From: Magnetovibrio blakemorei
Lineage (GTDB): Bacteria > Pseudomonadota > Alphaproteobacteria > Rhodospirillales > Magnetovibrionaceae
Reading direction: 5' to 3'
Length of the DNA stretch: 64,000 nt
NCBI RefSeq assembly: GCF_001746755.1
Contig: NZ_MCGG01000021.1
Coordinates: forward strand, 62,001-126,000
In this document: piece by piece, positions 1 through 64,000 of the stretch
How the letters are laid out: every line of letters begins with the position of its first letter
How positions within the stretch are numbered: the first letter of the stretch is position 1
Program-made: the position numbers and the translations under genes
Notes under the pieces: generated by a model
What the model saw: only the letters and a program-made list of their open reading frames with translations
Database searches by the model: none
Told to the model about the DNA's origin: nothing

Positions 1-1
1 A

Positions 2-52
2 ATTGAAGACGTGCGCGACTTGATTGATGATTTAAGCCAAGCGAGCACTTAA
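2..52 (+). CDS. C-terminal end of a gene, possibly a Cys/Met-metabolism PLP enzyme
   Basis: Only the last 16 codons are inside the window, ending in a TAA. The visible tail, IEDVRDLIDDLSQAST, resembles the C-terminal helix of cystathionine gamma-synthase, cystathionine beta-lyase and O-acetylhomoserine sulfhydrylase, which commonly end in a run like IGLEDADDLIADLEQAL. That is a recollection of the family pattern and 16 residues are too few to prove it. The gene is co-directional with pmbA, about 80 bases away. Confidence 0.45.
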   Translation: MEDVRDLIDDLSQAST

Positions 53-133
53 TTCTTTTATCCGCGAGGCCTTGGCGTAGGCGGTTAATTCCCTTACATA
101 CACTCAGGACCAAAACCTGAAGTGGGAACCCTT

Positions 134-1480
134 ATGCCCGATACCATTCAAGATAAGCTCAACTTGCTGCAAGACCTGATCAAGCGCGCCCAGGCCCAAG
201 GGGCCGATGCGGCCGACGCCGTGTTCGCCCAAGGCACATCGCTGTCGTTATCGTGGCGCAAAGGCGAAGTTGAGCAACTGGAACGTTCAGAAGGCCAAGA
301 TTTGGGCCTGCGTGTGTTCGTCGGCAAATCGCAAGCCATCGTGTCGTCGTCCGATATCGGCAAAACCGCTTTGGACGAATTGGTTGAGCGCGCCGTGGCG
401 ATGGCCAAAATGGTCCCCGCAGACCCCTACGCGGGCCTTGCCGATCCCGATCAGCTGGCCACCGAATTCTTGGACTTCGACATGTTCGACCCGTCCCAAC
501 CCAGCGCCGAAGAGCTCACGGAAAGCGCGCGGGTGGCGGAAGAAGCGGGTTTGGAAGTTTCCGGCGTCAGCAACTCCGAAGGGGCCAGTGCGGGCTTTAG
601 CCAATCGTCCATCGCGTTTGCCGCCTCCAACGGCTTTGCCCACACCTATCAGCGCTCCCGCCATTCCTTAAGTGCGTCCATGTTGGCGGGCGAAGGCACC
701 GGGATGGAGCGCGATTACGACTACACCGGCGCGGTGTGGGCCGAAGACCTGCAAGGGGCAGCCGCCATTGGCCGCTCGGCGGGGGAACGCGCAGTGCGTC
801 GTCTCAATCCGAAAAAAGCCAAGACCCAGCAAGTTCCGGTGGTATTTGACCACCGCGCCGCCCGCTCTCTGGTCGGACACCTGTCCAGCGCCATCAATGG
901 GTCTTCGATTGCGCGCGGCACGTCGTTTCTCAAAGACAAAATGGGCGCTGATATTTTTGCCCCCTCCATCACCATTGTGGACGACCCGCACCGCATGCGC
1001 GGCTTGCGCTCGGCAGCATTTGACGACGAAGGCATTGCCACGCAAAGGCGCAACATCATCGATCAAGGCAAGCTCACCACCTGGCTCCTGGATCTGCGCT
1101 CGGCCCGTCAACTGGGCTTGCACTCAACCGGCCATGCCGGACGTGGCGTGTCCAGCCCGCCGTCGCCGGGAGCATCGAACCTCTACTTACAAGCGGGCGA
1201 GCTATCGGTGGCGGACTTGATCAAAGACATCAAAGCGGGCTTTTTGGTCACCGAACTGATCGGCATGGGCGTGAGCACCGTCACGGGGGATTATTCCCGT
1301 GGCGCCAGCGGCTTTTGGATTGAAGACGGCGAAATCGCCCATGCGGTGTCCGAAGTCACCGTCGCCGGGCATTTGAAAGATATGTTTATGAGCATGACCC
1401 CGGCAAACGATCTCAAATTCCTCTATGGAGTTGACGCGCCAACGGTCCGCATTGAGGGCATGACCCTGGCCGGTGCGTAA
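134..1480 (+). CDS. pmbA: PmbA/TldE-family metalloprotease subunit
   Basis: The product is 448 aa, the usual PmbA length. PmbA (TldE) pairs with TldD to make a protease that matures small peptides and degrades unfolded ones; TldD carries the HExxxH zinc site and PmbA does not. No HExxxH is present here, so this is the PmbA partner. The family tail is clear: GVSTVTGDYSRGASGFWIED then the EVTVAGHLKDM motif near the C-terminus, and an N-terminal SWRKGEVEQLERSE. A GTG at 122 would add four residues, but the ATG at 134 has GGGAA about 7 bases upstream and is preferred. No tldD is visible nearby. The TAA is followed immediately by a heptamer repeat. Confidence 0.93.
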   Translation: MPDTIQDKLNLLQDLIKRAQAQGADAADAVFAQGTSLSLSWRKGEVEQLERSEGQDLGLRVFVGKSQAIVSSSDIGKTALDELVERAVAMAKMVPADPYAGLADPDQLATEFLDFDMFDPSQPSAEELTESARVAEEAGLEVSGVSNSEGASAGFSQSSIAFAASNGFAHTYQRSRHSLSASMLAGEGTGMERDYDYTGAVWAEDLQGAAAIGRSAGERAVRRLNPKKAKTQQVPVVFDHRAARSLVGHLSSAINGSSIARGTSFLKDKMGADIFAPSITIVDDPHRMRGLRSAAFDDEGIATQRRNIIDQGKLTTWLLDLRSARQLGLHSTGHAGRGVSSPPSPGASNLYLQAGELSVADLIKDIKAGFLVTELIGMGVSTVTGDYSRGASGFWIEDGEIAHAVSEVTVAGHLKDMFMSMTPANDLKFLYGVDAPTVRIEGMTLAGA

Positions 1481-1522
1481 CGGGCAACGGGCAACGGGCA
1501 ACGGGCAACGGGCAACGGGCAA
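1481..1522. repeat. Six perfect tandem copies of CGGGCAA
   Basis: Starting on the base after the pmbA stop codon, the 7-base unit CGGGCAA is repeated six times without a mismatch. It is followed by AGAGGA, the likely ribosome binding site of the DUF374 gene at 1537. The repeat fills almost the whole 56-base gap between the two genes. Its unit is not a multiple of three, so copy-number change would alter spacing without touching either reading frame. Confidence 0.97.
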
Positions 1523-1536
1523 AGAGGACCCCTTAA

Positions 1537-2283
1537 GTGAAACTGCACAAGCGCATCTTAGAAAAGACCTGGGCCCAGTCTCTGGTGTCGTTTCTCATTG
1601 CCCGCTACCTGCGTTTTGCTCACGCCACCAGCCGCTGGGAAGTGCGCGGTTGGGACATCATTCAAAGCCAATACGACGCCGAACAGCCCATCATCGTGTG
1701 CTTTTGGCACGCGCGCATGATCATGGCGACCTTTGGCTGGCAGAACACGGTCCAACTGAGCATGCTCAGCACCCCCCATCGTGACGGAAAAATCGCCGCC
1801 ATGACCTACAATCGCCTGGGCATCAAAACCATTTGGGGGTCGACCAAAAAGGGCGGTGCTGAGGCAGCCCGCGCCATGATCCGCGCCCTCAAAGCCGGTG
1901 AAGTGATCGCCATCACCCCCGACGGCCCCAAGGGGCCGCGCCAACGCATGCAACTCAGCGCAATCAACATCGCGCGCATGAGCGGGGCCAAGCTGGTGCC
2001 CGTCACCGCCGCTTCATCGTCCAGCAAAATTCTCGGCACCTGGGATCGGCTGCAAATCCCCACTCCGTTTAGCCGCGGCGTGATCTCAATCGCCCCGCCC
2101 ATCGATGTGCCGCGCAAGGCCAGCGCAGAAGACTATGAAGCCCTGCGCCATTCGTTTGAAGAGCGGCTCAACACCATGACCCAGGACTTAGATGCCGAGT
2201 TCGGCTTGCAAACGCCAGAACCTGCCCCATTGCCCACCGCGTTGCCTGCTGAGCGCCCCGTTGACGGGGAGCACGCGCCGTGA
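1537..2283 (+). CDS. DUF374 lysophospholipid acyltransferase family protein
   Basis: 248 aa. DUF374 proteins belong to the LPLAT acyltransferase superfamily and in alphaproteobacteria typically precede waaA. Visible family marks are CFWHARMIM around residue 50, TPHRDGKIAAMTYNRLGIK, the IWGSTKKGGAEAARAM stretch and ITPDGPKGPRQRM. The acyl acceptor is not known; a role in lipid A or phospholipid acylation is inferred from its place at the head of a lipid A operon. The start is a GTG preceded by AGAGGA. The 3' end overlaps waaA by four bases, which implies translational coupling. The C-terminal 25 residues are a Pro/Ala-rich tail (PAPLPTALPAERP). Confidence 0.88.
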   Translation: MKLHKRILEKTWAQSLVSFLIARYLRFAHATSRWEVRGWDIIQSQYDAEQPIIVCFWHARMIMATFGWQNTVQLSMLSTPHRDGKIAAMTYNRLGIKTIWGSTKKGGAEAARAMIRALKAGEVIAITPDGPKGPRQRMQLSAINIARMSGAKLVPVTAASSSSKILGTWDRLQIPTPFSRGVISIAPPIDVPRKASAEDYEALRHSFEERLNTMTQDLDAEFGLQTPEPAPLPTALPAERPVDGEHAP

Positions 2284-3626
2284 AGCTGTCCTTTTACCGC
2301 ATGGCGACAACCCTGGGCGGACCGCTGATTCGCTTGTACTTAAACCGTCGCCTCAAACACGGCAAAGAAGATCCGCTGCGCTTTAACGAACGTCTGGGCA
2401 TCACATCGATCCCCCGTCCGAACGGCCAAGTGGTGTGGATGCACGCCGCCAGTGTGGGGGAAGCTTTGTCGGTTTTGCCCCTGGTGGAGCGGATCTTTAA
2501 GGCATTTCCCGACTGGTCCGTATTGATCACCACCGGCACCGTGACATCGGCACGTATCATGGCGGAACGCCTGCCCGCCCCCGCCATCCACCAATATGTG
2601 CCCGCAGATACCAGCCGTTATGTGCGCCGTTTTTTGGAACATTGGCGACCCGATTTGGCGCTCTGGGTGGAAAGCGAATTTTGGCCCAACTTGGTCATTG
2701 AAACCCGTGCCCGCGCTGTGCCCATGGTGGTGGTCAACGGGCGCATGTCGAAAAGCTCCTACAGCGGCTGGCAAAAACGCCGCGCCATGATCGGACGCAT
2801 CTTAGCGGCGTTTAAACTGGTGCTGGCGCAAAGCGATACGGATGGTGCCCGGTTTGAAGGTTTGGGCGCAAAGGCCGTCCAGGTGCCGGGCAATCTCAAA
2901 TTTGCCTCGCTGCCCCTGCCTGCTGACGAATCGGCCCTCGCAGAGCTCTCCACCTCCATCGGTGAGCGACCAAGATGGCTGGCGGCCTCCACCCACGCGG
3001 GTGAAGAAGCCGTGTGCGGTCGGGTCCATCAGGCGCTGAAGGCAAAATGGCCCCAAGTGCTGAGCATCATCGTGCCGCGCCACCCCGATCGCGGCGCAAT
3101 CGTGGCCGCAGAACTGACGGATCAAGGCCTCTGCGTCCGACGCCGCAGCCTCAACGAACCGATTGACGATACGACCGATATTTACATCGCCGACACCATG
3201 GGTGAGCTGGGTTTGTTTTATCGCTTGTGCGAAATCGTATTTATAGGCAAAACCTTGTCCATCGTCAGTGCGGACGGCAAAATAGCGGGGGGTGGGCAAA
3301 ATCCCATTGAGCCCGCAATGTTATCAAGCGCCCTGATTTTCGGCAAAGACATGAGCAACTTCGAAGATATATCATGCACTTTGGCCAAAGCAGGTGCGGC
3401 CCGTTGGGTCGCTGATGAATCAGAACTCGCCGCTGCAGTTGAGACCTTCATGAACGACCCACACCTTTGTCAACAAGCCGCAACTGCGGCCTTAACGACC
3501 GCCAGATCCGAAGCCGACGTTTTAGATCGGATCATAATGGCCCTTGCCCCTTTTTTCACAAGAACACCGCCAACACCACAGCAAGACGGTGATAAACAAG
3601 GAGGCTCCTCCCATGCGCGCGCCTGA
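2280..3626 (+). CDS. waaA: 3-deoxy-D-manno-octulosonic acid (Kdo) transferase
   Basis: 448 aa, GT30 family. WaaA (KdtA) attaches Kdo from CMP-Kdo to lipid IVA at the inner face of the inner membrane. The N-terminal lobe shows VVWMHAASVGEALSVLPL, with the glutamate expected for the catalytic base, followed by LITTGTVTSARIMAERLP. The C-terminal lobe carries GGGQNPIEPAMLSSALIFG, the CMP-binding signature. Translation starts at a GTG inside the DUF374 stop region, a four-base overlap. The 3' end runs 14 bases into lpxK. Whether one or two Kdo units are added cannot be told from sequence. Confidence 0.95.
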   Translation: MKLSFYRMATTLGGPLIRLYLNRRLKHGKEDPLRFNERLGITSIPRPNGQVVWMHAASVGEALSVLPLVERIFKAFPDWSVLITTGTVTSARIMAERLPAPAIHQYVPADTSRYVRRFLEHWRPDLALWVESEFWPNLVIETRARAVPMVVVNGRMSKSSYSGWQKRRAMIGRILAAFKLVLAQSDTDGARFEGLGAKAVQVPGNLKFASLPLPADESALAELSTSIGERPRWLAASTHAGEEAVCGRVHQALKAKWPQVLSIIVPRHPDRGAIVAAELTDQGLCVRRRSLNEPIDDTTDIYIADTMGELGLFYRLCEIVFIGKTLSIVSADGKIAGGGQNPIEPAMLSSALIFGKDMSNFEDISCTLAKAGAARWVADESELAAAVETFMNDPHLCQQAATAALTTARSEADVLDRIIMALAPFFTRTPPTPQQDGDKQGGSSHARA

Positions 3627-4647
3627 TTTTTGGGATCGCACGACCGACGGCTTACTGCCCACCTTTTTGCGCCCCCTAGGCTGCATTGCGGCGGGTATCG
3701 GCACCCTGCGACGCAAGGCCGCAACTCCTTGGCGCGCTCCGGTTCCGGTGATCTGCATTGGCAACTTGGTGGTCGGCGGGGCCGGTAAAACTCCGGTCGT
3801 GATCGACATTGTGACACGCCTCAAAAAACAGGGTGTTGACGCGCATATCGTCTCGCGCGGTTATGGCGGCTCCGAACTTGGCCCGGTGCGCGTGGACGTC
3901 AGCACTCACACCAGCTTAGAGGTTGGTGATGAGCCCTTGTTGTTGGCGCGCATCGCCCCCACCTGGGTTGCCCGCGAGCGCCGCATTGCCATTGAAGCCG
4001 CCGTTCAAGCGGGGGCCCAGATCATCATCATGGACGACGGCTTTCAAAACCCCAGCGTTGAAAAAGATTTTTCCATCTTGGTAGTGGATGGCAGTTACGG
4101 TTTTGGCAATGGCCGGGTGATGCCTGCCGGGCCGCTGCGCGAAACCATTGAAAGCGGCTTGGCGCGCACCGATGCCGTGGTGTTACTGGGCGCGGATGAA
4201 GCCGACGTCTGGTGGCGCGTGCGCAGTCTGGGCTTTAAAGACATGTCGGTCCTGCGCGCAAAGCTCGAACCCGTTGGCAATTACGCCGACCTGAAGGGTC
4301 AAAAGATCGTCGCTTTTGCGGGTATCGGGCAGCCTAAAAAGTTTTTCAAAACGTTGGAGGGTCTGGGCTGCAAGCTGGCCGATTGTCATGCATTCGACGA
4401 CCATCACCCCTATTCCGAGGCGGAAATTCTCTCGATCCTCGCCAACGCCGTGGAGTTGCCGGTGCTGACCACCGCCAAAGACCATGTGCGCCTCAGCCCC
4501 AAACACCAAAAGCGCATCCGCGCCATCAACATTCAACTCACCTGGAAAATCACAGGTGAGGTCGATGCCATGCTGGCCCCGTTGGTGGAAAGCGCGCTGT
4601 CGGACACGCCAGCTCAGGTCAACGTTGAATCGAGCCCGAATGCCTAA
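3613..4647 (+). CDS. lpxK: Tetraacyldisaccharide 4'-kinase
   Basis: 344 aa. LpxK phosphorylates the 4' position of the lipid A disaccharide using ATP. The P-loop is seen as GNLVVGGAGKTPVV around residue 53, and the family motif DDGFQNPSVEKDFSILVVDG lies about 90 residues later, followed by RVMPAGPLRE. An upstream in-frame ATG at 3544 exists, but the ATG at 3613 has a strong GGAGG eight bases away and gives the normal N-terminus (MRAPDFW). That GGAGG is part of a small perfect palindrome, GGAGGCTCCTCC, which could mask the site. The gene overlaps waaA (14 bases) and the next gene (8 bases). Confidence 0.95.
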   Translation: MRAPDFWDRTTDGLLPTFLRPLGCIAAGIGTLRRKAATPWRAPVPVICIGNLVVGGAGKTPVVIDIVTRLKKQGVDAHIVSRGYGGSELGPVRVDVSTHTSLEVGDEPLLLARIAPTWVARERRIAIEAAVQAGAQIIIMDDGFQNPSVEKDFSILVVDGSYGFGNGRVMPAGPLRETIESGLARTDAVVLLGADEADVWWRVRSLGFKDMSVLRAKLEPVGNYADLKGQKIVAFAGIGQPKKFFKTLEGLGCKLADCHAFDDHHPYSEAEILSILANAVELPVLTTAKDHVRLSPKHQKRIRAINIQLTWKITGEVDAMLAPLVESALSDTPAQVNVESSPNA

Positions 4648-5539
4648 ACCCGTTTCGCCGCTCAACACCCGCAAACCCACCTTTGTCGATTTCATCGGCG
4701 CGGGGGTTGCGCGCGGCGGGGTGTTTGTCTTGCGGTTGTTGCCGTTCGCCTTGGCCTCGGCTATCGGTGGCGTGTTGGCGTCAACCTTTGGACCATTGCT
4801 CAAACCCTCCAAAGCCGCACGGATAAATTTGTCTTTGGCGTTTCCCGATAAAGGCGAGGCGGAGATCGAACAAATTTTACGCCAAGTGTGGGAAAATATG
4901 GGCCGCACCGCCTTTGAGTTCGCCCAAATGGACCATCTGCTGAGCGACACCGGCAAGAAAAGGGTCTATATCGAAGGTCAAGACAATCTTGACGCGGCCC
5001 TTGGGTCGGGAAAGCCTGTGCTTTTTTTCAGCGCCCACTTGGGCAACTGGGAACTGTTGCCGGTTTCGGCGGGCATCCTTGGTTTTGGCGTCCATGTGTT
5101 TTATCGCGCCCCCAACAATCCGTTGTTGCAAGACGTGTTCACGCGGCGCTCCTCTCCTGGTGAATTGATCCCCAAGGGTGCACCCGGCGCCAAGCGTGCC
5201 TTTACGTTGCTCAAGCGGGGCGAAAACTTAGGCATCTTGGTCGACCAAAAGCTCAACGACGGCATTGCCGTGCCGTTTTTTGGCCGCGACGCCATGACCG
5301 GGACCGCCTTGGCCGAATTCGCGCTCCGCTTCGATGCTCCGATGGTGCCCATTCAATGCATCCGTCTGCCCGGTGCACGCTTTAAAGTGATTTACCATCC
5401 GGCCCTGAAAGTCACCCCCACGGGCGACAAAAAAGCCGATGTGCGCACCATCATGACGGACGTCAACGCGACCTTGGAACGCTGGATCGCCCAGCACCCC
5501 GGCGACTGGCTGTGGCTGCACAAACGCTGGCCCGTCTAA
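4640..5539 (+). CDS. LpxL/HtrB-family lipid A acyltransferase
   Basis: 299 aa. The family transfers a secondary acyl chain from acyl-ACP to Kdo2-lipid IVA. The catalytic HX4E signature is visible as AHLGNWELLPVSAG near residue 134, with a hydrophobic N-terminal anchor (GVFVLRLLPFALASAIGG) before it and the later motifs VDQKLNDGIAVPFFG and PGDWLWLHKRWPV at the C-terminus. The start at 4640 overlaps the lpxK stop by eight bases and gives a normal N-terminus; an earlier ATG at 4484 lies deep inside lpxK and was rejected. It completes the operon DUF374-waaA-lpxK-lpxL. LpxL versus LpxM specificity is not decidable. Confidence 0.9.
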   Translation: MPKPVSPLNTRKPTFVDFIGAGVARGGVFVLRLLPFALASAIGGVLASTFGPLLKPSKAARINLSLAFPDKGEAEIEQILRQVWENMGRTAFEFAQMDHLLSDTGKKRVYIEGQDNLDAALGSGKPVLFFSAHLGNWELLPVSAGILGFGVHVFYRAPNNPLLQDVFTRRSSPGELIPKGAPGAKRAFTLLKRGENLGILVDQKLNDGIAVPFFGRDAMTGTALAEFALRFDAPMVPIQCIRLPGARFKVIYHPALKVTPTGDKKADVRTIMTDVNATLERWIAQHPGDWLWLHKRWPV

Positions 5540-5672
5540 CCCCCCCGTTCCCTCAACACCCCTCACAACCACAACATAGAGTATGAACACATCCGTCTTA
5601 ACGGATTTTTTAGGCAATCGCCGCATATTCTGGATGATTCTAAATTGTAGTCATCTGAAATGTGAGAGCTGA

Positions 5673-6791
5673 ATGCGCAGTCCAATAGCGTCAATTGCCA
5701 TCGTCGTTTGCACCAGTCTGACGACCGTCACCCCTGCTCAGGCCGCCGACACATTTTATGGCGGTGCCGCTCTCGGATTATCCAGCAGTCCCGACACCAA
5801 AGCGTCTGGCACCAGCGGGGGCACCGTTCAGTTTGACAATTCCACCGTTGGCGCAGCCTTTGTTGGTTATGATTTCGCCAACAACTGGCACATCGAAGGC
5901 GAACTTTCCCGGCGCGCTGCCGGCCTCAATACAGTTGCAGGCACGGCAGCCAGTGGCGAAACCTTGGTAACCAGCTTGATGGTCAACGCGATTTACGATC
6001 TTGATCTCGATCTCGATTTTGCAGCCAAGCCTTATGTTGGTGTCGGCGCGGGCGTCAGCTCCGTTGAAATGGACAACGCAACGCCCTTTGGCGGTTCCAC
6101 ACTCAACACTTCCGATACGGTTGGGGCGGTGCAAGCTATTGTCGGCATCAGCTATGCTCTCAACGATCAAATCGATCTTTTTACGGATTACCGCTATTTC
6201 ACCACGGCCAAAGCAGACTTTTCCACCCAAAATGGCGCCAAAACGTCGATGGATTATTCGGCCCACAGCGCCATGATTGGCGTTAAGTTCTCATTTGGCG
6301 GGGCCTCCACACCCCATGCCCTCGTTGCAAACAAAGCGGACACCTCCCTGCAGGCCGAGACCTCAAGCCTTGCCGCCAATCAGGCCGAGCCTTCCGCTGG
6401 AGAGTCCTCAAAGACTGAAAAGGATCAAGAAATTGCGTCCGCAGCGCCAGCGTACAGCGCCACCGAAACCTACGTGGTTCACTTCGCCTTGAACAAAGCC
6501 GATATGTCGCCCGAAGCGGTGGCGGTCATCGAAGACGTGGCGGCCAAGGCAAAGGCCATGCAGTTGATTCGCATCGACTTAAGCGGCCACACGGACAGCG
6601 CGGGCGATGCAAACTATAACTTGGCCCTGTCCAAACGCCGGGCAGAAACCGTTAAGACCGCGTTTGTCGCCTTAGGCTTTCAAGCTTCGGAAATTTTCAT
6701 CAAAGCCATGGGCGAAGCCGAACCCTTGATCGCGACGCCGGATAATGCCTACCAGCCGAAGAATCGTCGCGTCGAAATCGTTCTGCCTTAA
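5673..6791 (+). CDS. OmpA-like outer membrane protein with N-terminal beta-barrel
   Basis: 372 aa. Residues 1-24 form a signal peptide ending PAQA/ADTF. Residues 25 to about 210 look like an eight-strand barrel with alternating hydrophobic and polar residues (FYGGAALGLSS, WHIEGELSRRAAG, LFTDYRYFTT), closing on IGVKFSFGG. A linker rich in Ala, Ser, Glu and Thr follows (about 211-265). Residues 265-372 are an OmpA C-terminal peptidoglycan-binding domain with LSGHTDSAGDANYN and NRRVEIVLP. The expected role is structural tethering of the outer membrane to the wall, perhaps with pore activity. It stands alone between convergent and co-directional neighbours; 133 bases precede it. Confidence 0.88.
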   Translation: MRSPIASIAIVVCTSLTTVTPAQAADTFYGGAALGLSSSPDTKASGTSGGTVQFDNSTVGAAFVGYDFANNWHIEGELSRRAAGLNTVAGTAASGETLVTSLMVNAIYDLDLDLDFAAKPYVGVGAGVSSVEMDNATPFGGSTLNTSDTVGAVQAIVGISYALNDQIDLFTDYRYFTTAKADFSTQNGAKTSMDYSAHSAMIGVKFSFGGASTPHALVANKADTSLQAETSSLAANQAEPSAGESSKTEKDQEIASAAPAYSATETYVVHFALNKADMSPEAVAVIEDVAAKAKAMQLIRIDLSGHTDSAGDANYNLALSKRRAETVKTAFVALGFQASEIFIKAMGEAEPLIATPDNAYQPKNRRVEIVLP

Positions 6792-6812
6792 CCACATTCT
6801 GATATTCGCGGA

Positions 6813-7619
6813 TCACTTCATCATAGGTCCGGCCGCCAATTGAGGATCCACGTGGACCGCTTTCCACGTCAGCCCCCAATGCAGGTGCGGTCCGGTGGCG
6901 CGACCTGTTTGGCCCACCGTACCCAAGGCATCGCCCTGGCTCAGAACTTGGCCTTCAATGACAAAGATATCGTCCATGTGGGCGTAGACGGAGGTCAGGC
7001 CCAAGCCGTGGTCAATCATCATCGTCTTGCCGGTGTAAAACATGTCATCCGCCACCAGCGCCACCACGCCGTCGGCGGGGGCTTGAATGATCGAGCCCCG
7101 GGGGGCGGCGACGTCGACGCCGTTATGCGGGCTTTTGGGGGTGCCGTTCAAGATGCGTTGCGATCCAAACACGCCCGATATCGGACCGCTGACGGGCCAG
7201 TGAAAACCCGACAAAAAGCGTGGATCGGTGCTCATGGAACTCCGCACCGCGCCGATTTTGGCGTTATCGGCTTTGATGTGGGCGACATCAGCGGGATTTG
7301 GCGTCACTTTTCGCGTCGGCAAGCCGTCGATACGCTGAACTTGATAGGTTTGCTTGGCGATGGACAGGGTTTGCTCTTCGACGGAGCCCCCTGGCCCTAA
7401 AACTTTGAGCCGAGCCCTAGGCTCGGCATCGCGGGAAAAGCCCATGACAAACGCCCCATTGGCGGCCACGGCCACAGTTTGGCCGTCCAACGTCACAACA
7501 CTGCCCGGTTGAACTTGCCCCACCACCAAGCCGCCCTGCGCCAAGGTGCCGTTCAGCTCCACAGCCTGGGCCGCAAAAGGCAGTGCAAAAAACGTACACA
7601 GAACCAGAAAAAATCTCAC
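6813..7619 (-). CDS. Secreted M23-family (LytM) peptidoglycan endopeptidase
   Basis: 268 aa. The N-terminus is a signal peptide (MRFFLVLCTFFALPFAAQA). Residues about 150-255 form the LytM domain: HNGVDVAAPRGS supplies the first zinc ligands (HxxxD) and ATGPHLHWGLTW the HxH pair, so the catalytic site is intact. The N-terminal third is an all-beta domain with SVVTLDGQTVAVAANGAFVMG. The enzyme should cleave peptide cross-bridges in the periplasm. The gene overlaps the end of xseA by four bases, so it is probably co-transcribed with it. It converges with the OmpA-like gene, leaving only 21 bases between. Confidence 0.9.
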   Translation of the reverse strand: MRFFLVLCTFFALPFAAQAVELNGTLAQGGLVVGQVQPGSVVTLDGQTVAVAANGAFVMGFSRDAEPRARLKVLGPGGSVEEQTLSIAKQTYQVQRIDGLPTRKVTPNPADVAHIKADNAKIGAVRSSMSTDPRFLSGFHWPVSGPISGVFGSQRILNGTPKSPHNGVDVAAPRGSIIQAPADGVVALVADDMFYTGKTMMIDHGLGLTSVYAHMDDIFVIEGQVLSQGDALGTVGQTGRATGPHLHWGLTWKAVHVDPQLAAGPMMK

Positions 7620-9046
7620 AGCAAACTTCCTTGACGGGTGTCATCTTTGGCAGACGGCTGGGGTTTTTGGGCTTTTTTGGGTTTTGCCGGAGCCTCTCCG
7701 GTCACCCGCGCCGCGATATCGCCGCCCTTCATCTTAACCAAGATATCATCGCCGGGGGCCAGGGACTTGGCATCGGTGACGGCCTTGCCTTTGGCGTCGG
7801 TCACCAAGGCAAAGCCCCGGTCCAAAACCCGTTCATACGACAACCCATCGAGCAAACGCGCCGTCTGCTCCAAATGGCGTCGGCGCGCTTCGCCGATTCG
7901 TCTGGCCGCACGCAGCAAGCCATCGCCCCGGCTGCTCAAGCGTTCAAACCCATAAGCGATGCGCGCGCGTGGGGAACTGAGTGCGCCGGCCACCTCGGCC
8001 AAGCGGCGGTGCCTTCGGTTCACCCCCGATTGCAAGCTGGTGCCCAAGCGATCGCCCCAATCGTCCAAGCGCTGGCGCTGGTTGGCCATCAAGGTGTTCA
8101 AATCGGGCAAGCCCCGCGACAAGCCTTGCAGGTGCGACCTGTAATCCGCCACCAAACGCCCGACGGCACGGATCAACCGGGCGCTGTCGTCTTGCACTTG
8201 CGCCACCAGTTCTGAACGCACCGGAACCGCCATTTCCGCAGCCGCCGTGGGCGTCGGCGCACGCAAATCCGAGGCGAAATCGATCAAGGTGGTGTCGGTT
8301 TCATGACCCACCGCGCTGATCAGCGGAATTGCGCTTTCAAATGCGGCGCGAACCACGATTTCTTCATTAAAGGCCCACAAATCTTCCAACGAGCCGCCGC
8401 CCCGCGCAACGATCAACACATCGGGCCGAGGAATCGGACCATCCGGTTTCAGGCGGTTAAAGCCAGCGATGGCGTTGACAATCTGCTGGGCGGCGCCGTC
8501 GCCTTGAACCAACACCGGCCACACCAGCACGCGGCGCGGGAAACGGTCGTTCAAGCGGTGCAAAATATCGCGTATCACCGCCCCGGTGGGCGACGTCACC
8601 ACCCCGATGACCTCGGGCAACATGGGGATGGGTTGTTTTTGATCGGCGTCAAAAAGACCCTCGGCGGCCAGCTTGAGGCGGCGGTCTTGCAGCAATTTCA
8701 GCAGCGCGCCTTCACCGGCGACTTCCATGGATTCGACGACAATCTGATAATTTGAACGCCCCGGATAAGTGGTGAGTCGCCCCGTGGCGATGACTTCCAG
8801 GCCGTCTTCGGGCTCAACAGACAAGCGCGCCGCCGAGCCGCGCCAGCACACCCCGTCCAAAACGGCCTCGTCGTCTTTGAGGCGAAAATAGAGGTGACCC
8901 GAGCCCGCGCGCTTGAATCCGGAGATCTCCCCACGCACGCGAACGAACGAAAACGAATCTTCGACAACCCGTTTTAAGTGGGTCGAAACTTCCGATACCG
9001 AAAAAATCGGTGCATTTAAGCCATTTTCTGTCATTTCGTACTTCAT
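7616..9046 (-). CDS. xseA: Exodeoxyribonuclease VII large subunit
   Basis: 476 aa. XseA with XseB degrades single-stranded DNA in both directions to oligonucleotides. Residues about 12-105 are the OB-fold (FSVSEVSTHLKRVVEDSF, GHLYFRLKDDEAVLDGVCW). The catalytic region carries VVTSPTGAVIRDILHRLNDR, RGGGSLEDLWAFNEE and SAVGHETDTTLIDFASDLRAPTP style motifs, all standard for the family. A long helical stretch follows, then a conserved YERVLDRGFALVTDAKG. The last 25 residues are Lys/Pro/Ala-rich and end KDDTRQGSLL. An alternative start lies four codons downstream. No xseB is in the window. Confidence 0.95.
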   Translation of the reverse strand: MKYEMTENGLNAPIFSVSEVSTHLKRVVEDSFSFVRVRGEISGFKRAGSGHLYFRLKDDEAVLDGVCWRGSAARLSVEPEDGLEVIATGRLTTYPGRSNYQIVVESMEVAGEGALLKLLQDRRLKLAAEGLFDADQKQPIPMLPEVIGVVTSPTGAVIRDILHRLNDRFPRRVLVWPVLVQGDGAAQQIVNAIAGFNRLKPDGPIPRPDVLIVARGGGSLEDLWAFNEEIVVRAAFESAIPLISAVGHETDTTLIDFASDLRAPTPTAAAEMAVPVRSELVAQVQDDSARLIRAVGRLVADYRSHLQGLSRGLPDLNTLMANQRQRLDDWGDRLGTSLQSGVNRRHRRLAEVAGALSSPRARIAYGFERLSSRGDGLLRAARRIGEARRRHLEQTARLLDGLSYERVLDRGFALVTDAKGKAVTDAKSLAPGDDILVKMKGGDIAARVTGEAPAKPKKAQKPQPSAKDDTRQGSLL

Positions 9047-9080
9047 ACGTCCGGTTAGCTATTCACTCGCGCTCGACAGT

Positions 9081-9093
9081 ATGTATGATACAT
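9081..9093. promoter_or_regulatory. 13-base palindrome in the divergent xseA/purD promoter region
   Basis: ATGTAT-G-ATACAT is a perfect inverted repeat between the divergently transcribed xseA (start 9046, minus) and purD (start 9172, plus). It overlaps TATGAT, a possible -10 element for purD. It may be an operator, but no regulator is identified and a 13-base palindrome can occur by chance. Confidence 0.3.
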
Positions 9094-9171
9094 TCACGCA
9101 CGGCAAAAAAAGTCGTGAGCAAAAATGTAAATTCTTGGAAGAATTCAATTGAGTCGGGGAGGCTTTTGCCG

Positions 9172-10446
9172 ATGAAGGTTTTGGTGGTTGGTTCGGGTGG
9201 GCGCGAACATGCGCTGTGTTGGGCGATTTCGAAATCTCCTAAATGCGACAAGCTTTATGCTGCACCGGGCAATGCCGGAATTGCGGATGTTGCCGAATGC
9301 GTCAAAATCAAATCCGATGACGTGGACGGCATCTTAAAATTCGCCAAGGCAGAAAAAATCGACTTTGTCGTCGTCGGACCGGAAGCGCCCCTGGTGGCGG
9401 GTCTGGTCGATAAGCTGGAAAGCGTCGGCATAAAAGCCTTTGGCCCGTCTAAAAAAGCGGCCCAATTGGAAGGCTCCAAAGCCTTCATGAAAGATTTGCT
9501 GGCGAAATACAACATCCCCACCGCCGCATACGGCGTATTCGATGAGCCCGACGCGGCCAAAGAATTCATCATGAAAATGGACTGCCCCGTGGTTGTCAAA
9601 GCCGACGGACTGGCGGCTGGCAAGGGCGTCATTGTCTGTCACAACAAAAATGAAGCCTACGCTGCCATTGATCATATCATGATCGAACGCGCCTTTGGCG
9701 ATGCTGGCGACGAAGTGCTGGTTGAAGAATTCATGCCCGGCGAAGAAGTCAGCTTCTTTGCCCTGGTGGACGGCAACTCGGCCGTCGCCATGGCATCCGC
9801 CCAAGACCACAAAGCCGTGCACGAAGGCGATGTCGGCCCCAACACCGGCGGCATGGGGGCTTATTCCCCCACGCCCGTGGTGGACAAAGCGCTGCACAAA
9901 AAAATTATGGAAACCATCATCCAACCCACCATCGACGCCATGGCCGCTGAAGGCTGTCCTTACAAGGGCGTGCTGTTCGCGGGTTTGATGATCGCCAACG
10001 GTGAGCCCAAAGTTCTGGAATACAACGTCCGTTTTGGCGATCCGGAATGCCAAGTGCTGATGGCGCGGATGAAATCCGATGTGCTCGAAGCGCTGTTGGC
10101 ATGTGCAAACGGCACCCTGGCCAAAACCTCCATCACGTGGAAAAAAGACACCGCCCTGGTGGTGGTGATGGCCGCAGACGGTTATCCGGGTCACTACGCG
10201 ACGGGCTCCGAAATCAACAATTTGGGCGATGCCCGGGCGATTAAGGGGGTGGAAATCTTCCACGCCGGAACCAAGTTCAAAGGCAAAAAGGTGATCTCCG
10301 ACGGTGGTCGCGTTTTGGGCGTAACGTCCACGGGCAAAACCGTCAAAGACGCTCAGGACAAGGCTTACCAAGCCGTCGATGCGATCAAATGGCCGGAAGG
10401 TTTTTGTCGTCGCGATATTGGCTGGCGGGCGCTGGAACGCGAATAG
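9172..10446 (+). CDS. purD: Phosphoribosylamine--glycine ligase (GAR synthetase)
   Basis: 424 aa, the normal size for the monofunctional enzyme, which joins glycine to phosphoribosylamine in step two of purine synthesis. The N-terminus MKVLVVGSGGREHALCWAIS is the family signature. The ATP-grasp region shows VVKADGLAAGKGVIVC near residue 140, AQDHKAVHEGDVGPNTGGMG, and NVRFGDPECQVLMARM with metal-binding residues. An upstream in-frame ATG at 9010 falls inside xseA and was rejected; the ATG at 9172 has GGGAGG about nine bases before it. Confidence 0.97.
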   Translation: MKVLVVGSGGREHALCWAISKSPKCDKLYAAPGNAGIADVAECVKIKSDDVDGILKFAKAEKIDFVVVGPEAPLVAGLVDKLESVGIKAFGPSKKAAQLEGSKAFMKDLLAKYNIPTAAYGVFDEPDAAKEFIMKMDCPVVVKADGLAAGKGVIVCHNKNEAYAAIDHIMIERAFGDAGDEVLVEEFMPGEEVSFFALVDGNSAVAMASAQDHKAVHEGDVGPNTGGMGAYSPTPVVDKALHKKIMETIIQPTIDAMAAEGCPYKGVLFAGLMIANGEPKVLEYNVRFGDPECQVLMARMKSDVLEALLACANGTLAKTSITWKKDTALVVVMAADGYPGHYATGSEINNLGDARAIKGVEIFHAGTKFKGKKVISDGGRVLGVTSTGKTVKDAQDKAYQAVDAIKWPEGFCRRDIGWRALERE

Positions 10447-10454
10447 GACTTCCC

Positions 10455-10772
10455 ATGGATGAGCAAACCCGCACCAACCTAGAAGCCGCCGCATGGCGAA
10501 GCTTTGTCGGTCACCTGCAAAAGCGCACCGATGTGCAAAACATCGACTTGATGAACCTGTCCGGCTTTTGCCGCAACTGCCTGTACAAGTGGCTGCTGGC
10601 GGCGGCCGAGGAACAAGGGGTGCCACTCAGCAAAGACGACGCCATCCAAGCCGTCTACGGCATGAGCATTGCCGAGTGGAAAGCCAACCACCAGACCAAG
10701 GCGTCTGAAGAGCAGTTGAAATTGTTTGAAGACACCAAACCGCTGCATTCGGAAATCAGCGGGCATAAATAG
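10455..10772 (+). CDS. DUF1244 family protein
   Basis: 105 aa, small and helical. The conserved core LSGFCRNCLYKWLLAAAEE with a CxxC pair and the later DDAIQAVYGMSIAEWKANHQ define DUF1244, a common alpha- and gammaproteobacterial family of unknown function. The start at 10455 lies nine bases after the purD stop, so it is likely co-transcribed with purD. The CxxC pair could bind metal or be redox active, but only one such pair is present. Confidence 0.88.
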   Translation: MDEQTRTNLEAAAWRSFVGHLQKRTDVQNIDLMNLSGFCRNCLYKWLLAAAEEQGVPLSKDDAIQAVYGMSIAEWKANHQTKASEEQLKLFEDTKPLHSEISGHK

Positions 10773-10848
10773 GTTCACAACGCCAACCCGGCACCGTCCT
10801 GTATCGAAGGCTAATTCTTCGACACAGTTAGACAAAAAAGGTGCTCAC

Positions 10849-11055
10849 ATGGCTTGTTATATCGTCAACCGCAACGCTCAAGACAACGGCCAACACGAAG
10901 TGCACACGGAAACGTGCACCACGTTGCCCGATTTAGACAATCGAATCCCGCTCGGATCGCACACCAGCTGTCATGGGGCTGTGGCAAAAGCCAAAACGAT
11001 TTTTCCCACGGCTGATGGCTGCGCGAACTGTTGCCCAGACTGTAATACCGGTTGA
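10849..11055 (+). CDS. Small Cys-rich conserved protein
   Basis: 68 aa, starting at an ATG with AAGGTG seven bases upstream. Seven cysteines lie at 3, 23, 41, 58, 61, 62 and 65; the last four form a tight CxxCCxxC knot just before the C-terminus. Histidines in HEVH and SHTSCH add further potential metal ligands. I recall similar short proteins beginning ACYIVNRNAQDNG in many Gram-negatives, but no function is known to me. A zinc- or iron-binding role is a guess from composition. A short hairpin (TCGAAG/CTTCGA, 10804-10822) precedes it. Confidence 0.75.
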   Translation: MACYIVNRNAQDNGQHEVHTETCTTLPDLDNRIPLGSHTSCHGAVAKAKTIFPTADGCANCCPDCNTG

Positions 11056-11108
11056 TCCATCAGACCCACCGTCATGGCCGGGGATGACGTTTGAGGTCAG
11101 AAAGACGC

Positions 11109-11567
11109 TTAGCGTTTTTCGCGAAAAAAGGTTTTCAACAACTCTGCCGCCGCCGCTTCGTTGAGGCCGCCATAGACTTCGGGGGCGTGGTGGCAGGTTG
11201 GTTGTTGGAACATCGCCGGGCCGTGTTCGACACCGCCCATTTTGGCATCATAAGCACCGAAATAAACGCGGCGAATGCGGGCGAACGAAATGGCCGTGGC
11301 GCACATGGCGCAGGGCTCCAAAGTGACGTAGAGATCCATGCCGTTCAACCGCGCCGAGCCGATTTTGCTGGCGGCAGCGCGAATTGCCAACAGTTCGGCA
11401 TGGGCGGTGGGGTCGCTCAATTCTTCGGTGCGGTTGCCTTCGCGGGCCAAAACCGTTTCGGTTTCAGGATCGACAATCACACAGCCGACCGGGACCTCAC
11501 CGCGTTCAAACGCGTTTTGAGCTTCCAACAGGGCCATTTCCATATAGGTTTCGCTGCGATTGTTCAT
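11109..11567 (-). CDS. tadA: tRNA(adenine34) deaminase
   Basis: 152 aa. TadA converts A34 to inosine in tRNA-Arg(ACG). The cytidine-deaminase fold is marked by TAHAELLAIRAAASKIG, with the zinc ligand His and catalytic Glu in HAE, and LEPCAMCATAISFARI, the PCxxC zinc pair. The C-terminal part keeps the TadA pattern AKMGGVEHG and a helix ending LKTFFREKR. The reading frame is open 23 codons further upstream, but the ATG at 11567 gives the usual TadA N-terminus (ETYMEMALLEAQNAFERGEV). It is divergent from the amidotransferase gene at 11645, sharing a 77-base promoter region. Confidence 0.93.
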   Translation of the reverse strand: MNNRSETYMEMALLEAQNAFERGEVPVGCVIVDPETETVLAREGNRTEELSDPTAHAELLAIRAAASKIGSARLNGMDLYVTLEPCAMCATAISFARIRRVYFGAYDAKMGGVEHGPAMFQQPTCHHAPEVYGGLNEAAAAELLKTFFREKR

Positions 11568-11644
11568 GGTCTCAAGGTGCAATTGCACGACTTCTACGTC
11601 AAGTCTTCTTGCTCCAAACCCTTTGGCCCCGTACATTCCCCCCT

Positions 11645-12418
11645 ATGACACATGATTCACACACAGATTTGATCACCCCCGTCATCGGCATTCCGCTCGA
11701 CAGCGACACCGGTGGCGCGGATCAGTATTCCAAGTTTCCTTGGTATGCGTTGCGCCACAACTATATTTCGGCGGTGGTGAAGGCCGGAGGGCTGCCATTG
11801 TTGCTGCCCCACGAACCCAGCTTGCTCGACATCTATCTCGACGACATCGACGGGTTGCTCATCACCGGCGGCAATTTTGATGTCGATCCCGCCCTTTACG
11901 GCCAAACCATCGTCCACGATAGCGTCACCACCAAAGACGATCGCACCTCGTTTGAAATGGGCATGCTGCAAGGGGCGCTGAAACTCGATGTGCCGATCTT
12001 GGGCATTTGCGGGGGTCAACAGCTGATCCATGTGGCGCTGGGCGGCACCTTGGTGCAGCATATCCCCGACGAATTTCCGGGGTGTTTAGCGCACGAACAG
12101 CCCAATCCCCGCGACCAGGTCAGTCACAACGTCGAGATCACCAAAGGCACCTTGCTCGATCAGATCATTGGCCAGCCCCACATCCAGGTGAACAGCGCGC
12201 ACCACCAAGCGGCCCGTGATGAACCTGCTGGCGTGCGCATCAACGCCCGCGCGCCCGACGGCGTCATTGAAGGCTGTGAGGCCATCAACATGAGCTTTTG
12301 TCTGGGCGTGCAATGGCATCCAGAATTTGAAATCACCCCCGCGGACTCGCGCATCATGGCCGCTTTTGTTGAAGCCGCACGCGTTTACGCCATCGATCGG
12401 GACAACAGCTATGACTGA
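11645..12418 (+). CDS. Class I glutamine amidotransferase-like hydrolase (peptidase C26, PuuD-like)
   Basis: 257 aa. The triad is visible: nucleophile Cys in LGICGGQQLIHVALGG near residue 122, and the His in GVQWHPEFE near residue 225. Family members hydrolyse gamma-glutamyl bonds, for example gamma-glutamyl-GABA in putrescine breakdown. The N-terminal ITPVIGIPLDSDTGG and the DGLLITGGNFDVDPALYG motif match this subgroup. Other putrescine genes are absent here, so the substrate is unknown. The in-frame extension back to 11384 is antisense to tadA and was rejected. The stop overlaps the rluB start (ATGACTGA). Confidence 0.85.
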   Translation: MTHDSHTDLITPVIGIPLDSDTGGADQYSKFPWYALRHNYISAVVKAGGLPLLLPHEPSLLDIYLDDIDGLLITGGNFDVDPALYGQTIVHDSVTTKDDRTSFEMGMLQGALKLDVPILGICGGQQLIHVALGGTLVQHIPDEFPGCLAHEQPNPRDQVSHNVEITKGTLLDQIIGQPHIQVNSAHHQAARDEPAGVRINARAPDGVIEGCEAINMSFCLGVQWHPEFEITPADSRIMAAFVEAARVYAIDRDNSYD

Positions 12419-13433
12419 TCAAGACGACATCCAAGACGCTCCCGAGGACCCCACCGAAGACGACGTTAACAACGCAGCCTCAGATGAGGCTGACAAAGGC
12501 GAACGCATTGCCAAAGTGATCGCCCGCGCGGGACTGTGTTCCAGGCGCGACGCGGAACGCCTGATCGAAGAGCGACGCGTCAAGGTCAACGGCAAACTCA
12601 TCGACAGCCCCGCCACCTTTGTCAGCGACCCGACCACCGTCGTTGTCGACGGCAAACCTTTGGCCGCCCCCGTTGAACCCCAATTGTGGCGTTATCACAA
12701 ACCGCCTGGACTGGTCACAACGCACAAGGACGATCAAGGCCGCGAGACGGTGTTTGATAAATTACCCCGCGAAGCCGGACGGCTGGTCTCGGTGGGACGC
12801 CTCGATCTCAATTCCGAGGGTCTGTTGCTGCTGACCAACGACGGCGGGCTGGCGCGCGAATTGGAACTGCCATCCAACGACTGGGTGCGCACCTACCGGG
12901 TGCGGGTGTTTGGTTTTGTCGATGACGAAAAGCTGGCCGCATTGAAGGCGGGCATCACCCATGACGGCGTGACCTATGGGTCCATCAATGCGCGCATTGA
13001 AAAGAAAACCGGGCGCAATGCGTGGCTGATCGTGTCGCTGACGGAAGGCAAAAACCGCGAAATTCGCCGCGTCATGGAATACCTGGAACTCCAGGTGAAC
13101 CGCTTGATCCGCACCAGTTACGGACCGTTTCGTCTCGACAACCTGCAACGCGGCGACCTGCAAATGATTCCGCGCCGCCAGATGATTGATCAGTTGGGCG
13201 GCAAGCTTGATGGCTCCGGCATACCGATCAAAATGACCAAAACGGGTTGGGCCAAAGCCAAACCCAAATCCAATGCCAAGCCGAAATCGAAGCCACGGCC
13301 AAAACCCCAGGGCTCAAAACCCCTTAGCTCAAAACCTCAGGGCACAAAACCTTGGGACACAAAACCTGCGGGCAAGGGGCCGGTTAAGTCCAAAGGCCCG
13401 CAACGCAAGCCCCGCACGTCGTCGAGCGCGTGA
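12411..13433 (+). CDS. rluB: 23S rRNA pseudouridine synthase, RluB type
   Basis: 340 aa. An acidic leader (DDIQDAPEDPTEDDVNN) precedes an S4 RNA-binding domain (ERIAKVIARAGLCSRRDAER and EERRVKVNG). The catalytic domain has GRLDLNSEGLLLLTNDGG with the nucleophilic Asp, and KNREIRRVMEYLELQVNRLIR. The family isomerises U2605 of 23S rRNA (E. coli numbering). From about residue 265 the protein has a basic low-complexity tail built of KPK and then repeating five-residue units of the form xxKPx (13308-13380), likely an RNA-contacting disordered tail. Start overlaps the preceding stop by eight bases. Confidence 0.92.
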   Translation: MTDQDDIQDAPEDPTEDDVNNAASDEADKGERIAKVIARAGLCSRRDAERLIEERRVKVNGKLIDSPATFVSDPTTVVVDGKPLAAPVEPQLWRYHKPPGLVTTHKDDQGRETVFDKLPREAGRLVSVGRLDLNSEGLLLLTNDGGLARELELPSNDWVRTYRVRVFGFVDDEKLAALKAGITHDGVTYGSINARIEKKTGRNAWLIVSLTEGKNREIRRVMEYLELQVNRLIRTSYGPFRLDNLQRGDLQMIPRRQMIDQLGGKLDGSGIPIKMTKTGWAKAKPKSNAKPKSKPRPKPQGSKPLSSKPQGTKPWDTKPAGKGPVKSKGPQRKPRTSSSA

Positions 13434-13440
13434 GCGGCCC

Positions 13441-13995
13441 ATGCGCATCGTCAGCGGCAAACACAAAGGTCGCCCGCTAGCAGCCCCCAAAGGTCGCGAT
13501 ACCCGGCCAACCTCGGATCGCGCCCGCGAGGCGATGTTTAACGTTCTTGAACATTTGCCCGACAGCCCCGCCCTGTCCGGTGCACGGGTCATCGACGTGT
13601 TCGCAGGCACCGGTGCGTTGGGGTTGGAGGCTTTGTCCCGCGGTGCCGCCCATGTCGTTTTTGTCGAAAACAACAGAGCCGCCCTCGACGTGCTCAAAGC
13701 CAATATTCAAACATTGGGCGAAGGTGCAAACACCTCCATCCTGCCCATCAAAGCTGCGTCCTTGGGCATGCCCAATGCAGCCGTTGACTACGCCTTCCTA
13801 GATGCCCCTTACGCCAAAAACTTAACAGAACCGACCTTGCACGTTTTGGCGACGCTGGGCTGGTTGAACGAAGGTGCGATCATCTTGGTCGAAGTTGCCC
13901 AATCTGAGAGCTTAACACCACCACCCCAATTTTCCTTACTCAAAGAAAAAACCTATGGTGCGGCTCGCGCTGTATTTCTACGATTTTTCCGATAG
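13441..13995 (+). CDS. rsmD: 16S rRNA (guanine966-N2)-methyltransferase
   Basis: 184 aa. RsmD methylates G966 in the small-subunit rRNA. The start MRIVSGKHKGRPLAAPKG and the TRPTSDRAREAMFNVLEHL motif are diagnostic; SAM-binding motif I is VIDVFAGTGALGLEALSRGA. The catalytic motif, usually DPPY in this family, reads DAPY here (YAFLDAPYAKN). Only seven bases separate it from rluB, a common pairing of rRNA-modifying genes. The in-frame extension into rluB lacks the family pattern. A 161-base AT-rich gap follows before the sulfur cluster. Confidence 0.92.
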   Translation: MRIVSGKHKGRPLAAPKGRDTRPTSDRAREAMFNVLEHLPDSPALSGARVIDVFAGTGALGLEALSRGAAHVVFVENNRAALDVLKANIQTLGEGANTSILPIKAASLGMPNAAVDYAFLDAPYAKNLTEPTLHVLATLGWLNEGAIILVEVAQSESLTPPPQFSLLKEKTYGAARAVFLRFFR

Positions 13996-14156
13996 TATGA
14001 GAAATTCTATTTAACACACCCCAGTAGTATTAGTGTTCTATCATCTATTTTCGAGACGTAATTAATTGCACTATTTTTGTGTGGATTTTGTTCTGGAATA
14101 TGGTTACAACACATATCTCAAAACAAGATGCTCACCATTCTAGGAGGTTTCCCCCC

Positions 14157-14555
14157 ATGGCAACACCGCCGCTTTTCATCATGCTCAGCTCAGTTGATCG
14201 TGACAAACTGCAACTCGCTTCCATGATCGCGTCCGTCGCGGCTGTGTCTGAACGCCCTGTTCACGTTTTTGTGTCCATGGGTGCCATTAAGGTCTTCGCC
14301 AAAACCGCCAGCGGCAATGACCGCTACGGTGACAGCGCTTTCAATGCTGAACTGTGTGAGAAAAATGCCCCAGACCCCATCGATATGTTCGGCCAGGGCA
14401 AAATGCTCGGCGATATGAAGGTGTGGGCCTGTTCCATGGTGCTTGACGTATTGGGCTGGGATGAAAGCGACTTGGTTGATGATTTATTTGATGGTCAAAT
14501 GGGTCTCACCAAATTCTTGTCCGACGCCGAAGAAGGTCAATTGCTGTCCATGTAA
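14157..14555 (+). CDS. DsrE/TusD-like sulfur-relay protein
   Basis: 132 aa. The N-terminal strand PPLFIMLSSVDRDKLQLASMIASVAAV and the VFVSMGAIKVF segment fit the DsrE/DsrF superfamily, cytoplasmic proteins that carry sulfur as a persulfide. Cysteines are at 67 and 92; C92 in KVWACSMVLDVLGW sits where DsrE-family proteins keep the reactive cysteine. The ATG has AGGAGG eight bases upstream. It opens a four-gene run with TusA, a flavoprotein and DUF1641, spaced 82, 63 and 13 bases apart. It probably exchanges sulfane sulfur with the adjacent TusA; this is inferred from context. The larger DsrE2 type, with membrane anchors, is excluded by size. Confidence 0.8.
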   Translation: MATPPLFIMLSSVDRDKLQLASMIASVAAVSERPVHVFVSMGAIKVFAKTASGNDRYGDSAFNAELCEKNAPDPIDMFGQGKMLGDMKVWACSMVLDVLGWDESDLVDDLFDGQMGLTKFLSDAEEGQLLSM

Positions 14556-14637
14556 GGCAAACCATTTCTCTTCACGCTAACACCAAAAGGCATCCCATCG
14601 CCCCCGGGGTGCACACAAGCCCAGGAGTCCAAACCAT

Positions 14638-14868
14638 ATGAGTGAACGTAAACTAATTGATGCCCGTGGTTCTTTTTGCCCCGGCCCGCTGATGGAACTC
14701 ATCGCGTCGCTGAAGCTGATGGAAATCGGTCAGGAAGTTGAAATTCTGTCCACCGATCAAGGTACGGCCAAAGACGTACCTGAATGGTGTGCCAAAGTCG
14801 GCCATGAAACGGTTGAATCTGGCGAGAAAGACGGCCACTGGTATGTGGTTGTGCGCAAAGCAAAATAA
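14638..14868 (+). CDS. TusA-family sulfurtransferase
   Basis: 76 aa. The signature DARGSFCPGPLMELIASLK contains the CPxP motif with the sulfur-accepting Cys at residue 14. TusA proteins carry a persulfide for tRNA thiolation or, in sulfur oxidisers, to Dsr or Hdr systems. Being placed between a DsrE-like gene and a sulfide oxidoreductase points to the second role. An AGGAG lies 12 bases before the ATG. The C-terminal strand GHWYVVVRKAK is typical. Confidence 0.9.
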   Translation: MSERKLIDARGSFCPGPLMELIASLKLMEIGQEVEILSTDQGTAKDVPEWCAKVGHETVESGEKDGHWYVVVRKAK

Positions 14869-14931
14869 TCATCTATCGATCCGCTGCGGCTTTGGGGAGC
14901 CGTCGCGTTAACACACTAAGGGAGGTATTCC

Positions 14932-16071
14932 ATGTCAAAGAAGATTCTTATCGTTGGTGGCGGTTTGGCCGGCACCATCATTGCCAACGGACTGTGCCGT
15001 CATATCAGCACAGAAATCCGCAAAGGCGATGTGTCTATCACCATGTTGGGAAACACCGACACCCACATGTATCAACCGGGCCTGTTGTACGTTCCATTCG
15101 GCAAAATTCGTGAACGCGAATTGTTCCGCCCGCAGCGCAAGGTTTTGGACAAGCGCATCATCTTCCACATCGACCCTGCGACCAACATCGACGTCGACAA
15201 CAAAAAGGTCACGTGTAAATCCGGCGCTGTGCACGAATACGACTATCTGGTCATCGCCACCGGTTCGCGTTTGATGCCGCAAAATATTCCGGGCATGGTC
15301 GAAGGCGCACATTGGCTCTACGACCTTGAAGGCGCGCGCAAGATGCGCGATGCACTGGACAAGTTCGAAGGCGGCAAAATCGTCGTCAACGTCAACGCAC
15401 CGCACAAATGCCCGGTTGCTCCGCTGGAAATCACCTTCATGTTGAAAGAATACATGGAAGGCAAAGGCCTGTGGGACAAGACCGAGATCACCTACACCTA
15501 TCCCATCGGTCGTTTGCACGCGCTGGAACCCGTTGCCGAATGGGCCAAACCCGCAATGGATGCCGTTGGCATCAAGTACGAAACCTTCTTCAACACCAAA
15601 GAAGTCGATCCCAAGGCCAAGACCATTTCGTCGGAAGAAGGCGTTACGCTGCCTTACGACCTTCTGGTCACCATTCCGCCGCACGCTGGTGCCGAAGTCA
15701 TCACCGATTCCGGTTTGGGCGATGGCGGCTGGGTGCCGACCAACAAAACCAAATTGCTGCGCGAAGGTTCAACGGACGTGTTTGTGTGTGGCGACACCAC
15801 CAACATTCCGATTTCCAAAGCCGGTTCCACCGCGCACTTCGAAGCCGACACCATCATCGACAACTTGGCGTCCTTGCTGACCGAAGGGCGCTGGGCGCGC
15901 GATTACGATGGCAAAGTCTTCTGCTTTGTCGAAACCGGTTTGAAAACGGGGACCTACGTGTGGTTCAACTACACCACCCCGCCGAACCCCGGCGCCCCGT
16001 CACAGATGATCCACTGGTTCAAGCTGGCCTATAACCGACTGTATTGGCTGTCCGCACGCGGCTTACTGTAA
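14932..16071 (+). CDS. Sulfide:quinone oxidoreductase-like flavoprotein
   Basis: 379 aa, two-dinucleotide-binding flavoprotein fold. The FAD site is KKILIVGGGLAGTIIANGL at the N-terminus, the second glycine-rich stretch is YLVIATGSRLMP, and the C-terminal FAD motif is VFVCGDTT. SQR enzymes oxidise sulfide to sulfane sulfur and reduce quinone, using two essential cysteines; here C160 (HKCPVAPLE) and C331 (VFCFVETG) are the candidates. The third cysteine of classical type I enzymes, near residue 128, is absent. The C-terminal segment MIHWFKLAYNRLYWLSARGLL is an amphipathic membrane-contact helix. GGGAGG lies seven bases before the ATG. FccB is an alternative, but there is no signal peptide and no cytochrome partner. 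Confidence 0.85.
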   Translation: MSKKILIVGGGLAGTIIANGLCRHISTEIRKGDVSITMLGNTDTHMYQPGLLYVPFGKIRERELFRPQRKVLDKRIIFHIDPATNIDVDNKKVTCKSGAVHEYDYLVIATGSRLMPQNIPGMVEGAHWLYDLEGARKMRDALDKFEGGKIVVNVNAPHKCPVAPLEITFMLKEYMEGKGLWDKTEITYTYPIGRLHALEPVAEWAKPAMDAVGIKYETFFNTKEVDPKAKTISSEEGVTLPYDLLVTIPPHAGAEVITDSGLGDGGWVPTNKTKLLREGSTDVFVCGDTTNIPISKAGSTAHFEADTIIDNLASLLTEGRWARDYDGKVFCFVETGLKTGTYVWFNYTTPPNPGAPSQMIHWFKLAYNRLYWLSARGLL

Positions 16072-16084
16072 GGGAGCAGATATC

Positions 16085-16606
16085 ATGAGCGAGACTCAAG
16101 AAAGTACGCTGCGCCTAGTTCAGGCCGCGACCGATGCCATGACCGACGGCATGGTCGAACGCTTCGCCACAACCGGCGGCAATGCGTTGGAAGTTTTGGA
16201 TCGTCTCAACGACGACGATACCAAAGACGCGATTATGAACACCATCGACCGCCTGACCGAACTGCAACGTTCAGGCGCGCTCGACACCTTGTTCGACGTC
16301 GTGATCTTGATGCATGGACTGCGCTCGGCAATGACGGATTCCATGGTCGAACGTCTGGTAATTTGGGCGGAAACCATGATCAACAACGTCGCCAACGAAC
16401 ATCTGGCCGAATTTGCCGGGGAAACCGTTGACGCCATGCACGAAGCTGCCGTGGAAACAGCGGCGCACAAATCCAGCGGTGGTCTGATCTCGACCATCTC
16501 CATGCTCAGCAAACCGGAAACCCAGCAAGCCATCAAGTTTATGATGAACTTCGCCTGCAAAATGCAGAAAAACGTCTCCGATTCTCAAGGTTTAACGAAC
16601 GAGTAA
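16085..16606 (+). CDS. DUF1641 family protein
   Basis: 173 aa, mostly helical and without membrane segments. The repeated pattern MTDGMVERFATTGGNALEVLDRLN, then MTDSMVERLVIWAETMINNV, shows an internal duplication of a helical unit. DUF1641 proteins are frequent neighbours of sulfide:quinone-type oxidoreductases and of formate dehydrogenase accessory genes; their biochemical role is unknown. The start is 13 bases behind the flavoprotein stop with GGGAGC upstream, so the two are almost certainly translated from one mRNA. The gene ends 26 bases before a strong terminator. Confidence 0.85.
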   Translation: MSETQESTLRLVQAATDAMTDGMVERFATTGGNALEVLDRLNDDDTKDAIMNTIDRLTELQRSGALDTLFDVVILMHGLRSAMTDSMVERLVIWAETMINNVANEHLAEFAGETVDAMHEAAVETAAHKSSGGLISTISMLSKPETQQAIKFMMNFACKMQKNVSDSQGLTNE

Positions 16607-16631
16607 GTCCTCCGTTCGCTATCTTCTTATT

Positions 16632-16672
16632 GCTCGCCGTGGCTCCCCTGGTGCCACGGCGAGCTTTATTTT
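16632..16672 (+). terminator. Rho-independent terminator closing the sulfur cluster
   Basis: A perfect 12-base-pair stem, GCTCGCCGTGGC paired with GCCACGGCGAGC, encloses a nine-base loop and is followed by TTTATTTT. It lies 26 bases past the DUF1641 stop and marks the end of the dsrE-tusA-sqr-DUF1641 unit. Confidence 0.92.
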
Positions 16673-16817
16673 GTGCAAATGATTTTACGCCCGGATTTGA
16701 TCAAACACTTGAAGTTAAACCGTGACCGGCGCAATGTGCGCACCTTGTACAATCCCCAAATACCTTCAAAATAGATTGCCCCATGAACACTACCCCGATG
16801 GACCACACAATACGATC

Positions 16818-19400
16818 ATGACAATGCGCTCTTTCCTGGCTCTCGTCGTTGCCGTCATCCTTGCGGGTGCGGCGCAGTTTTTCATGTGGCAGTGGTTGAT
16901 TGAGCGCGGCGATGCACCCGATGTTCGCGCCATTCAGTCGATGTCCTTTTCGCCCTTCACCCGCCATCAGAACCCCACCGTTGATGCCTCCGTCACCTTG
17001 GCGCAAATTGACAAGGACTTGGCGATCGTCACACCGATCACCGGCGCGATCCGAACTTATTCGGCAACCCAGGGGCTGGAATCCGTTCCTCTGGAGACGG
17101 TTAAGAAAAAAGGCTTTCGGGTTGTTCAAGGCATTTGGTTGTCTCAAGACGACACCCGCGACGCCCTTGAGATCGATAACGGCATCTGGCTGGCCAACAA
17201 CAACAAAAGCGTCGTGGCGCTTGCAGTGGGTAACGAAACCTTACTGCGTGAAGACAAAACCCTCGAAGAATTGATCGGCATCTTGCAAGACCTGCGTCAC
17301 AAGGTGAAAAAAAACACGCTGATCACCACCAGTGAAACCTGGGATATGTGGATCAAACACCCCGAGCTGGCCGAAAACGTTGATTACATCAACGCTCACA
17401 TCTTGCCCTTCTGGGAAGGCATCCCCGAAGAGGAGGCCGTTGCCTATACCTTTGACAAATATGACCTGTTGAAGGCCACTTTTCCGAACAAACCTATTGT
17501 GATCGGAGAATTTGGCTGGCCGTCACGCGGCTACAATCAACGCGCCGCCGATGCGGCCCCGGTAACCCAGGCGCGGGTTTTGCGTGAATTCATCACCGAA
17601 GCGAACCGTCGCGGGATCGATTACAACATCATCGAGGCCTTCGACCAGCCCTGGAAAGTCGCCGAAGGCATGGTCGGTGCCTATTGGGGTCTATTCAACG
17701 CCCAGCGTCAGCCCAAATTCGCCTTGCAAGGTCTGGTCATCGAGCCCGAACGTCGCCCGAAAATGATCGCCAGCTTGCTCATGGGCGCGTTCTTGACGGT
17801 CATCGGGTTGGCCCGGCGGCGTCCGACCTTTGGCCACGCACTGCTTTATGCCTTGGCTGCCAATGGTATGGGCCTGGGCATCATCGCCGCCGCATGGTGG
17901 CCGTTTGAGGCCTATATGTCACCCGGCACTTGGGTCATGTGGAGTGTCGGTGTGGCGGCCATCTTACCCTTGGCGGCGATTACTTTGGCGCGCATCCACG
18001 AAATTTCCGAAGTGGTGCTGGGGCACAAGCCGAGGCGGTTGTTTATCCCCGGAACCACACCCACGTCCGCCGCCGCCGCCCTGCCCCTGGTGTCGATCCA
18101 AGTCCCGGCTTACCGGGAACCGCCCGAGATGTTGATTGAGACGCTGGACGCCTTGGCCGTACTCGATTACCCCAACTACGAAGTGTTGGTCATCATCAAC
18201 AACACTCCAGATGAGGACTTGTGGCGACCGGTTGAAAGCCACTGCCAGGCTTTGGGCGCGCGCTTTAAATTCCTCAATTATCCGGCCATTGATGGTTTCA
18301 AGGCCGGTGCGCTTAACCGCGCCATGAAAGAAGTCGACCCACGGACGGAAGTTCTGGCCCTGATTGATGCCGATTATGTGGTCGATCCCAATTGGCTGAA
18401 GGACCTGACACCGGTCTTCGAAGACCCCCAAGTGGCCATCATGCAAGCCCCCCAAGATCATCGTAACGCATCCGATTCAGCCTTCCACCGCATGATGCAA
18501 TGGGAGTTTGCGGGCTTTTTCGACATCGGCATGGTTCAGCGTAACGAAGACAACGCCATCATCACCCACGGTACCATGCTGTTGATCCGTCGCAGCGCCT
18601 TTGAAGCGGTGGGCGGCTGGCAAGTCGATACAATCGTGGAAGACACCGAACTGGGGCTTCGCCTTTATCAAGCGGGCTTCAGCGCGCATTACACCAATCG
18701 CCGCTATGGCTGGGGGCTTTTGCCCGACACCTTCAAGGCCTATAAAAGCCAGCGTCATCGGTGGGCCTATGGGGCGCTGCAAATCATCAAAAAGCATGGC
18801 CGGGCCATGTTGCCGGGTGGCAAAACCCTGACTCGCGAGCAAAAGTTTCATTTCACCACGGGGTGGTTCTTCTGGCTGTCGGATGCTTTGGGCATCTTGA
18901 TCGCCTTGCTCAATTTGATTTGGGTGCCGTTGGTTTTGGGGCTGGATATGATGGTCCCAACAGTCGCCATGACGGTGCCGATTTTGACCGCCTTTTGCGT
19001 CAACATTTTGCACAACCAACTGCTGTACCGCATTCGCGTGAAGGCGCGCTTTATCGACACCTTGTCCGCCGGCATTGCGGCCATGAGTTTGCAATGGACC
19101 GTCGCCAAGGCCGTCTTTGATGGTCTGATCAAGGAAAGTCTGGCCTTTGCCCGCACCGAAAAGGGTGCTGGAAAGAAAAAACGCCCGGGCGCAACCTTCC
19201 AAGCGCTGCGTGAAACCTTGCTCGGACTGGCCTTGGCCGCTTCCGCGCTGACCCTTCACTTGACCAACGAGCAAGAAGTCATGGAGGTGTCCTTTTTTGC
19301 CGCGACCTTGGCCATCCAGTCCATCCCCCTGCTCGCCGCCACCCTGATGCACACGATCGAACTTTTGGGCCCGGTCCCGGTCAACCCGGAAAAAAGCTAG
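16818..19400 (+). CDS. GH17-GT2 fusion, NdvB-like beta-glucan synthase
   Basis: About 860 aa. A membrane anchor (residues 3-26) leads to a periplasmic GH17-like domain (about 30-325) with ITGAIRTYSAT, the acid/base region VGNETLLRED and the nucleophile region VIGEFGWPSRG. Three membrane helices follow, then a cytoplasmic GT2 domain (about 415-680): LVSIQVPAYREPPEM, the DxD in ALIDADYVV, VEDTELGLRLYQAGF and the QRHRW processivity motif. Four or more C-terminal helices complete it. The layout matches NdvB proteins that make cyclic beta-1,3(1,6)-glucans from UDP-glucose. The start at 16818 was chosen because it puts the anchor at the N-terminus; an ATG at 16824 is equally possible. A separate GH17 gene lies at 24.2 kb. 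Confidence 0.88.
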   Translation: MTMRSFLALVVAVILAGAAQFFMWQWLIERGDAPDVRAIQSMSFSPFTRHQNPTVDASVTLAQIDKDLAIVTPITGAIRTYSATQGLESVPLETVKKKGFRVVQGIWLSQDDTRDALEIDNGIWLANNNKSVVALAVGNETLLREDKTLEELIGILQDLRHKVKKNTLITTSETWDMWIKHPELAENVDYINAHILPFWEGIPEEEAVAYTFDKYDLLKATFPNKPIVIGEFGWPSRGYNQRAADAAPVTQARVLREFITEANRRGIDYNIIEAFDQPWKVAEGMVGAYWGLFNAQRQPKFALQGLVIEPERRPKMIASLLMGAFLTVIGLARRRPTFGHALLYALAANGMGLGIIAAAWWPFEAYMSPGTWVMWSVGVAAILPLAAITLARIHEISEVVLGHKPRRLFIPGTTPTSAAAALPLVSIQVPAYREPPEMLIETLDALAVLDYPNYEVLVIINNTPDEDLWRPVESHCQALGARFKFLNYPAIDGFKAGALNRAMKEVDPRTEVLALIDADYVVDPNWLKDLTPVFEDPQVAIMQAPQDHRNASDSAFHRMMQWEFAGFFDIGMVQRNEDNAIITHGTMLLIRRSAFEAVGGWQVDTIVEDTELGLRLYQAGFSAHYTNRRYGWGLLPDTFKAYKSQRHRWAYGALQIIKKHGRAMLPGGKTLTREQKFHFTTGWFFWLSDALGILIALLNLIWVPLVLGLDMMVPTVAMTVPILTAFCVNILHNQLLYRIRVKARFIDTLSAGIAAMSLQWTVAKAVFDGLIKESLAFARTEKGAGKKKRPGATFQALRETLLGLALAASALTLHLTNEQEVMEVSFFAATLAIQSIPLLAATLMHTIELLGPVPVNPEKS

Positions 19401-19433
19401 GGCCTAAAAAAGCTAAGGGCCTGAAAAAGCTGA

Positions 19434-21260
19434 TCAGCGCCGTCCGAACAGCTTTTCGATATCGCTGAGTTTCAATTCCACATAGGTCGGACGACCGTGG
19501 TTGCATTGGCCGGAATGAGGGGTGGCTTCCATTTCCCGCAAAAGCGCGTTCATTTCGTTGCCATTGAGCCGCCGACCAGCGCGCACCGAACCGTGGCATG
19601 CCATGGTCGCGGCGACGTCGGCGAGTTTTTCGTGCAGCGACAGCATTTCGCCCCATTCGGCCAAATCGTCAGCCAAGTCCTTGATCAGCTTTTGCACGTC
19701 GGTTTGCCCCAACATGGCGGGCACTTCCCGCACCACCACCGCGCCCTCGCCAAACGGTTCAATCACCAGACCGAGCTCTTGCAGTTCGTCCAGGCGCTTG
19801 ATCAAGCGGGCGGCGGACGCTTCGTCCAGCTCCACCACTTCGGGCAACAGCAAACCTTGACGTTTGATGCCGCCTGCATCCAAAGCCTGTTTCATGCGTT
19901 CATAAACGATGCGTTCGTGGGCCGCGTGTTGATCGACGACAACGATGCCGTCCGCCGTCTGGGCGACAATATAGGTTTCGTGCACCTGGGCGCGGGCCAC
20001 CCCCAAGGGGTAATCATTGGGCTCGGTTTCAAAGCCATCGGGTACAGAGTCAGAACGCGCCGTCGGGGCCATAGCAAAATTATGCAACGGGGCTTGAAAC
20101 GCCGCCGCCCGATCAGATAGTCCAGCCGTCCCCGCGTATCCGCCCCCTTGGGCATAGGGTCGCGACTGGAACTGCGCCAAAGCTCCAGACACATCCTGCG
20201 GCCGCAGAGATCCCAGCGCCGCCCCGGCGACGGTGGTGGAAGCCCGGTGTCCGGCGTCGGCCAAGGCATGCTTGAGCGCACTGACGATCAGGCCACGCAC
20301 CAAACCGGCATCGCGAAAGCGCACCTCGGTTTTCGCCGGGTGGACGTTGACGTCCACTTGATCGGGAGGGATTTCCAAATAAAGCGCAATGTACGGATAG
20401 CGGTCATGGGCCAAAAAATCACGATACGCCCCCCGCACGGCGCCAAAAAACAGCTTGTCTTTCACCGGACGGCCATTGACGAACATGTACTGATGCTGGG
20501 CGTTGCCGCGATTGAGCGTCGGCAGCCCAATGTGCCCGGTCAAGCGCACGCCTTCGCGTTCGGCTTCGACCTGCAAGGCGTTGTCAAAAAAGTCCCGGCC
20601 CATAATCGCGCCCAGGCGGTCCAAACGCTGGGTGAACAATTCACCCTGGGCGGGAGCCAAGCGGATGGATGTGCGGGTGCCGTCAGACAGTGTAAAGCCC
20701 ACCCCCGGATGGGCCATGGCGAGACGGTGGATGATTTCTTGGGCGTGACTGAGCTCGGTGCGCGCCGCTTTGAGAAACTTCAAGCGTGCCGGCGTGGCAA
20801 AAAACAAATCACGCACTTCGACCCGCGTGCCTTGGGGATGAGCCGCGGGCTGCACTTGACCCACGTGGCCGCCTTCGACACTCAGCGTCCACGCGCTGTC
20901 ACCATCTTTAACCCGCGACGTGATCGACAACCGCGCCACCGCGCCAATGGACGGCAACGCTTCGCCGCGAAAGCCCAACGACTTGATGTGCACCAAATCA
21001 TCATCGGGCAATTTTGACGTCGCGTGACGCTCAATCGCCAAAACGATTTCGTCGGCCGTCATGCCGCAGCCGTCATCGCTGACACTGATCAAGGTGCGCC
21101 CGCCGTCGCGCAACTGGATGTCGATGTTGGCTGCCCCTGCATCCAAAGCGTTTTCCACCAATTCTTTCAACGCCGACGCTGGACGCTCAACCACTTCACC
21201 AGCGGCGATTTGGTTGACCAGGGTTTCCGGCAAACGACGAATAAGCGGAGAAAGCGCCAT
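19434..21260 (-). CDS. mutL: DNA mismatch repair protein MutL
   Basis: 608 aa. The GHKL ATPase domain has [32 protein letters not shown] and [12 protein letters not shown]; the transducer region has [17 protein letters not shown] and [14 protein letters not shown]. The C-terminal dimer domain carries [12 protein letters not shown], an exact DQHA(X)2E(X)4E motif, plus ACHGSVRAG and [11 protein letters not shown], so this MutL should be a nicking endonuclease, unlike that of E. coli. A low-complexity linker of about 90 residues joins the halves. The gene converges with ndvB and is 59 bases beyond the M16 gene. Confidence 0.97.
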
Positions 21261-21319
21261 GGGTTTGGCTCATCCTTAACACGGCAAAAAGGAAGAATCG
21301 GTGCGTAAAGACTACCACG

Positions 21320-22657
21320 TTAGGGGCTGGGAACAATGCCCGCAGGCTTGCCGACCACCACAATGTCGAGTTTGTCCACGTGCAGGTACTCGGCCGCCAC
21401 CCGCTTAACCCCAGCCAGATCCACGGCCCCGATATAGGCCTTGCGGTGGTCCAAATAATCAATCCCCAAGCCATTGATCTGCATGGACACCAAAACCCGC
21501 GCGATGGCCCCGGTGGAGGTAAACGTCAACGGGAACGATCCGGTGATGTAAGTCTTGGCGTTATTCAGCTCTTGCGCGCTGACATCGCCCGTCGCCATGC
21601 GCGTCCATTCGCTCCGCAGCACGTCCAAAGTCTCGGCCACGCGGGCATTTTCGGTGCCGACGCTGCCGAGAATCAGGCCTGCGTGATCAAGCGGATAAAG
21701 ATCAGAGCCCACCGAATATGCCAAGCCCCGCTTTTCGCGAATTTCTTCATACAACCGCGACGTAAACGAGCCTCCGCCCAAGATGTGGTTCATCACCAAA
21801 ACCGTATAAAAATCGGGATCGTCGCGTTTCAGTCCCGCTTGACCAAACACGATGGTGCTTTGCGGAACGTCCAGTTCGATCACCTGCACGCGCCCGGTGG
21901 CGTTGGGAACGACATCTGCGGCACGCGGTGTGGTGGGTTGGGCCGGCAAGGTGCCAAAGGTCTTGTCCAAGAGCGCGCCCAAACGCTCAGGCGTCACGTC
22001 ACCGACCACGCCGACAACCAAATTGCCGCGCGCCAGTCGGGTGTGCACAAACGCTTTTAAGTCGGCCTGGGTCAGCCCCGTGACGCTTTCAACCGTGCCG
22101 TCAGAATCGCGGCCGTAGCCGTGATCGGGAAACATCGCTTTAAAGAACGCATTGTAGGCCAGCTTGCCGGGGCGTTGAGAATCGCTTTGAATACCCGCGA
22201 TCAGTTGGCTTTTGAGACGCGCCACCGGCTCGTCGTCGAACCGGGGCTGGGTCAACGCCAACCGCAGCAAGTCCATGGATTGGTCCAAGTTTTCGGTGAG
22301 CGTGGTGACTTCACCGCCAAAACGGTCATTACTGGCACTGAACCGCAGCGTGATGGATTGATCGGCGAGAATTTGCTGGAACGTCTGACTGTCGAACTCA
22401 CCAGCTCCTTCGTCCATGGTGCTGGCCGCCAAATTGGCCAATCCGGCCTTATCTGCCGGGTCCATTTCAGCGCCGCCGCGAAACGCCAAGCGCACCGACA
22501 CCACCGGGTTGGAATGGTCTTGCACCAACCAAGCCTCAATTCCCTGGGGACTGACAACCCGCTCAACCTCCACCGCCGCCGCTTGAAACGACAGCAAGCT
22601 CAAGGGCAGGGCAACCGCCAGCAAAATCACATAAAGCTTTTTCATGCGCCAATTCAT
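21320..22657 (-). CDS. M16 protease family, non-catalytic partner subunit
   Basis: 445 aa with a signal peptide (KKLYVILLAVALPLSLLSFQAAA). The fold is M16, but the zinc motif HxxEH is missing: the equivalent position reads GLANLAASTMDEGAG. It keeps the C-terminal substrate-contact region SRLYEEIREKRGLAYSVGS, with the Arg-Tyr dyad found in the inactive half of heterodimeric M16 enzymes. It is therefore expected to work with the catalytic subunit encoded just upstream, with which it overlaps by four bases. The ATG at 22657 has GGAG eight bases upstream. Location: periplasm. Confidence 0.88.
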   Translation of the reverse strand: MNWRMKKLYVILLAVALPLSLLSFQAAAVEVERVVSPQGIEAWLVQDHSNPVVSVRLAFRGGAEMDPADKAGLANLAASTMDEGAGEFDSQTFQQILADQSITLRFSASNDRFGGEVTTLTENLDQSMDLLRLALTQPRFDDEPVARLKSQLIAGIQSDSQRPGKLAYNAFFKAMFPDHGYGRDSDGTVESVTGLTQADLKAFVHTRLARGNLVVGVVGDVTPERLGALLDKTFGTLPAQPTTPRAADVVPNATGRVQVIELDVPQSTIVFGQAGLKRDDPDFYTVLVMNHILGGGSFTSRLYEEIREKRGLAYSVGSDLYPLDHAGLILGSVGTENARVAETLDVLRSEWTRMATGDVSAQELNNAKTYITGSFPLTFTSTGAIARVLVSMQINGLGIDYLDHRKAYIGAVDLAGVKRVAAEYLHVDKLDIVVVGKPAGIVPSP

Positions 22658-24009
22658 GCCCCGTCTCCTTTGCCGTTCGCCAACAGCTTGGTGGTGATGC
22701 GGCGCGGCTCTGCCAAAACAGCATTCAGTGCATCCAAGACATCTTGTTCGCCAACGGCCCCAATGTGCTCCGGCCAGTCCTCAACCGATTCAAGCTTGTG
22801 ACCCGAAGCCAGCGCGCCACCGATGGCATAGGCACCGGCTTTCATGGCATCGCGGGAAAAGATCGCGTCCGCCAGCATGCGTTTTTTGATCCGTGCCAAC
22901 TCACCATCTGCCAGACCTTCATCGACCAGGCGCTGGGTTTCAAGGCGCACAGCTTTTGAAATTTCATCCAAGCTCACACCCGGACGGGGTGATGCATAAA
23001 AGACAAATTGGCCGTCACCGCGTGCCGAAGCCATGTAATCCGTCCCCACCGAGACCGCCAGGGGGCGTTCAATAACCAAGGCCTTATACAGGCGCGACGT
23101 GCCGCCACTGCCCAGCAGTTCCGACAGCACTTCCAACGCCGCGACCCGACGGGTTTCGCCGTTGGTTAAGGACGGTTGGATGATGTGCTCAGACCAACTG
23201 GCCTGCTTCACCCGGTCGTCGCGCAACACCGTTTCCCCGCCGATGATGGGGGCGTCAGTGGTCAAAGGGGCGCGCTTGGGCAATCCGCGCGGGGGAATGG
23301 GGGCGTAATATTTTTCGGCCAAACGCTTAACTTCAGCAACGTCGACATCGCCCGCCACCACCAAAATGGCGTTGTCAGGCGCGTAGTGGTCTTTATAAAA
23401 GCTGAGCGCGTCTTCACGGCTCAAGGCCTCCGTTTCCGCCCGCCAGCCGATGATGGGGCGACCGTAAGGATGGCCTTTGGGGAAGAGCTTTTGCATGGCC
23501 TGTTCAGATAAACGCGCAGCGGGTTTGCCTTCCAGACGTTGATTGCGTTCTTCCAAAACCACCGCCAATTCGGTGGCAACATCTTCAGCGCTTAAGACCA
23601 AATGGGTCATGCGGTCGGCTTCCAGTTCCATCACCATTTCCAGCTGATCGCTGGCGACGGTTTGGTGGTAGCCGGTATAGTCCAAGCTGGTGAAGGCGTT
23701 TTCCTCGCCGCCGTGCTGGGCGATCAACTTTGAAAATTCGCCGTCGGGATGCTTGGGCGTGCCCTTGAACATCAAATGTTCCAAAAGGTGTGCCACCCCC
23801 GATTTGCCCTTGGGCTCATCGGCAGCGCCGGCCTTGTACCACACCATGTGCAGCACCACCGGAGCCCGGTGATTGGGCAGCACCACAACGTCCATGCCGT
23901 TTTTCAAGGTAAAAGTCTCGGGATTGAACACCCCGGCCATGGCTTGACCGCTCCACAACCCCAGCGCCAAGGCGCCGACAACACAGATGCGCAACAGAGT
24001 TTTTGTCAT
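22654..24009 (-). CDS. M16 zinc protease, catalytic subunit
   Basis: 451 aa. A signal peptide (LLRICVVGALALGLWSGQAMA) precedes the domain. The inverted zinc motif HLLEH appears in SGVAHLLEHLMFKGTP near residue 75, and the third ligand Glu in VVLEERNQRLEG about 75 residues later. The enzyme should degrade peptides in the periplasm together with the partner gene downstream. The start at 24009 has GGGATGGTT before it; an ATG two codons earlier lacks room for a binding site. It diverges from the GH17 gene at 24187. Confidence 0.9.
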   Translation of the reverse strand: MTKTLLRICVVGALALGLWSGQAMAGVFNPETFTLKNGMDVVVLPNHRAPVVLHMVWYKAGAADEPKGKSGVAHLLEHLMFKGTPKHPDGEFSKLIAQHGGEENAFTSLDYTGYHQTVASDQLEMVMELEADRMTHLVLSAEDVATELAVVLEERNQRLEGKPAARLSEQAMQKLFPKGHPYGRPIIGWRAETEALSREDALSFYKDHYAPDNAILVVAGDVDVAEVKRLAEKYYAPIPPRGLPKRAPLTTDAPIIGGETVLRDDRVKQASWSEHIIQPSLTNGETRRVAALEVLSELLGSGGTSRLYKALVIERPLAVSVGTDYMASARGDGQFVFYASPRPGVSLDEISKAVRLETQRLVDEGLADGELARIKKRMLADAIFSRDAMKAGAYAIGGALASGHKLESVEDWPEHIGAVGEQDVLDALNAVLAEPRRITTKLLANGKGDGA

Positions 24010-24186
24010 AACCATCCCATCCAGAACTTAAGGCCACTTCTTTTACAACGTGGCATGTAGGGTTTGTAAGGGACAATTGCGGCGAAAAAAGGAAAACCTT
24101 TTCGCCGCTCCCCTTGCATTATCCTTGACTTTGACAGGGCCTTACTGGCTTTCTCCTGCGCCTGAAAGATTTTTGGAGTTTCATCC

Positions 24187-25875
24187 ATGCCCCGCCTGTT
24201 GAATGCGCTTGTGTCCTTGCTGATTGTGATCGCTGCCAGCGCCACCTTTTGGGCGGGACTGGGACGATCTGTGGACTTGGTTGACGTGCCCGGCGGACGC
24301 TTGGCGTGCTTGTCCTATACCCCTTATGACGGCAGTTCTTCGCCGCTCGACGGCAAGGATTTCAAGGCCTCAACGGAAGGTATCCGAGCTGACCTGGAAG
24401 CGGTGCAAAAGGTCACCAATTGCATCCGCACCTATTCGGCGCTGGACCCCGCATCCAAGGTGGTGCCCATCGCCGCCGAACTGGGACTGACGGTTTGGCA
24501 GGGTTTGTGGATCGGTGCCCGCGAAGACGAAAACGACGCCGAAATCAATGCCGCAGCCGCCCTCGCCAAGGCCTATCCCGGCACGATCCAACGGTTTGTG
24601 GTCGGCAACGAGGTGTTGCTGCGCCGAGAACTTCTGGGCGAAGAACTGGCGGTCCTTCTCCAACGGGTCAAAGCCTTAGCGCCGGGCATTCCCGTCACAT
24701 ATGCCGACGTGCCGGAGTTTTGGCGCCGCAACCCGGTGCTGGGCGACGCCGCCGACGTTGTCACCATCCACATTCTGCCCTATTGGGACGACCCGTTGCC
24801 CATGACCATGGACGAGGTTCAGGCCCATGCGCGCGCGCTGGTGAAAGAAATGCAGTCCCTTTACCCCAACCACCCGGTCGCCATCGGTGAAATCGGCTGG
24901 CCGAGCGCGGGGCGTACCCGTGGCGGGGTGATTCCGAACTTGGTCAACGAGGCCCGTTTTGTGCGCGAATTCGTCGCTCAGGCCGACGCCATCGGCGTGG
25001 ATTACAACATCGTCGAGGCCATTGACCAAGATTGGAAAATCTGGCCCGAAGGCACGGTCGGTGGTCATTGGGGCATTCTCGACAACCAGCGGCGGGAAAA
25101 GTTTCCCCTCATCGGTCCGGTGTCGGAATGGCCGCGCTGGCCGCTGGCGGCAGCTCTGTCCAGCTTGGGCGCAGTGACGGCGATCATGTTGGGTGGATTT
25201 GGCGTCTTTGGTCAGGCTCCCGCGACGTTTGCGCATGGGTTAAAATTGGCAGGCCTTGGTCAGGCGATGGGTATTATGACCGTGCTGGGCATTCGGTTTA
25301 TCGTCGACACCAGCTTCGGTTGGCCAGTGTGGGTATTGAACAGCACCATGCTTGGCTTTGGACTGTTATGTGTTTTAACGCTTGGACCGATAAGTGTTGG
25401 CAGAACGCAGCCCCTGCGCGCCGCTTCGATTGCAGCGGTGGCCGCTTGGCTGCGCCGTCCCGCCCGGATGCGCTGGAGCACTGAAATCGGCCTCGGCCTG
25501 GTGTTCGCCGTTCCCTTGCTGTGGACCGGACAGCTGGCGATTTTGCATGCCTTTGACGGCCGCCACCGCGATTTTCCCCTGGCGATCTTGGTGCCGATTG
25601 CTTGTGTTCAAGCGCTGCGGTGGTGGCAAGACCGCAAGGGCAAGGACCAAGTTTCTCATCTGGGTGAGCGACGGGAAGAAGCCTGGCTGGCCATCATCTT
25701 CCTGGTTTGCGGGGCGCTGGCGTGGAACGGACCGAACAATGTCGAGGCGATGGCGTGGATGGCGACGTTAGTCCTGTTCGCGCTGCCGTGGCTGGGCGAG
25801 GTCCGGTTCGAGCTGCGTCGTCTGTTCATGACGAGTGGCACTCAACACCGCCACCAGCAACCCGGAGGCCGATAA
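24187..25875 (+). CDS. GH17 polytopic membrane protein, NdvC-like
   Basis: 562 aa. Residues 5-25 are a membrane anchor, followed by a GH17-like domain to about residue 310: CIRTYSALDP, VVGNEVLLRRELLG (acid/base Glu) and VAIGEIGWPSAGRTRGG (nucleophile Glu), both glutamates kept. The C-terminal 240 residues contain about seven hydrophobic helices and no GT2 domain. In Bradyrhizobium, NdvC of this architecture helps form the beta-1,6 linkages of cyclic glucan made by NdvB. The same role is inferred here. The ATG has GGAG eleven bases upstream. The last 108 bases overlap an opposite-strand gene. Confidence 0.82.
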   Translation: MPRLLNALVSLLIVIAASATFWAGLGRSVDLVDVPGGRLACLSYTPYDGSSSPLDGKDFKASTEGIRADLEAVQKVTNCIRTYSALDPASKVVPIAAELGLTVWQGLWIGAREDENDAEINAAAALAKAYPGTIQRFVVGNEVLLRRELLGEELAVLLQRVKALAPGIPVTYADVPEFWRRNPVLGDAADVVTIHILPYWDDPLPMTMDEVQAHARALVKEMQSLYPNHPVAIGEIGWPSAGRTRGGVIPNLVNEARFVREFVAQADAIGVDYNIVEAIDQDWKIWPEGTVGGHWGILDNQRREKFPLIGPVSEWPRWPLAAALSSLGAVTAIMLGGFGVFGQAPATFAHGLKLAGLGQAMGIMTVLGIRFIVDTSFGWPVWVLNSTMLGFGLLCVLTLGPISVGRTQPLRAASIAAVAAWLRRPARMRWSTEIGLGLVFAVPLLWTGQLAILHAFDGRHRDFPLAILVPIACVQALRWWQDRKGKDQVSHLGERREEAWLAIIFLVCGALAWNGPNNVEAMAWMATLVLFALPWLGEVRFELRRLFMTSGTQHRHQQPGGR

Positions 25876-26208
25876 ATACGCATTGTAGAGAAACAAGCCC
25901 GCACCGCCGAACCCGGCCGCTGTGATCACCGCCACCACCCCCCAACGCTGCCAACGCCCTTTGAGAACCAGCGACACGAGCGCCAAGGCCAGCGCAGCAT
26001 ACCCGTAAACGCCCGCTCCGTTGATGGTGATGATGGCGCTGCGCCCCCCGCACCACCAGGGCGGCGTTCCGGAGCGGCACACTGCCCCCATCATTTCCGG
26101 TTCGATCAATTGATCGCGCAGCACCGACGCGGCCAGCGCCGCAACAACGGCGATGAGCAGCACAGCCAGAACAGGATGACGCAACGGCGCGAAGAGCAAA
26201 TGTTTCAT
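25768..26208 (-). CDS. Small polytopic membrane protein of unknown function
   Basis: 146 aa with four likely membrane helices: HPVLAVLLIAVVAALAASVL, INGAGVYGYAALALALVSLV, WGVVAVITAAGFGGAGLFL and the following SGLLVAVLSA. Between helices one and two is a Cys-containing loop, AVCRSGTPPWWCGGRSA. It ends in a polar tail. I do not recognise the family. The hydrophobic periodicity and an AGAGACGG before the ATG support it as real, but its last 36 codons are antisense to the end of the NdvC-like gene. A GTG eight codons upstream could also start it. Confidence 0.6.
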   Translation of the reverse strand: MKHLLFAPLRHPVLAVLLIAVVAALAASVLRDQLIEPEMMGAVCRSGTPPWWCGGRSAIITINGAGVYGYAALALALVSLVLKGRWQRWGVVAVITAAGFGGAGLFLYNAYLSASGLLVAVLSATRHEQTTQLEPDLAQPRQREQD

Positions 26209-26281
26209 ACGCCGTCTCTTAATCTTTTCCACGAAGACTGACCATCAAAAAGAGAGGGAGGCGAAAAGAACGGGGCGGAAC

Positions 26282-26313
26282 AAAAAAAAGGGGCGTGAAA
26301 GCACGCCCCTTTT
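26282..26313 (-). terminator. Bidirectional-type terminator after bamF
   Basis: GGGGCGTG pairs with CACGCCCC across a four-base loop. On the minus strand the stem is followed by eight T residues, a classic Rho-independent terminator for the ileS-lspA-bamF unit, 21 bases past the bamF stop. On the plus strand four T residues follow, so it may also work weakly in that direction. Confidence 0.9.
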
Positions 26314-26333
26314 ATGTCAATGAAATCCGTGCG

Positions 26334-26921
26334 TCAGTTAAACCAGCCGTCGAATAACCCTTCCAAAGGCGCCTTGGATTTGGTTTCGATAATGGGCGTC
26401 TCGCCGGCGTTGACGGGCTTGCCCAGCGCTTGATTTTCTTGCAGGCGCTGCAATTCTTTTTGTGGTGAAACGACGACGCCGGGATTGGGATCAAACATCA
26501 GAGCTTCCATAAAGTTCTGATCTTCTTCGGCAAACGCTGAGGTTTCGCGGTTGACCGTCTGGCGAATGCCGGGTTCAGCGTTCTGCACACCCGCCTGCAT
26601 CAATAAAGCCGACGTGCCAGGGGTAGCGGCTTGAACGGGTTGGAGCTGAATATCGCGACCGCTCAGCATCACGCGCTTGGCAACCACTTGCGGGTCGTCC
26701 GTTTTGCGGGCTGCGGCCTCGGCTTCCGATGGCGGACGTAAGCCATAATCGGGGGGCATGGTCAGCGGTGCACGGGTGTATACGGAAAACTCATCCGGAG
26801 CAGCTTTGGTCTGGGTCAATGCCTGGCGGGCACCATCACACCCGGTCAAAGCAACCGCGACCACCATCACCGCAATGGCCATCACCGCACTGGAAGGAGA
26901 AGTTTTAGTCATGTGTTTCAT
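26334..26921 (-). CDS. DUF3035 lipoprotein, BamF-like
   Basis: 195 aa. The N-terminus is a lipoprotein signal with lipobox ALTG/C (Cys 28). The mature part begins DGARQALTQTKAAPDEFSVYTRAPLTMPPDYGLRPP, the DUF3035 signature. In Caulobacter the DUF3035 protein BamF belongs to the beta-barrel assembly machine, and assignment to that role rests on this family link. The start is uncertain: ATGs at 26951, 26936, 26921 and 26912 are in frame; AAGGA lies four bases before 26921. All choices overlap the 3' end of lspA, by 8 to 47 bases. The rest is low complexity with a conserved PNPGVVVSPQKELQRL. Confidence 0.82.
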   Translation of the reverse strand: MKHMTKTSPSSAVMAIAVMVVAVALTGCDGARQALTQTKAAPDEFSVYTRAPLTMPPDYGLRPPSEAEAAARKTDDPQVVAKRVMLSGRDIQLQPVQAATPGTSALLMQAGVQNAEPGIRQTVNRETSAFAEEDQNFMEALMFDPNPGVVVSPQKELQRLQENQALGKPVNAGETPIIETKSKAPLEGLFDGWFN

Positions 26922-27468
26922 CTGTTCCTTGCGCATTTTTACGATGTTCATCCGAGACATCCTTTGAAGACGAATTGTCCGCCCCAGCAAACAAAGATTC
27001 CCACATCAACGCCCCGGCACCGATAACGATTGCGCTGTCGGCGACATTGAATGCCGGCCAATGATACCCCAAAACATGTACGTCGAGGAAGTCCGTCACC
27101 GCACCAAAGCGAAAACGGTCAATCACATTGCCGATGGCACCCCCTATGATAAGCCCTAAACTCGCTGCAGACCAGCGGGTTTCGACGCGCATCATCCACA
27201 CCGACAGCCCCAAGGCGATCAACAAGGTCAATCCGATGAGAATGCGCGGACCGTAAACCCCGGCATCGCCGAACATGCCAAAACTGATGCCTTCGTTCCA
27301 CGCCAACACCAAGTTGAAAAAGGGGGTGAGTTCGAAGTACGACGTCCCGGCGTCCGAAAACAACCCCAACACCCACCACTTTGAAACCTGATCGGCGATC
27401 AAAATCAGCACCGCAAGGCCCCACCCCTGAGCACTTCCGTTTCCTTTTGGCGTTTTGGCACCGCTCAT
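26905..27468 (-). CDS. lspA: Lipoprotein signal peptidase (signal peptidase II)
   Basis: 187 aa with four membrane helices. The two catalytic aspartates are in GGAIGNVIDRFRFGAVTDFLDVH and NVADSAIVIGAGAL. LspA cleaves the prolipoprotein signal just before the lipidated Cys; the adjacent bamF product is one likely substrate. The C-terminus has a 25-residue polar extension (GADNSSSKDVSDEH). The start overlaps the ileS stop (ATGA), the common ileS-lspA coupling. Confidence 0.95.
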   Translation of the reverse strand: MSGAKTPKGNGSAQGWGLAVLILIADQVSKWWVLGLFSDAGTSYFELTPFFNLVLAWNEGISFGMFGDAGVYGPRILIGLTLLIALGLSVWMMRVETRWSAASLGLIIGGAIGNVIDRFRFGAVTDFLDVHVLGYHWPAFNVADSAIVIGAGALMWESLFAGADNSSSKDVSDEHRKNAQGTDETHD

Positions 27469-30317
27469 TCAGCAGCCCCGCCAGAACCTTTGGTGGACTC
27501 GACGGCATCTGCACATCGTCCACACACGGTGGGGTGCTGGGGGTTTGAGCCCACATCTTCGGTGACTTTCCAGCATCGTTCGCACTTGTCGCCAACCGCG
27601 ACCGTCGGAACAACACCGACGCCGGGAACGTCGTCTATGGTAAAGGCTCCCGCAGGGGCCTCACCTTCGATGAGTTCTGCCATGGACGTGATCGCGATTT
27701 CAGCCAAATCGACGCTGTTCATCACCGCCACATAATCCGCCGTGGCATAAACCTTAGGCGCCGCCTGCAAACTTGAACCGATGCGTTTTTCCGCCCGCTC
27801 AATTTCCAACGCGCCCGTCACCACGCGGCGCAGTTCACGCACTTTGGACCACTTGGCGGCCAGTGCGTCGTCCAACCATTCAGCAGGGACATCGGGGAAC
27901 AAGCGCAGGTGCACGCTTTCGCCCTCGCCCGGATTGCGCGCCAACCACGCTTCTTCGGCGGTGAAGCAGATAAACGGAGCCAACCATGCGGTGAGACAAT
28001 TGAACACTTCGTCCAACACCGTGCGACAGGCCCGGCGCAGGGTGGAATCGGTGCGTTCGCAATACAGCGTGTCTTTGCGCACGTCGAAATAGAACGCGCT
28101 CAGCTCGACGGTGCAGAAGTTGTGCAGTTCGGTAAACAACGGGTGGAAATGGAAATCATCGCACGCCTTGCGCACTTTACCGTCCAATTCCCGCAAACGA
28201 TGCAAGACCCACCGTTCCAATTCCGGCATTTGAGCAAAAGGCAAACGTTCGCTTTCTTGAAAACCGTCCAAGTTGCCCAGCAGATAGCGGAGTGTGTTGC
28301 GCAGACGACGATACACGTCGGCGTTTTGCTTCAAAATGTCATCGCCGAACGGCAGGTCGTTGGTGTAGTCCGAGCTCACCACCCACAAACGCAAGATGTC
28401 CACGCCGTATTGGTCTTCAACGTCTTTAGGCGTGATGGTGTTGCCCACCGATTTCGACATTTTATCGCCGCGCTGGTCCAAGATGAAGCCATGGGTCAAC
28501 ACCGCGTCATAAGGCGCACGGCCCCGGGTGCCGCAGCTTTCCAACAGCGACGAATGGAACCAGCCGCGATGCTGGTCAGAGCCTTCAAGGTACAAATCCG
28601 CGGGCCACTTCAAGTTGGGGCGTTGTTCCAAAACGAAGCTGTGGGTACAGCCGGAATCAAACCACACGTCCAAAATGTCGGTGACTTGGTCAAAATCTTC
28701 GGCTTTGTGATCGGCACCTAAGAAATATTGGGCATCGTGGGTGTACCAGGCATCGGCACCTTCTTCTTTGAAGGCTGCAATGATGCGGTCCAGCACCGCC
28801 TGATCGCGCAACGGCTCGCCGGTATTTTTGTTCACAAACACGGCAATCGGCACGCCCCAGGCGCGCTGGCGCGAAACGCACCAGTCGGGCCGTTCGGCAA
28901 TCATCGAACGCAGACGGTTCTTGCCGATGGAAGGCACAAAGCGGGTGTCTTCGATGGCCTTCAGGGCGGTGTCGCGCAGGTCGTTCTTTTCCATGGAAAT
29001 GAACCACTGGGGCGTGTTGCGGAAAATCACCGGAGCCTTGGAGCGCCACGAATGGGGATAGCTGTGCTCGATGCGCCCGGTGGACAACAGCATGCCCAAT
29101 TCGGCCAGCTTGTCCGCCACCGCCTTGTTGGCGGGAAAACGGGTTTTTTTCTTTTTGTCGTCGAAAATGAGAACCGGCAGGCCTTCGAACATGGGCACTT
29201 GGGCAGTGTAGGTGCCGTCGCCGTTGACGGTATCGGGCACAGGCACGCCGTGCTCCATGCCCAGCACCCAGTCATCTGCGCCATGCCCCGGCGCGATGTG
29301 CACGATCCCGGTACCGGTGTCCAGCGTCACAAAATCGCCTTTCAGCGCGCGCACGTCGAATTCATAACCAAAGCCTGCGAAGGGGTGTTTACACACCACG
29401 CCATCCAAGCCCTTGTGGCTGGCCAGTTTGGTCCACTCGACAATACCGGCATCCGTCACAAATTGTTCGGCCAAGCCTTCGGCGACGATGAGTCTTTCCC
29501 CCACGCGGGCCATGCTGTCATCAGATACGGCTTTCACTTCAAAAACGCCGTAATCAAAAGCGCCATAGGCCACAGCGCGGTTGCCGGGGATGGTCCACGG
29601 CGTCGTGGTCCAAATCACCACACAAGCGCCCTGCATTTCAGCAATAGGAGCTTCGGTAACGGGAAAGCGCACATGGATGGTCTGCGAAGAATGGTCGTGG
29701 TATTCGACTTCGGCTTCGGCCAAGGCAGTTTTTTCCACCACCGACCACATCACCGGCTTGGCGCCTTTGTACAGCGAGCCGTTCATCAAGAACTTGCCCA
29801 GCTCGGCGGCGATCAGGGCCTCGGCTTCAAAATTCATGGTGGCGTAGGGGTGGTCCCAATCGCCCACGAGCCCCAGACGCTGAAACTCTTCACGCTGCAC
29901 GTCCAACCAATGGGTGGCGAATTCACGGCATTCCTTGCGAAATTCGACCACCGGGATTTGATCTTTGTCCTTGCCCGCAGCACGGTACTTTTCTTCGATT
30001 TTCCATTCGATGGGCAGACCGTGGCAGTCCCAGCCGGGGACGTAATTGGAATCCTTGCCCATCATTTGCTGGGAGCGAACGATCACGTCCTTCAAGATTT
30101 TGTTCAGCGCATGTCCGATGTGCAGATGCCCGTTTGCATAGGGGGGGCCATCGTGCAGCACGAACTTTTCACGACCTTCGCCCGCTTTGCGGCTCAGCGC
30201 ATAAAGATCCATGGCTTTCCACCTGGCCAGGGTTTCCGGTTCGCGCTGGGGAAGGCCCGCGCGCATGGGGAAATCGGTCTGGGGCAGGAACACTGTGTTT
30301 TTGTAGTCCGTGGTCAT
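27465..30317 (-). CDS. ileS: Isoleucyl-tRNA synthetase
   Basis: 950 aa, full length. Class I signatures are PPYANGHLHIGHALNKILKD near residue 60 (HIGH) and RGDKMSKSVGNTI near residue 625 (KMSKS). The editing domain between them has VVIWTTTPWTIPGNRAVAYG. The C-terminus holds the zinc finger CERCWKVTEDVG and CGRCADAV seen in the bacterial IleS1 type. This is the essential charging enzyme and not the mupirocin-resistant IleS2 type, which lacks this ending. The 51-base gap to ribF shows no T-box structure. The upstream binding site is weak. Confidence 0.98.
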   Translation of the reverse strand: MTTDYKNTVFLPQTDFPMRAGLPQREPETLARWKAMDLYALSRKAGEGREKFVLHDGPPYANGHLHIGHALNKILKDVIVRSQQMMGKDSNYVPGWDCHGLPIEWKIEEKYRAAGKDKDQIPVVEFRKECREFATHWLDVQREEFQRLGLVGDWDHPYATMNFEAEALIAAELGKFLMNGSLYKGAKPVMWSVVEKTALAEAEVEYHDHSSQTIHVRFPVTEAPIAEMQGACVVIWTTTPWTIPGNRAVAYGAFDYGVFEVKAVSDDSMARVGERLIVAEGLAEQFVTDAGIVEWTKLASHKGLDGVVCKHPFAGFGYEFDVRALKGDFVTLDTGTGIVHIAPGHGADDWVLGMEHGVPVPDTVNGDGTYTAQVPMFEGLPVLIFDDKKKKTRFPANKAVADKLAELGMLLSTGRIEHSYPHSWRSKAPVIFRNTPQWFISMEKNDLRDTALKAIEDTRFVPSIGKNRLRSMIAERPDWCVSRQRAWGVPIAVFVNKNTGEPLRDQAVLDRIIAAFKEEGADAWYTHDAQYFLGADHKAEDFDQVTDILDVWFDSGCTHSFVLEQRPNLKWPADLYLEGSDQHRGWFHSSLLESCGTRGRAPYDAVLTHGFILDQRGDKMSKSVGNTITPKDVEDQYGVDILRLWVVSSDYTNDLPFGDDILKQNADVYRRLRNTLRYLLGNLDGFQESERLPFAQMPELERWVLHRLRELDGKVRKACDDFHFHPLFTELHNFCTVELSAFYFDVRKDTLYCERTDSTLRRACRTVLDEVFNCLTAWLAPFICFTAEEAWLARNPGEGESVHLRLFPDVPAEWLDDALAAKWSKVRELRRVVTGALEIERAEKRIGSSLQAAPKVYATADYVAVMNSVDLAEIAITSMAELIEGEAPAGAFTIDDVPGVGVVPTVAVGDKCERCWKVTEDVGSNPQHPTVCGRCADAVESTKGSGGAAE

Positions 30318-30368
30318 AAGTTTCAGCTTTGAGTCTGGAGTCTGTTTAGGGGCAAACGAAGGGCCTTT

Positions 30369-31316
30369 TTAGCCTTCTTTTGCGAGGATTTCTCTAGCTT
30401 TCTCACAATCGAGGACAATTTGCGCTTTCAGCGCATCCAAGCCGTCGAATTTCTGCTCTGGGCGCAGACGTTCCAGCAGCTGGACACGCAGGTGTTTTCC
30501 GTACAAATCGCCTTCAAAATCAAACAAATGGGCTTCCAAAATGACGTATTCGCCCTTGTCGAAAGTGGGGCGTTTGCCAACATTGCACACGCCGTTGATC
30601 CACGTCACCTCACCATCTTCGACCACGCCCGCGCGGATCGCATAGACCCCCAATGCGGGGCGCAAAAAGTCGCCCAACAGCACATTGGCGGTGGGAAAGC
30701 CCAGTTGACGCCCTCGAGCGTCGCCATGCTCAACGCGGCCTTCAACTTCAAAGGGACGCTCCAGCACGTGCGCAGCCCCGTGGGCATCGCCCGCTTTGAG
30801 GTAATCCCGCACCCGGGTGGACGAATACACAATGCCCTGCTCGTCGGCAACTTTGGGCACGGCGGTAAAGCCAAAGCCATTGGCCCGGCCCATATGCAAC
30901 AAGGTGTCGCAGTCGCCTTGACGCTTTTGCCCAAATTGAAAATCGTAGCCCGCCACCACGTGGCTGGCCCCTAAGCCCTTCACCAGAACCTCTTCAACAA
31001 ATTGGGCGGCTGTCAGGCCGGCAAACGCAAAGTCAAAATGTTGGATCAAAAGTTCATCCACGCCCAACTGTTCGATCATTTGGGCCTTGGTGCGCATGGT
31101 GGTGAGACGAAATGGTTCTCCGTCCGGCTTAAACAAAGCGTCGGGATGGGGTTCGAACGTCATCACCGCCCACGGTTTGTTCAGGGCGCGCGCAATGAAG
31201 CCCGCCTCGTTGATGACAACTTGGTGGCCTTTGTGAATGCCATCAAAGTTGCCAATCGCGACAACGGATCCGCGGGCGTCCTCGGGCAGGTCGGTGTAGT
31301 GGCGAAAGATGCGCAT
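30369..31316 (-). CDS. ribF: Bifunctional riboflavin kinase / FAD synthetase
   Basis: 315 aa. The N-terminal adenylyltransferase half has VVAIGNFDGIHKGHQVVI and the STRVRDYLKAGD motif; the C-terminal kinase half has GRQLGFPTANV and the EAHLFDFEGDLYGK motif. The enzyme makes FMN and then FAD. The ATG at 31316 gives the usual N-terminus (MRIFRHYTDLPEDARG); a GTG seven codons earlier is less likely. It lies upstream of ileS on the same strand, a frequent bacterial order ribF-ileS-lspA. Confidence 0.95.
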   Translation of the reverse strand: MRIFRHYTDLPEDARGSVVAIGNFDGIHKGHQVVINEAGFIARALNKPWAVMTFEPHPDALFKPDGEPFRLTTMRTKAQMIEQLGVDELLIQHFDFAFAGLTAAQFVEEVLVKGLGASHVVAGYDFQFGQKRQGDCDTLLHMGRANGFGFTAVPKVADEQGIVYSSTRVRDYLKAGDAHGAAHVLERPFEVEGRVEHGDARGRQLGFPTANVLLGDFLRPALGVYAIRAGVVEDGEVTWINGVCNVGKRPTFDKGEYVILEAHLFDFEGDLYGKHLRVQLLERLRPEQKFDGLDALKAQIVLDCEKAREILAKEG

Positions 31317-31416
31317 GGTGGCGAAAAGTGCCGTCACGCCCGCCTGGGGTCAAGGGAAATCACACACAAAATGCGGATTACCAAATCTCAAGCAGACGAA
31401 GACGGCACAAAACGGC

Positions 31417-31878
31417 TCAGCGCTTGGGCGGCATCAAGGTGGCTTCGCCTTCCAGAACCACCTTGCCATTGACCAAACAACGGGTCGCAAACTGTACAAA
31501 TCCCCGTTTTTCGATCAATTCCATCACCTCAGCTTCGGTGGTGACGACATCGCCGACGCGCACAGGCGCGCGAAATTTGAGGCTTTGATTGATGTATATG
31601 GAACCCGGTCCCGGCAAAATCGTGCCCACGACCGTGGAAATATAGCTGGCCGACAGCAAACCGTGCGCGATGCAACCGCCAAACGGCGTGTGCTCGGCAG
31701 CAAAGGCTTCGTCTAAGTGCACGGGGTTGTGATCGCCCGATACCTCTGCAAAAGCTTTGATGTCAGCGTCGGTGACTTCGCGGACGTACTGGGCGACTTG
31801 GCCAACCTTCAATTCGTCAAAATAATAAGCATTGCCTGGTGCCGATCCGGCTGCCTGGGTGATTGCGTCACCGCTCAT
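31417..31878 (-). CDS. MaoC-like (R)-specific enoyl-CoA hydratase
   Basis: 153 aa, single hot-dog domain. The hydratase-2 motif is seen as FAEVSGDHNPVHLDEAFAA, containing the catalytic Asp and His, followed by CIAHGLLSASYISTVVG. Proteins of this size (PhaJ type) hydrate trans-2-enoyl-CoA to (R)-3-hydroxyacyl-CoA, often feeding polyhydroxyalkanoate synthesis. No pha gene is nearby. The start at 31878 has GGGAG eight bases upstream; extensions to 31893 or 31992 are less well supported. Confidence 0.87.
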   Translation of the reverse strand: MSGDAITQAAGSAPGNAYYFDELKVGQVAQYVREVTDADIKAFAEVSGDHNPVHLDEAFAAEHTPFGGCIAHGLLSASYISTVVGTILPGPGSIYINQSLKFRAPVRVGDVVTTEAEVMELIEKRGFVQFATRCLVNGKVVLEGEATLMPPKR

Positions 31879-32043
31879 GTCCTGCGCTCCCATATAATTT
31901 TTTTTGTTGATCCGATCAGAGGCATACCCAGCCCCTATGCTGCATTGCAACATTACGACCTTATCGCCTTGAGGGATGTACAGCAAGTTCACAAATCACC
32001 GATTTCGCGGTTTTAACGCCCCAACCGCAGCGCTTCACAAACT

Positions 32044-32457
32044 TCAGGGGGCGGGTCGCCGCACTTTGAGGCGCGGTTGCGTCGCTAAAACACGCCGTTT
32101 TGGCATTTGGGGTGGCTTTGCAGGCTGCTTTTTGGCCTTCCCCTGAGGACCATTTGGGTCCGCTTCAAACACATCATCTTCAAATAAATTTGAGCGCAAG
32201 CCCCGCGTTTCGGCACGCCGCTCAATCAAGTCCAACGTACGTTGAACGGTCGGATGGCGACTGGGCACGCGGGCTGATTTCAGCATGTGTTCGTGCACAA
32301 TCACGCCGAGGATGTCGCGCACGTCATTTGCGTCTTTGCACCGTTCCACCCAGCGCAAATACGCCGCAATGGTCCACGGATGGGCGGGCAAGGCCTTCAA
32401 TTTACGGCCCTCACACCAGCGTTTAAAATCCGCCCAGGTTTTTGTCCGTGTCGCCAT
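32044..32457 (-). CDS. Small protein with integrase N-terminal (SAM-like) domain
   Basis: 137 aa. The first 80 residues, TWADFKRWCEGRKLKALPAH then TIAAYLRWVERCKD and later HPTVQRTLDLIERR, resemble the N-terminal core-binding domain of tyrosine recombinases. The catalytic domain with its RHRY residues is missing, so it cannot recombine DNA. The last 50 residues are Pro/Lys/Arg-rich (PQGKAKKQPAKPPQMPKRR) and probably disordered and nucleic-acid binding. It lies 31 bases behind the TauE/SafE-like gene on the same strand. It may be a domesticated integrase fragment or a regulator; the assignment rests on pattern only. Confidence 0.6.
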   Translation of the reverse strand: MATRTKTWADFKRWCEGRKLKALPAHPWTIAAYLRWVERCKDANDVRDILGVIVHEHMLKSARVPSRHPTVQRTLDLIERRAETRGLRSNLFEDDVFEADPNGPQGKAKKQPAKPPQMPKRRVLATQPRLKVRRPAP

Positions 32458-32488
32458 TAACGCTCCAGTGGAGGCTCCGTTTGTCGCC

Positions 32489-33271
32489 TCACAGCAACTG
32501 TGTCGCCAGATAAAGCAAAAAACCGCCGTTGATCAACAAAAGCACAGGTGCCGCCTGACGCGCGATGTCCGGCCAGCGGCCCAACAACGCCCCACCGGCC
32601 AAACCCAGCCCCAACAAGGCCGGTACCGTACCCAACCAAAACGCCAGCATGGCGAACACCCCGGTCAGCCAGTTCCCGCTGGCTGCCGAAGCCGCCAACG
32701 CGCCATAAACCAACCCACACGGAATAAACCCCAATGCACAGCCCAGCGCGTAGCCGCGCAGGCCTACAGGATGGGCAAACAAGGGCTTGATGGTTTTGCC
32801 CCAGGCCCTGGCCAAAGCACTCTGAGTCTCACTTGCGTCTTGCGATGCCCCGAATCCGGGCATTTTGACCCCTAAACCGCGAAAGGCATAACCGAGAAAA
32901 AACAACGCCGCAAAGAACAACAGTGCGGCCGCGATCCAATGGAGTCCCGGAATTTGCGTCAATTGCTGAGACGCCAGCGCCGCGACACCTCCCAGCACCA
33001 TATACGTCGTGCCACGCCCCAAATGATAGGGCACCAATGCCCCCCCCGTTACACGTTTGAGCTCACTCATATTCGAGAGGGACACGGTTTCCAGGCGCGC
33101 TTGGACTTGAGAAATGACAAAAGGCCCGCACATGCCCAGGCAGTGCGTCGCCCCACCGGCGAATCCGGCCATAAAAAGGGCAAATAACAATCCCTGTGAG
33201 CCGTCGATGGCCGCACTACAATGCGCGACCCCCGCAACCAAAAGACTATCCAAATAAGCACCTTGATCCAT
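32489..33271 (-). CDS. TauE/SafE-like (UreH-type) membrane protein, possible metal or cytochrome-assembly factor
   Basis: 260 aa with six or seven membrane helices. The first helix contains GGATHCLGMCGPFVIS; this HCxGMCGP motif marks a branch of the sulfite-exporter superfamily that is often found beside cbb3 oxidase or copper genes and is thought to help metal handling, rather than sulfite export proper. A second copy of the fold follows (GYALGCALGFIPCGLVYGAL). It is divergent from ccoN across 313 bases. True sulfite export remains possible given the sulfur genes in the window. Confidence 0.75.
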   Translation of the reverse strand: MDQGAYLDSLLVAGVAHCSAAIDGSQGLLFALFMAGFAGGATHCLGMCGPFVISQVQARLETVSLSNMSELKRVTGGALVPYHLGRGTTYMVLGGVAALASQQLTQIPGLHWIAAALLFFAALFFLGYAFRGLGVKMPGFGASQDASETQSALARAWGKTIKPLFAHPVGLRGYALGCALGFIPCGLVYGALAASAASGNWLTGVFAMLAFWLGTVPALLGLGLAGGALLGRWPDIARQAAPVLLLINGGFLLYLATQLL

Positions 33272-33303
33272 AAGCCTAGATACCTCGTTGTTCTATATGT
33301 GTT

Positions 33304-33317
33304 TTTATTACGATCAA
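33304..33317. promoter_or_regulatory. Candidate FNR/FixK box
   Basis: TTTAT-TACG-ATCAA matches the consensus TTGAT-N4-ATCAA at nine of ten positions. It lies 33 bases from the SafE-like start codon and about 270 bases from ccoN. Oxygen control by FNR or FixK is usual for cbb3 operons; the distance to ccoN is large, so control of the divergent gene is equally possible. Confidence 0.4.
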
Positions 33318-33420
33318 AAATTATTCTAAAGAATTCAGTGCGTTATACGCCCAACATTTTGGACCGGGAAGGCTCACTTTATCCACCTCCAAAGTTAGAC
33401 TGGACTAATTTAACGTTGCA

Positions 33421-33443
33421 TTAAACACAATATAAGTGTTTAA
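33421..33443. promoter_or_regulatory. Perfect 8-base inverted repeat upstream of ccoN
   Basis: TTAAACAC and GTGTTTAA flank a seven-base AT-only centre (AATATAA). The element sits about 140 bases before ccoN. Its symmetry and dimensions fit an operator for a dimeric regulator; it does not match the FNR consensus, and the responsible protein is unknown. Confidence 0.4.
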
Positions 33444-33584
33444 ATCTCCGCGTTCGGGGACCCCCGTTTTGGTCCCCTTGGCTTTAGGGAGCCCGTTTCA
33501 CCCCTGAGTCGGTGGGCATTTTACTCTTAATACCAGTACGATAGCTCATCTCTCGGTTTACGAAAACAAGGTTGGGAGCCAGAG

Positions 33585-35069
33585 ATGTCTTCAGCATCCC
33601 TCGCAAATACGGCGAGTTCCGGTACGCCTGAATATTACGATGATCTAATCAAGAAATTCGTAATTGCATCAGCGTTTTGGGGCTTAGCTGGTTTCCTGGC
33701 AGGCGATTTGATCGCTTGGCAGCTTGCCTTCCCGGTTCTTAATATGGACCTGGAATGGACCACATTCGGACGTTTGCGTCCGCTTCATACGTCGGCGGTG
33801 ATCTTCGCCTTCGGCGGTAATATCCTACTCGGTTCGTCTTTCTATGTCGTGCAGCGGACTTGCCGCGCGTCGTTGTTTGGCGGCAATGGTCTCGGCAGCT
33901 TCATTTTTTGGGGCTACCAGCTGTTCATCGTCCTGGCAGCGACCGGTTATCTCTTGGGTATCACCCAGGGTAAAGAATATGCGGAACCGGAATGGTACGT
34001 CGATTTGTGGATCACCGTTGTTTGGGTGGCCTACTTGATCGCGTTTGGCGGCACAATCGTCAGACGTAAAGAACCGCATATCTATGTTGCCAACTGGTTT
34101 TACTTGGCATTCATCATCACCATCGCCGTGCTGCACTTGGGCAACAACGCCTCGGTTCCCACGGTATTGTTTGGTGGCGAAATGACCAAAAGCTACATCG
34201 TCTGGGCTGGCGTACAAGACGCTATGACTCAGTGGTGGTACGGCCACAATGCCGTTGGCTTCTTCCTGACTGCTGGTTTCTTGGGCATGATGTACTACTT
34301 CGTGCCGAAGCAAGCTGAACGTCCGGTTTACTCATACCGTCTTTCGGTTATCCACTTTTGGGCGCTAACCTTCCTCTATATCTGGGCTGGTCCGCACCAT
34401 TTGCATTACACGGCTCTGCCCGATTGGGTGCAGACGTTGGGTATGACCTTCTCGGTCATGCTGTGGATGCCGTCTTGGGGTGGCATGATTAACGGCGTGA
34501 TGACCTTGTCTGGCGCGTGGCACAAGCTGCGTACAGATCCGGTCCTGCGCTTCATGGTCGCCTCTGTTGGCTTCTATGGTATGAGCACCTTCGAAGGTCC
34601 GTTGATGTCGATTAAGGCTGTGAACTCTCTCAGCCACTATACCGACTGGACCATCGGTCACGTGCATGCGGGTGCTTTGGGTTGGAATGCCCTGGTTTCC
34701 TTCGGCGTTCTGTACTTCTTGGTACCGAAACTGTGGAACCGGGAACGTTTGTACTCCTTGCGTCTGGTGAACACACACTTCTGGATCTCGACGATCGGGA
34801 TTGTGCTGTACATCTCTTCCATGTGGGTTTCCGGCATCATGCAGGGTCTCATGTGGCGCACGTACGATCAGCTTGGCTTCTTGCAGTATTCGTTCATCGA
34901 AACGGTTGAAGCTATGCACCCGTACTACATCATCCGCGCAACCGGCGGGCTCCTGTTCGTTTTGGGCGCCGTGTTGATGATCTACAACCTGTGGCGTACT
35001 GCCCGTGGTGATTTGCGAAATGAGGCCCCGATTGGTCTTGATTCACAAGCCGCTGCAGCAGCCGAATAA
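33585..35069 (+). CDS. ccoN: cbb3-type cytochrome c oxidase subunit I
   Basis: 494 aa, twelve membrane helices. CcoN binds the low-spin heme b and the heme b3-CuB centre that reduces oxygen. Histidine ligands are visible in [14 protein letters not shown] (early helix), [34 protein letters not shown] and [15 protein letters not shown]. The enzyme has high oxygen affinity, fitting microaerobic growth. GGGAG is six bases before the ATG. It heads the ccoNOQP operon, 15 bases before ccoO. Confidence 0.98.
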
Positions 35070-35084
35070 GGGAGGATAGATATC

Positions 35085-35804
35085 ATGCAAGCAATGCTTG
35101 AAAAAAACGTTATCCTTCTTGGGATCGCGACCCTGATCACGATTTCCATCGGTGCTTTGGTGCAGTTGGTTCCGCTTTACACGATGGAAACAACCATCGA
35201 AAAAGTGGACGGCATGCGCCCGTACTCGCCTTTGGAACTGGCGGGCCGGAACATCTACATTCGTGAAGGTTGCTACCTTTGCCATTCGCAGATGATTCGT
35301 CCTTTCCGTGACGAAGTCGAACGCTATGGTCACTACTCTTTGGCGGCCGAAAGCATGTACGATCACCCGTTCCAGTGGGGTTCTAAGCGTACAGGTCCGG
35401 ATCTTGCTCGCGTTGGCGGCAAGTATTCCAACACCTGGCACGTGGCTCACTTGATCAATCCGCGCGCAGTTGTGCCGGAATCGGTCATGCCGGGCTATCC
35501 GTTCTTGGCTACACGTCCATTGTCTGCCGACAAAATTGCCGGTGACATGAAGACGCTGAGTGTTGTTGGTGTTCCCTATACGGACGACCAAATCGAGAAC
35601 GCACAGGCCGACTTGAAGGCACAGGCCAACCCAGAAATGGGTGACGCCGACGCTATGGCAGCTCGTTATCCAAAGGCTACCATGGGTGACTTCGACGGCA
35701 ACCCCGCAGTGATCACCGAGATGGACGCTTTGGTGTCATATCTCCAACTTATGGGCACCTTGGTGGACACCACGTCTTACCAGACCAGCCCTGATGGGAG
35801 GTAG
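35085..35804 (+). CDS. ccoO: cbb3-type cytochrome c oxidase subunit II (mono-heme cytochrome c)
   Basis: 239 aa. One N-terminal membrane anchor (VILLGIATLITISIGALVQLV) and a periplasmic domain with a single CxxCH heme site in REGCYLCHSQMIRPFRDE. The distal Met is likely in PESVMPGYPFL. CcoO relays electrons from CcoP to CcoN. The family motifs GPDLARVGGKYSNTWH and SYLQLMGT are present. GGGAGGAT precedes the ATG, and ccoQ begins two bases after its stop. Confidence 0.98.
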   Translation: MQAMLEKNVILLGIATLITISIGALVQLVPLYTMETTIEKVDGMRPYSPLELAGRNIYIREGCYLCHSQMIRPFRDEVERYGHYSLAAESMYDHPFQWGSKRTGPDLARVGGKYSNTWHVAHLINPRAVVPESVMPGYPFLATRPLSADKIAGDMKTLSVVGVPYTDDQIENAQADLKAQANPEMGDADAMAARYPKATMGDFDGNPAVITEMDALVSYLQLMGTLVDTTSYQTSPDGR

Positions 35805-35806
35805 TC

Positions 35807-35986
35807 ATGGATTTGATGACCATCACGGAAATGGCACGTTCAGCATGGGTCGTTTGGCTTGTGCTGCTGTTCTTAGCCGTCTTGTACTGGGCATTTCGTC
35901 CCAGCAACAAGAAACGCTTCGAAGAGGATGCCATGATCATCTTTAGGAACGACAATGGTGAAAATGGAGGTCAAGCTCATGGCTAA
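35807..35986 (+). CDS. ccoQ: cbb3-type oxidase small subunit CcoQ
   Basis: 59 aa: MDLMTITEMARSAWVVWLVL begins a single membrane helix (residues 12-30), followed by the family motif FRPSNKKRFEEDAM. CcoQ stabilises the oxidase complex. It is preceded by GGGAGG inside the end of ccoO and ends eight bases within ccoP, so all four genes are tightly coupled. The C-terminus (RNDNGENGGQAHG) is polar. Confidence 0.93.
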   Translation: MDLMTITEMARSAWVVWLVLLFLAVLYWAFRPSNKKRFEEDAMIIFRNDNGENGGQAHG

Positions 35987-36848
35987 CATCGAAAGGGATG
36001 AAGTCAGCGGTACCGATACCACCGGTCACGAGTGGGACGGCATTAAAGAGCTGAACACTCCGCTGCCGCGTTGGTGGCTGTGGACCTTCTATGCCAGCAT
36101 CTTGTTTGCTGTCGTTTGGTGGGTTTTGTACCCGTCCTGGCCGACCTTAAACACGTATTGGAAAGGCACGCTGGCATATTCGTCACGCGTTGACTTGGCC
36201 AATGACCTTACGGCTCGCGACAACGAACCCCAACGAGCTGCACGCGTAAAGAAAATCGCATCCATGCCGATTGCTGCAATCAGCGAAGACAAAGATCTTC
36301 GTGAATTTGCTGCAGCTGGTGGACGCGTTATCTTTGCTGACAACTGCGCACCGTGTCACGGTTCGCAGGGTTCTGGCGCACCGGGCTATCCGGTGTTGGC
36401 AGATGATGACTGGTTGTGGGGTGGCTCGCTCGAAGCGATCGAAACCACCATACGCTATGGCATCCGTTCCACCCACGACGACACGCGCGTCAGTGAAATG
36501 CCCGTATTTGGCACGGACTATCTGAGCAAAACTCAGATCGCCGACGTCACTGAATATGTGCTTTCGCTGACCAACAAGTCCAAAGACAGCTCCGCCGCCA
36601 TGCGTGGTGCAGAAGTCTTTGCTGGCGATTGCGCTGCGTGTCACGGTGAAAAAGCCGAAGGCGGTCGCGACTTCGGTGCTCCAAAACTCAGCGATGGCAT
36701 CTGGTTGCATGGCGATAGCCGTGAAGCCATTATCGCTCAGGTCACCAAGCCAAAGCACGGCGTTATGCCGACGTGGCAGGGTCGTCTTGACGATGTCGCC
36801 ATCAAGGAAGTGGCTGTTTATGTCCACTCACTGGGTGGTGGTGAATAA
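35979..36848 (+). CDS. ccoP: cbb3-type oxidase subunit III (di-heme cytochrome c)
   Basis: 289 aa. The N-terminal part shows the family motif GIKELNTPLPRWWLWTFYAS leading into a membrane helix. Two CxxCH heme sites follow: DNCAPCHGSQGSG and GDCAACHGEKAEGG. CcoP accepts electrons from soluble or membrane cytochromes. The ATG at 35979 has GGAGG eight bases upstream; an earlier GTG at 35955 is within ccoQ and unlikely. A terminator-like hairpin follows 41 bases after the stop. Confidence 0.97.
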   Translation: MANIERDEVSGTDTTGHEWDGIKELNTPLPRWWLWTFYASILFAVVWWVLYPSWPTLNTYWKGTLAYSSRVDLANDLTARDNEPQRAARVKKIASMPIAAISEDKDLREFAAAGGRVIFADNCAPCHGSQGSGAPGYPVLADDDWLWGGSLEAIETTIRYGIRSTHDDTRVSEMPVFGTDYLSKTQIADVTEYVLSLTNKSKDSSAAMRGAEVFAGDCAACHGEKAEGGRDFGAPKLSDGIWLHGDSREAIIAQVTKPKHGVMPTWQGRLDDVAIKEVAVYVHSLGGGE

Positions 36849-36888
36849 CGCCCTTGCGCGGGTTTAACCGCACTGGGTAAAATTGATT

Positions 36889-36926
36889 GGGGGAGATCCG
36901 GCCAACCGGGCCTCCCCCTTTCTTTT
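36889..36926 (+). terminator. Terminator after ccoP
   Basis: GGGGGAG pairs with CTCCCCC, with an inner CCGG/CCGG pairing, followed by TTTCTTTT. It sits between ccoP and ccoG and could separate structural from assembly gene expression, or act as partial read-through attenuator since ccoG is only 64 bases further. Confidence 0.85.
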
Positions 36927-36989
36927 CAAATATACAAAAATTAAGAATTGCTCTAACCGAACGCCAGAAGTCGAGAGAACGAGGACGTC

Positions 36990-38426
36990 ATGACCGAAAA
37001 CCTGACAGAAAATCACCACATCCCCGAATCGCCGTCTTTGTACGCAAAGCACAAGAAGGTTTACCCGCAAGCGATTACAGGCGCTTTCCGCACCTTAAAA
37101 TGGAAAGTAACCGCGGCAATCATGGCGTTTTACTTTATCACGCCTTGGATTCGCTGGGATCGTGGCGAAGGAGAGCCGGATCAAGCCATTTTGGCGTCCA
37201 TGTCCTTGCGCCGTTTGTACTTCTTCAACATCGAAATCTGGCCTCAAGAAATTTATTACCTGACCGGCATTTTGGTGCTAGCTGCTGTCGGTTTGTTTTT
37301 GGCGACGGCCATGGCCGGACGGGTATGGTGCGGTTTCACCTGTTGGCAAACGGTATGGACTGACCTGTTTGTCTGGGTTGAACGTAAAATCGAAGGCGAT
37401 CGCAACAAACGCATTCGATTCGACCAAGGTTCGTGGAACCTTGACAAAATTTGGCGCAAAAGCCTCAAGCAGTTCATTTGGATCGTCTTTTCGCTACTCA
37501 CTGGTGCTGGCTGGATCTTTTTCTTTAACGATGCCCCCTCCACCGCCATGAACATGCTCACCGGTCAAGGCACGTATGAAGAATATGGCTTCACCTTCTT
37601 GTTTTCCGCCACCACCTATGTTCTGGCCGGGTTCGCTCGCGAACAAGTGTGTATCTACATGTGCCCGTGGCCACGCTTTCAAGGCGCCATGTTTGACGAA
37701 CACAGCTTGATCGTCACCTACGAAGCTTGGCGCGGGGAACCGCGCGGCAAATCCAAGGCGCAAAATATAGGTGATTGTGTTGACTGTAACCTGTGTGTGA
37801 ACGTCTGCCCCACCGGCGTAGATATCCGCGAAGGCGATCAGTTCCAGTGCATCGGCTGCGCGCTCTGCGTGGATGCTTGCAACTCGATCATGACCAAGCT
37901 GGGCCGTCCGCTCAACTTGATCACTTATGATTCCGTATCCAACCAAATGGCCCGCGAACGTGGAGATGAGCCAAAGAAACGTTTGATCCGCAAGCGCACA
38001 ATTGCATATTCCATCTTGTTGTCGGCCGTTGTCGTGCTGATGGCATATGGCTTGCTCAATCGCTCAGAGTTGGAAATCAACGTTCAACGTGACCGCTCAC
38101 CGCTGTTTGTGCAATTGTCGGACGGTGACATCCGCAATGGCTATACGTTCAAAATTCTCAATATGATCAACGTGCCTCAAACCTACACCTTGGCGATTTC
38201 AGGGCTGGAGGGAGCGAAACTTTCCGTTATTGGTTTGGGCAAAGACCCGGTCGACACGGTCACCTTGGACGTCGAGGGGGACACCGTCGCCACATATCGC
38301 GTTTTTGTCCGCGCACCCATTGAAACGATGCGCAGTCAGTTTGAAGATATGGAGTTTATTCTCACCAACTCAGAAACCGGAGAAGTCGTTCGTTATGATT
38401 CCCGTTTCGCAGGACCAGTCAGGTAA
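36990..38426 (+). CDS. ccoG: cbb3 oxidase assembly protein, polyferredoxin type (RdxA/FixG)
   Basis: 478 aa. Several membrane helices in the N-terminal half with the conserved CGFTCWQTVWTDLFVW and REQVCIYMCPWPRFQG motifs, then two 4Fe-4S sites, CVDCNLCVNVCP and CIGCALCVDAC. A further helix leads to a C-terminal Ig-like domain. CcoG is thought to reduce Cu(II) for CuB assembly. First gene of ccoGHIS. The start is the ATG at 36990 with GAACGAGGACG upstream. Confidence 0.96.
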   Translation: MTENLTENHHIPESPSLYAKHKKVYPQAITGAFRTLKWKVTAAIMAFYFITPWIRWDRGEGEPDQAILASMSLRRLYFFNIEIWPQEIYYLTGILVLAAVGLFLATAMAGRVWCGFTCWQTVWTDLFVWVERKIEGDRNKRIRFDQGSWNLDKIWRKSLKQFIWIVFSLLTGAGWIFFFNDAPSTAMNMLTGQGTYEEYGFTFLFSATTYVLAGFAREQVCIYMCPWPRFQGAMFDEHSLIVTYEAWRGEPRGKSKAQNIGDCVDCNLCVNVCPTGVDIREGDQFQCIGCALCVDACNSIMTKLGRPLNLITYDSVSNQMARERGDEPKKRLIRKRTIAYSILLSAVVVLMAYGLLNRSELEINVQRDRSPLFVQLSDGDIRNGYTFKILNMINVPQTYTLAISGLEGAKLSVIGLGKDPVDTVTLDVEGDTVATYRVFVRAPIETMRSQFEDMEFILTNSETGEVVRYDSRFAGPVR

Positions 38427-38432
38427 GGCAAA

Positions 38433-38939
38433 ATGACCGCCATGAACAAATCAGAACGCCCCGATGGGTGGTGGTATCCTTGGATTTTTGTTGGAGCATT
38501 TGCCATCATCTTCGCCGTCAACGGCACCATGGCGTATTTTGCCGTGAGCACCTGGAGTGGCTTGGAAACCAAGGATTACTACAAAGAAGGCATCGGCTAT
38601 AACGACACCCTGCATCAACGCAGCCAACAAGCTGAATTGGGCTGGACGTCAACGCTGAGCTACGAAAACATTCCTGTGGCAAACGATGCGCGTGCGGGAC
38701 AGCTCCGCCTTCACTTCACGGACAAAGACGGACGCGCCATCGAAGGCCTGTACATCAACGCCTTAGCCGTTCGCCCCATCCAAGAAGGCTTCGATCAAGA
38801 ACTGATCTTCACATATCGTGGTAAAGGCCTCTACGCCGCCAATGTAACGTTACCACTGCCGGGCCTGTGGGAGTTGCGCTACACGGCCAAACGGAAAGAT
38901 CAGCTGTTTAAAATGCGTCAGAGGGTCCAAATCCGTTAA
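38433..38939 (+). CDS. ccoH: cbb3 oxidase assembly protein FixH/CcoH
   Basis: 168 aa. One N-terminal helix (WWYPWIFVGAFAIIFAVNGT) and a periplasmic beta-rich domain with the FixH motif SGLETKDYYKEGIGYNDTL. CcoH is a small membrane protein needed for stable cbb3 assembly. Six bases separate it from ccoG; its stop overlaps the ccoI start by one base (TAATG). An alternative ATG three codons later is possible. Confidence 0.93.
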   Translation: MTAMNKSERPDGWWYPWIFVGAFAIIFAVNGTMAYFAVSTWSGLETKDYYKEGIGYNDTLHQRSQQAELGWTSTLSYENIPVANDARAGQLRLHFTDKDGRAIEGLYINALAVRPIQEGFDQELIFTYRGKGLYAANVTLPLPGLWELRYTAKRKDQLFKMRQRVQIR

Positions 38940-41401
38940 TGGCGGAGCCCTTGAACACACCTCAGGCCTCTTCACCCCAAGGTGCCGTCTGCGTTCATTG
39001 CGGCGAACCCGTTTTGGGCAGCGCACCCGGTGCAAGCCATGCACGGGGAGAACCCGCCGCAGACGGACCATTTTGTTGTTCGGGGTGCCGGGCAGCTTAT
39101 CAGATGATCCAAGGCTTAGGCCTGGACAGTTATTACCAGCGCCGTTGCCTGGACCCTGATCAGCCGACCTTGCGCCCCGAAGACGAAAACACCCGCTTTG
39201 ACTTTCGCACCTTTACGGCAACCGACACGGATGGTGTCAGCACCTTGCATTTGATGGTCGAAGGACTGCAATGTGCGGCCTGCGTTTGGCTGATCGAAAC
39301 GGTACTGCGCAAGCAACCCGGCGTGCTGCACGCGCGTATTAACATGACCACCCGACGTTTGGTGTTGAAATGGAACGCTGCCCAAACCGATGCCGATCAG
39401 TTGGTTTTGGTGGTCACCCATCTTGGCTATCGCTTGGCCCCTTATGATCCCACATTGATCAGTGCCGAAACCCAACAGCATGAAAAACAATTGCTGCGCG
39501 CTCTGGTGGTTGCGGGCTTTGCGGCGGGCAACGTGATGCTCTTTTCCGTATCGGTTTGGGCCGGGCAAGACATGGGCATGTTCACCCGCGGCATGATGTA
39601 TTGGCTTTCCGCCCTGGTGGCGCTACCCGCCATTGCCTATTCGGCCCGACCATTTTTTTACAGCGCCTACACGGCCCTGAAAGCTGGGCGCACCAATATG
39701 GACGTGCCGATCTCCCTGGCCGTCCTTTTGTCCAGCGTCATGAGTTTGGTGGAAACCATCCGCTTGAGTGAGCACGTCTATTTCGACAGCGCCATTTCCT
39801 TGGTGTTTTTCCTGTTGATTGGTCGTTATTTGGACAGCCGGGCACGGGGGCGCGCGCGCGCCGCCGGGGAAAACTTGATGGGCCTGAAGGCCCGCGCCGT
39901 GACCATTTTGCGTGATGACGGCAGCCGTGAAATCGCCCCGCCGGAACGCCTTAAACCGGGTATGAAATTTATCACCTCAGCGGGGGAACGCATCGCCGCC
40001 GACGGTCAAGTGCTCAGCGGTGAAAGCGATATCGACACCTCTCTCATCAATGGTGAAAGCGTTCCGGTACAAGCCAAAATCGGTGCCCAAGTGTTCGCCG
40101 GCACCCTGAACCTCAGCGGCCCGATCACCATCGAAGTGACCAAAACGGGTGAAGACACTTTGCTCAGCGAAATTGTCCGCCTGATGGAAGCGGCCGAGGA
40201 CGCCCGCGCCAAGTACGTCGCCTTGGCCGACCGGGTGGCCCGGTATTATGCACCCGTTGTGCACATCTTGGCCGGGGGGGCTTTTTTGGGCTGGTGGCTT
40301 GTCGGCGGAATGGTCTGGCAAGATTCCTTGATGATCGCCATCGCGGTGCTGATTATCACCTGTCCGTGTGCGCTGGGCTTGGCCGTTCCCGCCGTGCAAG
40401 TGGTTGCCGGTGGCCGATTGCTGCAACGTGGTATTTTGTTAAAATCCGGCACCGCGCTGGAACGCTTGGCTACCGTTGATGTCGCCGTGTTCGATAAAAC
40501 CGGAACCTTGACGCGGGGCACACCGCAATGGATCAATGCCGATGCCATAAGTGAAGACGATGCCCGCTTGGCCGCCTCCATCGCGGCGCTGAGCAACCAT
40601 CCCCTGTCGCGTGCTCTCAGCCGTGACATGACAGATATCGCATCCCCCGACGGCGTTGAGGAAGTACCCGGATCGGGTCTCAAACTCAACTCACCGGACG
40701 GAGAAATTCGCTTGGGCCGACGCAGTTGGTGTGGGGTCGAAGAGACCTCTGAAAATGCCGAGGCCGAACTGTGGTTGGCGCGCCCAGGCACCCCGCCCGT
40801 GCGCTTTGCCTTCAGCGACCAAATCCGCTCCGATGCGGCCCAGACGGTTGCGGCGCTCAAGGCCCAAGGCATTGCCGTGATGCTGTTGTCCGGAGACCGC
40901 GTCGCCGCGGTCAAAATCGCCGCGCAAAGTTCAGGCATTGACGATTGGCACGCGGGACTTAAGCCCGCTGACAAGGTCGCCCGCTTGCATGACTTGGCCG
41001 CACAGGGCAAGCACGTGATGATGGTCGGCGATGGTCTCAACGACGCCCCCGCGCTGGCGGCGGCACACGTGTCGCTGTCGCCGTCCAGCGCCGCCGACGT
41101 CAGTCAAACGGTTGCGGACGTGGTTTTCCAAGGCGATAAACTGGCTCCGGTTCTGGAAGCTTTGCACGTTGCCAAAATGGCCGACAGGCTGATTAAACAA
41201 AACTTCGTCTTGTCTTTTCTCTACAATGGAGCAACCATACCGTTGGCCCTTGCGGGCATGGTGACACCGCTGTTTGCCGCCATCGCCATGTCAACCTCAT
41301 CGCTGGTCGTGATCAGCAATTCCTTGCGCTTGGGACTTAAAAAGAGCCTCCCCCAAACGGAGGCCCCTGCGAGCACCAAACCAGTGCCCCCTGCCTTATA
41401 G
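38939..41401 (+). CDS. ccoI: Copper-translocating P-type ATPase for cbb3 assembly
   Basis: 820 aa. The N-terminus has a Cys-rich metal-binding segment (VCVHCGEPVLG and PFCCSGCRAAYQM), then an HMA-like domain with LQCAACVWLIE. Eight membrane helices carry CPCALGLAVPA, the copper-site motif. The catalytic DKTGTLTRG and the hinge VGDGLNDAPAL are intact, as is the HP-type SNHPLSRAL in the nucleotide domain. CcoI/FixI exports copper used for the CuB centre. It overlaps ccoH by one base and precedes ccoS. Confidence 0.97.
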   Translation: MAEPLNTPQASSPQGAVCVHCGEPVLGSAPGASHARGEPAADGPFCCSGCRAAYQMIQGLGLDSYYQRRCLDPDQPTLRPEDENTRFDFRTFTATDTDGVSTLHLMVEGLQCAACVWLIETVLRKQPGVLHARINMTTRRLVLKWNAAQTDADQLVLVVTHLGYRLAPYDPTLISAETQQHEKQLLRALVVAGFAAGNVMLFSVSVWAGQDMGMFTRGMMYWLSALVALPAIAYSARPFFYSAYTALKAGRTNMDVPISLAVLLSSVMSLVETIRLSEHVYFDSAISLVFFLLIGRYLDSRARGRARAAGENLMGLKARAVTILRDDGSREIAPPERLKPGMKFITSAGERIAADGQVLSGESDIDTSLINGESVPVQAKIGAQVFAGTLNLSGPITIEVTKTGEDTLLSEIVRLMEAAEDARAKYVALADRVARYYAPVVHILAGGAFLGWWLVGGMVWQDSLMIAIAVLIITCPCALGLAVPAVQVVAGGRLLQRGILLKSGTALERLATVDVAVFDKTGTLTRGTPQWINADAISEDDARLAASIAALSNHPLSRALSRDMTDIASPDGVEEVPGSGLKLNSPDGEIRLGRRSWCGVEETSENAEAELWLARPGTPPVRFAFSDQIRSDAAQTVAALKAQGIAVMLLSGDRVAAVKIAAQSSGIDDWHAGLKPADKVARLHDLAAQGKHVMMVGDGLNDAPALAAAHVSLSPSSAADVSQTVADVVFQGDKLAPVLEALHVAKMADRLIKQNFVLSFLYNGATIPLALAGMVTPLFAAIAMSTSSLVVISNSLRLGLKKSLPQTEAPASTKPVPPAL

Positions 41402-41427
41402 ACCGCCTTTTCGAAAGAAGTCTCATT

Positions 41428-41622
41428 ATGGACGTCCTGATTTATCTGATTCCCGTTGCCCTGGTGCTGGGTCTTGTGGCGCTATTTGCCTTTATGTGGT
41501 CGTTGAAATCAGGACAATTCGAAGACATGGAAGGCGCTGCCAACCGCATTTTGTTTGACGATGAAGACATGCAGGTCAAGCCTCCTGCTCAGAAGTCTCA
41601 TGACGACGACGTTCAAGATTGA
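41428..41622 (+). CDS. ccoS: cbb3 oxidase maturation protein CcoS
   Basis: 64 aa. One membrane helix (LIYLIPVALVLGLVALFAFM) followed by WSLKSGQFEDMEGAANRILFD, the conserved CcoS signature. CcoS is needed to insert the heme and copper cofactors of CcoN. It ends the ccoGHIS unit and converges with the Aas-like gene, leaving 27 bases. Confidence 0.95.
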   Translation: MDVLIYLIPVALVLGLVALFAFMWSLKSGQFEDMEGAANRILFDDEDMQVKPPAQKSHDDDVQD

Positions 41623-41649
41623 CGTCCCAAGCAGCCCCAACTTCACCAC

Positions 41650-44600
41650 TTATTCACTCTGGTTTTGAACCCAGGCTGCAACCCCCGGATAATCGATCTT
41701 TCCACTGCCCAACAACGGCAGCCCCGATGTCGCCAAGACTGATTTTGGCACCATGATTTCCGCAATGCCCTCGGCGCGCGCGGTTTTGAGCAAATCATCA
41801 CGGGTGGCATGTTCGTATTCGCTGACCAACACCACCTGTTCGCCCTTTTTGTCATCGGGCTGCACGATCGCCGCGTGCCCCATGTCCGGCCACGTGCGCA
41901 CAGCCAAGTCTTCCACCGCACCCAAGGACACCATTTCACCGCCTATTTTGGCAAAGCGTTTGGCGCGCCCTTGGATCGTCACAAAGCCGTGTTCATCAAT
42001 CGACACGATATCGCCGGTGTCGTACCAACCGTCAACCGGCGGCTTCAAAACGCCGGGGTTGTCGGCCATCAGGTAGCCCTTCATCACGTTGGGGCCGCGC
42101 ACGATCAACTTGCCGCCCGTTTCAATCCCCGGCAAGGCTTCAAGTTTGTGCTCAATGCCCGGCAACAACCGTCCCACGGTGCCCAACTTAAAGTGCATCG
42201 GCGTGTTAAACGACAACACCGGGGCCGTTTCGGTGGCCCCATAGCCTTCCAAGATGCGCAGGCCGAACTTATCCACAAACAGACGTCGGGTTTCGTCTTT
42301 GACCTTTTCCGCGCCCGCACAGACGTAGCGGATTTTGAAAAAGTCATAGGCGTTGGCGGCCCGCGCATAGCCGCCCAGGAAGGTATCGGTGCCGAAGATG
42401 ATGGTCGCCTGGGTGTCGTATACCAGTTCTGGAACCACCCGGTAATGCAAAGGCGACGGATACAAAAACGTCCGCACGCCGGCCAAGACCGGAAGCAGCA
42501 AACCGCTTATCAGGCCAAAGCTGTGAAACACCGGAAGAGCATTGAAGACTGTATCGGTAGGGTTGAATTCGATGCGCGCCGTCAACTGGTAACGATTCGC
42601 CAGCAGGTTGTCGTGGCTGAGAACAACCCCCTTGGGCGTGCCTTCCGATCCGGATGTAAACAACACGGCAGCCGGACGCTCCGGGTCTTTCACAAAGCCC
42701 CTATGCCATGCCCGCGCAGCAAAGGTTGAAAACAGCATCGCCCCCAGCTTGTCCCAAATTCCTATGTTCTGCTTGACGTCTTCCAGCCACACCACCTTGC
42801 ACTGTTGGGCCAGCTTATCAATGGTGCCTTGAAGGTCTGCGGCTTCGACAAATTGGCGCGACGTCACCAACACATCGGCCTGGCAAAGCTGCAACGCGGA
42901 CGTCATATTGCCCACGCCTGCCGAAAAATTCACCATTGCAGGAATCCGACCCACCGCTTGCAGGGCATAAAACGTCACCGCAGTACCGATCGAATTGGGT
43001 AACAACACGCCCACGTTCGCCCCTTTGCCCGTCAAAGCCGCCAGCTTGCGACCCAAGCCAATCGAACCCGTCACCAACTGTCCATAGCTCAGTGGCGTGC
43101 GTCCGATGTCTTCCAAGATGGGGGAGCGCGACCCATAAATGGTGCGGGCATCCAGCAAGGCGTCAAACAGCGTCTGATGGGTGCGGCGGGATTCAAACAT
43201 CAAGTCGCTCATCACGTCATACAGTTCCAACCCCGCCTGGAGGCGTCGCCGGGACCCTTTTAGATCTTCATTCACGGTGAGCCGGCGGGACGGCAAAATG
43301 GTCAGCGTGATTTTGGGGAACCAGCGCCGACGCACGGTGCCTTTGAGACGTGAAAACATGGAAAATTGCGCCCCATCGATGCGCACCGGCAAAACATCCG
43401 CATCAGCCTTGTCGGCGATCATGGCAGGACCTTCGTAGACTTTCATAAGGCCGCCCGTGACCGTGATGCGGCCTTCGGGGAAGATCACACACTTTTTCCC
43501 TTTCGCCACTTCATGGATCAGCGCTTTGGTGCTGAACGGTTTTGCCGGGTCCATGGGAAAGGCTTCCACCAGAGCGAGGAACGGCTTCACCCACCACTTC
43601 TCCGCCATAAGCGTGTTGATGGCGAACATCGGCTTTTCGGGCAAAAAGGCCGCCAGCAAGATACCATCCAGGAACGACACGTGGTTGACGACGATTACGG
43701 CTCGGTCGCCCACCGCTTGCCAATGATCGAGGCCCTTTACCTCGACCCGGAACGCCAGTTTAAACAGCCACACCAAGGCCGCTTTGACCAATTCGTCAGG
43801 CAGCAATTTACAGATGTAGAGCGCCACACCCGCGTTGGCGATGGCGACCGTCAAAAATATGCCGGGCACAGACATACCGCCCGCCAACAACGCCGTGATG
43901 ATCAGCGCAGATGCTACCATAAACAAGGCGTTGATGATGTTGTTGGCGGCAATATCGCGCGAACGGTGGCTGCCTTCGCCGCGGGTTTGCAAAATCGCAT
44001 ACAACGGCACGATGTATAGACCGCCACTGATGGCGATCAGCAGCAAATCCATCGTAACGCGCACCCCGCTAAATTGGCTTAAAAAGGTCTCAACCCCGGC
44101 CAACTCACCTGTTGCACCCAACATGGTCGTCATGTGGGTACTGGCAAAATAGAGATCGACCATAAACGCTGTCATCAAGAGGGCCGCAAACGGCACGTAT
44201 TTGGGCGTCACTTCCCCCTTCAAAAGCTTTGCACACAGCGCTGAACCGATGGCGATGCCGATGGAAAAGATCGACAACAATGCCGTGACCACGCTCTCGT
44301 CGCCGCCCAGAACCTCTTTCGCAAAGGTCGGGAACTGACTGAGAAAAGTCGCCCCCACAAGCCAAAACCAAGATATGCCCAGGATAGACAAAAACACGTC
44401 GCGCTTAGATGCGGCATGACGAATCATGTTTCCCGTCGCAGCCAAGAAATTCAGGTTGATGCGAAGCTTGGGGTCCATGGCCGGGGCGGTGGGTATCAAA
44501 ATACTGGCGCTGTAACCCAGCAACGCGATAGCGACGATCAAAAGAGAGACCAACAGCACGCCGCCGCTGGTGAGGATCAGCAACCCCCCCGCGATGGTGC

Positions 44601-45081
44601 CCAACAAGATGGCCAGAAATGTCCCCGCCTCGACCATGGCGTTTCCGGCAATCAGCTCATCTTTATGTAAATGCTGCGGCAAAATGGCATATTTCACTGG
44701 GCCAAACAACGATGACTGCGTTCCCATGGCAAACAGCACCACCATCAATGCCCAAATGTTTTGGCTGAGAAACGCGGCACCCGCGCCGGTCATGATAATG
44801 ACTTCCGCGGCCTTTACATAACGCGACAGCTGGGCTTTATCGAAGCGATCCGCCAATTGCCCTGCGGTTGCGCTGAACAAAAAGAACGGCAAGATAAATA
44901 CCCCCGCCGCAGCCGTCACCATCAAGGGACCGTCAACATTGGCACCGTCCGCCAATTGATAGGTGATCAGCATCACCAACGCGCTTTTGAACAGATTGTC
45001 ATTCAGCGCCCCTAAAAACTGGGTCACAAACAAGGGCACAAAACGGCGCGTTTTAAACAGATGAAGACTGCCGGAACTCAT
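41650..45081 (-). CDS. MFS-acyltransferase-acyl-ACP synthetase fusion (Aas/LplT type)
   Basis: 1143 aa in three parts. Residues about 1-415 form an MFS transporter of the LplT type (FVPLFVTQFLGALNDNLFKSA, twelve helices). Residues about 430-630 are a PlsC acyltransferase: NHVSFLDGILLAAFLP with the HX4D motif and FPEGRITVTGG. Residues about 640-1143 are an AMP-forming acyl synthetase: LFTSGSEGTPKGVVLSHDN and GYGATETAPVLSFN. In E. coli, LplT flips lysophospholipid inward and Aas reacylates it; here both are one chain. The ATG at 45081 has GAGGA eight bases upstream; a TTG five codons before is rejected. Confidence 0.93.
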   Translation of the reverse strand: MSSGSLHLFKTRRFVPLFVTQFLGALNDNLFKSALVMLITYQLADGANVDGPLMVTAAAGVFILPFFLFSATAGQLADRFDKAQLSRYVKAAEVIIMTGAGAAFLSQNIWALMVVLFAMGTQSSLFGPVKYAILPQHLHKDELIAGNAMVEAGTFLAILLGTIAGGLLILTSGGVLLVSLLIVAIALLGYSASILIPTAPAMDPKLRINLNFLAATGNMIRHAASKRDVFLSILGISWFWLVGATFLSQFPTFAKEVLGGDESVVTALLSIFSIGIAIGSALCAKLLKGEVTPKYVPFAALLMTAFMVDLYFASTHMTTMLGATGELAGVETFLSQFSGVRVTMDLLLIAISGGLYIVPLYAILQTRGEGSHRSRDIAANNIINALFMVASALIITALLAGGMSVPGIFLTVAIANAGVALYICKLLPDELVKAALVWLFKLAFRVEVKGLDHWQAVGDRAVIVVNHVSFLDGILLAAFLPEKPMFAINTLMAEKWWVKPFLALVEAFPMDPAKPFSTKALIHEVAKGKKCVIFPEGRITVTGGLMKVYEGPAMIADKADADVLPVRIDGAQFSMFSRLKGTVRRRWFPKITLTILPSRRLTVNEDLKGSRRRLQAGLELYDVMSDLMFESRRTHQTLFDALLDARTIYGSRSPILEDIGRTPLSYGQLVTGSIGLGRKLAALTGKGANVGVLLPNSIGTAVTFYALQAVGRIPAMVNFSAGVGNMTSALQLCQADVLVTSRQFVEAADLQGTIDKLAQQCKVVWLEDVKQNIGIWDKLGAMLFSTFAARAWHRGFVKDPERPAAVLFTSGSEGTPKGVVLSHDNLLANRYQLTARIEFNPTDTVFNALPVFHSFGLISGLLLPVLAGVRTFLYPSPLHYRVVPELVYDTQATIIFGTDTFLGGYARAANAYDFFKIRYVCAGAEKVKDETRRLFVDKFGLRILEGYGATETAPVLSFNTPMHFKLGTVGRLLPGIEHKLEALPGIETGGKLIVRGPNVMKGYLMADNPGVLKPPVDGWYDTGDIVSIDEHGFVTIQGRAKRFAKIGGEMVSLGAVEDLAVRTWPDMGHAAIVQPDDKKGEQVVLVSEYEHATRDDLLKTARAEGIAEIMVPKSVLATSGLPLLGSGKIDYPGVAAWVQNQSE

Positions 45082-45319
45082 GTTTGGTTTCCTCAAGATT
45101 GACCGTTTTCAAATCAACGGCACGCACGTCGAGCTGCTCTGATGCCCGACCGTTTTGTTTTTTCGTCACCCACTATGCCATCATTTAGACCACTGATCCC
45201 CATGATAACGGCGCACAGGTTCCCGCCACTATGGCAAATGATACACTTAATCGTGGAAAGTCGTGCACAGGCACGGATTGCGCCTTCAAAGCAAAGCCCG
45301 GCGAACGAGGAGAATCATA

Positions 45320-45580
45320 TCACCGGCGCCAAATCTGCCACCAAGGAGGCGTCCCATGTGAGGACTGATCCGCCTGACCGTTAGACGCGCCTTCAAATGG
45401 TACATCGTTGTTTCGTCCAAACTGGGCTTTGCGTTTGGCTTTCATGTAAGGCACTGAGAGCTCCATCGCCGACGCCGGACGCGCCAACGGTTTGCCACTG
45501 AGCAACATTTGGGCAAAGCTGACGGCGTGCTCACCCGAGTCCCTTCGACCAAACTCCGCATTCTTCATGGTCTTATTCAT
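45320..45580 (-). CDS. Small hypothetical protein
   Basis: 86 aa, polar and without membrane segments. It starts at an ATG with AAGG five bases upstream. The middle reads AQMLLSGKPLARPASAMELSV and the end is PPWWQIWRR, an aromatic-basic tail. I do not recognise it. It stands alone between the Aas-like gene and the phosphate operon. The binding site and tail make it a moderate candidate. Confidence 0.5.
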   Translation of the reverse strand: MNKTMKNAEFGRRDSGEHAVSFAQMLLSGKPLARPASAMELSVPYMKAKRKAQFGRNNDVPFEGASNGQADQSSHGTPPWWQIWRR

Positions 45581-45767
45581 AGCACCTTAATCCTGCTGCT
45601 GATTGCCTATGTAAACAATCGATCACTTACATTATCCCCGGTGCTGGCAAATGTCAAATACCGACTCACCAGATGGATTGGATAAGATCATGATGCCGGG
45701 CAGACAAAAACGCGATGACGACCATCACAGTTCTCTTTTTCATTTTTTCAAAGTGTTGCCCAATCAC

Positions 45768-45799
45768 AAAAGCGCCGCTCCGATGAACGGGGCGGCGCT
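45768..45799 (-). terminator. Terminator after phoB
   Basis: AGCGCCGC pairs with GCGGCGCT, extended by CC/GG inside, with a short loop. On the minus strand the stem is followed by TTTTGTGATT. It lies 38 bases past the phoB stop and closes the phosphate operon. Confidence 0.75.
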
Positions 45800-45836
45800 A
45801 TGGTCTAAAGTCACGTTTGTGAAAAGCGGTGCTAGG

Positions 45837-46532
45837 TCAATTGCCTTTGTCCAAGTCGATGGCATAGCCTTCACCGCGCACGGTGCGGATGACGTCTTCG
45901 CCACCACCGTCATTGAGGGCTTTGCGCAACCGGCGGATGTGCACATCGACGGTGCGGTCTTCAACGTAGACATCGCGACCCCACACCAAATCAAGCAACC
46001 GTTCGCGCGAAAACACCCGGCTTGGGCGTTCCATCAAGGTTTTGAGCAAGCGAAACTCGGTCGGCCCCAAGTGAATGGCTTGACCGCCCCGGTTCACTTT
46101 GTGCTGCGCCAGGTCCATGGCGATATCGGCATACTGCAACGCTTCGCTGGACAGGGAAGGATTGGCGCGACGCAACAAAGCTTTGAGGCGTGCCACCACT
46201 TCGCGGGGGCTATACGGCTTCACCACATAATCATCCGCACCGGTTTCAATGCCACGCACGCGGTCTTCTTCTTCTCCACGCGCCGTCAACATCAAGATGG
46301 GGATTTCCCGCGTTTCGCTGGAGCCACGCAATTGACGGCAAACTTCAATGCCGCTGAGGCCCGGCAACATCCAATCCAAAACGATGGCATCGGGCGCATT
46401 TTCCTGGGCCATCAACAGGCCTTCTTCCCCATCCTGGGCGAGCAGAACGCGAAAGCCTTCTTTTTGAAGATTGTACGAAAGCAACTCCGCTTGCGGCGGT
46501 TCGTCTTCGACAATGAGAACCAAATGTTCCAA
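45837..46532 (-). CDS. phoB: Phosphate regulon response regulator PhoB
   Basis: 231 aa. Receiver domain with acidic pair VEDEPPQAE, phosphoacceptor Asp in AIVLDWMLPGLSG and the Lys in VVKPYSPREV. The C-terminal winged-helix DNA-binding domain shows LGPTEFRLLKTLMERPSRVFSRERLLD and VDVHIRRLRKAL. It starts at TTG, supported by AAGGA six bases upstream; no ATG fits the family N-terminus. PhoB binds Pho boxes such as the one before pstS. It is the last gene of the pst operon. Confidence 0.96.
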   Translation of the reverse strand: MEHLVLIVEDEPPQAELLSYNLQKEGFRVLLAQDGEEGLLMAQENAPDAIVLDWMLPGLSGIEVCRQLRGSSETREIPILMLTARGEEEDRVRGIETGADDYVVKPYSPREVVARLKALLRRANPSLSSEALQYADIAMDLAQHKVNRGGQAIHLGPTEFRLLKTLMERPSRVFSRERLLDLVWGRDVYVEDRTVDVHIRRLRKALNDGGGEDVIRTVRGEGYAIDLDKGN

Positions 46533-46548
46533 GTCAGTTCCTTAAAAA

Positions 46549-47256
46549 TTATTCGACAATGGTTTGGCTGGACAAATCGTTTTTTGGACGCTCATCCGCA
46601 GGCTTATCGCCAGACACCAAAAAATGTACATTCTCCGCGATAGACGTGACGTGATCACCAATGCGTTCCACGTTCTTCGCCACAAACAGCAAATGCGTAC
46701 ACGCCGTAATATTACGCGGGTCTTCCAGCATATATGTCAAGAGTTCCCGAAACAGGCTGGTGTGCATCAAATCGACTTCTTCATCGCGCATGCGCACATC
46801 ATCGGCCTTAGCCAAATCGTGTGCACCATAGGCGTCGAGCACGTTCTTGATCATGCTTTGAACTTGGCGCGCCATACGCTGAATGGTTTGGGTGGCATTG
46901 CCAACCGGTTCCATGGCGGACAGCGTCAACGTGCGCTTGGCGACGTTTTTGGCATAATCACCGATACGTTCCAGATTGGAGGCCATTTTCAGCGCCACCA
47001 CAACGGCCCGCAAATCTTCGGCCATGGGCTGGCGCAACGCCAAAACGCGAATGGTGAAATTGTCGATCTCTTCTTCCAGCAAATCGATTTGCTTGTCAGA
47101 CTCGATGACTTTTTTCGCCAACGCCACATCACGACGGCTCAATGCATCAACGGCATCGGCCAATTGACGTTCAGCCAAACCACCCATCTCGGCGATGATG
47201 CTGTCCAAACGCCCCAGATCTTCATCAAAGGATGAAACGATATGTTCGTGTTCCAT
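46549..47256 (-). CDS. phoU: Phosphate transport regulator PhoU
   Basis: 235 aa, two repeats of a three-helix PhoU unit. Motifs are GGLAERQLADAVDALSRRD, LRAVVVALKMASNLERIGDYA and the second-repeat VAKNVERIGDHVTSIAENV, which bind metal clusters. PhoU links Pst transport to PhoR signalling and represses the regulon when phosphate is plentiful. The start at 47256 has AAAGG three to seven bases upstream; the open frame extends to 47397 but without family match. Sixteen bases separate it from pstB and from phoB. Confidence 0.95.
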   Translation of the reverse strand: MEHEHIVSSFDEDLGRLDSIIAEMGGLAERQLADAVDALSRRDVALAKKVIESDKQIDLLEEEIDNFTIRVLALRQPMAEDLRAVVVALKMASNLERIGDYAKNVAKRTLTLSAMEPVGNATQTIQRMARQVQSMIKNVLDAYGAHDLAKADDVRMRDEEVDLMHTSLFRELLTYMLEDPRNITACTHLLFVAKNVERIGDHVTSIAENVHFLVSGDKPADERPKNDLSSQTIVE

Positions 47257-47272
47257 TTGACCTTTGTTCCCC

Positions 47273-48097
47273 TTAACCGATACGACCCGTGACATACGCT
47301 TTGGTGCGCTCATCAACGGGTTTGGTGAAAATGTCCGTCGTGTCGCCCTGCTCAACCAGTTCCCCCAAATGGAAGAACGCGGTTTTTTGCGAAACACGCG
47401 CCGCTTGCTGCATGGAATGCGTCACCATGATTATGGTGTAGTTTTCCTTGAGCTCGTCAATCAATTCTTCAATCTTAGCCGTGGCGATGGGATCAAGGGC
47501 CGAGCACGGCTCATCCATCAAGATCACTTCCGGTTCTACGGCAATGGCCCGCGCGATGCACAAACGCTGCTGCTGTCCACCGGACAGCCCCGTGCCCGGC
47601 GCGTCCAAACGATCGCGCACCTCATCCAGGAGCCCCGCCTTTTCCAAACTGGTCATCACGATCTCATCCATATCGGTACGGCTTTTGGCCAGACCGTGAA
47701 TGCGCGGACCATAGGCGACGTTATCATAAATGGATTTGGGAAACGGATTTGGCTTTTGAAAGACCATTCCAACGCGGGCGCGCAGATGCACCACATCAAC
47801 ACCCCGGGCATAAATATTTTCCCCATCGAGGCAGATTTCACCTTCAACGCGACAACCATCCACCACATCGTTCATGCGGTTTAAACAGCGCAAGAAAGTC
47901 GACTTACCGCACCCTGAAGGTCCGATCAAAGCCGTCACCATATTGGACGGAATATCCAGGTTGACCTGATTAAGCGCCTGTTTGTTGCCGTAAAAGACAT
48001 TCACGCCTTCGGCCGTAACCTTATGCGGTTTGCTGTTAAGCCCCTGCGCATTAACGCGCGCATTCGCTGAGACATCTGTGTGGATGGCGAGTTCCAT
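47273..48097 (-). CDS. pstB: Phosphate ABC transporter ATP-binding protein PstB
   Basis: 274 aa. Walker A is [19 protein letters not shown], the ABC signature is [16 protein letters not shown] and Walker B is [17 protein letters not shown]. The Q-loop [21 protein letters not shown] is characteristic of PstB. It powers uptake of phosphate with PstCA. The ATG at 48097 has GGAAG eight bases upstream; a 24-residue polar leader precedes the domain. Confidence 0.97.
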
Positions 48098-48110
48098 TGC
48101 GTTCACTTCC

Positions 48111-49364
48111 TTACCAACGACGTTCAAACTTTTTGCGCAACACAACCGCAATCAAGTTCATCGTAACCAAAAAAACAAGAAGGACGATAATCGCTGCCGC
48201 GGTACGTTCTGTGAACGCCCGCTCAGGACTGTCAGCCCACAAAAAAATCTGCACGGGCAACGCTGTTGCCGGATCGGTAAAAGATCCCGGAATATCGACG
48301 ATGAAAGCCACCATACCGATCATCAACAATGGGGCGCTTTCGCCCAAGGCCTGCGCCATACCGATGATGGTGCCGGTCAGCATGCCCGGCATGGCCAGCG
48401 GCAAGACATGATGCAACACCGTTTGCACCGAGCTGGCCCCCATACCCCACGCGGCTTCGCGAATGGAGGGCGGCACGGCGCGCAACGCTGCACGCGAAGC
48501 AATGATAATGGTCGGCAACGTCATCAGCGCCAGCACCATCCCGCCCACCAGCGGTGCGGAGCGCGGCAGCATGAAGAAATTCAAAAACACCGCCAAACCA
48601 AGCAAACCAAAAACAATCGACGGTACGGCGGCCAAGTTATTGATGTTCACTTCGATAACATCCGTCCACCTGTTTTTCGGGGCGAACTCTTCCAAATAAA
48701 TGGCCGTCATGACGCCCAACGGGAACGACAACAAAAAGCACACCGCAAGGCTAAAGATGGACCCCATAAACGCCCCAAATATGCCCGCGAGTTCCGGTTC
48801 GCGTGAATCACCCCCGGTGAAAAAGTGGGTGTTGAATTTTAACTCAAGGGCACCATCGGCAATTAAGCTGTCAATCCAGACAATTTCTTTATCGCTCACG
48901 CGGCGTTCGCTTTGCGGGGAAGCCCGATCAATGGCTCCCTTCATCAGCATATCCACATCATCCGATGCGGTCAGCCACACCGTACGGGTTTCCCCCACAA
49001 GGGATGGATCGGCCCGGTACATGTTTTGTAAATTAAACCCGGCCCCTGAACTCATCAATTGCGTGAGCAGCCTTTTGTCACTCCGCGATGTGACCTCCGG
49101 GAATTTTTTGCGCATGCTTTCTTTAACGATGGCCTGCCAGTTGTTGTCTTTGATGTGGGTTTCATCAAACACAACCGTCAACGCAACTTCGGTTTGTTGA
49201 AAGGCGCCAATGCCGCGGATACCAATCGCCGCCAGCATGATCACCAGGAAGGCCATCGCTACGGCAATGGCGGCAATGCCATACAGGCGGAACCGCTTTT
49301 CCGCACGATAGCGTTTGGTAAGCCCGGCTTCGATGCGTTCGGAATGGGTCAATGTATCACTCAT
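48111..49364 (-). CDS. pstA: Phosphate ABC transporter permease PstA with periplasmic insertion
   Basis: 417 aa, longer than the usual 280-300. After the first helix ([22 protein letters not shown]) there is about 150 residues of soluble, mixed-charge sequence (DUF3333 type) before the permease core. The core contains [18 protein letters not shown] and the EAA loop [23 protein letters not shown]. Such long PstA forms are typical for alphaproteobacteria. Starts at an ATG (49364) or a GTG three codons earlier; both overlap the pstC end. Confidence 0.94.
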
Positions 49365-50349
49365 ATTGCTCACGGTATTTCTTAACGATATGAAGGGCGA
49401 CGACGTTCAAAACCAAAGTGGTGAAGAACAGCATCAGGCCCAGGGCAAAAGCGGCCAGCGTTTTGGCACTGTCGAATTCCTGATCGCCAGTCAAAAGGGT
49501 CACGATTTGAACCGTTACGGTGGTCACGGCCTGTAAAGGATTGGCCGTCAAGTTGGACGCCAGACCTGCCGCCATAACCACAATCATGGTTTCGCCAATG
49601 GCGCGCGAAGCCGCCAACAGCAAACCGCCCATAATCCCGGGAAGGGCCGCGGGCAGCACCACGTTGCGAATGGTCTCAGATTTTGTGGCACCCAGGCCAA
49701 ACGATCCATCGCGCATGGTTTGCGGCACGGCGTTGATGACATCATCCGACAAGCTGGAAATCAACGGAATGATCATCACCCCCATCACCAAGCCTGCGGC
49801 CAACGCGCTTTCCGACGAAACATCCAAGCCGATGGACTCACCGCCGCCGCGCAACCACGGCGCCACCACCAAGGCGGCGAAAAAGCCGTACACAACGGTG
49901 GGAATACCGGCAAGGATTTCCAATATCGGCTTAACCCAGTTGCGCACACTAACATGGGCGTATTCGGCCAAATAAATGGCAGCAAACAGTCCAATGGGCG
50001 TTGCGATGATCAAAGCAATGGCGCTGATCAAAAGGGTACCGGCAAACAGAGGGATGGCACCAAACGACCCCGATGAGCCGACCTGATCGGCGCGCATCGC
50101 GGTCTGTGGGCTCCATTCCAAACCAAACAGAAAATCGGTCAGCGGAACTTCACCAAAAAAGCGCAGCGATTCGAATAATAACGAAGCGACAATGCCGACC
50201 GTGGTTAAAATAGCGACCGTGGAACTGGCGATCAAGATACCCTTGATTACCGCCTCCACGGCCTTCTGCGCGCGCCGGGCTGGCGTGACGTACATCCGGC
50301 CTCCACCAGCCCTAGGTGCGCGTTTTGTATATGATGTTGACGTGGTCAC
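49357..50349 (-). CDS. pstC: Phosphate ABC transporter permease PstC
   Basis: 330 aa with six membrane helices. The core has YLAEYAHVSVRNWVKPILEILAGIP and the EAA-loop segment TMRDGSFGLGATKSETIRNVVLPAAL. It forms the membrane channel with PstA. The start is GTG with GGAG eight bases before it. A GC-rich hairpin lies in the 79-base gap after pstS. Confidence 0.95.
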   Translation of the reverse strand: MTTSTSYTKRAPRAGGGRMYVTPARRAQKAVEAVIKGILIASSTVAILTTVGIVASLLFESLRFFGEVPLTDFLFGLEWSPQTAMRADQVGSSGSFGAIPLFAGTLLISAIALIIATPIGLFAAIYLAEYAHVSVRNWVKPILEILAGIPTVVYGFFAALVVAPWLRGGGESIGLDVSSESALAAGLVMGVMIIPLISSLSDDVINAVPQTMRDGSFGLGATKSETIRNVVLPAALPGIMGGLLLAASRAIGETMIVVMAAGLASNLTANPLQAVTTVTVQIVTLLTGDQEFDSAKTLAAFALGLMLFFTTLVLNVVALHIVKKYREQYE

Positions 50350-50370
50350 GTCTTATTCTCCAAACAAATT

Positions 50371-50405
50371 CCGGCGGCGGCTAAAAATATGAGTGCCGCC
50401 GCCGG
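50371..50405 (-). other. Strong hairpin between pstS and pstC
   Basis: A perfect 11-base inverted repeat, CCGGCGGCGGC and GCCGCCGCCGG, with a 13-base loop. On the minus strand it follows the pstS stop by 24 bases and is trailed by AATTTGTTT. It is not a clear terminator. It could stabilise the pstS message or partially terminate, giving more binding protein than permease. Confidence 0.8.
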
Positions 50406-50428
50406 CTTATTTGATGTTCCTGCGTCTC

Positions 50429-51472
50429 TTACATGGAGAGGTTGGCAAGGGCCGTTGCATCATGAGCGAACTTGGCGCGTTCTTCCTTCGGCATCGGGAT
50501 CAAGCCTTTGTCGGCCAAGTAGCCTTCGGTGCCCCAAGCTTTTTCGGATGCAAACTCAGCAACATACTCTTTGATGCCCGGGACTTTGCCTGCGTGCGCG
50601 TTCTTCACGTAGAAGAACAGCGGGCGCGACACGGAATAAGCACCGGAAGCGATATTTTCGAACGTCGGCTCTACGCCTTCGACCTTGTTGCCTTTGATCT
50701 TGTCGGCATTTTGATCCAAGAAGCTGTAACCGAAGATACCGAAGGCGTCTTTGTTGGCATCGAGTTTTTGCACGATCAAGTTGTCGTTTTCGCCGGCTTC
50801 AACATAACCGCCATCTTCACGAATGGACTGGCAAAGGGCCTTAAAGGCTTTTTTGTCGGTCTTTTTCATCGCTTTGATCCACGGATAGGATTCGCAACCT
50901 TCGTCCATAACCAGTTCAACAAATGCGTCACGGGTACCGGAGGTGGGCGGCGGGCCCATCACTTCGATTTTGACGGCAGGCAGATCGGAACGCACGTCTT
51001 TCCAGGTCTTGTAAGGGTTCGGCTGGGTCTTGCCTTCACCGGCAGGAACGTCCTTGGCCAAAGCCAACCAAATTTCCTTGCGTGTCAGGTTGACAGCCGG
51101 AGCAGCATTAGCGTTGGCAAAAACGATGCCGTCATAACCGATTTTGACTTCAGTGATGGAGGTCACGCCGTTGCTGGCGCATTTTTCGACTTCGCTCTTT
51201 TTGATGCGACGCGAAGCATTGGTGATGTCGGGATGTTCGTCACCGACGCCAGAGCAAAACAGTTTCAAACCGCCGCCGGAGCCGGTCGATTCGACCACCG
51301 GGGTCTTAAAGCTGCTCGTTTTACCAAACTGTTCGGCAACGACTGTCGAGAATGGAAACACCGTCGAGGAACCGACGATACGGATCTGGTCGCGAGACAT
51401 GTCGGCGGCAGCAGCGCCACCAGCAACAACGATACCCGCGAGGGCGGCTACGGTAAGGGTCTTTTTGAACAT
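50429..51472 (-). CDS. pstS: Phosphate-binding periplasmic protein PstS
   Basis: 347 aa with a signal peptide (FKKTLTVAALAGIVVAGGAAAA). The binding motif is IRIVGSSTVFPFSTVVAEQFG and later ESTGSGGGLKLFCSGVG. The mature protein keeps FGYSFLDQNADKIKG and the GTEGYLADKGLIPM tail. Cys residues in SGVG and CESYPWIKAM suggest disulfides. The ATG at 51472 is chosen; a TTG three codons earlier is too near GGAG. Very likely the most expressed gene of the operon, judged from the Pho boxes upstream and the hairpin behind. Confidence 0.96.
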   Translation of the reverse strand: MFKKTLTVAALAGIVVAGGAAAADMSRDQIRIVGSSTVFPFSTVVAEQFGKTSSFKTPVVESTGSGGGLKLFCSGVGDEHPDITNASRRIKKSEVEKCASNGVTSITEVKIGYDGIVFANANAAPAVNLTRKEIWLALAKDVPAGEGKTQPNPYKTWKDVRSDLPAVKIEVMGPPPTSGTRDAFVELVMDEGCESYPWIKAMKKTDKKAFKALCQSIREDGGYVEAGENDNLIVQKLDANKDAFGIFGYSFLDQNADKIKGNKVEGVEPTFENIASGAYSVSRPLFFYVKNAHAGKVPGIKEYVAEFASEKAWGTEGYLADKGLIPMPKEERAKFAHDATALANLSM

Positions 51473-51592
51473 CTTGTCCAATCTCCATCTAGAAACACAA
51501 AAAAATACGGAGACGACATACCCTTGTGGGCCTGATTTGGGAACGTCCCCAAGGTGTCGTCTTGCGCGAAACTTAGTGTTCCGTGGAGTCCC

Positions 51593-51625
51593 TTTTATGA
51601 ACTTTGTGTTACAGGTTTGTGACGA
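51593..51625 (-). promoter_or_regulatory. Candidate triple Pho box upstream of pstS
   Basis: Read on the minus strand, three 11-base units stand head to tail: TCGTCACAAAC, CTGTAACACAA and AGTTCATAAAA. They resemble the PhoB direct-repeat consensus CTGTCAT-N4 with 11-base period; the first unit matches best. The block ends about 120 bases before the pstS start codon, in the 180-base gap after phoR. Confidence 0.6.
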
Positions 51626-51652
51626 TCGACAAATTGCAGATTTGTAGGATTT

Positions 51653-52903
51653 TTATTTGTCGAAACAGGGCAGCAGCACCCGAAATTGCGATCCTTGGCC
51701 CATTACGCTTGTCACAATCAAGCGACCGCGGTGGCGGTTCACAATATGTTTGACGATGGCCAGGCCCAGCCCGGTGCCCCCCATGAGGCGTGAACGGCCC
51801 TTGTCGATACGGTAAAAGCGTTCGGTCAATCGCGGCAAGTGTTCCGGCGCGATGCCGTCGCTTTGGTCGGAAACGGTGATTTCAATGCCGGGAGTTCCCA
51901 CCTCTACCAAGGTCTCAACCGCTTTGACCTTAATGGTGACAGTCGACTTGGGGGTTCCGTATTTGACAGCGTTATCGACCAAGTTTTGAAACACTTCACG
52001 CAGTTGGTCTTTGTTTCCGGGAACGTCTGGCATATCGGCGGGGAAATCGGTGACAATCGACATGCCTTTTTGATCCACATGCACCTGGACCGAATCGACC
52101 ACCTCATGAAGGAGATCTCCCAATGCGACCGGTAAAGTCGGGCGAATGTGTTCATTGACTTCGATTTGCGACAGAGACAGCAAGTCGTCAATCAAGCGCG
52201 CCATCCGCGCGGCTTCACCGCTCATAATGCCCAAAAAACGCTCTTGAGCTTCGGGGTCATCTTGGGCCGACGTTTGCAGGGTTTCGATAAATCCGCTGAG
52301 CGCCGACAACGGGGAGCGCAGTTCATGGCTGACATTGGCGACAAAATCGGCGCGCATGGTTTCGGTGTTTTTCAACGCCGTGACTTCGTGCAACGCCGCC
52401 ACGGCACGCACCGAAAGGGCTTCGCTGCGCGCCACCCCCATGACTTGCAACTGATAAGCCCGGCGCACGGGCGTTTCAAAAACCAAGTCCGTATCGGCAC
52501 GGGGCAATTCCCCGGATACGGTTTTTTTCAAAGCCTCTTGCGCTTCGGGTTGGCGCAAGATCAAGCTGATATCGCGTCCCTGCATCCCCGCCCCCAACAA
52601 CTCATCCGCCGCACGATTTGCCGCCAACACCCGTCGACGACCATCCAACAGCACCACAGGGTCGGGCAGCGCATCCAAAATGACGGAAGCCAACGTCGTA
52701 TCCACTTTGGTCACCGTTTCGGGAAAGGCCCGCGATTGCTTAAACCCAGCCCAACCGGCACCCAACGCGATCACCCCGGCACTTAATAGGGCTTCGGTCA
52801 CGCTCACGGTCTTGTCCGCCGCAAAAGCCGCCAACACCATAAAGCCTGGCACCAGGGCCATCAGGGGGGCAAAGGAAAAATCAGCGGGGAGAAAGCGGCG
52901 CAT
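51653..52903 (-). CDS. phoR: Phosphate regulon sensor histidine kinase PhoR
   Basis: 416 aa. Two N-terminal hydrophobic segments (APLMALVPGFMVLAAFAA and ALLSAGVIALGAGWAGF), a PAS domain (LDALPDPVVLLDGRRRVLAANRAA), a HisKA box FVANVSHELRSPLSALSGFI with the phospho-His, and a HATPase domain (NLVDNAVKYGTP, DQSDGIAPEHLPRLTERFYR, GTGLGLAIVKHI). Its position before pstS and the shape fit PhoR. It lacks a large periplasmic domain, as expected for a kinase that listens to PstSCAB-PhoU. Confidence 0.92.
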   Translation of the reverse strand: MRRFLPADFSFAPLMALVPGFMVLAAFAADKTVSVTEALLSAGVIALGAGWAGFKQSRAFPETVTKVDTTLASVILDALPDPVVLLDGRRRVLAANRAADELLGAGMQGRDISLILRQPEAQEALKKTVSGELPRADTDLVFETPVRRAYQLQVMGVARSEALSVRAVAALHEVTALKNTETMRADFVANVSHELRSPLSALSGFIETLQTSAQDDPEAQERFLGIMSGEAARMARLIDDLLSLSQIEVNEHIRPTLPVALGDLLHEVVDSVQVHVDQKGMSIVTDFPADMPDVPGNKDQLREVFQNLVDNAVKYGTPKSTVTIKVKAVETLVEVGTPGIEITVSDQSDGIAPEHLPRLTERFYRIDKGRSRLMGGTGLGLAIVKHIVNRHRGRLIVTSVMGQGSQFRVLLPCFDK

Positions 52904-53144
52904 AGATCCATAAACTCACTAAATGAAACACACAGATTAGAAAACAAGCTTAAGCCCCAGCATACGGCCTCACCAAAGCCTATACCAGAAACGTCTCGTC
53001 AGCAGTAAGCAATGACCGACTGTAAGCAAGGGATAGCACGGGTTAGATGTAGTCCTTCACAAAGTTCTCATGTAGACTTCAGCAACGTCTCGTCCAGGCC
53101 GTTGTGCGGATTGAAGCCATCGGCACCTAAATGGGTTAACTTAG

Positions 53145-53597
53145 ATGTCCACCTGCACAGGTCCTTATGTTCGCGTCCCCTTCTCCCATGCGGACCTTAA
53201 ACCCGCAGAAAATTTGGTCGCCAGCATCCGCGGCGTCGGTGCACCGCTGCTGATTCGCGAAATGCCCACCGGAGATGGTGTTGCGGACAACTTTGCCCTG
53301 CATGTTGATATTGAAGACCCTTCCATTCCAAACTGCATTTGGGACGTACGGGCGGCAAAATTTCAAGGCCCTAAAAAAATGTTTGGCCGCCGCCATGTCT
53401 ATGAAATCGCCGTGCGCAAACGCAACGAGCAGAACACGGTCGTTTGGGAAGGCTATCGATTTACAGACAAATTCGAGATGCTGGCGGATTATTTTTGCGC
53501 CGATTTTGCCAATCTGCTGAGCGGCGTCACCTTAAAAACCTGGCTCCCGGCAACGACCGCGCAAGAACAACGCATCCAACTGTGTACCGGCCTCTAA
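53145..53597 (+). CDS. Hypothetical protein, 150 aa
   Basis: A soluble protein without signal peptide or membrane segment. It is rich in beta-type segments, for example NFALHVDIEDPSIPNCIWDV and HVYEIAVRKRNEQ, with WEGYRFTDKFEMLADYFCAD later. Start MSTCTGPYVRVPFS lacks a clear ribosome binding site, so an internal start is possible. I cannot name a family. It is flanked by gaps of about 240 and 290 bases with no gene. Confidence 0.55.
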   Translation: MSTCTGPYVRVPFSHADLKPAENLVASIRGVGAPLLIREMPTGDGVADNFALHVDIEDPSIPNCIWDVRAAKFQGPKKMFGRRHVYEIAVRKRNEQNTVVWEGYRFTDKFEMLADYFCADFANLLSGVTLKTWLPATTAQEQRIQLCTGL

Positions 53598-53890
53598 ACG
53601 CTTGATCCAAAGCACAACGGGTAAATACGCTCTGGCCGCTTGCAAATGAGACGCAAATCAAGATCAAAACCGTCGTCGCCGCTTGATAATAAGAACGCGC
53701 ATTATCAATACTTTAATAACCGAGTACTACTTCTGAGCCGCCAAAGGTAAACTTTGTTTTGAATGCGCTTGGGCTTTTGTTCTAATATTTTTAAACTGAC
53801 CATGAGCAAATTGAATTCCAACGCTTAAACCGCCAACGCCAAAAACCTGAAACCCCAAAAAAACCGGGGATCGCAGTGGGAAATTTACCT

Positions 53891-54532
53891 ATGACTGAAT
53901 GCGCCGCACTCGAATGTGGGGAAATCAAGGAAGCCTGTGAGAAAATGGGCTGTACGGAACTTCTCGAATTCCTCATCAAAGAGAAATTTCCGGGCAAAGT
54001 CGCGGTTACGGCATCTTTGCGGGCGCGCTCCATCATCGTTCAAAAATTGCTGTCCGAAGTTGCCCCTGACGTTCCGATTATCTATTGCAACGCGGGCAAG
54101 GTGTTCCCCGAAAGCGAAGAGTACAAGCGTGAAATGATTGCCCGGTTTGGCTTCACCAATGTTCTCGCCCCCATTGGTTCAGACGAAATCGCCATTCGCC
54201 CCGGCGACCGCGACCACATTGAATGGGTCAAGGCGCAATACGACCGCAATTCCGGCGCCACCCAGGAAGCCCTGCATCTGAACAATACGCTCAAGCCCTA
54301 TTCGTGCTGGATCAGCGCCGTCTACCACTATGACCAAGACAGCGCGGCACGCTCGCGGGTCGAACGGGAAGGCTTGCTGGTGCGCGTCAACCCGATCTTG
54401 GATTGGGATGCGGAACGGGTGCAAAACTTTATGGAAGAATTCGACCTGCCCTATCACAAGCTGGCCAAAGTGCCCGTGGATATGGACAAAAAACACGGCG
54501 ACGGCACCGACGTCATGACGTTTGCCTTCTAA
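53891..54532 (+). CDS. CysH-like (PAPS/APS reductase family) protein lacking the catalytic Cys
   Basis: 213 aa. The adenylyl-sulfate-binding fold is recognisable: VAVTASLRARSIIVQKLLSE replaces the usual SFGxxSAV loop, VPIIYCNAGKVFPESEEYKREM follows, and SCWISAVYHYDQDSAARSRV then LLVRVNPILDWDAERVQNFM and LPYHKL match the CysH middle. It ends soon after, with no ECGxH motif carrying the catalytic cysteine and no paired CC...CxxC cluster cysteines; C139 stands alone. It therefore should not reduce APS or PAPS by the known mechanism. A GTG at 53876 is an alternative start. A related family member of different activity is possible. Confidence 0.7.
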   Translation: MTECAALECGEIKEACEKMGCTELLEFLIKEKFPGKVAVTASLRARSIIVQKLLSEVAPDVPIIYCNAGKVFPESEEYKREMIARFGFTNVLAPIGSDEIAIRPGDRDHIEWVKAQYDRNSGATQEALHLNNTLKPYSCWISAVYHYDQDSAARSRVEREGLLVRVNPILDWDAERVQNFMEEFDLPYHKLAKVPVDMDKKHGDGTDVMTFAF

Positions 54533-54558
54533 ATTAAGCCAAAAATCGCCATCAGCCC

Positions 54559-55188
54559 CTACATATCCACCATATCGGGCAGATTATCCAACACGTCTTG
54601 CCACGTGGCACAGCCTTGCAAGAACGTGACGATGTCCGTCATGGGCGTCGCCCAGACTTTTTCAAAGTTCATTTCTCCGCTGCCCTGACCGGTGTACGCC
54701 AGACGTTCTTTGGGCGGCGTAAACTGAGCCTCGACGCCGGGCTTGTTGCCTCGCGCATCCAGGCGGTACCAGCCAATCCGGGGCAGATGCACAACATTCA
54801 AACCGTGCAACACATAGGCTTTATGGCCGCTGCGCAGGCGTTGATAACACAGCCCCGTCGGCACCCCATTGGCCCGCAACAACGCCGCCAGAAGATGGCT
54901 TTTGGCAAAGCAAAATCCCGTGCCATGGGCCAAAACGTCGGACGCCTTGCACGTCACCGGGCCGCGTTCAAAATCGGAACTGTGCTGAATTTCATCGCGC
55001 ACCCACTCATAACAGGCTTTGGTGATGTCAAAGTCGTTATCAAAGCCATTGCTCAACAGCTGGGCGCGGTCTTGAATGGCCGGATGATCGCAATCGATGA
55101 CGGGACAAGCCGCGAGAAACGGGTCGTACTTGGCGACGTCGATGGGCTTGGGGGCGGGCTTGGGAGCGGTGTGGACGAAGGTCTGCAT
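54559..55188 (-). CDS. Transglutaminase-like cysteine protein
   Basis: 209 aa. The transglutaminase-core triad is visible: Cys in HGTGFCFAKSHLLAALLRANG near residue 91, His in GHKAYVLHGLNVVHL about 40 residues later, and Asp in WYRLDARGNKPG. Such proteins act as peptidases or acyltransferases; no signal peptide is seen, so cytoplasmic location is likely. The tail is short and acidic. It converges with the CysH-like gene, 26 bases apart. Confidence 0.82.
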   Translation of the reverse strand: MQTFVHTAPKPAPKPIDVAKYDPFLAACPVIDCDHPAIQDRAQLLSNGFDNDFDITKACYEWVRDEIQHSSDFERGPVTCKASDVLAHGTGFCFAKSHLLAALLRANGVPTGLCYQRLRSGHKAYVLHGLNVVHLPRIGWYRLDARGNKPGVEAQFTPPKERLAYTGQGSGEMNFEKVWATPMTDIVTFLQGCATWQDVLDNLPDMVDM

Positions 55189-55293
55189 ATTTCAAATCTG
55201 CCGTGTTCTGTAAGAAGTTGGGACGTGCGCACAATACCAACCACTGTTTCATGACAAACAGATGAACACGGGCTGTTGCAGAAGTCCTCTCTT

Positions 55294-56094
55294 TTAATTT
55301 GTTTGGGCAGCGCGGCCTTTAAGGTCCAAAACGGCCGCATGCAGGCTGGTTTCAAAGCGCAGCGTTTCTGGGTTCCAGCGGTGCAATTGATACAGCGGCT
55401 GATCGTCCAGGCCCGGCCCAAATTCACCGAGACGGTTGTCCGGCGGCAGGCTGGGCGAAACCGAGGCGACGCACGTTCCCAAGCCCACACTAAAGTCACG
55501 ATGAGCATGACCGCAGAACATGTGCACCACTTGCTTGTGTTCGGCCACCAACGCTAAAAACGCATCTGCCAACCCCTGGTCGTCAAATTGGAACGGATAC
55601 TTAGAAGTCGTGACTTCAAAGGGCGGGTGATGCATGAACAGCGCCGTGGGCGTGTGCGGGTAGGCTTTCAACATTTTGTCCAACACCGCCAAACGTACCG
55701 AGCAAGCGGTGCCGATGTTGCTGTCTCTGTGCTGGGTGTCCATGGCGATCAGACGCACGGGGAAATCTTCGACACTATAAATGACAAAGCCTTCCTCTAG
55801 GCTTGCGGTGCCCAAATTTTTGAGCCCATCGACAAGATTTTGACCTTTATCGCGGTTGCCAAGCGCAAAAAACACAGGCATCGGCAACTGACCCATAATC
55901 GAGTTGATGATGGCGTAGTATGCGGGCTCCCCCCCTTGGGTGACGTCGCCGGTGTGAATGACACAATCGGGTTTTTCGTCCAACGCATTGATGTGCGCGA
56001 CAAAAGTTTCCAACGCCTGAATGCGGACCTGCATGATGGGTTCAGCTGGATCGGGGCTGGAAATATGGGTATCGGATATTTGTGCAATCAACAT
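55294..56094 (-). CDS. Metallophosphoesterase, CpdA-like
   Basis: 266 aa. The five metallophosphoesterase blocks are present: MLIAQISDTHIS, VIHTGDVTQGG, ALGNRDKG (GNRD in place of the usual GNHD), MHHPPFEV and FCGHAHRDF. Members in this class hydrolyse cyclic AMP or other phosphodiesters. The start at 56094 has AGGACC ten bases upstream; the open frame to 56208 lacks family homology. The cAMP substrate is inferred only from family membership. Confidence 0.85.
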   Translation of the reverse strand: MLIAQISDTHISSPDPAEPIMQVRIQALETFVAHINALDEKPDCVIHTGDVTQGGEPAYYAIINSIMGQLPMPVFFALGNRDKGQNLVDGLKNLGTASLEEGFVIYSVEDFPVRLIAMDTQHRDSNIGTACSVRLAVLDKMLKAYPHTPTALFMHHPPFEVTTSKYPFQFDDQGLADAFLALVAEHKQVVHMFCGHAHRDFSVGLGTCVASVSPSLPPDNRLGEFGPGLDDQPLYQLHRWNPETLRFETSLHAAVLDLKGRAAQTN

Positions 56095-56427
56095 CTGGCT
56101 TGGTCCTACATCGCGTCCAATGTGCTGCGGGCTGAAGCCACAGCGTCCTAAACGTCGTGTTTTTACTTGGACAATGTGGGCTCTCGGACCATCACATTCT
56201 TCATCCACTTAAAGCCCAACCGCAGCAATACGTGGGCTTTCCGGGGTGTTTCCCCGCATATTATTATGCTTTCCTGTCAGTCTTAGTACGGCCCATAATG
56301 TAAGTCAAACGCCTTCATTAGGTTTTTATAATTTAAGAAGGGCTTTAAACTGGACATGTTTTATGATGCTGGGTGAGCCCTTCAAAGCCAAGATTTTAGC
56401 CCTTTCCCCTGTTAAGAAAGCTGTCAT

Positions 56428-56784
56428 ATGACCGATACCATTCAAAATTTAACCCACCGCCTGACCCAGTTTCGTGACGCCCGCGAATGGCGCCAATTTC
56501 ACAGTCTCAAGGACTTGATCATCTCTGTCGGCATCGAATCGGGGGAACTTCTGGAACTGGTCCAATGGAAAGACACCCAGGCCATTGAAGACGCCATAAC
56601 GGACCCTGACTTCCGCACCCGTTTGGGCGAGGAAATTTCGGATGTGTTTTTGTATTTGCTGCTGGTGGCGGAACGCGCGGGGTTGGATTTGGTCGAAGAG
56701 GCGCACCGCAAAATCGATCACAACGACGCCAAATATCCGGTCGAAAAGGCGCGCGGCAACGCCAAAAAGTATACCGAGCTTTAA
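56428..56784 (+). CDS. MazG-like nucleotide pyrophosphohydrolase
   Basis: 118 aa, one four-helix unit. The metal-binding motifs are IESGELLELVQW (ExxE) and EEISDVFLYLLLVAERAG (EExxD), and the end is KIDHNDAKYPVEKARGNAKKY, as in dCTP/dUTPase-type and RS21-C6-like small MazG proteins. It likely clears non-canonical nucleotides. The ribosome binding site is weak (AAGAAAG). It converges with sat over a hairpin. Confidence 0.88.
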   Translation: MTDTIQNLTHRLTQFRDAREWRQFHSLKDLIISVGIESGELLELVQWKDTQAIEDAITDPDFRTRLGEEISDVFLYLLLVAERAGLDLVEEAHRKIDHNDAKYPVEKARGNAKKYTEL

Positions 56785-56794
56785 GGGCCCGCAA

Positions 56795-56824
56795 AACAAA
56801 GGGGAGGAACTTGCGTCCCTCCCC
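56795..56824 (-). terminator. Terminator after sat
   Basis: GGGGAGG pairs with CCTCCCC across a ten-base loop. On the minus strand it is followed by TTTGTTTTG, 25 bases past the sat stop, so it should terminate sat transcription; on the plus strand no T run follows. Confidence 0.6.
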
Positions 56825-56849
56825 TTCGCAGATCAAAACCTCAGTGGGC

Positions 56850-58031
56850 TTATTTCAAGGTTGCATAATAAGCTTGCAGAACCTTGACCACTTCGGGGCG
56901 TGAGAATTCAGGCGGGATGTCTTGGCCCGCGCTGAGCATTTCACGCTGTTTGGTGCCGGAAATGCTGACATGGTTCGACTTGTCATGCGGACAGGTTTTG
57001 GCGGTCGCCATGCCCATGCACTTGGAACAATAGAACGTGATGTCGATCTTCAGCGGCTGGGTTTCCAACGCGCCGTCCCACAGCTTGTCAAAGATGTGCT
57101 GTGCATCAAACGGACCGTAATAATCGCCAACACCGGCATGGTCACGACCAACGATCAGGTGCGAGCAGCCATAGTTCTGACGGATCAGGGCATGGAAAAG
57201 CGCTTCACGCGGACCGGCATAACGCATTTCGATGGGATAACCCGCCTGAATGACGGTGCCCGGAACGAAATAGTTGTCGATCATCGCCTGAATGGCTTTG
57301 GTGCGGGTTTCAGCAGGAATGTCGCCAGCTTTCAATTTGCCGAGCACCTGGTGAATGTAAACGCCATCGGTGACTTCGACCGCAATTTTCGCCAGATGTT
57401 CGTGGCTGCGGTGCATCGGGTTGCGGGTTTGGAACGCCGCGACCTTGGACCAGCCTTTGGACGCGAACTCGGCGCGGGCTTCGGCCGGACGCTGATAGAG
57501 ATCGCCAAACAAGCTGGGGAATTCACCTTCGTCGATCACTTTGACCGAACCGCCCAAGCAAACGTCTTTTTGCTCGTTGACCTTCTGCACGCCGGGGTGC
57601 TCTGGGTCTTTGGTGGTGTAGACATGCTGGGCTTCAAAAGCCTTGTCTTCCGCCGTCATAGCAAATTTTTCGGTGACGGTCATGATGGCCATGACCGTGC
57701 CGCTTTCGCCGTCAACCAACGCCACTTCTTCGCCGTCGCCAATGCTGTCGGCCAGGGCTTGGTCCGCCGTCAAGGTGACGGGGATCGGCCAAAACAGACC
57801 GCTTTTCAGCTTCATGTCTGCGCAGGTGCCGTGCCAATCGTCGCGGCCCATAAAGCCGTCGAGCGGCGTATAAGCGCCCATCGACAGCATCAAAACGTCA
57901 GAGGTTTCTTTGCTGGACATGGGAACCTGTTTCAGGTTCTTGGCGCGTGCAATTTCCGCTGCGCGCTCTGTTGCCGGTGCCAGCAAAGGCTTCAATCCTA
58001 CCCCCCCATGGGGCTCAACCAAATGAGACAT
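56850..58031 (-). CDS. sat: ATP sulfurylase
   Basis: 393 aa, the homo-oligomeric Sat type rather than CysDN. The nucleotide-binding motifs are [13 protein letters not shown] (HxxH) and [18 protein letters not shown] zinc site is formed by [16 protein letters not shown], which many prokaryotic Sat enzymes keep. Sat makes APS from sulfate and ATP in assimilation, and the reverse reaction in sulfur oxidisers. No aprAB, cysC or cysN is nearby, so the direction is open. The start [10 protein letters not shown] fits the family. A 649-base gap lies upstream. Confidence 0.95.
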
Positions 58032-58680
58032 TTGTTTTCCTTTTATCTCTATTTCGGGCCGGGTGTTCCCAGACCGATTTATGTTTCACGCGCCTTTACC
58101 TTAATTTTTTAAGCAAAATCCCTGTTTTGTATGGCGTGTTTGATCTAACGGCGCAGACAACACCGTTGGTAAACTGTGTAAACGTCGTGATTTTGTGTCT
58201 GCCCTGATTTATGAGGCAAGGACTGTAGGCATCCGCTCAACACGTGTGCGTTCGACATCCCCTATCCCCCTTTGTCTAGAATAGGTCAAAGCCACAAAAT
58301 TGCGTCTAAAAGCTTTTTAGCAAAATATTAGCGATATCGGCTATCGAAAATTACAAAAAGTGAATATATCGAAATACTGATATGCGCAAAGGCATCGCAA
58401 AACGCCCCTGTCGCACGCCAAAACCGGGAAATTGTGCGTCAAACCTTTTTCAGGACTGAGAGTCCCCCCCCCATCACAAAGACGTTTGCGATCAAAAATA
58501 GGGCCGATAAGGCCATTTAGCTCAAAAAGCGGAGCTGAACGGGCATATTCTGGATCGCCACGGCCCTTTGGGCGCTCGCAATACCGTTTGAAAGAGACGA
58601 GAAGGCCGCACGCCCTCCGCTTTCCCTTGGCGGCGAGCTGGAAATAAGCGTACAATTATAAGGTGCTAGGGAGAACGGTC
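58032..58680. other. Long divergent intergenic region between sat and the beta-CASP hydrolase
   Basis: 649 bases. The left two thirds are AT-rich and show only short inverted repeats, for example CTAAAAGCTTTTTAG near 58307. A weak open frame (58341-58655, minus, 104 codons) has no convincing start or known motif. No tRNA or known riboswitch was recognised. GGGAG seven bases before 58681 is the ribosome binding site of the next gene. Confidence 0.6.
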
Positions 58681-60291
58681 ATGAACAAACAACTCACCAA
58701 AAATGTTGAAGTGAAGTTCTTGGGCGCGGCGGGGACCGTGACCGGGTCGTGTTATATGGTGAGCCATCCGGGCGGCAAGTTTTTGGTCGATTGCGGGTTG
58801 TTTCAAGGCTCCAAAACGTTGCGGTCGTTAAACTACGCACCGTTCCCGTTTGATCCCAATTCGATCGAATTTGTCGTGCTCACCCACGCCCATGTGGACC
58901 ATTCGGGGCTGATACCGAAATTGGTGAAAGCGGGCTTTCGCGGTCCGGTTTACACCACCCAAGGATCACGGGACTTGCTCACCTACATGCTGCCCGACAG
59001 CGGCTATATTCATGAGACCGAGGTCAAGCGCCTCAATCGGCGCAATGTGCGGCGCGGCGATCCCATCGTCGAGCCGATTTACACCAAAAACCAAGCCGAA
59101 GCCTCGTTAGATAGCGTGGTTGTTCGCCCCTATGACGAATGGTTTGAGGCCACCCAAGGGGTTCAGCTGCGGCTGTGGAATGCCGGGCATATTCTCGGTT
59201 CTGCATCTGTTGAGATCACCGTTGAAGCCGACGAAGGACAGCTCAGGTTGCTGTTTTCCGGCGACATCGGCCCCCAGGAAAAATCATTTCAAGAGGTGCC
59301 CGAAAGCCCCACCGGCATCGACTACCTGTTTGTCGAAAGCACCTATGGCGATCGCGATCGCGAGGATTTAACGCTGCAAGAACGCCGCGATTTGTTAAAG
59401 CGCGAAATCATGGACGGGTTGAACGCGGGCGGCAATGTGTTGATTCCAGCCTTCGCGGTGGAACGCACCCAAGAGCTGCTCTACGACATCGGTTTGCTGT
59501 TGAAAGACAAGGACCTTCCGCCGGTTTCCGTCTATCTGGATTCGCCCCTGGCCATTCGCGCCACAGAAGTGTTTGAAGAACACGAAGGGGACTTAAACGA
59601 CATTGAAGGGCGCGGCGGGGTGTTTCGCAATCCGCACTTTCATTTCGTCAATCGCGCCGAAGATTCAAAAGCCTTGGACCGCATCACGTCGGGTGCCATC
59701 ATCATCGCCGCCAGCGGCATGTGCGATGCGGGCCGCATTCGCTATCACTTGAGATCCAACTTATGGCGCCCCCAGGCTACCGTTTTGTTCGTCGGCTATC
59801 AGGTTCCCGGCAGCATGGGCGCAATGCTGCTGGCCAACAAAGAGACCGTGCGCATTCACGGCCAAGAGGTCGCCGTGCGCGCGCGCATTCGCCGCATCGA
59901 CAGTTATTCCGCCCACGCCGATCAAAACGAATTGGTGGAGTGGGCGTGCGCGCGCATGCCGGTGAAGCGCGGCATCTTCCTCACCCACGGCGACGACCCG
60001 GCCCGCGCAACGTTACGCGATCACCTGACCGCCCACGGCTGTGAACCGGGGCACATCTTCATTCCCCGTTTGGATGAAACGTATGTGCTGAGCTTGTCTG
60101 GAAAAGTGCATCACAGCTTGGTCAAAGCGCGCATTGATCAAGAGGAAATGTATGAACGCGATTGGCACAATGAATATGCATCATTCCTGGTCCATCTGTC
60201 CGACACGCTGCGCACCCAAGACAGCGACCACGCGCGCCACAAAACACTCAACAAATTACGCGATGAGTTGCAGCGCCTGGGAAATGCCTAA
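58681..60291 (+). CDS. Beta-CASP metallo-beta-lactamase-fold hydrolase (RNA-processing type)
   Basis: 536 aa. MBL motifs are VLTHAHVDHSGLIPKLV (HxHxDH), WNAGHILGSASVEI and FSGDIGP; beta-CASP motifs are VESTYGDRDRED, IPAFAVERTQELLYDIG and IIAASGMCDAGRIRYHL, with SYSAHADQNELVEW and LTHGDDPA near the end. This is the layout of CPSF73-like proteins that cut RNA, as found in many bacteria. An extra C-terminal helical stretch (about 60 aa) follows. The ATG at 58681 has GGGAG upstream; a TTG-type start six codons earlier is less likely. Confidence 0.9.
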   Translation: MNKQLTKNVEVKFLGAAGTVTGSCYMVSHPGGKFLVDCGLFQGSKTLRSLNYAPFPFDPNSIEFVVLTHAHVDHSGLIPKLVKAGFRGPVYTTQGSRDLLTYMLPDSGYIHETEVKRLNRRNVRRGDPIVEPIYTKNQAEASLDSVVVRPYDEWFEATQGVQLRLWNAGHILGSASVEITVEADEGQLRLLFSGDIGPQEKSFQEVPESPTGIDYLFVESTYGDRDREDLTLQERRDLLKREIMDGLNAGGNVLIPAFAVERTQELLYDIGLLLKDKDLPPVSVYLDSPLAIRATEVFEEHEGDLNDIEGRGGVFRNPHFHFVNRAEDSKALDRITSGAIIIAASGMCDAGRIRYHLRSNLWRPQATVLFVGYQVPGSMGAMLLANKETVRIHGQEVAVRARIRRIDSYSAHADQNELVEWACARMPVKRGIFLTHGDDPARATLRDHLTAHGCEPGHIFIPRLDETYVLSLSGKVHHSLVKARIDQEEMYERDWHNEYASFLVHLSDTLRTQDSDHARHKTLNKLRDELQRLGNA

Positions 60292-60292
60292 C

Positions 60293-60838
60293 TCAGTCTC
60301 TGATGGCAACGACCTTAAACACCGCCCCCTCGACCGCAACCACTTCGACCTTGGTGCCTTCGGCCATATCGTCGCCGGAGACTTTCCAGACGCTGTCGTC
60401 GACCTTGATTTTGCCAAATCCGCCACTGATGGCTTCCGACAAGATGAAGCGGCGACCGATGTATTGTTCGCCGCGGCGGCTTAAGGTTGGATGATCGGTT
60501 GGTTTTGGATTGCGCTTCATGTACATGCGCCCCACCATCACCGACAGAACCGACAGCAGAGAAAACACCACCAACTGCCATTCTAGGCTCATATCCGGCA
60601 CAGCCCACGCGATGCCCCCGGTGATCAGGGACGCGATGCCCAGCCACATGAACACCACGCCGGGCGCCAAGATTTCAAACGCGGCCAAAATCACCCCGGC
60701 AATCAACCAATGCCAAAAGGTGATTTCGTCAAAAAAGGGCGTGCTCGTCGAAAGGTGACTTTCACCTGGAAGAGGGGTTGCCACAACAACAAGGCTAACG
60801 AGTGGTAGGAACACGGCTGCCTCCCTGGTCTGTGCCAT
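60293..60838 (-). CDS. NfeD family protein
   Basis: 181 aa. Three or four hydrophobic helices ([56 protein letters not shown]) and a C-terminal OB-fold ([19 protein letters not shown] and [16 protein letters not shown]). NfeD partners with stomatin-like proteins in membrane quality control; the stomatin gene lies just upstream. The start is uncertain: the ATG at 60838 overlaps the partner by 44 bases and lacks a well-spaced binding site, and GTG starts further in are possible. Confidence 0.85.
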
Positions 60839-61763
60839 CCTTGACGTCCGAGAACGCCCCCTTGCCCAGTTCGGCGATACCCGCCAGAGAACTGAGAATG
60901 CCGGTGGCTTCCATGGGCATGAACAAGACCTTTTGATTGCGTGCAGACGCGATGTCCTTCAATGCCTCGACATATTTTTGCGCGACAAAATAGTTGATCG
61001 CCTGGACGTTGCCGCTGGAAATAGCATCTGAGACCATGGTGGTGGCCTTGGCTTCGGCTTCGGCCTCTCGTTCGCGGGCTTCAGCATCGCGGTAAGCGGC
61101 TTCACGACGGCCTTCAGCTTGCAAAATAGCCGACTGTTTTTCCCCTTCGGCGCGCAGAATTGCAGATTGGCGGGAACCTTCAGCTTCCAAAATCTGCGCA
61201 CGCTTTTCACGTTCCGCTTTCATTTGGCGACCCATGGAATCCACCAGATCGCGGGGCGGAGAGATATCTTTGATTTCAATGCGCGTCACCTTCACCCCCC
61301 AAGGCGAGGTCGCAGCATCGACCACATGAAGCAGTTTGGCATTGATGTTGTCGCGTTGAGACAGCAATTCATCCAAATCCATAGAGCCCATCACGGTGCG
61401 CACGTTGGTCATGGTGAGATTTAAAATCGCGCGTTGCAGTTCGCTCACCTCATAGGCAGCGGATGCCGCATCCAGCACCTGATAAAACACCACCCCGTCC
61501 GCCGTAACCATGGCATTGTCCTTGGTGATGACCTCTTGGCTGGGCACATCCAAGACCTGTTCCATCATATTCAGTTGTGCCCCAATGCGGTCCACCATCG
61601 GCATGATCAAATGCAGACCCGGCGTTAGGGTCTTTGTGTAGCGGCCAAAACGTTCAACCGTGTATTCCATGCCCTGGGGAACGACCTTTACACCCATGAA
61701 CACCATAGCCAGCGCAAACAGCACAAGCGCGCCAGCAAATCCTGCAAATCCAACGAGTTCCAT
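60795..61763 (-). CDS. SPFH/band-7 (stomatin-like, QmcA family) protein
   Basis: 322 aa. One N-terminal helix ([20 protein letters not shown]), the band-7 domain ([42 protein letters not shown]) and a coiled-coil rich in Glu/Ala/Arg ([20 protein letters not shown]) followed by [16 protein letters not shown]. It builds membrane scaffolds and pairs with NfeD, encoded downstream. The ATG at 61763 has GGGG at six bases. Confidence 0.93.
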
Positions 61764-61909
61764 GATCATCCCCTAACGACTTATCAACCATTGATGTATA
61801 GACTATGACGGATATGTTGAAAATGACGCAAGACTTTCTTATGTCATTGCCAAACATGCATAACCGCAAGCTAAATTGACCACGTTTCCCGATTTGGATT
61901 TATCGCTTT

Positions 61910-62947
61910 ATGGCAAACACCGGCAAGCCCGCATGGCCGCAAACACCTGACGGCACGACAGATTGGGAAGTTGTGTTTGAAGACCCGCAATCGGGCTTCA
62001 TTCAGTTGGTTGCCCAATCGCCCTCTGCCGACACGTTGCGCCTAACCGCCACCGTTGTCATCGATAAACTGTTCACGCGTCGCGGTGATGAAGTTGAGGT
62101 CGCGCGGCTTAAAAACGAACTCGAACTCATTCTCGGCATTCCCAGCGAAATCTCGGTTATGCAGACCGGCGTCAGTGGGTTACTGCGCCAAATCAAAGAA
62201 ACCCGTATTGAAAAAGCGCGTGTCTATATTGAACGCAAGCGTTCCGGCGCTGCCATTGATCGGCGCTCAGGGTGGCTGTGGAAAATCGATGTTCTGCTCA
62301 AACCCAAAGTGCTGCTGCCCTTAGGTCTGGTCTTCATCTTGTTCATTTCCGGTTTGGTCTACGCCTTGCTGCAATCCACAATGGGGGGCTATGTACGCCC
62401 TGCCCCCGTTGCAGAAGCCCCAGCCGTAACCCCAGAAGCGACACCAGAGGCAAGTGCAGAAACAGCCTCAAAAACACCCCCGGAGGCAACGCCCCCATCA
62501 CAATCCGCGTCGCAGCCCCCTTCGGCACAGCCGGACGCGGCCTCCCCCGAGGGCCCCCCGACAATTACCCCACCGCCACCTGTAAAACCCGTTCGGATTT
62601 TGCTCAAGACCATGCGCTGGCCGTTGTCGTCGCAGAGCGCAACCAAGCGCGCGCAATATTATGCCGTCGTGATCAATGTCGCCAATTGGGATGATAAGGT
62701 CGAAGTTTGTCGCTGGGTCCCCAATGTTATGGACAGACTGTACCAGGCCTTTGACCGCGTGCTACCCCAAGACCGCAATGCTCAAGACGCAGAGTTGGTC
62801 GAACTGCAGCGCATTCTCCCCAACATTCTCAATCAAATTTTTAAAGCGCCGCTGGTAAGCCAGGTGGATGTGCTGCGCTATGGCGATCCGCGCTTCAAGA
62901 CCGCCACCAAACCGCCCTACTGCACGTCCCCCGACAAGGCTCAATAA
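61910..62947 (+). CDS. Single-TM hypothetical protein with Pro/Ala linker
   Basis: 345 aa. A soluble N-terminal domain (1-130) with mixed alpha/beta pattern, one membrane helix (133-155, VLLPLGLVFILFISGLVYAL), a Pro/Ala/Glu/Ser linker (160-225) and a C-terminal domain with LVELQRILPNILNQIFKA. The orientation suggests a cytoplasmic N-domain and a periplasmic C-domain. I do not recognise the family. It is divergent from the SPFH gene (146 bases) and converges with the kinase gene with six bases between. Confidence 0.65.
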   Translation: MANTGKPAWPQTPDGTTDWEVVFEDPQSGFIQLVAQSPSADTLRLTATVVIDKLFTRRGDEVEVARLKNELELILGIPSEISVMQTGVSGLLRQIKETRIEKARVYIERKRSGAAIDRRSGWLWKIDVLLKPKVLLPLGLVFILFISGLVYALLQSTMGGYVRPAPVAEAPAVTPEATPEASAETASKTPPEATPPSQSASQPPSAQPDAASPEGPPTITPPPPVKPVRILLKTMRWPLSSQSATKRAQYYAVVINVANWDDKVEVCRWVPNVMDRLYQAFDRVLPQDRNAQDAELVELQRILPNILNQIFKAPLVSQVDVLRYGDPRFKTATKPPYCTSPDKAQ

Positions 62948-62953
62948 CGCATT

Positions 62954-64000
62954 CTAAATGGCGACAACCTCAGTGTTTGTGACAGGCTCATCGGCCGTTC
63001 TGAGATACCCGTCGACCCGCGACAGCGGTACGGTGAAGGTGAAACACGCGCCTGGGCCGGTGTCGTTGTCTTCCACCCAAATATGTCCACCCAGGAACGT
63101 GATGATCTCTCGGCAGATGGCCAGGCCCAGACCCGTTCCGCGCGGCATCCGGTCGTTACCCTGATTGAATTGGTGAAATTTCACAAAGACTTCGGCCTTT
63201 TTGTTATCGGGAATGCCGTCACCGTTGTCACTGACGCTGACCCACAGCTTGCCGCCCTTCACCTTTGCCGACACCCGCACGTATCCGCCTGAATGACGGC
63301 AAAATTTCACGGCGTTGGACAATAAATTGATCAACACCTGCACCAGCTGATCGTGATCGGCTTTGATCATCGGCATGCCCGCGGGCAAATCGACTTTCAG
63401 TTTTACTTTTCGTTCTTGCATCAAGCCGCTCATCCCCGCGACGGCTTGTTCAATGATGGGGCGTGAATCGACGTTGGCCAGTGACCAGTCCATCTGTCCG
63501 GATTCCATCTTGGCCAAATCCAAGATTTGATCGATCAAGCGGGTCAGGCGCTCGCTTTCTTTGCGAATCACCATCAAGAACCTGGACGTTTCTTCTTCGG
63601 AAATGTCCGGTGTTTCCGACAAGATTTCTGAAAAGGCGCGAATGGACGTCAGCGGGGTGCGCAATTCATGGGAAATGGTGTTGAGAAAATCATCCTTCAA
63701 CGAGTCCAGTTCCTTCAGCCGTTCGTTCGCCGATTGCAGCTTAAAGGTGGTTTCTTCCAATTCCCGCGATTTCGTTTCCAACATGCGGGAGTATTGGATG
63801 GCCTGTGAGGTTTCATCCAAAATTTTGTACATTTCGTCGAGGCTGACAATACCGCCCTTAACGACGGAACCAATCATCACCCGCGCTGTGGCTGAGCCCA
63901 CGGCCCCGGCAAGCATTTTTTCCGCGCGATCCAACCACGCTGTGTCCGCCACTTGACTCGGGCGAACGGTCACGCCTTGCTCTGACGCAAATGTCTCAAA
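62954..64000 (-). CDS. Sensor histidine kinase, C-terminal part, probably of a symporter-kinase fusion
   Basis: The frame stays open to the window edge; 348 codons are visible. The segment AEKMLAGAVGSATARVMIGSV before DETSQAIQYSRMLETKS is the linker known from sodium/solute symporter-kinase fusions (CbrA/PutP type). Then come HisKA (FLNTISHELRTPLTSIRAFSEIL) and HATPase (NLLSNAVKFCRHSGG, VSDNGDGIPDNKK, GTGLGLAICREI). The GTG at 63973 is not the real start, as upstream codons continue in frame. The signal and regulator are outside the window. Confidence 0.85.
   Translation of the reverse strand, partial: FETFASEQGVTVRPSQVADTAWLDRAEKMLAGAVGSATARVMIGSVVKGGIVSLDEMYKILDETSQAIQYSRMLETKSRELEETTFKLQSANERLKELDSLKDDFLNTISHELRTPLTSIRAFSEILSETPDISEEETSRFLMVIRKESERLTRLIDQILDLAKMESGQMDWSLANVDSRPIIEQAVAGMSGLMQERKVKLKVDLPAGMPMIKADHDQLVQVLINLLSNAVKFCRHSGGYVRVSAKVKGGKLWVSVSDNGDGIPDNKKAEVFVKFHQFNQGNDRMPRGTGLGLAICREIITFLGGHIWVEDNDTGPGACFTFTVPLSRVDGYLRTADEPVTNTEVVAI

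Follow-up and report, generated by a model that had tools for sequence, protein, structure and literature searches.

What does a protein of the DUF1641 family do when its gene directly follows that of a sulfide:quinone oxidoreductase (SQR), an enzyme usually described as a single protein that is seated on the membrane by itself? The question is raised by the magnetic marine bacterium Magnetovibrio blakemorei MV-1, where four genes in the order dsrE-tusA-sqr-DUF1641 lie within the stretch of 64,000 nucleotides analysed here (the window; positions 62,001 to 126,000 of contig NZ_MCGG01000021.1). The elements of the cluster, in window coordinates, are:

14157..14555, + strand: dsrE-like sulfurtransferase gene; 132 amino acids, PF13686 DsrE_2, invariant C92
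14638..14868, + strand: tusA-like gene; 76 amino acids, invariant C14 within FCPGPLME
14932..16071, + strand: SQR-type flavoprotein gene (sqr); 379 amino acids, redox cysteines C160 and C331, C-terminal tail YW..ARGLL
16085..16606, + strand: DUF1641-family helical protein gene; 173 amino acids, two TDxMVERL-containing units and a DUF1641-like C-terminal cap
16632..16673, + strand: intrinsic terminator common to the cluster; a T-rich tail follows the stem GCTCGCCGTGGC/GCCACGGCGAGC

All four open reading frames were confirmed at these coordinates and form one compact cluster, as the initial annotation had described, with intergenic gaps of 82 nt (dsrE/tusA), 63 nt (tusA/sqr) and 13 nt (sqr/fourth gene). 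Strong ribosome binding sites had been claimed for every gene. Agreement with the Shine-Dalgarno consensus AGGAGG is 6/6 for dsrE, 5/6 for tusA and for sqr, and 4/6 for the fourth gene; at a random place in the window, at least 5/6 is reached in 2% of cases and at least 4/6 in 29%, so that three of the four sites are strong and that of the fourth gene is not. The single terminator proposed for the four genes is well supported by a fold 3' of the last one, with a 12-bp stem, a 9-nt loop and a T-rich tail (−30.9 kcal/mol for a 74-nt stretch, z −6.2, equalled by none of 200 shuffles). A simple terminator scanner had no entry for it, probably because of the 9-nt loop between the stem arms.

Is the flavoprotein an SQR? 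Its N-terminus starts with an FAD-binding motif, with no signal peptide seen by eye, and it matches human SQOR with a phmmer E value of 2.4e-23. The predicted oxidation of sulfide is backed by the SQR fold and by the redox cysteines C160 and C331, both of which are present in all 87 aligned relatives. When the model of a close relative (L040) was compared with solved structures by Foldseek, ranks 1 to 19 were SQRs (TMt up to 0.83; PDB 6mo6 and 8dhk are human SQOR), followed by NDH-2. The closest curated model, NF049943 (Type III SQR, selenoprotein subtype), gives 333.6 bits, below its cut-off of 525 bits. Single-subunit SQRs, such as human SQOR and those of Acidithiobacillus, Aquifex and Acidianus, share the fold, the FAD motif and the two redox cysteines, but here sqr is followed by a DUF1641 gene. 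After the second cysteine, the window SQR continues for 48 residues; the corresponding stretch measures about 80 residues in A. ferrooxidans (Cys356 in a protein of 434-437) and about 59 in Acidianus (C350 in one of 409, from an extract of PMC8551704).

The two proteins that had been called sulfur carriers both pass the Pfam cut-off, TusA with 74.3 bits (PF01206) and DsrE with 33.2 bits (PF13686, DsrE_2). The cysteines singled out in the initial annotation are present and invariant: C14 of TusA in 25/25 and C92 of DsrE in 24/24 aligned sequences, the window copies counted. The nearest solved relative of this DsrE is 2qs7, and it has no NCBIfam match up to E=1, to TusD/DsrE or to any other model; for the dsrE inside the genome's own dsr cluster, TIGR03012 scores 136 bits. 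A transfer of sulfane sulfur from SQR to these carriers is plausible from the gene order.

How isolated is the cluster? The initial annotation had noted that no Dsr or Sox gene accompanies it. This is true of the surroundings, where a Pfam scan of six neighbours between 11.1 and 21.3 kb found no sulfur protein, but the genome at large has dsrA and soxB matches on other contigs. MV-1 possesses soxB, an fccB-type gene and a dsr cluster that includes dsrEFH and dsrC. The CCG (HdrB-type) domain, which is not specific to Hdr, is matched 10 times in the genome; two of these matches share the window's contig but lie about 43 kb beyond the window. Among 120 relatives, dsrA is found in 25 of 27 genomes with the module versus 31 of the 93 others (Fisher p=2e-8, a value inflated by relatedness). 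The idea of a self-contained module thus finds no support.

The pairing of sqr with a DUF1641 gene is close to invariant in this SQR group. In 80 named loci, a DUF1641-type gene lies directly 3' of sqr in 78, and the other two end at a contig edge. As to whether the whole gene order recurs in other genomes, the answer is yes for DUF1641 and for tusA, which is 5' of sqr in 80/80, and in part for dsrE, which is beside tusA-sqr in 65 and was not found in 15. Families from outside the module occur in at most 11 of the 80 loci when neighbouring genes are clustered, many of them probably spurious given the crude gene caller used; the remaining frames coincide with the module genes themselves, in some cases on the other strand. 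The window-type SQR is present (E<=1e-40) in 31 of the 120 relative genomes and has an adjoining DUF1641 gene in 29, two of these being diverged copies. One of the other two genomes (G100) has its SQR locus cut by a contig end, while in the other (G064) the only SQR is low-scoring, belongs to another group and has no DUF1641 gene beside it.

The same arrangement extends to plasmids and to archaea. For 16 plasmid records, an annotated DUF1641 gene is directly 3' of sqr in 10, and a profile search reveals one in two more; three records lack it, and in another the visible sequence is too short. SQRs scoring at least 200 bits against the window family have DUF1641 in 15/16 cases, compared with 0/5 evaluable cases below 200 bits. 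Haloarchaea also have tusA-sqr-DUF1641, for example Haloarcula hispanica on plasmid pHH400, and tusA adjoins sqr in six of the haloarchaeal records examined. Gene order in bacteria and archaea thus strongly supports the proposal that the flavoprotein has a dedicated partner in DUF1641. Natural SQR-DUF1641 fusions were considered as well, but the long open frames of L024 and L030 are overlapping frames and not fusions.

Which half of the reaction does DUF1641 follow? In four DUF1641-linked flavoproteins (L168, L208, L209, and L212), the second catalytic cysteine is missing and no tusA adjoins the gene, so that DUF1641 seems to follow the flavin/quinone half. The loss of tusA is not always coupled to that of the cysteine, because three other DUF1641-linked flavoproteins without tusA keep both cysteines (L213, L214, and L218). 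Conversely, Chlorohelix (L207) has tusA-sqr without DUF1641.

Does the fourth gene deserve its DUF1641 label? The window copy has no Pfam match to PF07849 (DUF1641) up to E=1, and a search of the genome gave none either. The label does hold for its family, in which 37 of 85 sequences hit PF07849 with E<=0.01, compared with 3/85 for the next family, and alignment of the family with ten annotated DUF1641 proteins by hhalign gives a probability of 98.5 (E 3.7e-15). Two solved relatives are matched by the family profile: YjlC (E 1.2e-5, columns 36-169), which is labelled NDH-2 membrane coupling protein in the PDB, and, more weakly, ForE1, which belongs to a formate dehydrogenase linked to quinone (E 3.7e-4). 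What is shown is that the genes are present and conserved, that the fourth is homologous to DUF1641, and that SQRs of this group are almost always paired with a DUF1641 gene. By analogy with these relatives, the DUF1641 protein is probably a subunit that couples SQR to the membrane and quinone.

The YjlC-YjlD pair (PDB 9pxk, 9snk, 9a63), compared by entry and molecule names and by sequence, joins an NDH-2 flavoprotein from the superfamily of SQR to a DUF1641 protein homologous to the one here, and YjlD itself matches the window SQR by sequence; the donor there is NADH and not sulfide. No TusA or DsrE is known in that system. In the formate dehydrogenase ForCE, the gene for the DUF1641 subunit ForE likewise adjoins that for a cytoplasmic redox enzyme, and ForE is reportedly needed for quinone reduction (PMC8808070 and PMC13397495), but catalysis there is by a molybdenum Fe-S enzyme that has no relation to SQR. 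In an Ignicoccus table (extract of PMC3149612), Iho_0672 (DUF1641) and Iho_0673 (a FAD-dependent pyridine nucleotide-disulphide oxidoreductase) have neighbouring locus numbers and are both up in co-culture. For the carriers, the closest parallel is the DsrE/TusA pair in the dsrE-tusA relay clusters that Sulfolobales have, along with the DsrE4 group, whose genes are reported beside those for SQR. There, DsrE4 is encoded 3' of SQR and hdr genes adjoin dsrE3A-dsrE2B-tusA (PMC4175335), whereas in the window dsrE-tusA is 5' of sqr and DUF1641 is 3'. No DUF1641-SQR link was found in extracts of four DUF1641 papers (PMC8808070, PMC3149612, PMC7409299, and PMC9684190), neither YjlC nor YjlD is named in the main text of PMC10090944, and no paper describing a dsrE-tusA-sqr-DUF1641 cluster was found in the open-access journal papers searched.

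Structure prediction and the SQR tail bear on how the two proteins might meet. AlphaFold2 gave a poor model of the DUF1641 protein alone (27 sequences; pLDDT 60, pTM 0.22), and a Foldseek search of the PDB with this low-confidence model returned no match. A read-through SQR-DUF1641 chain reached a pTM of 0.67, about the value that the SQR part alone would yield (it makes up 379 of the 560 residues), and the linker has low confidence; the helical part gains confidence, its placement does not, and no interface is predicted in this chain. The tail motif of SQR is found in 113 of 123 DUF1641-linked SQRs with a strict pattern and in 118 with a relaxed one, versus 0/7 others with either, where L146 (neighbour cut off) was entered as linked and L210 (158 bases visible downstream) as unlinked. 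The motif is a lead only, because the seven others are few and related. The idea that the tail is an amphipathic membrane helix was dropped, as it is no more amphipathic than its shuffles.

Could DUF1641, without any part in quinone coupling, serve the assembly or stability of the flavoprotein, for example its FAD insertion or oligomer state? Gene pairing alone is silent on the role, the absence of a predicted interface fits such a factor, and the formate:benzyl viologen activity of ForC is about 50-fold lower without ForE (extract of PMC8808070), as would suit a role in stability. The same extract reports that ForC without ForE loses most of its bound menaquinone and has no formate:menadione activity. 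Together with the membrane coupling name of YjlC, and with partners that differ in cofactor (FAD enzymes and a molybdenum formate dehydrogenase) and have quinone as the common factor, the enzyme next to DUF1641 here being counted as quinone-linked on the basis of its SQR homology, this makes an assembly factor unlikely.

The constant presence of tusA beside sqr, in the 80 loci and in six of the haloarchaeal records, would suit an adaptor that passes sulfur from SQR to TusA and DsrE. Such a role is highly improbable in view of the seven DUF1641-linked flavoproteins without an adjoining tusA, four of them without the second catalytic cysteine, of the tusA-sqr pair without DUF1641 in Chlorohelix, and of the DUF1641 protein itself, where no cysteine is found among positions conserved in at least 85% of 85 sequences. 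It is also rather improbable that the flavoprotein is a related enzyme which does not oxidise sulfide in the cell, acting for instance on a persulfide or low-molecular disulfide, with biosynthetic carriers. Its score below the curated cut-off leaves the SQR type unsettled, and other SQR-like proteins of MV-1 (up to 32% identical) and the FccB-type protein could carry the lithotrophic work, but the SQR fold and both SQR cysteines match, and the module co-occurs with dsrA.

Sequence and analogy therefore leave a two-subunit cytoplasmic SQR as a fairly probable reading, in which the DUF1641 subunit would couple the enzyme to membrane and quinone and sulfane sulfur would pass to TusA and DsrE. Judging from its conserved residues, SQR would oxidise sulfide through FAD and C160/C331, leaving sulfane sulfur on a cysteine. 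The DUF1641 protein would bind the flavoprotein and keep it at the membrane, where quinone can reach the flavin, much as is reported for ForE with formate dehydrogenase and as the name of YjlC implies for NDH-2. Gene order suggests that the sulfur may then move to C14 of TusA and on to C92 of DsrE, and co-occurrence points to its possible entry into the reverse Dsr pathway in organisms like MV-1. It counts against a two-subunit enzyme that known SQRs reduce quinone without a DUF1641-like partner; other points against this reading are the structure predictions, the SQR tail, the Chlorohelix pair, the three flavoproteins with both cysteines but no tusA, and the 15 loci in which dsrE was not found. 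More tentatively, and with some doubt, DUF1641 may be a general docking subunit that gives soluble redox enzymes access to quinone and membrane, serving formate dehydrogenase, NDH-2 and a widespread class of two-subunit SQRs in Proteobacteria and haloarchaea; the SQR tail N..YW..ARGLL would be the docking site, and the partner a rod of one to three repeats with a cap.

If true, a second SQR subunit would have been kept across two domains of life, which would change how this SQR group is assayed and annotated, and DUF1641, a family of unknown role, would gain one that can be checked by a simple activity test. It would also offer a possible cytoplasmic route by which sulfide-derived sulfur passes through TusA and DsrE to the reverse Dsr pathway.

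Four genes had been proposed in the initial annotation, together with their spacing and a common terminator, and these stand as described; the strong ribosome binding site claimed for the fourth gene is merely ordinary.

14157-14555, forward strand: dsrE
14638-14868, forward strand: tusA
14932-16071, forward strand: sqr, encoding a sulfide:quinone oxidoreductase-type flavoprotein (SQR)
16085-16606, forward strand: fourth gene, DUF1641 family
16632-16673: terminator

All parts of the cluster are of known kinds. Upstream of it, the 3' end of a pseudouridine synthase gene carries short tandem repeats with periods of 15-30 (13252-13374). The genome of the window comprises 3,638,804 bases in 91 contigs, and the same figures are reported for M. 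blakemorei MV-1 (PMC5122692). The SQR of Varunaivibrio sulfuroxidans is reported to share 79.6% identity with that of M. blakemorei (PMC10305379); in a single-contig genome belonging to the same family as MV-1, the SQR copy is 79.7% identical to that of the window.

Does the fourth protein belong to the DUF1641 family? Pfam gives no DUF1641 match for the window copy, and PF07849 has no match among the proteins of its genome. Of 27 family members, 20 match PF07849 at E<=1 (best 2.8e-7), and in an enlarged family of 85 members 37 match at E<=0.01, the next family reaching 3/85. A profile of the 85 members found four matches up to E=1 among PDB sequences: two entries for YjlC, the DUF1641 partner of NDH-2 (9pxk_E, 'NDH-2 membrane coupling protein', E 1.2e-5, columns 36-169 of 173; 9snk, E 1.5e-5), ForE1, the DUF1641 subunit of formate dehydrogenase ForC (E 3.7e-4), and, weakest, a designed protein (E 0.049). 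Comparison with ten annotated DUF1641 proteins gave a probability of 98.5 over 138 columns, with an E of 3.7e-15 that is valid for one single profile comparison. The protein has no conserved cysteine. It contains an internal repeat, a 17-residue unit with TDxMVERL common to both halves (probability 96, reversed control 4.5). Copy numbers, read off the member sequences, vary in front of the same C-terminal cap: the window protein has two units, and members from other retrieved loci (L numbers) have one or three.

L134, 6472-6828: one unit, 119 aa
L147, 7141-7491: one unit, 117 aa
L101, 3047-3730: three units, 228 aa
L107, 7157-7870: three units, 238 aa

Among 120 relatives, a single-sequence search found the fourth protein in 27 genomes, and in 27/27 an SQR, whole or cut, lies directly upstream. 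All four genes are present in 23 of the 26 extended loci that remain when the window's own is set aside; the exceptions are L044, at a contig edge; L052, which is broken or was joined wrongly; and L055, where dsrE was not found. At L052 4146-4711 the start of dsrE abuts the end of sqr with nothing in between, which reflects either an internal deletion or a join made in assembly. With SQR as the query, 31 genomes were found, including all 27. Two of the others, G018 and G022, have the same gene order with a diverged DUF1641 gene that Pfam does not name; G100 is cut by a contig end, and G064 has a lower-scoring SQR without a DUF1641 gene. In a class-wide sample of 385 genomes, the fourth protein occurs in five, the window's own included; high-scoring SQRs occur in the same five, and one further genome carries a 197-bit SQR but lacks the fourth protein.

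The pairing extends further. In the best 80 of 538 named loci, tusA lies upstream of sqr in 80/80 and the DUF1641 gene downstream in 78/80, the remaining two ending at a contig edge; dsrE is present in 65/80 and the full order in 64/80. Titles among these 80 include Alphaproteobacteria, Gammaproteobacteria, Magnetococcales, a Muproteobacterium and a Nitrospirae bin. Across 398 genomes of the phylum, PF07849 has a single match, L168, and there too the DUF1641 gene immediately follows an SQR-like gene, whose product shares 35% identity with the window SQR. Diverged four-gene clusters at L193 and L194 adjoin ABC transporter permease genes and, at L193, also a gene for a CCG/4Fe-4S protein. At L195 3156-5441 an SQR of a different group (186 bits) precedes a DsrE-family gene, with no DUF1641 gene.

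On plasmids, tblastn with the window SQR gave 41 records, 28 of them haloarchaeal by name; the closest full-length match is 45.9% identical. Of 16 records inspected, picked for taxonomic spread, ten have an annotated 'DUF1641 domain-containing protein' directly after the flavoprotein: Halobaculum (2), Haloarcula hispanica, Halopiger, Halomicrobium, Natronosalvus, Natronorubrum, Salarchaeum, Comamonas and P. aeruginosa pKLC102. Two more came from a profile search: Haloarcula sinaiiensis (88 bits) and Proteus (40 bits, weak). The gene is missing beside SQR in Chlorohelix, M. kubicae and Pelagibacterium; M. marseillense, with just 158 bases visible downstream, was left out of this judgement. On the Candidatus Chlorohelix plasmid (L207 2639-4901), tusA-sqr is followed by rhodanese and glutaredoxin genes, and its SQR also lacks the C-terminal YW..ARGLL motif. 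Over the plasmids, L168 and L193-L197, a DUF1641 gene accompanies SQRs of at least 200 bits against the window family in 15/16 loci, and those below 200 bits in 0/5 evaluable loci, one of which (L196) has some masked bases.

Has the pairing arisen once? In a midpoint-rooted tree, unlinked SQRs separate Natronorubrum and Salarchaeum from the main clade of DUF1641-linked enzymes; thus, the pairing is either old, with losses, or has more than one origin. A second haloarchaeal SQR group (L214, L218), separate from the main group in the tree, is paired with a longer DUF1641 protein (278-281 aa) and has another SQR tail.

Which side of the reaction does DUF1641 serve? All aligned tusA-linked flavoproteins keep both redox cysteines (C160 and C331 in the window SQR), as do the DUF1641-linked, tusA-less L213, L214 and L218. 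In four other DUF1641-linked flavoproteins without a neighbouring tusA (L168, L208, L209, L212), the first cysteine is kept but alanine occupies the position of the second. These enzymes are therefore unlikely to use the usual two-cysteine SQR chemistry; still, each is accompanied by a DUF1641 gene and ends in a similar C-terminal tail. The DUF1641 match at L212 is weak. The alanine-bearing flavoprotein and DUF1641 gene lie in succession at L168 (1462-3087) and likewise at L198; one such pair is on pKLC102, amid conjugation genes. Since pairs persist without tusA and without the second cysteine, and DUF1641 itself has no conserved cysteine, the protein seems to go with the flavin and the electron acceptor.

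In the available text of PMC8808070, B. subtilis ForC made without ForE1 had no formate:menadione activity and bound little menaquinone, and its activity with an artificial acceptor was also about 50-fold lower. Lipids have been located at the ForC-ForE interface (PMC13397495). The window SQR has 48 residues past its second cysteine, whereas free-standing SQRs (Acidianus, A. ferrooxidans) have more; the shorter C-terminus would fit an anchor shifted to the partner. The tail, however, shows no measurable amphipathicity.

Neither the TusA cysteine nor the DsrE cysteine varies across the aligned sequences. The window DsrE is distinct from the DsrE of DsrEFH: MV-1 carries dsrA, dsrB, dsrEFH (DsrF scoring 89.0 against a cut-off of 94.15), dsrC and dsrK in a dsr cluster of their own, and also soxB and an fccB-type gene adjoining a cytochrome c gene. 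Among the 120 relatives, dsrA is above cut-off in 25/27 genomes with the module versus 31/93 without (p=2e-8; outside its own family 15/17 versus 26/85, p=1e-5), and soxB in 18/27 versus 37/93 (p=0.012), p-values that are too small because the genomes are related; G018 and G022, both with dsrA, were counted as lacking the module. G061, a complete genome carrying the module, has no dsrA match whatever. In Metallosphaera, a thiosulfate group is transferred from DsrE3A to TusA, and, in the available text of that report, neither protein reacts with sulfide, glutathione persulfide or polysulfide (PMC4175335).

No description of a conserved SQR-DUF1641 pair was found in the literature library searched. 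The gene pairing is well supported; because of its two solved relatives, YjlC and ForE1, the DUF1641 protein probably has a quinone-coupling role, and a sulfur route through the carriers TusA and DsrE is plausible.
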